Below, one piece after another: positions 1-12,135 of a DNA stretch of 12,135 bases. Every line of letters starts with the position of its first letter. Positions within the stretch are counted from its first letter, which is position 1. The position numbers and the translations under genes were made by a program. Origin of the DNA: Candidatus Wolframiiraptor sp. (GTDB lineage: Archaea > Thermoproteota > Nitrososphaeria_A > Caldarchaeales > Wolframiiraptoraceae); the NCBI GenBank assembly GCA_003660635.1, contig QMUP01000011.1, forward strand, positions 1-12,135, written 5' to 3'. The notes under the pieces are model-generated. The model was given only the letters and a program-made list of their open reading frames with translations, made no database searches and was not told the DNA's origin.

Positions 1-312
1 GCCCTCATCAGAGGTGAAAAGATCTTCAAGGATTTCGAGCATGAGGGAACTCTCAGAAAGATAGCTGCCATGTTCTTGGGCACGCGTGTGAAGAATGCCC
101 GGAAAAAGAAGTTTTGGTTCCTATTAGAAGAGGAAAAAGATGGAAAGAGGACGTTCAATTTTGAGATGTTCGGGTTAGAACTCAAGGAGGCGGTGAGGGA
201 TGACTGCTGGATGACTCCGGGAATTCCTCTCCTCATTTTCATCACGGCCGGCTTTTTGGTATATGTAGGATTCGGTGACTTCCTTTACCTAATAATTAAG
301 GCCCTTCTTTAA
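1..312 (+). CDS. archaeal A24 prepilin/preflagellin peptidase (FlaK/PibD-like), C-terminal part
   Basis: The reading frame is open from base 1, so the gene begins upstream; the ATG at 70 is internal. The visible 103 residues hold a charged cytoplasmic-type stretch (EHEGTLRKIAAMFLGTRVKN, then a Lys-rich segment and LEEEKDGKRTF), followed by the motif WMTPGIPLLIFITAGF and a last hydrophobic helix ending FGDFLYLIIKALL. From memory, a W-x-TP-x-IP motif leading into a final membrane helix with a G-D pair is typical of the C-terminus of archaeal A24 aspartic peptidases, which cut class III signal peptides of archaellins and pilins. The catalytic Asp residues and the GxHyD region would lie outside the window, so activity cannot be judged. 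The stop (TAA 310-312) overlaps the end of the convergent primase-like gene by 4 nt. Another polytopic membrane protein is the alternative. Confidence 0.65.
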   Translation, partial: ALIRGEKIFKDFEHEGTLRKIAAMFLGTRVKNARKKKFWFLLEEEKDGKRTFNFEMFGLELKEAVRDDCWMTPGIPLLIFITAGFLVYVGFGDFLYLIIKALL

Positions 313-1184
313 AGCTCCTCACCAAATCTCCTAAATGCCTCAAGAATTTCCTGATCAAGCGGTTTATGCTTACGCCTCCTCGACCTCCCCGCGATATAAG
401 GTCCAATCGCGAAGAATGCCTTTTCAGCTAATTCATCACCCTCACCTAGAACGAATTTACGCCATGAATCCGGGAAATGTTTAAAGTCCCTTGAATCGGT
501 CCAGCTTATGTCGAATTCATTCACTAAATCCGGTGGGATGCATACCGCCACCCTGTTGACGGTTCTATGAAATGAGAGCGGGGCGGTGAACACCCTTTGG
601 ATGTCAATCTTGTTCTCCACGGCGACGCTCAGACTGGGGCGCAGCCTATTCACGATATATTGGGTTATTGAATAGGCTATGTCGAGTGGGTCGATTTTCT
701 TCCTGATATCCTCGCTAAAAGCATGGGGGTTTATGTGGACGTGCGCGCCCCTACCACTCCACTTAACGAACACCGAGTTAATGACGCCTTCTCTCTCCAA
801 AAGATCAATTATCTCCGACGCCTTCTGTATCACATCCTTCCAGCTGCCGTCCTTAAGATCTATGTCCCAAGTCGGTGAAGAAGCCAGTATATTTTCCCTA
901 GTAAACACGTCTTCCGGGTAATTTATATTGGAATAAATGTGGGCTGTGGCATAGAAGGCTCGGGGCTTAAACTCGGCGTATCTATCGATTATTTTTATGA
1001 CGTCATCCTCTGACGTGATCCTCAATGGCCGCCTACTTTTTCCCTCATATCTTATCATAATTGGCAATCCTCTATCATCGACTACTTCACAATGTATTGC
1101 CACCCAGCGGCCGCGGCAATACTCGTAAATTTCTCTTCTAACTTCGGGTCTGGAATAATGTTCTCGTATCAGCTCCCAATTCAT
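309..1184 (-). CDS. PriS-like archaeo-eukaryotic primase (AEP) superfamily protein without zinc stem
   Basis: This 291-aa protein carries the three AEP core motifs in order. Motif I is WDIDLKD (D107 and D109, metal ligands). Motif II is SGRGAHVH (143-150, nucleotide-binding His148/His150). Motif III lies around IDIQR (D194), followed by APLSFHR (201-207), which resembles the R-x-P-x-SLH segment of the small primase subunit. Such proteins polymerise RNA or DNA primers or act as translesion/repair polymerases. Canonical archaeal PriS is longer and has a Cys-rich zinc stem between motifs I and II. Here those motifs are only about 33 residues apart, and the only cysteines are at 23, 32 and 215, so this is probably not the replicative PriS. 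The start ATG overlaps the stop of the upstream ATPase (ATGA, 1181-1184), and a GAGG Shine-Dalgarno sits 7 nt before it. The C-terminus is Arg/Lys-rich (268-274). The family is well supported; the cellular role is unknown. Confidence 0.85.
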   Translation of the reverse strand: MNWELIREHYSRPEVRREIYEYCRGRWVAIHCEVVDDRGLPIMIRYEGKSRRPLRITSEDDVIKIIDRYAEFKPRAFYATAHIYSNINYPEDVFTRENILASSPTWDIDLKDGSWKDVIQKASEIIDLLEREGVINSVFVKWSGRGAHVHINPHAFSEDIRKKIDPLDIAYSITQYIVNRLRPSLSVAVENKIDIQRVFTAPLSFHRTVNRVAVCIPPDLVNEFDISWTDSRDFKHFPDSWRKFVLGEGDELAEKAFFAIGPYIAGRSRRRKHKPLDQEILEAFRRFGEEL

Positions 1185-1975
1185 AGAATATCCTCTGACC
1201 TCCGCTTGGCTTCCAATATTCTCCGCATAACCTCAGGTGGAAGTCTATAATCCTCCGCTCTCCTGTTTACTTTTCTAAGTACGGTTAAGCCTACTCCGGG
1301 CTTGATGTCGATTTCATGGAGATACCGGCTGTGATCTGTTTGTCTCATCTTCTCGATTATCACGAACCTCTTCAATTCCCCTCCTCTGAGAATTCTCCTG
1401 AACCTGATTATCCCATCAGCGATATGCTCTATCCCCCATCCAAAGCTCTCCGACGTCGTTATCGCGTACTGGCTTATGGCGAGGATCGTGAAGTTCCACT
1501 TAGATAAGACTTTCTTGAGATAATAGCTGTATCTCCGAGCCATGGCCGGTTTATCGAGCCAGAATGCGGAGAGGCTATCTATGGCGACCCTAGCCCTGCC
1601 GTATCCCAGCTCCTTCTTCGCCTCGATTACCTTGCTGACGAGCGCCTCCATATCTAGGGATTGTAGACTCCACCTATCCTCCCTGCCCATTAGGGCGTCT
1701 ATTATGATCAGTTTTTTCTCCTCAATAGCCCGTTGGAAGTCCATGTTGAATTGCGCGGCCTGCTTGATTATAGATTCACGGCTTTCCTCGGTGGTAACGT
1801 AAATGCATCGATCTCCGTCTAAGACGCCTTGATAGATGAAGTGTATTGAGAAAATGGTTTTCCCGCATCCAGGCTCACCGGTAACCGCGACCAAGAATCC
1901 CTCTGGGATACCGCCTTCTAGTAGCTCGTCTATTCCCTTTACCCCTGTCTTCAATCGCTCGACCTTGGAACTCAA
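1181..1975 (-). CDS. KaiC/RAD55-like RecA-superfamily ATPase
   Basis: The protein opens like a single-domain KaiC/RAD55 protein: VERLKTGVKGIDELLEGGIP. Walker A is GEPGCGKT (33-40), the KaiC-type acidic pair is in TTEES (E63/E64), Walker B is RVAIDSLSA (D133), and a KMRQTDHSR segment lies near residues 209-217. RAD55/KaiC ATPases hydrolyse ATP as oligomers and serve in recombination, archaellum assembly (FlaH) or signalling. I chose the TTG at 1975 (264 aa) because KaiC-like homology begins right after it and a TATA-like element lies about 60 nt upstream. A TTG at 2095 would give 304 aa, but it adds 40 residues without family resemblance, has no Shine-Dalgarno, and a TATA-like element sits only about 7 nt ahead of it. 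The stop overlaps the start of the primase-like gene, so the two are probably co-translated and may work together. The protein is not RadA: it lacks the helix-hairpin-helix N-terminus. Confidence 0.85.
   Translation of the reverse strand: MSSKVERLKTGVKGIDELLEGGIPEGFLVAVTGEPGCGKTIFSIHFIYQGVLDGDRCIYVTTEESRESIIKQAAQFNMDFQRAIEEKKLIIIDALMGREDRWSLQSLDMEALVSKVIEAKKELGYGRARVAIDSLSAFWLDKPAMARRYSYYLKKVLSKWNFTILAISQYAITTSESFGWGIEHIADGIIRFRRILRGGELKRFVIIEKMRQTDHSRYLHEIDIKPGVGLTVLRKVNRRAEDYRLPPEVMRRILEAKRRSEDIL
1182..1196 (-). promoter_or_regulatory. ATGA coupling junction with Shine-Dalgarno for the primase-like gene
   Basis: On the minus strand AGAGG (1196-1192) is followed by a 7-nt spacer and the ATG (1184-1182), whose last bases are also the TGA stop of the ATPase gene. 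A GGAGGT is present slightly further upstream (1205-1200). The arrangement indicates one transcript and termination-reinitiation or direct ribosome recruitment at the second gene. Confidence 0.7.
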
Positions 1976-2030
1976 GGTTCTTCCATCGATACTCTCCGAA
2001 GCGTAGAAATAAGAATTGATCGGCTGAGAG

Positions 2031-2040
2031 GATATATACC
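2031..2040 (-). promoter_or_regulatory. TATA-like promoter of the ATPase-primase operon
   Basis: The minus strand reads GGTATATATC. A start of transcription about 25 nt downstream (near 2009) would leave a leader of about 34 nt before the TTG at 1975. This element lies inside the longer TTG-2095 reading frame, which argues for the shorter protein. It is a sequence-pattern call only. Confidence 0.45.
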
Positions 2041-2098
2041 CGGAGATTACTGGGTTGTGGGACTCCTTTGGCCATGTTTTCGCCCCAGATCTCAAGAC

Positions 2099-2106
2099 TT
2101 AAATAA
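2099..2106 (+). promoter_or_regulatory. TATA-like promoter of the Thr-rich surface protein
   Basis: TTAAATAA is centred about 35 nt before the ATG at 2138, so a short leader of about 10 nt is expected. Together with the minus-strand element at 2031-2040 it forms a divergent promoter region of about 160 bp between the ATPase operon and the surface genes. Confidence 0.5.
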
Positions 2107-2137
2107 TCTCGAAACGGCAAGTTTTCAGGGTCCTAAA

Positions 2138-3133
2138 ATGAGTGAAAGATCGCGACGTAGATTGTTAATACATTTTGTCGTGATCTTTGCCGTGCTAGGA
2201 TTCCTCTCTATTGGAATAGCCCAGCAGGTGATAACCACAACAACGACGACTGTGATAACGCTTCCCGGGACCACTAAGGTAATAACGGTAACTAAACCGG
2301 GAACCACCGCGGTCACGGAGATAGCTCACGGAGGATACAAGGTGGTTTACATAGAGATGCGGCCTAATCAGGAATGCGTCATAGTTGTGGAGGGAGAGCC
2401 AAAGTCGGTGATGACCATTCCCGGCGCAAGCTATCCTGGAACGACAGTAGCCTACACCATTCCGAAAACCGTTTATGAGACAACTATCACTAGGGTCGAG
2501 GGAGGGACAACTAGGACGACTACGGGATTCGAGTTTGTAACGATATCGGTCGTCACGAAGCTCGGACCCGTGACGATGACCATGACCGTCCCCGCGCCGA
2601 TATATGGCGAAATTAAGGAATATTGTAAGGTAATAACGGTAACCGTGATCAACCGCTTTGAAGCCCCCGAGCCCATGACCGTTAGGCTCGCTATCCCGGG
2701 ATTCACCTTCAAGGGCACGGTCGTCACGATACCGACGCTCTTTATCACCGGATCCATAACGGCCACGAGAACGACAGTTATACCAGGAACAACGTACACG
2801 ACCACGATTCAGAAAACGGGTACCACGATTCTCACGACTATGACTATCCCAGGGACGACCGTAGTTAAGACAGTTACCCTGCCTCCGAGGACTATAACGA
2901 AGACGATAACCTATAAGACGACCCTATCAAAGCCGCCTACCAAGACGGAGACCACGACCAAGCCCCCCAAGCCTAAGCCGACGAAGACCATCACCAGCGA
3001 AACCACGACGACGGAGGAGGTCGCAGCCGGAATCCCGACGACCATATTGATCATAGTAGCGGCGGCCGCGGCCATAGTCATCGCGATAGTCGTAGTCCTC
3101 CTAACGAGGAGATCCCGAACCACGAGAGTATAG
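2138..3133 (+). CDS. Thr-rich cell-surface stalk protein with C-terminal membrane anchor
   Basis: A 331-aa exported protein of no recognised family. It starts MSERSRRR followed by a hydrophobic helix (about residues 8-29, ending SIGIAQQ), which looks like a signal peptide or signal anchor. Next comes a long Thr/Val/Pro-rich region with five PGTT units (LPGTTKV, KPGTTAV, YPGTTVA, IPGTTYT, IPGTTVV). It ends in a Thr/Pro/Lys-rich stalk (about 266-290), a strongly hydrophobic helix (about 301-322) and a basic tail RRSRTTRV. The density of Thr predicts heavy O-glycosylation, with the chain lying outside the cell and anchored at its C-terminus (inference). Two cysteines (QEC and EYC) could pair. 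I preferred the ATG at 2138 over an in-frame one at 2057: the longer form puts 27 hydrophilic residues ahead of the signal helix and overlaps the TATA element. Its C-terminal stalk is related to that of the next gene. Confidence 0.75.
   Translation: MSERSRRRLLIHFVVIFAVLGFLSIGIAQQVITTTTTTVITLPGTTKVITVTKPGTTAVTEIAHGGYKVVYIEMRPNQECVIVVEGEPKSVMTIPGASYPGTTVAYTIPKTVYETTITRVEGGTTRTTTGFEFVTISVVTKLGPVTMTMTVPAPIYGEIKEYCKVITVTVINRFEAPEPMTVRLAIPGFTFKGTVVTIPTLFITGSITATRTTVIPGTTYTTTIQKTGTTILTTMTIPGTTVVKTVTLPPRTITKTITYKTTLSKPPTKTETTTKPPKPKPTKTITSETTTTEEVAAGIPTTILIIVAAAAAIVIAIVVVLLTRRSRTTRV
2275..2292 (+). repeat. 18-bp direct repeat, copy 1, inside the Thr-rich gene
   Basis: TAAGGTAATAACGGTAAC occurs here and again, identical, at 2626-2643, 351 bp away and in the same reading frame, encoding K-V-I-T-V in both. 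Exact identity at nucleotide level suggests a recent internal duplication or gene conversion within the low-complexity gene. Confidence 0.8.
2626..2643 (+). repeat. 18-bp direct repeat, copy 2, inside the Thr-rich gene
   Basis: Second exact copy of the 18-bp sequence at 2275-2292. After it the two copies diverge: the first continues T-K-P-G-T-T, the second T-V-I-N-R-F. Confidence 0.8.
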
Positions 3134-3168
3134 CTGCGGCTTAACAGCAACTTCACCATATCTTTTTT
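3133..3168 (+). terminator. possible terminator after the Thr-rich gene
   Basis: A weak hairpin (GCTG ... CAGC, 3133-3147, overlapping the stop codon) is followed by a T-rich tract with six consecutive T (3163-3168). T-runs are the usual intrinsic terminator of archaeal RNA polymerase. The rest of the 80-bp gap to the next gene is AT-rich. It includes TTTTTAAT at 3191-3198, which lies only about 20 nt before the next ATG and so is a poor TATA candidate. Confidence 0.35.
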
Positions 3169-3213
3169 CAACAGTAAGATTAATCTCGGATTTTTAATCA
3201 CGTATTTTAGGCT

Positions 3214-5403
3214 ATGAAGAAAACGTTAGCGGTGATCATAGCCGTCTTGTTAATTGGATTACTCTTCGCCGCTCTATATCCTTCGTTAATGCGGGGCGGC
3301 GAAAGTGGCACAACGACCTCTCTTCCCACTAAATCGAAGAAGTTCCCACCGCCTAAGAAGACTGTGACCTCGACTGTTCACGTCACCACGTCTGTTACCT
3401 TTACTGAGAAAACAAAGACCGTTACAACGTCACCTGGGACAACTATTCAGAATAAAGTTAGCCCAAAAACAAGTGAGAAAATACGGCTTTCCTTCCCATA
3501 TATCTACGAGAAGCCGGCGAATTGGAATGGAAAATGTATAATCTTCGTACATGGCATGGGCAGGGATAAATCGGTTTGGAGACGGGACATGGATGAATTT
3601 AAGAAATATGGATACTGCGTGTTCGCATTTGATCTACCGCATCACGGCGAGAGGGGGAGATATGAGCCGAAATACTTCTACGACGTCGTAAAGACGGGAT
3701 CCGAGGAAATATTGTTGATCGAAAAATTCCTTAGAGAGGATGGGGCAACCGAAGTTTACCTGATCTCGAGGAGCCTTGGAAGCATAGTCGCCGGAGTGGC
3801 CTTGGGCGAGAGCGGTATCGAGAAGGCTGCGCTTCTACTGGCTTCAGCGAACCTCACCTACGTTTTCTCTAATGTGGAGCCGAAGACGGAACAAGAAAGG
3901 GAGATGATCCAAGAACTCCTCAGCGACTTCAATAAGCTTAAGGAAATAGATCCGCTATATCGTCTGCCGGAATACGATGGCATGATCCACTTCCACTGCG
4001 GAAAGAAAGACCCACTTCTCCCACCAAAGTCGTGCATAATGGCTTATGAAGCGGCTTCCTCAGCGACTGAGAGGAAGATAATCTGGCATGACTTAGGCCA
4101 CGCGATGCCATTTGAGGAATATTTCAATGACGTCTTAGCTTTCTTCGAGGGGACCCCGCGGGAAAGCGGGTTATTGGCTTCGATCAACATCTCGGATGAC
4201 TGCGGAGATGGGATTTGCGGGGTTGACGAGGATTGGAGGAGCTGCCCCTATGATTGCATCGGTAAGAGGCTTCTGGTTGCTTTTCAACTCCACATAGAGG
4301 AAAGCCCCGGAAAAGCTCCCTACTATAATGAGAGCCGGGAGATATTCATGAAATATGCTGACACCTTAGATAGACTCGCTGAGGTCTTCGAGAAACATGG
4401 GGCGAAACTCTCGATACAAACGGAGAAGCAGTTCGCCGATGCCGACGTGAAGTTCGGGCGCCTAATCCTCAGAGAACTCCTAGAACGAGGACACGGGATC
4501 GGGGTTCAAAGCCACATGGGACACCACATCTCTGAACTCGGGTTAATGACGGATGAGCAGAAACTTGAGTATACCAGAGCCGTTAAGGAAGTCGTCGCTA
4601 AGGCCATAGGACGCGAGCCCACAAACATCGGAGGAGGATTCGAAATGGAAAACATAGGGCTACTAGGCGTATGCGATGGATGTCTAGGATTCATCTCGAT
4701 GACAGCTGTCGAGAAACCCTATTTTCTGAAAACTGGAAAAACCCCGACCCGGCTTCACCCATGGATCCTTCCAAATGTCCAGATGATAGACCTCAAAACA
4801 GAGGAATGGTTAATACATGACGAATATGGGAGCCTCGTATATATTCCGGGGTGGTATAAATCAAAGAGCTTCGAGATAGACTGCCGCCATGATTCAAGAT
4901 GCTTCGATGCAGCTACAGCCTCGCTTCAAGAAGCATTAAAGGACTTGGAAGAGGGTATGATAAACACGTGGTATGCCAGCTCCCATCTCTACCAATGCGG
5001 AGTCGATGAAGAGGCGGAGAAGGTGTTGAATGCGTATGACGAATGGCTTGGAAAACTTAAGCCGCTCGTGAAAAAAGAGGTCATAGTATTTCTCACCTTC
5101 GACGAGATCGCGGAGATTTATCTGAAGTGGGAGAAGGCGCGGCAACGCCTAACCGGTCAAGTTCCTCCTTATTCGGGATCACCCAGTCCCACCTCCGATT
5201 TTACGGCTTATTCGGATAAACCCCAACGAACGGCAGAAACCACGACAAAGCCGGGTACGACATACATTACCACGATAGGGGAGAAGGGGCAAGACGATGA
5301 CATTACCTGGAAAGACCGTAACAAAGACTATAACCTATACGACAACCTCACCAGAGACCAGCACTTCTACTCAAACCGGGACAACCAGCGCCGCGGCTCC
5401 TAA
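3214..5403 (+). CDS. surface-anchored alpha/beta hydrolase fused to NodB-like deacetylase-type barrel (frameshifted near its C-terminus)
   Basis: As read, 729 aa. Domain order: signal peptide/anchor (about 5-25); Thr/Pro/Lys-rich linker (33-80); alpha/beta hydrolase (about 90-312) with oxyanion HG (113-114), nucleophile elbow SRSLG (Ser187, first Gly replaced by Ser), probable acid Asp266 in GKKDP and His296 in GHAMP; a Cys-rich acidic loop (330-348, CGDGICGVDED then SCPYDC), resembling the CGDGxC...CPxDC loops of secreted proteins; then a glycoside hydrolase/deacetylase-type barrel (about 351-640) with LLVAFQLHIEE in the strand-1 position, GHGIGVQSHMGHH (427-438; H434 and H438 spaced as in the HTxxH motif of CE4 enzymes), and Cys pairs 487/490 and 557/563. 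The usual FDDG motif is absent, so activity of that domain is uncertain. From residue 693 on, the frame turns into charged sequence unlike the Thr-rich stalk expected (see the next entry). Substrate unknown; acyl or acetyl groups on surface glycans are plausible (inference). Confidence 0.75.
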   Translation: MKKTLAVIIAVLLIGLLFAALYPSLMRGGESGTTTSLPTKSKKFPPPKKTVTSTVHVTTSVTFTEKTKTVTTSPGTTIQNKVSPKTSEKIRLSFPYIYEKPANWNGKCIIFVHGMGRDKSVWRRDMDEFKKYGYCVFAFDLPHHGERGRYEPKYFYDVVKTGSEEILLIEKFLREDGATEVYLISRSLGSIVAGVALGESGIEKAALLLASANLTYVFSNVEPKTEQEREMIQELLSDFNKLKEIDPLYRLPEYDGMIHFHCGKKDPLLPPKSCIMAYEAASSATERKIIWHDLGHAMPFEEYFNDVLAFFEGTPRESGLLASINISDDCGDGICGVDEDWRSCPYDCIGKRLLVAFQLHIEESPGKAPYYNESREIFMKYADTLDRLAEVFEKHGAKLSIQTEKQFADADVKFGRLILRELLERGHGIGVQSHMGHHISELGLMTDEQKLEYTRAVKEVVAKAIGREPTNIGGGFEMENIGLLGVCDGCLGFISMTAVEKPYFLKTGKTPTRLHPWILPNVQMIDLKTEEWLIHDEYGSLVYIPGWYKSKSFEIDCRHDSRCFDAATASLQEALKDLEEGMINTWYASSHLYQCGVDEEAEKVLNAYDEWLGKLKPLVKKEVIVFLTFDEIAEIYLKWEKARQRLTGQVPPYSGSPSPTSDFTAYSDKPQRTAETTTKPGTTYITTIGEKGQDDDITWKDRNKDYNLYDNLTRDQHFYSNRDNQRRGS

Positions 5404-5524
5404 GCCGACAACAACCAAGACGACAATGACCCAAGCCACTGGAGAATTTCCGACAATGCTCATAGCCGCGATAGCCATAGTAGTGGTTGCCGCAATAGCT
5501 TTAGCTAGAAGGTCAAAGAAGTAG
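5279..5524 (+). pseudogene. displaced Thr-rich stalk and membrane anchor of the preceding gene (+1 frame)
   Basis: Directly after the GGGG run at 5286-5289 the Thr-rich stalk continues in the +1 frame: KTMTLPGKTVTKTITYTTT, more Thr/Pro/Ala-rich sequence (SAAAPKPTTTKTT), then GEFPTMLIAAIAIVVVAAIALARRSKK, a membrane helix with a basic tail. This matches the end of the upstream Thr-rich protein in order and detail (TITYKTT, KPTKT, hydrophobic helix, RRSR). Reading GGG in place of GGGG joins the frames seamlessly (GEKGKTMTLPG) and gives a 769-aa anchored protein. The frame has a stop at 5276-5278, so it cannot begin earlier. An independent 75-aa gene from the ATG at 5297 would have no signal peptide, so I regard this as the tail of the hydrolase gene. 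Confidence 0.8.
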
Positions 5525-5542
5525 ATTCTGGCAGAACACGAA

Positions 5543-5578
5543 AACCCCTCTTCTTCTTAGTCTTGGAAAGGGAGGGTT
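5543..5578. terminator. possible shared terminator between convergent genes
   Basis: In the 52-bp gap between the surface hydrolase and the convergent epimerase gene, an imperfect inverted repeat (AACCCCTCTT with AAAGGGAGGGTT) encloses a pyrimidine tract (CCCCTCTTCTTCTT, 5545-5558). It could end plus-strand transcripts. The pairing includes a mismatch and G-T pairs, so support is modest. Confidence 0.3.
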
Positions 5579-6857
5579 ATCTTTTACCGCTCAGTCTCTC
5601 TAACTCCTTAGTAAGTTGATCAATTCCATATTGTGCCACAAATCCGGCAAAATATCCCGCAGCAGATAATGCATTGAATGGCTTTATGCCTCGGGCCATT
5701 AAGAAGAGCGTTATGGCTATCAGGGCCGCGACGCCTTCCTCGTTAAGCGGTCGATTGACCCAACTCATCTGCCATCTAGAGTCTCCGATTAGCAAGTCGG
5801 ATTTCTCGCCGAGTATGTAGATTGCCCCTTCGATTTCCGACGCCTTCCTCGTTAATATGCGATGTCTCTTGATGAAGTGGTCCTCAAAATCTATTCCAAA
5901 CCTTTGTCTGGCCTCTCCTAGATCGATTATTGAAGCGGTTAATGGTGATCCATTGAGGAACCCGAGTGCCAGTACCCCGGAGGCTTCGTTAATGGATTTT
6001 CCAAGCTCTAAGCGTTTTCCGAGGTAAACTACCTCCCCCTGTACCGCGCCGCCCACCCTGTGCTGTACACCTAGGGCTGACAGAAGTTTAATCACGCGAT
6101 CATCGAGATCATCTAAGAGAATTACATCGAGGATTTCGTCCCGGGCCGAGCGGAGCGCTTGCCTCGCGTTTCCCGGCCCCATAACGATTTCTGCTTCAGG
6201 CGGGATTCCAATCGGCGCGATCACGACTTCGCCGCAGTAATCGGCTGCTGTAGGCATACCGAGCTTCGGCCTGTGGAAAGTCACTGTTATATTCGCGTTA
6301 ACGGCGAGATCTGTTACCTCTCCGGTATCGGGATTTACGCCGGATGGTATGTCTACGGAAATTTTCAGCGCCTTGGCGGAGTTAATTAATTGGATGACGG
6401 ACCTCCACGGTTCCCGAATAGCGCCTCTTATTCCGGTTCCAAAGATAGCGTCGACCACGACATCGGCGGATTCGACTTGATCTCTTATTCGATCGAGATC
6501 GCCAACTTCCTTCACGATATGCAATTTCACGGACTCCTTCATTGATCGAATTATCTCGAAGTTCCTCTTCGCCTCAGCTGTCCTTATTCTATTTGGGTCG
6601 CCGATTAAAATCACGGCGACATCGGCTCCTAATCCGGCGGCGTGTCTCGCTGCCACAAAGCCGTCTCCGCCATTATTCCCCGTGCCGCAAAAAACCACCA
6701 TCTTTCGCCTCGATAGACCGCCGAGCCATTGGTACGCTATTCTCGCAACCCAGGCCCCCGCGTTCTCCATGAGGAGATCTCTCGGAATTCCCAGCCATTC
6801 CGCGTTTTCATCTATTGCCGACATCTCAGAAGACGATATTCCTCCCCAGCCCTCCAA
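5577..6857 (-). CDS. nnrE: NAD(P)H-hydrate epimerase with a reduced, motif-less dehydratase-like domain
   Basis: Residues 1 to about 222 are a full YjeF_N epimerase domain, which interconverts R- and S-NAD(P)HX, the damaged hydrated cofactors. Motifs: LMENAG (29-34), CGTGNNGGDGFVAARH (57-72), DAIFGTG (136-142), VDIPSGVNPDTG (168-179), TFHRPKLG (193-200). In archaea and bacteria this domain is often fused to an ADP/ATP-dependent dehydratase (NnrD) of ribokinase fold. Here IGIPPEAEIVMGPGN (217-230), RILTRKASEIE (333-343) and a tail GIKPFNALSAAGYFAGFVAQYG (390-411) align by eye with NnrD landmarks. However, the N-HKGDxGR/GGS region and the N-x-GMxTGGTGD loop with its catalytic Asp are missing, and the half is about 195 residues instead of roughly 280. 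The start TTG is chosen because GAGGTG lies 7 nt upstream and the family's usual N-terminus begins just after it; the first ATG (codon 12) would cut into the domain. The gene is last in the minus-strand run. Confidence 0.9.
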   Translation of the reverse strand: MEGWGGISSSEMSAIDENAEWLGIPRDLLMENAGAWVARIAYQWLGGLSRRKMVVFCGTGNNGGDGFVAARHAAGLGADVAVILIGDPNRIRTAEAKRNFEIIRSMKESVKLHIVKEVGDLDRIRDQVESADVVVDAIFGTGIRGAIREPWRSVIQLINSAKALKISVDIPSGVNPDTGEVTDLAVNANITVTFHRPKLGMPTAADYCGEVVIAPIGIPPEAEIVMGPGNARQALRSARDEILDVILLDDLDDRVIKLLSALGVQHRVGGAVQGEVVYLGKRLELGKSINEASGVLALGFLNGSPLTASIIDLGEARQRFGIDFEDHFIKRHRILTRKASEIEGAIYILGEKSDLLIGDSRWQMSWVNRPLNEEGVAALIAITLFLMARGIKPFNALSAAGYFAGFVAQYGIDQLTKELERLSGKR

Positions 6858-6870
6858 TCTCCGACACCTC
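6858..6870 (-). promoter_or_regulatory. Shine-Dalgarno site fixing the TTG start of nnrE
   Basis: GAGGTG (6870-6865 on the minus strand) with a 7-nt spacer to TTG at 6857. The same GGTG-type site with an identical spacer precedes the pgk ATG, which supports the non-ATG start. Confidence 0.65.
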
Positions 6871-6915
6871 AGATTACCTAGCTAGCCGGGACTATAACTC
6901 TTCTCAGTCTTTTGG

Positions 6916-6921
6916 TTTAAA
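6916..6921 (-). promoter_or_regulatory. possible TATA element for nnrE
   Basis: TTTAAA (minus strand, in GATTTAAACC) overlaps the TAA stop of the DUF996-like gene. Transcription starting about 25 nt downstream would give a leader of about 35 nt containing the GAGGTG site. The gene may also be read through from upstream. Confidence 0.3.
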
Positions 6922-7576
6922 TCGATGTCTCCGGATTCTGGGAGAGTTCCTCCGCTTCGGGGATCGTGAAGAAAGCCACGATCGAGAATATGGTCGATAG
7001 CAGGGCGATGATCGCCACTATTATAATCGGCCAGAAAAGCGACAGAATTGACGTGAAAACCGATGGACCCGGAGCTGTGGTCGCTAAAACCGCCAGATTG
7101 GCCGCAGACATTATGATGAGCGGGATGGAGATTGCAGCGGCCACGATCGAGAATATCCTGAACCATCCTGCGAGCTTGAACCAAGTGTTGTCGAAGATCT
7201 TTCCAGCTCGAAAGTGAGAGATTATCTCTAAAATCGCCTCGACTATCGCTATTCCGGCCAGAATTAACCCCATTATCGCGAAGCCCGTTAGATGGCTTAG
7301 GTTCTCGAAGAATTGGAGAGGGGGTCTACTCGTCGTCGGTTCCGACGTTAATAGGGCCAAACTAGGTAGCATTGCCAGAATTAATGCGAAGAAGCTCACT
7401 CCCAAGGCGAAGGTTATTATCATCAGTATGCCTGTGGCCGTGAAGATCTTTTCCCGGGTATCTCGGCCCATAAGAATCCACGCTATCGCGGCAACTATCA
7501 ACGCTACCACGTTTACATAGGGGATGAAGGAGAGGAGATAGCCTATCCCACCGACCCACTTATACGACTTCGTCAC
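6917..7576 (-). CDS. DUF996-like polytopic membrane protein
   Basis: 219 aa, of unknown function. The N-terminus YKWVGGIGYLLSFIPYVNVVALIVAAIAW and a later segment (FRAGKIFDNTWFKLAGWFRIFSIVAA... ending FFTIPE) recall the archaeal DUF996 family: a GGIG and IPYV start, a central loop with K-x-F/T-x-x-x-x-F-K-x-A-G, and a final helix ending in hydrophobic-x-x-P. About five membrane segments are visible: roughly 8-36, 44-70, 96-118, 133-168 and 175-207. The start is GTG with no Shine-Dalgarno, but a TATA element lies 28 nt upstream, so a leaderless transcript is likely. It sits 36 bp downstream of the VTT/DedA gene and 59 bp upstream of nnrE. The family assignment is from memory of the pattern, not from alignment. 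Confidence 0.65.
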   Translation of the reverse strand: MTKSYKWVGGIGYLLSFIPYVNVVALIVAAIAWILMGRDTREKIFTATGILMIITFALGVSFFALILAMLPSLALLTSEPTTSRPPLQFFENLSHLTGFAIMGLILAGIAIVEAILEIISHFRAGKIFDNTWFKLAGWFRIFSIVAAAISIPLIIMSAANLAVLATTAPGPSVFTSILSLFWPIIIVAIIALLSTIFSIVAFFTIPEAEELSQNPETSI

Positions 7577-7601
7577 GGCACATATCTTCGGGCTCTTTTC
7601 A

Positions 7602-7609
7602 CTTAAATA
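7602..7609 (-). promoter_or_regulatory. TATA element giving a leaderless DUF996-like transcript
   Basis: The minus strand reads CTATTTAAGT, centred about 28 nt before the GTG at 7576, which places transcription start at the start codon. It fills most of the 36-bp gap after the VTT gene. Confidence 0.55.
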
Positions 7610-7612
7610 GCT

Positions 7613-8266
7613 TCACTTCCGGTTCCCGGGGAGAATGGATTTAAACATAACCCTAAACGCGGACATCACACCTCGGGTTCGCGCCTCTTCCACGACTTCT
7701 TCCCAATCTATCCTTAACAAGACTATCGTAATTATCATCATGGCTATTACCGCGATGATCGTCGCGGCGAATCCACCCTCTCTCCCCAAGAACAGCCCCG
7801 CCAAATCGAAGTATAATCTACCAGTGTATGCAACTATCCAAGATAGGACGATTTTCCCCAACATATTCGCGAGCATAAACTTCGCGATATTCAGGCCTGT
7901 TAATCCCACTGGGATATAGATTACGTCATCTGGAAGAGGCGTCAATGCGAAGAGAAAGACCGCCAATGCACCGTATTTTCCAATGGCTTTTCCAAGCACG
8001 GTCATCTTCTTCCGCCTCTCCTCGCCCAGAAATCTCCTCCCAACCCTCCCCAGGCCATAGGAGGTCAGCTTTCCAACCGCGCCGCCTACGCCGGCGACCA
8101 CGCCTAAGAGTAGGGGGTCCAGCGTTTTAGCCATGAGAACTATGGGCATAAGATATGGAACTGGGAGGAAGGGTATCAAGCTGCCTAGAACAGATATTAG
8201 GAAAGCTCCTAGGTAGCCATAGGCTTGAAGGAGGGCGAAGAGTGATCCGTAGAAATCTTCCGCCAT
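7613..8266 (-). CDS. VTT-domain (DedA/SNARE-associated) membrane protein
   Basis: 217 aa with the hallmarks of the VTT domain. There is an N-terminal reentrant-type hydrophobic stretch with prolines (SLIPFLPVPYLMPIVLM, 29-45), the glycine-rich GVVAGVGGAVGKLTSYGLGRVGRRFLG (55-81), and a second half-site FALTPLPDDVIYIPVGLTGLNIAKF (106-130). A further membrane helix (167-184) precedes a cytoplasmic basic tail. VTT/DedA proteins are thought to scramble or transport lipids such as polyprenyl carriers, or to support membrane energetics; the substrate here is unknown. Start is ATG, preceded by GGGAG only 2 nt away, a poor Shine-Dalgarno spacing. The gap to the upstream cyclotransferase-like gene is 36 bp, so they are likely co-transcribed. 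Confidence 0.8.
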   Translation of the reverse strand: MAEDFYGSLFALLQAYGYLGAFLISVLGSLIPFLPVPYLMPIVLMAKTLDPLLLGVVAGVGGAVGKLTSYGLGRVGRRFLGEERRKKMTVLGKAIGKYGALAVFLFALTPLPDDVIYIPVGLTGLNIAKFMLANMLGKIVLSWIVAYTGRLYFDLAGLFLGREGGFAATIIAVIAMMIITIVLLRIDWEEVVEEARTRGVMSAFRVMFKSILPGNRK

Positions 8267-8302
8267 CGCTCCCTATCGACAATAACGTTATCTTTGGTAG
8301 AA

Positions 8303-8764
8303 TTAAGGCATTGTGGATCCGGCAGCTCTACGGATAGTCTTTAATGCTTCCTCGCCGAGGTTATGTTGCCTGGCCCCCTTAAGCATGGCGCTTACATACT
8401 CTTTAGAGGGATAGACCGGGGCTTTCCTGGGATTTATGGCCACGTGGGTTATGGCCTTTACTCTTCCAACACCCTCTACCTCTAACTCAACGCTTCGACG
8501 CATGGCCCTTTGCGGGACGCCCTCGAATTTATCGAGTTCTTTTAACTGTTCCGGATCTATTTTATACGCGACGCCGTAGACTTTTGATGATTCATCCTCC
8601 TCTAGATTAGCTACGCCTCCCTTCCAGCTCGTGGAATACGCGTCAAAGACTAGTCTAAACCCCTTTAGCTCTGCCCTACGCGAATCTACCCAATTCTTTA
8701 TGCAACGCTTCATCAGAGATTTGTTCATAGACCATCCATAAGCAAAGTACCAGATCTCAGTCAT
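8303..8764 (-). CDS. gamma-glutamylcyclotransferase-like (AIG2/GGCT fold) protein
   Basis: 153 aa. The fold is indicated by YFAYGWSMN (6-14, where the family usually has YG-S-N-M), the hydrophobic strand KGFRLVFDAYS, GVAYKID (64-70), KFEGVPQ with the probable catalytic Glu81, and PSKEYVSAMLKGARQHNL (119-136), a typical C-terminal helix. Enzymes of this fold release 5-oxoproline from gamma-glutamyl amines or peptides. The S-N to W-S change in the substrate-binding loop may alter specificity, and archaeal members have no agreed substrate, so the enzymatic label is provisional. It is first in the minus-strand run 8764-5577 and has its own TATA element about 32 nt upstream with essentially no leader. 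Confidence 0.8.
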   Translation of the reverse strand: MTEIWYFAYGWSMNKSLMKRCIKNWVDSRRAELKGFRLVFDAYSTSWKGGVANLEEDESSKVYGVAYKIDPEQLKELDKFEGVPQRAMRRSVELEVEGVGRVKAITHVAINPRKAPVYPSKEYVSAMLKGARQHNLGEEALKTIRRAAGSTMP

Positions 8765-8790
8765 TTTCCACGCATAAATGGAGATGCCAT

Positions 8791-8799
8791 CTATATAAT
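8791..8799 (-). promoter_or_regulatory. TATA element of the cyclotransferase-like gene / operon
   Basis: The minus strand reads AATTATATAG, centred about 32 nt before the ATG at 8764. It is divergent to the plus-strand TATA at 8831-8838; the 97-bp gap between the two genes holds both. Confidence 0.55.
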
Positions 8800-8830
8800 T
8801 CTAAAAGTTCGGATACGTGATTTAGATGGC

Positions 8831-8838
8831 TTAAATAT
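8831..8838 (+). promoter_or_regulatory. TATA element of the GT-C-like membrane protein
   Basis: TTAAATAT (in GGCTTAAATATGG) is centred about 28 nt before the ATG at 8862, indicating a leaderless transcript. This distance also favours the ATG at 8862 over the out-of-frame ATG at 8858. Confidence 0.6.
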
Positions 8839-8861
8839 GGATTAACCGTTAGCACGTATGT

Positions 8862-10157
8862 ATGAAGCAGACCTCGATACACGCCATTTGCGCGGCAATA
8901 TCCTTTCTTTTCGCATTCGTGATAATTCTCATGATCCTGCTCAGGTATCCGATCATGTATGGAATTGATGGGCCCTATTATTTAATTCAGATGAGGCACC
9001 TCGTCTCGGATGGTGTGATAAAATATCCTGACCCACCGTTAACCTACTACATGTTAGCACCTTTCTACATCCTCTCGGCAGATAAGAATCTCGGGTTAAA
9101 GATGGCTGTGGCATTCTATGGCGGTTTAACAGCCTTTGTATTGTATGCGGCTTTTAGGAGTTTTGGAGATCTCAGCGGACTCGCTGCATCACTTACATTT
9201 ATCCTCTCTCCATTCACTCTTAGGCTGCTTAACGACTTCATCAAAAATTACGTAAGCCTACTATTCATAGCGATTTTCATATACACATTCTTAAACGTCA
9301 AAAAACGAAGGCATGCTATCATTTATTCATCACTCGCGGTTATCGCCTCCGCCATCTCTCATGTGTTAACCTTTGGGGTTTTCGCGACATACTCGCTCCT
9401 AATCTTCATTTTTTGTCAACTTAAGAGAGAGTATGGAGTTGAGAGGGATGCGGCCGCCTCCGCGGTGGTGACGTCATTTTTGATCTTGATCTTGGCGTTA
9501 ACCGTAGCCCCGCAGATCGTCGGATATGATACCCGAAAACTTCTTAGTTTTGTTGAAAACCCCTTCGATCACGGATGGGAGAAAGCGCATTTCACCAACT
9601 TCGCTGCGAGCCTCGTTATCGGATTTGCTGGGATCGCGTACTCGCTAAAACACCGAGGAGCCGCAGAACTCTCTATGGCTTCGGGGGTCTCGCTGATATT
9701 AGTGAATCTTCCGATAATAGGTAGCGCCTGGCTCTTCAGATTCAGTTTAATGACCTCGATTCTAGTTCCCCCGATCGCCGCCGTGATCATCGGAGAAGTC
9801 AACGAGTCGAGTAAGTTCATGGTGTTCACGCTCGTGACGGGTCTAATGTTAATGACCATGCTGCCCGCTGTCTCCATGCTTAAGCCGAGTATAACGATGA
9901 GAGATTATGAAGAACTCCGCGACAACCTTCCGAAATATGTTCCCCCTGGATCGACGCTGGTGATACCAGACACGAAGGTGAGGTATTGGGTTGAGGCACT
10001 CCACGAAGAAATATATGAGATCGTTAAGTTGCCCCCGCGACCCCCGCAACCTGGTACCTATCTAGTTTTAAAGAAGCCTGTGCCACCTGGTAGGGAACCG
10101 CCCCACGGCGAAGTAGTCCTAGATGGTGACTACATACGCGTACTCAAGTTGAGGTAA
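8862..10157 (+). CDS. polytopic membrane protein, probable GT-C-type glycosyltransferase-like
   Basis: 431 aa with about ten membrane helices: a first helix at 7-28, many between about 78 and 337, and a soluble C-terminal part (about 345-431) rich in Pro. The first external loop reads YGIDGPYYLIQMRHLVSDGVIKYPDPPLTYY (33-63). An Asp after helix 1 (D36), followed by aromatic residues, a helix and a Y-P-D-P-P segment, is the arrangement seen in GT-C lipid-linked sugar transferases (PMT/ArnT/Alg type), where the Asp serves in catalysis. Such enzymes take sugars from polyprenyl-phosphate carriers outside the cell. The C-terminal domain contains LPKYVPPGSTLVIPD and TYLVLKKP, suggesting a small beta-rich exoplasmic domain (inference). 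A non-enzymatic polytopic protein remains possible. Confidence 0.6.
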   Translation: MKQTSIHAICAAISFLFAFVIILMILLRYPIMYGIDGPYYLIQMRHLVSDGVIKYPDPPLTYYMLAPFYILSADKNLGLKMAVAFYGGLTAFVLYAAFRSFGDLSGLAASLTFILSPFTLRLLNDFIKNYVSLLFIAIFIYTFLNVKKRRHAIIYSSLAVIASAISHVLTFGVFATYSLLIFIFCQLKREYGVERDAAASAVVTSFLILILALTVAPQIVGYDTRKLLSFVENPFDHGWEKAHFTNFAASLVIGFAGIAYSLKHRGAAELSMASGVSLILVNLPIIGSAWLFRFSLMTSILVPPIAAVIIGEVNESSKFMVFTLVTGLMLMTMLPAVSMLKPSITMRDYEELRDNLPKYVPPGSTLVIPDTKVRYWVEALHEEIYEIVKLPPRPPQPGTYLVLKKPVPPGREPPHGEVVLDGDYIRVLKLR

Positions 10158-10170
10158 AAATATGGGTGTT

Positions 10171-11397
10171 TTATCCGCGTTTTAGGATCTCCACTCCCGG
10201 CATGGTTTTTCCTGATAGGTAGTGGATTAACGCGCCTCCAGCGAGACTTACGTAGGAGAAGTCATCTATTTTGAGGCCGACGAGTTTTATGGCCGTAGAT
10301 GAATCTCCTCCGCCGATTAAAGTGAAGGCCTTCGATTCCGCAAGCGCACTATAGATCTCACGTGTCCCCTTCCTGAACTCTTCATGTTCATAGGCTCCAG
10401 CCGGTCCCTTAACTATTATCGCATCCTCCGGCGTCGCCGATGTTATCAGCTTTCTGTAAAGCGCCGCCGTCTCGCTTCCAATATCCATTATGGGGCCCGG
10501 GGCGGGTAATTCCTCGATCTTTACTTCAGCCCGTTTACCGTCGGCCTCATATGCCACGTCGATTGGTTTGTATAGCCTCTCCCCGAGTTTTTCGCTCAGC
10601 TCCCCGGCTTTCTCGACGAATTCATCGAATTTTTTCTTCTTGATGTATTCGAGGCTTGGGGCGCCTAGATCCCTTCCCTCGGCCATTAGGAAGAGTTGGC
10701 CTAGGATCCCGGCCGTGAGGAGGAGCTTGATCTCGGGTTTACCTCTTTTGAGAATGGCCTCTATGACGGAGATGCAGTCCTTCGGCTTGTTACCTCCCAT
10801 GAACAAGATTATCTTATCCCGCTTCTCCAATAGCTCGCTGAGGGCCTCTAACTCTTTCTCCATGACCCTTCCGGCGATTACGGGGAGGACGGCGGCGAAA
10901 CCAACTATAGAGGCATGGGATCTATGTGCCACGGAAAAGGCGTCGAGGATGAATAGGTCGGCGAGCTTGGAGAGCTTTGATACCAGCGCACCTTTCGCGT
11001 GTTCTTCCGGACTCGCCTCTATGGTTTCTTCATCTAAGGTTCTCACGTTTTCTAGGAGCACTATCTCGCCTTCCTTCAGATCCTTTATCGCCTTCTCTGC
11101 TTCATCACCTAGCAGGTCGGGGACATATTTTACAGGCTTTCCAACATGCTTCGAGAGTAGGTCGGCGTGCTGTTTCAGAGGTAAAAAGTCCGAGCCCCCC
11201 TTTCTTCCCTGATGAGCCAAGACAACGACCTTCGCGCCCTTATCGGATAGCTCGCGAAGCGTCTTCGCATGTGCCTGAATTCTCTCATTATCTTGTATTC
11301 TCCCCGTCTCGGGATCTATCGGCGAATTAATATCAACCCTTACAATTACCGTCTTACCACTAATATCTACATCATCCAAAGTCTTGTAAAACTTCAT
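10171..11397 (-). CDS. pgk: phosphoglycerate kinase, archaeal type
   Basis: 408 aa, full length. It transfers phosphate between 1,3-bisphosphoglycerate and ADP in glycolysis/gluconeogenesis, in the cytoplasm. N-domain substrate residues are visible in RVDINSP (20-26), R39 (DNERIQAH), HQGR (62-65), ENVR (R119) and AHRSH (R159). The hinge and C-domain nucleotide site show FMGGNKPKD (199-207; many homologues have GGAK), PGPIMDIGSETA (300-311) and GGGDSSTA (362-369). The archaeal signature is RVDINSP with an ETGRI-x-D segment in place of the bacterial RVDFNVP. The start ATG is supported by AAGGTG with a 7-nt spacer and a TATA element 39 nt upstream. It ends 13 bp from the stop of the convergent GT-C-like gene. 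No other glycolytic gene is in the window. Confidence 0.97.
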   Translation of the reverse strand: MKFYKTLDDVDISGKTVIVRVDINSPIDPETGRIQDNERIQAHAKTLRELSDKGAKVVVLAHQGRKGGSDFLPLKQHADLLSKHVGKPVKYVPDLLGDEAEKAIKDLKEGEIVLLENVRTLDEETIEASPEEHAKGALVSKLSKLADLFILDAFSVAHRSHASIVGFAAVLPVIAGRVMEKELEALSELLEKRDKIILFMGGNKPKDCISVIEAILKRGKPEIKLLLTAGILGQLFLMAEGRDLGAPSLEYIKKKKFDEFVEKAGELSEKLGERLYKPIDVAYEADGKRAEVKIEELPAPGPIMDIGSETAALYRKLITSATPEDAIIVKGPAGAYEHEEFRKGTREIYSALAESKAFTLIGGGDSSTAIKLVGLKIDDFSYVSLAGGALIHYLSGKTMPGVEILKRG

Positions 11398-11440
11398 GGA
11401 GAAGCACCTTAAGACAAAATCCGAAAACGCGTTATATGTC
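11398..11440 (-). promoter_or_regulatory. pgk promoter and Shine-Dalgarno
   Basis: On the minus strand, GACATATAAC (11440-11431) is a TATA candidate about 39 nt before the ATG. AAGGTG (11410-11405) lies in the short predicted leader with a 7-nt spacer to the ATG, so this is a leadered transcript, unlike its divergent neighbour. Confidence 0.55.
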
Positions 11441-11490
11441 TATTTCGGGAGCCGGTATCACTCGGCGGCCACCAGTCCCCTCACGAGCAC

Positions 11491-11503
11491 TTATATATAA
11501 TAA
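11491..11503 (+). promoter_or_regulatory. strong TATA box of the Gfo/Idh/MocA gene
   Basis: TTATATATAATAA, centred about 27 nt before the ATG at 11522, fits a leaderless transcript. The 124-bp gap between the two divergent genes otherwise shows only a short GCCG...CGGC inverted repeat (about 11450-11468). Confidence 0.65.
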
Positions 11504-11521
11504 CCCGGAATCTATCCTAAT

Positions 11522-12135
11522 ATGAAGACCGTAAAGTTTGGCGTTGTGGGACTCGGATGGTTTGGGGAAAAATATGTCCAAATACTCTCAAAGCTCCCGC
11601 ACGTCGAACTCACGGCCGTGTGCTCTAGGAGACCTCAGCGGGCCAGGGAAGTAGCACAGCGCTATGGTGCTAAGAAATATTATACAAATTGGAATGACAT
11701 CGCAAAGGATCCGGAAATAGATGCAATAGGGGTCGTCACACACGTTCCAGATCATAAAGACCCTGTAATAGCCGCGGCGGAAGCCGGGAAACACGTCATC
11801 GTCGAGAAGCCGATAGCCGGAAATCTTAAAGATGCCGATGAGATGATCGCCGCGACTAGGAGAAATAACGTTCACTTCATGGTCGGCCACATACTCCGCT
11901 TCGAGACCCGGTATGCCCAGGCCAAGCAGCTGATCCAAGAGGGACGAATAGGAAAGATACTCTCAATCTATGCTAGGCGAAATATACCCGGCGCATTCGC
12001 TAGACCACACCTCCGATACGGATCGCCAATTCTACTGGACGCCATACACGACACGGACATAATGCTGTGGTACCTAGGGGACGGAGTTGACTCAGTTTAT
12101 GCCACTTGGATTCAAGTTACTGACGCGCCTAACCC
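11522..12135 (+). CDS. Gfo/Idh/MocA-family NAD(P)-dependent oxidoreductase, N-terminal part
   Basis: 204 codons are visible and the frame is open at the window end, so the C-terminus is missing. The N-terminal Rossmann motif is VKFGVVGLGWFGEKYV (4-19). The family motif EKP is in HVIVEKPIA (E95-P97), and GHILRF (122-127) and LLDAIHDTDIMLWYLG (171-186, with His176 and Asp179) match the substrate-pocket H-x-x-D region. Members oxidise or reduce sugars, inositols, amino-sugar nucleotides or biliverdin. The substrate cannot be told from this part; sugar or nucleotide-sugar conversion for surface glycans or carbon use is typical. Start is ATG directly downstream of a strong TATA box, without a Shine-Dalgarno. 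Confidence 0.93.
   Translation, partial: MKTVKFGVVGLGWFGEKYVQILSKLPHVELTAVCSRRPQRAREVAQRYGAKKYYTNWNDIAKDPEIDAIGVVTHVPDHKDPVIAAAEAGKHVIVEKPIAGNLKDADEMIAATRRNNVHFMVGHILRFETRYAQAKQLIQEGRIGKILSIYARRNIPGAFARPHLRYGSPILLDAIHDTDIMLWYLGDGVDSVYATWIQVTDAPN

What the first reader, a model, noticed from the sequence alone, without database searches (positions are those of the whole stretch)
309..1975. Translationally coupled KaiC/RAD55-like ATPase and stand-alone PriS-like AEP protein without zinc stem
A RecA-fold ATPase is joined by an ATGA overlap to a 291-aa protein with all AEP catalytic motifs (DxD, SGRGxHxH, motif III Asp and SLH-like segment) but no Cys-rich stem between motifs I and II. No large primase subunit (PriL) is adjacent. 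AEP proteins paired with dedicated ATPases or nucleases are known in repair (Ku-LigD), plasmid replication and defence. An ATPase loader plus AEP could be an archaeal repair, damage-tolerance or anti-element module. Seen: motifs and overlap. Inferred: joint function.
Basis: partly seen in the sequence, partly recalled or inferred. Interest (0 to 1): 0.7.

Follow-up and report, generated by a model that had tools for sequence, protein, structure and literature searches.

The report
Archaeal RecA-paralogue–Prim-Pol gene pair
Many uncultured archaea carry two tightly linked genes, a relative of the recombinase RadA and a small DNA-making enzyme separate from the cell's normal primase, which probably act together to copy across or repair damaged DNA.

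Summary
On the minus strand, a KaiC/aRadC-type ATPase (SSO2452 family; 1181-1975) overlaps by ATGA a 291-aa AEP/Prim-Pol protein (309-1184) with all catalytic motifs and no zinc stem. Neither refutation condition holds: the same genome has separate PriS and PriL, and the pairing is conserved across several archaeal phyla. The AEP belongs to an apparently undescribed family with two old subfamilies. In one, 42 of 51 tree members have the ATPase gene within 1 kb; in the other (29 members, mostly with an extra C-terminal part) none does. Paired genes share a tree (r=0.91) that departs from that of canonical PriS (r about 0.4) and seem to have moved together between lineages. By sequence the AEP is nearest PriS; its predicted fold is nearest the repair enzymes Prim-PolC and LigD polymerase. 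No Ku, virus, plasmid or defence link was found. Genomes with the AEP mostly lack a Y-family polymerase (17 of 124 have one, against 173 of 273 without the AEP), but phylogenetic correction leaves this suggestive only. Best reading: a damage-tolerance module in which an ssDNA-binding RadA paralogue brings a Prim-Pol to gaps or stalled ends, like bacterial ImuA-ImuB-DnaE2. Interaction and activity are inferred.

The parts
1181..1975 (-). KaiC/aRadC-type RecA-fold ATPase, SSO2452 family (264 aa from TTG at 1975; open to a TTG at 2095)
   Evidence: TIGR03881 373 bits against cut-off 247.8; PF06745 195 bits; best PDB match 2w0m SSO2452, E 1.4e-101
1856..1879 (-). Walker A of the ATPase (GEPGCGKT)
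   Evidence: read from the translation; motif name recalled
309..1184 (-). short (solo) AEP/Prim-Pol protein, 291 aa
1181..1184 (-). ATGA overlap of ATPase stop and AEP start
   Evidence: sequence; the same 4-base overlap (ATG or TTG start, the start codon nearest the stop being chosen mechanically) in 23 of 42 loci with the ATPase upstream
858..869 (-). AEP motif I, WDID (residues 106-109)
   Evidence: D107 and D109 invariant in 61 aligned sequences
741..758 (-). AEP motif II, SGRGAH (residues 143-148)
   Evidence: S143, G144, G146, H148 invariant in 61
567..605 (-). AEP motif III region, D194 to H206 (DIQRVFTAPLSFH)
   Evidence: R197, P202, L203, H206 invariant, D194 at 90% or more; aligns with PriS VDIKRILRLPSTLH
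312..389 (-). basic C-terminal tail GRSRRRKHKPLDQEILEAFRRFGEEL (residues 266-291), partly low confidence in the model
   Evidence: [PKR][LIV]DxxI found by pattern after the core in 33 of 42 paired short AEPs, 3 of 9 unpaired, 3 of 10 mid, 1 of 19 LONG; pLDDT under 50 at 267-272

Best explanation
The two genes encode a DNA damage-tolerance/repair module. The upstream protein is an aRadC-family RadA paralogue, a RecA-fold ATPase whose Sulfolobus relatives bind single-stranded DNA and modulate RadA. The downstream protein is a Prim-Pol of the AEP superfamily, distinct from replicative PriS. Proposed mechanism: the ATPase assembles on ssDNA at stalled forks, post-replicative gaps or resected ends, restrains RadA-driven recombination there, and brings or activates the co-translated Prim-Pol, which extends the 3' end, fills the gap or reprimes past the lesion. 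In many of these lineages the module seems to fill the niche that Y-family polymerases fill elsewhere. Shown here: genes, motifs, conserved pairing, shared evolution, presence beside canonical PriS/PriL, predicted fold of the AEP, no Ku match. Inferred: catalysis, physical interaction, order of steps, and the link to lesion bypass.
Against: Of 60 genomes with the ATPase, 21 lack the short AEP (5 have the LONG form, 1 a degraded copy), so the ATPase has a job of its own. In 7 of 41 genomes the short AEP is not near the ATPase. The Y-family anti-association is not significant by independent pairs (169 genomes: 3.9 opposite, 0.5 same, median p 0.22; reversed 4.8 to 0.3, p 0.125; 96 genomes: 2.3 to 0.2, p 0.5), Pagel's test is prone to false positives from single old events (my own knowledge), and the ATPase alone shows the same anti-association (11 of 60 against 27 of 41). 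AEP-bearing genomes of family f21 (six, LONG by frame length) all have a Y-family polymerase. Foldseek's E-values separate the nearest folds less than Z does (Prim-PolC 4.7e-8, human Pri1 1.3e-7). The C-terminal tail thought to dock the ATPase also occurs in some forms without it.
Confidence: 0.55

Rival explanations
1. A Ku-independent end-joining or short-gap repair polymerase, as Prim-PolC acts with LigC in excision repair or as PriSL acts in microhomology end joining in Saccharolobus; the ATPase holds or selects ends and has no role in lesion bypass.
For: Fold nearest Prim-PolC, LigD and Methanocella NHEJ polymerases. Ku matched in 0 of 101 genomes, so any such route would be Ku-free, as described for PriSL (PMC12019639 passages). 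A gene clustering with an ATP-dependent DNA ligase lies in the fetched stretch near 4 AEPs (L079, L083, L084, L117; only the L117 protein was scanned).
Against: The ligase neighbour is rare (4 loci of 81) and in 3 of the 4 the AEP has no ATPase beside it; the Prim-PolC 5'-phosphate pocket residues N20, K23 and Y25 fall before the aligned range, which starts at chain residue 33.
Confidence: 0.25
2. The ATPase is the main player (recombination control) and the AEP is its accessory primase, making primers or extending D-loops during recombination-dependent restart.
For: The ATPase is found without the short AEP in 21 of 60 genomes, whereas the short AEP is found with the ATPase in 39 of 41; S. 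tokodaii RadC2 interacts with RadA and Hjc and RadC1 stimulates RadA (PMC4080772 passage).
Against: Nothing here distinguishes D-loop extension from gap filling.
Confidence: 0.12
3. A defence or mobile-element module.
For: [quoted passage not shown] the pair seems to move horizontally.
Against: No relatives in IMG/VR, PLSDB or INPHARED; no PADLOC match for the AEP, and for the ATPase only a RecA-fold match to mad8 (28 bits, E 2.8e-7); window neighbours scanned are housekeeping, transport or surface genes; some AEP is in 21 of 22 genomes of the window's family.
Confidence: 0.04
4. Conserved adjacency without shared mechanism: the ATPase is a KaiC-like signalling protein and the AEP acts alone.
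For: KaiC-family names; no interface tested.
Against: The ATPase belongs to the SSO2452 family, whose Sulfolobus member binds ssDNA; joint evolution and gene overlap.
Confidence: 0.1

Closest known systems
Mycobacterial Prim-PolC and LigD polymerase domain (Prim-PolD), Methanocella NHEJ polymerase
   Different: 13-16% identity; the sequence profile finds PriS, not these, in the PDB; no Ku match in 101 genomes; partner is a RadA paralogue
Canonical archaeal PriS
   Same: Motifs I-III; profile-profile probability 96.5% to PriS of the same lineages
aRadC / SSO2452 / RadC1 (Rad55-like) proteins
   Same: The window ATPase passes TIGR03881 and is 60-89% identical to those beside other short AEPs
   Different: In the passages read, the Sulfolobus proteins are described without an AEP partner
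Bacterial ImuA-ImuB-DnaE2 mutasome and RecA-Pol V
   Same: Works-like comparison: a RecA-fold protein paired with a specialised polymerase for damage tolerance (PMC11791113 passages)
   Different: Polymerases of other families (Y and C there, AEP here); no RecA-NT motif shown here

Membership tests
AEP/Prim-Pol superfamily | Motif I DxD, motif II SGxGxH, motif III Asp followed by R..P.S.H | tested here: met
   Invariant or nearly so in 61 aligned relatives; DxD and SGxGxH in 80 of 80
AEP/Prim-Pol superfamily | AEP fold | tested here: met
Canonical PriS (PF01896) | Pfam gathering score | tested here: not met
   Window protein 17.7 bits, cut-off 26.8; 4 of 61 relatives match at E 0.01; the relative in G015 passes with its neighbours in the frame, 28.6 bits
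Canonical PriS (PF01896) | Being the genome's replicative PriS with PriL | tested here: not met
   A separate PriS frame (80.4 bits) and PriL (97.1 bits) are in the same genome
LigD polymerase / Prim-PolC (PF21686) | Pfam gathering score | tested here: not met
   No match listed for the window protein at E up to 1; 4 of 61 relatives match at E 0.01; L027 just passes, 27.5 against 27.4
LigD polymerase / Prim-PolC (PF21686) | Ku or LigC/LigD partner | tested here: not met
   Ku match in 0 of 101 genomes; no ligase among the ten window proteins scanned
LigD polymerase / Prim-PolC (PF21686) | 5'-phosphate pocket, wedge residues, Loops 1-3 | not tested
   Residues named in PMC7442782 (passages); no residue-level superposition was made
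aRadC / SSO2452 family (TIGR03881) | NCBIfam cut-off | tested here: met
   373 bits, cut-off 247.8
aRadC / SSO2452 family (TIGR03881) | ssDNA binding, RadA modulation | not testable with these tools
   Reported for Sulfolobus relatives only
Bacterial mutasome (works-like only) | RecA-NT-like docking motif on the polymerase | tested here: inconclusive
   A conserved basic tail with LDxxI exists but is not restricted to paired forms

The most novel reading that the evidence does not exclude
An archaeal mutasome: a RadA-paralogue-dependent Prim-Pol that replaces Y-family translesion polymerases over a large part of the Thermoproteota-related archaea, assembled from parts unrelated to the bacterial and eukaryotic systems and passed between phyla as a two-gene cassette, with an old sister Prim-Pol (extra C-terminal domain) doing a related job without the ATPase.
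Probability: 0.3. Interest if true: 0.85.

Novelty: new variant of a known kind. Interest (0 to 1): 0.66.

Why it matters
How archaea without Y-family polymerases tolerate replication-blocking lesions is, to my own knowledge, open, and the role of RadC1 in recombination is described as still under debate (PMC4080772 passage). A conserved partner gene with a recognisable Prim-Pol fold gives this RadA paralogue a concrete, testable function. It also adds a Prim-Pol family with no NCBIfam or PADLOC match and no Pfam match over a cut-off for the window protein, found in genomes titled Baldrarchaeota, Njordarchaeota, Odinarchaeota, Bathyarchaeota, Brockarchaeota and Aigarchaeota.

Tried and rejected
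Only PriS of the genome: rejected. Strain-specific pairing: rejected. Ku-type NHEJ: Ku match in 0 of 101. Virus or plasmid origin: no relatives; the BFVD fold search gave only distant proteins, best E 1.4e-6 at 14% identity. Defence: no PADLOC match for the AEP. An AEP-specific docking tail on the ATPase: rejected, since the tail (REDxxLPxxVxxKI) is also clear in 9 of 11 ATPases without a neighbouring AEP and recognisable in the other two. A RecA-NT-like mimic in the AEP tail: left open; the tail is present in some unpaired and mid forms and missed by the pattern in 9 of 42 paired ones. Conserved operon partners other than the ATPase: none found; larger neighbour clusters were confined to the window's own lineage but for one outlier (L133), and clusters spanning lineages hold at most 7 loci. 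A ligase neighbour was seen in 4 loci only. C-terminal domain of the LONG paralogue: no Pfam match over a cut-off; the fold search was dominated by the AEP domain, so that domain is untested. The Y-family anti-association weakened under independent pairs; a first idea of adding hand-picked genomes was dropped as biased and every fourth further handle was taken instead (77 genomes, 73 with PriS). Classification: short, mid and LONG were assigned by me from frame length and C-terminal motif; G086 (contig-edge fragment) was counted as AEP-bearing but neither short nor LONG; G081 (degraded copy) was counted as AEP-bearing and in the raw table, and as lacking it in the tree tests; L077 (broken) was left out of the tree and L132 dropped out. 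Five of 101 relatives are missing from the PriS tree (96 rows). Literature: no report of this pair was found in the searches; the library holds only open-licence papers, and the key SSO2452 paper (PMC3387904) was not held. Papers were seen as listings, abstracts in listings or search passages, none in whole.

Full report
What is there. The window is contig 11 of a 1.23-Mb, 245-contig genome, 83% complete. The nearest relatives by this protein carry titles of Aigarchaeota, Thaumarchaeota, Wolframiiraptor and Terraquivivens genomes, so it is probably a member of the Wolframiiraptoraceae. On the minus strand an ATPase gene ends in TGA at 1181-1183 and an AEP gene starts with ATG at 1184-1182. The ATPase scores 373 bits against TIGR03881 (cut-off 247.8) and its best solved relative is SSO2452 (2w0m, E 1.4e-101). 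The AEP has no family match over a cut-off: DNA_primase_S 17.7 bits against 26.8, and no NCBIfam family. Its catalytic motifs are invariant among relatives, and it has no cysteines between motifs I and II. The convergent neighbour (1-312, archaeal A24 peptidase C-terminus) and the other window proteins scanned are unrelated.

It is not the replicative primase. The same genome holds a canonical PriS frame (411 aa, 80 bits) and PriL on other contigs. Canonical PriS is found in 97 of 101 genomes and in all 77 that are at least 90% complete and at most 5% contaminated.

Distribution. The AEP occurs in 52 of 101 genomes of the relatives set, own included, and in 124 of 397 genomes drawn evenly from the phylum, 67 of 170 genera. 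A scan of the 84,980-species collection gave 192 relatives, of which the best 80 were kept. Their titles include Aigarchaeota, Brockarchaeota, Bathyarchaeota, Methanomethylicota, Culexmicrobium, Njordarchaeota, Baldrarchaeota, Odinarchaeota and Thermofilaceae. None was found in viral, plasmid or phage collections.

Two subfamilies. A tree of the window and 79 of the 80 loci (L077 left out) splits at a branch of 99 SH-aLRT into 51 and 29 rows. The 51 are short (about 290 aa), but for one called mid by its long open frame. In 42 of them the ATPase lies within 1 kb: 41 upstream on the same strand and one (L133) divergent; in L112 another ORF lies between. Of the 29, 19 carry a C-terminal domain with the conserved stretch GRFQxMALLQAARY...AKSFGLNRAIFYAWAK, 9 are mid-length (most with a different C-terminal extension, one cut by a contig end) and 1 is short; none has the ATPase beside it, though three of these loci have under 900 bases upstream, and one (L105) has distant KaiC-like genes (32% identity) about 3 kb downstream. 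The 4-base overlap seen in the window recurs (ATG or TTG) in 23 of the 42 loci with the ATPase upstream; others are a few bases to several hundred apart. No other neighbour is shared widely across lineages.

Dependence and joint history. I classed 41 of 101 genomes as having the short form. The ATPase is on the same contig within about 2.5 kb in 34 of these 41. The ATPase passes its cut-off in 39 of 41 and in 21 of the other 60 (Fisher p 4e-10; independent pairs 7.0 to 0.1, median p 0.016; Pagel p 2e-7). So the AEP seems to need the ATPase, and not the reverse. Distances on trees of 28 genomes correlate at 0.91 between AEP and ATPase, but only 0.42 and 0.38 with canonical PriS; the partial correlation is 0.90 (p 0.0005). 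The plainest cause is transfer of the pair: against family f10, which matches Brockarchaeota contigs by length, the window's AEP is 59-60% and ATPase 79-80% identical, while PriS is 33-34% in the two genomes compared. Adjacent genes can travel together without acting together, so this supports but does not prove a module. Decay is also seen: G009 has a frameshifted ATPase and no AEP, and G081 has a degraded AEP beside an ATPase.

Link to damage tolerance. Ku matched in 0 of 101. Y-family polymerase (PF00817) matched in none of the 22 genomes of the window's family and in 38 of 101 relatives, 9 of which have the AEP. In the phylum sample it is present in 17 of 124 AEP-bearing and 173 of 273 AEP-lacking genomes. 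A Pagel test on a PriS tree of 169 genomes (96 relatives and 73 from every fourth further handle) prefers dependence (LR 23.3, p 1e-4; on the 96 alone p 0.049), but independent contrasts are too few (3.9 opposite, 0.5 same, median p 0.22). I treat this as suggestive. The ATPase alone shows a like pattern (11 of 60 against 27 of 41), so the cause may be the lineage or the ATPase, and six LONG-bearing genomes of family f21 go against it.

Mechanism. For relatives of the ATPase, reviews report ssDNA binding tighter than RadA and inhibition of D-loops (SSO2452; PMC8708640 passage), stimulation of RadA by S. tokodaii RadC1 and a hexameric ring (PMC4080772 passage), and UV-B and cisplatin sensitivity, but normal H2O2 survival, of the S. 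acidocaldarius rad55 deletion (PMC10003305 passages). Reports of RadA inhibition and RadA stimulation thus differ. With a Prim-Pol as constant partner, the simplest model is that the ATPase marks ssDNA at blocked forks or gaps, holds RadA back and hands the 3' end or template to the Prim-Pol. The best parallel I know is RecA-fold ImuA' bound by ImuB in the mycobacterial mutasome (PMC11791113 passages). I looked for a docking motif: the ATPase tail is not specific to paired forms, and the AEP's basic LDxxI tail is common in paired forms but not exclusive.

Verdict. A real, conserved, apparently undescribed pairing. It is a new variant of a known kind (RecA-fold protein plus specialised polymerase; AEP plus partner), with activity and interaction still unshown.

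Noticed in passing
L222:2119-3498 (G014) and L219:2334-3752 (G020): The ATPase gene carries an in-frame insert of about 170-200 aa after ISQYAITT that starts with Ser and ends HN before Ser, which looks like a mini-intein.
   Followed up: partly
L220:2917-3756 minus strand (G003), also L221 (G006): In two other genomes the ATPase gene is interrupted; in G003, a few residues from the intein site, by about 1.4 kb holding a 279-aa ORF with two LAGLIDADG-like stretches. Intron, broken intein or free-standing endonuclease is open.
   Followed up: partly
for example L039:5437-6894, L097:5977-7371: A sister AEP (about 460 aa) has a highly conserved C-terminal domain (GRFQxMALLQAARY, AKSFGLNRAIFYAWAK) with no Pfam match over a cut-off; modelled as helices plus a small sheet.
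   Followed up: partly
L078, L082, L083, L088, L096, L117, L118, L119: A third form (about 410-440 aa) has a different C-terminal extension, ending near KxWLLSHGPPR in several.
   Followed up: no
L117:7233-9020, L083:3483-5090, L079:2176-3876, L084:1-1096: A gene of one cluster, an ATP-dependent DNA ligase in the member scanned (L117), lies within about 5 kb of the AEP in four genomes; in L117 it is convergent and overlaps by 4 bases.
   Followed up: partly
genomes G000-G021: No Y-family DNA polymerase was matched in any of the 22 genomes of the window's family.
   Followed up: partly
window 1-312 and 309-1184: The convergent archaeal A24 peptidase gene and the AEP gene overlap by 4 bases at their stop codons.
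   Followed up: no
window 5577-6857: A YjeF-type protein has the N-terminal domain match (28-200) but no Pfam match in its C-terminal half.
   Followed up: no
window 2057-3133 and 3214-5403: Two adjacent probable surface proteins share Thr-rich stretches (TTTT, PGTT, KTVT-like); the second has an alpha/beta hydrolase domain match.
   Followed up: no
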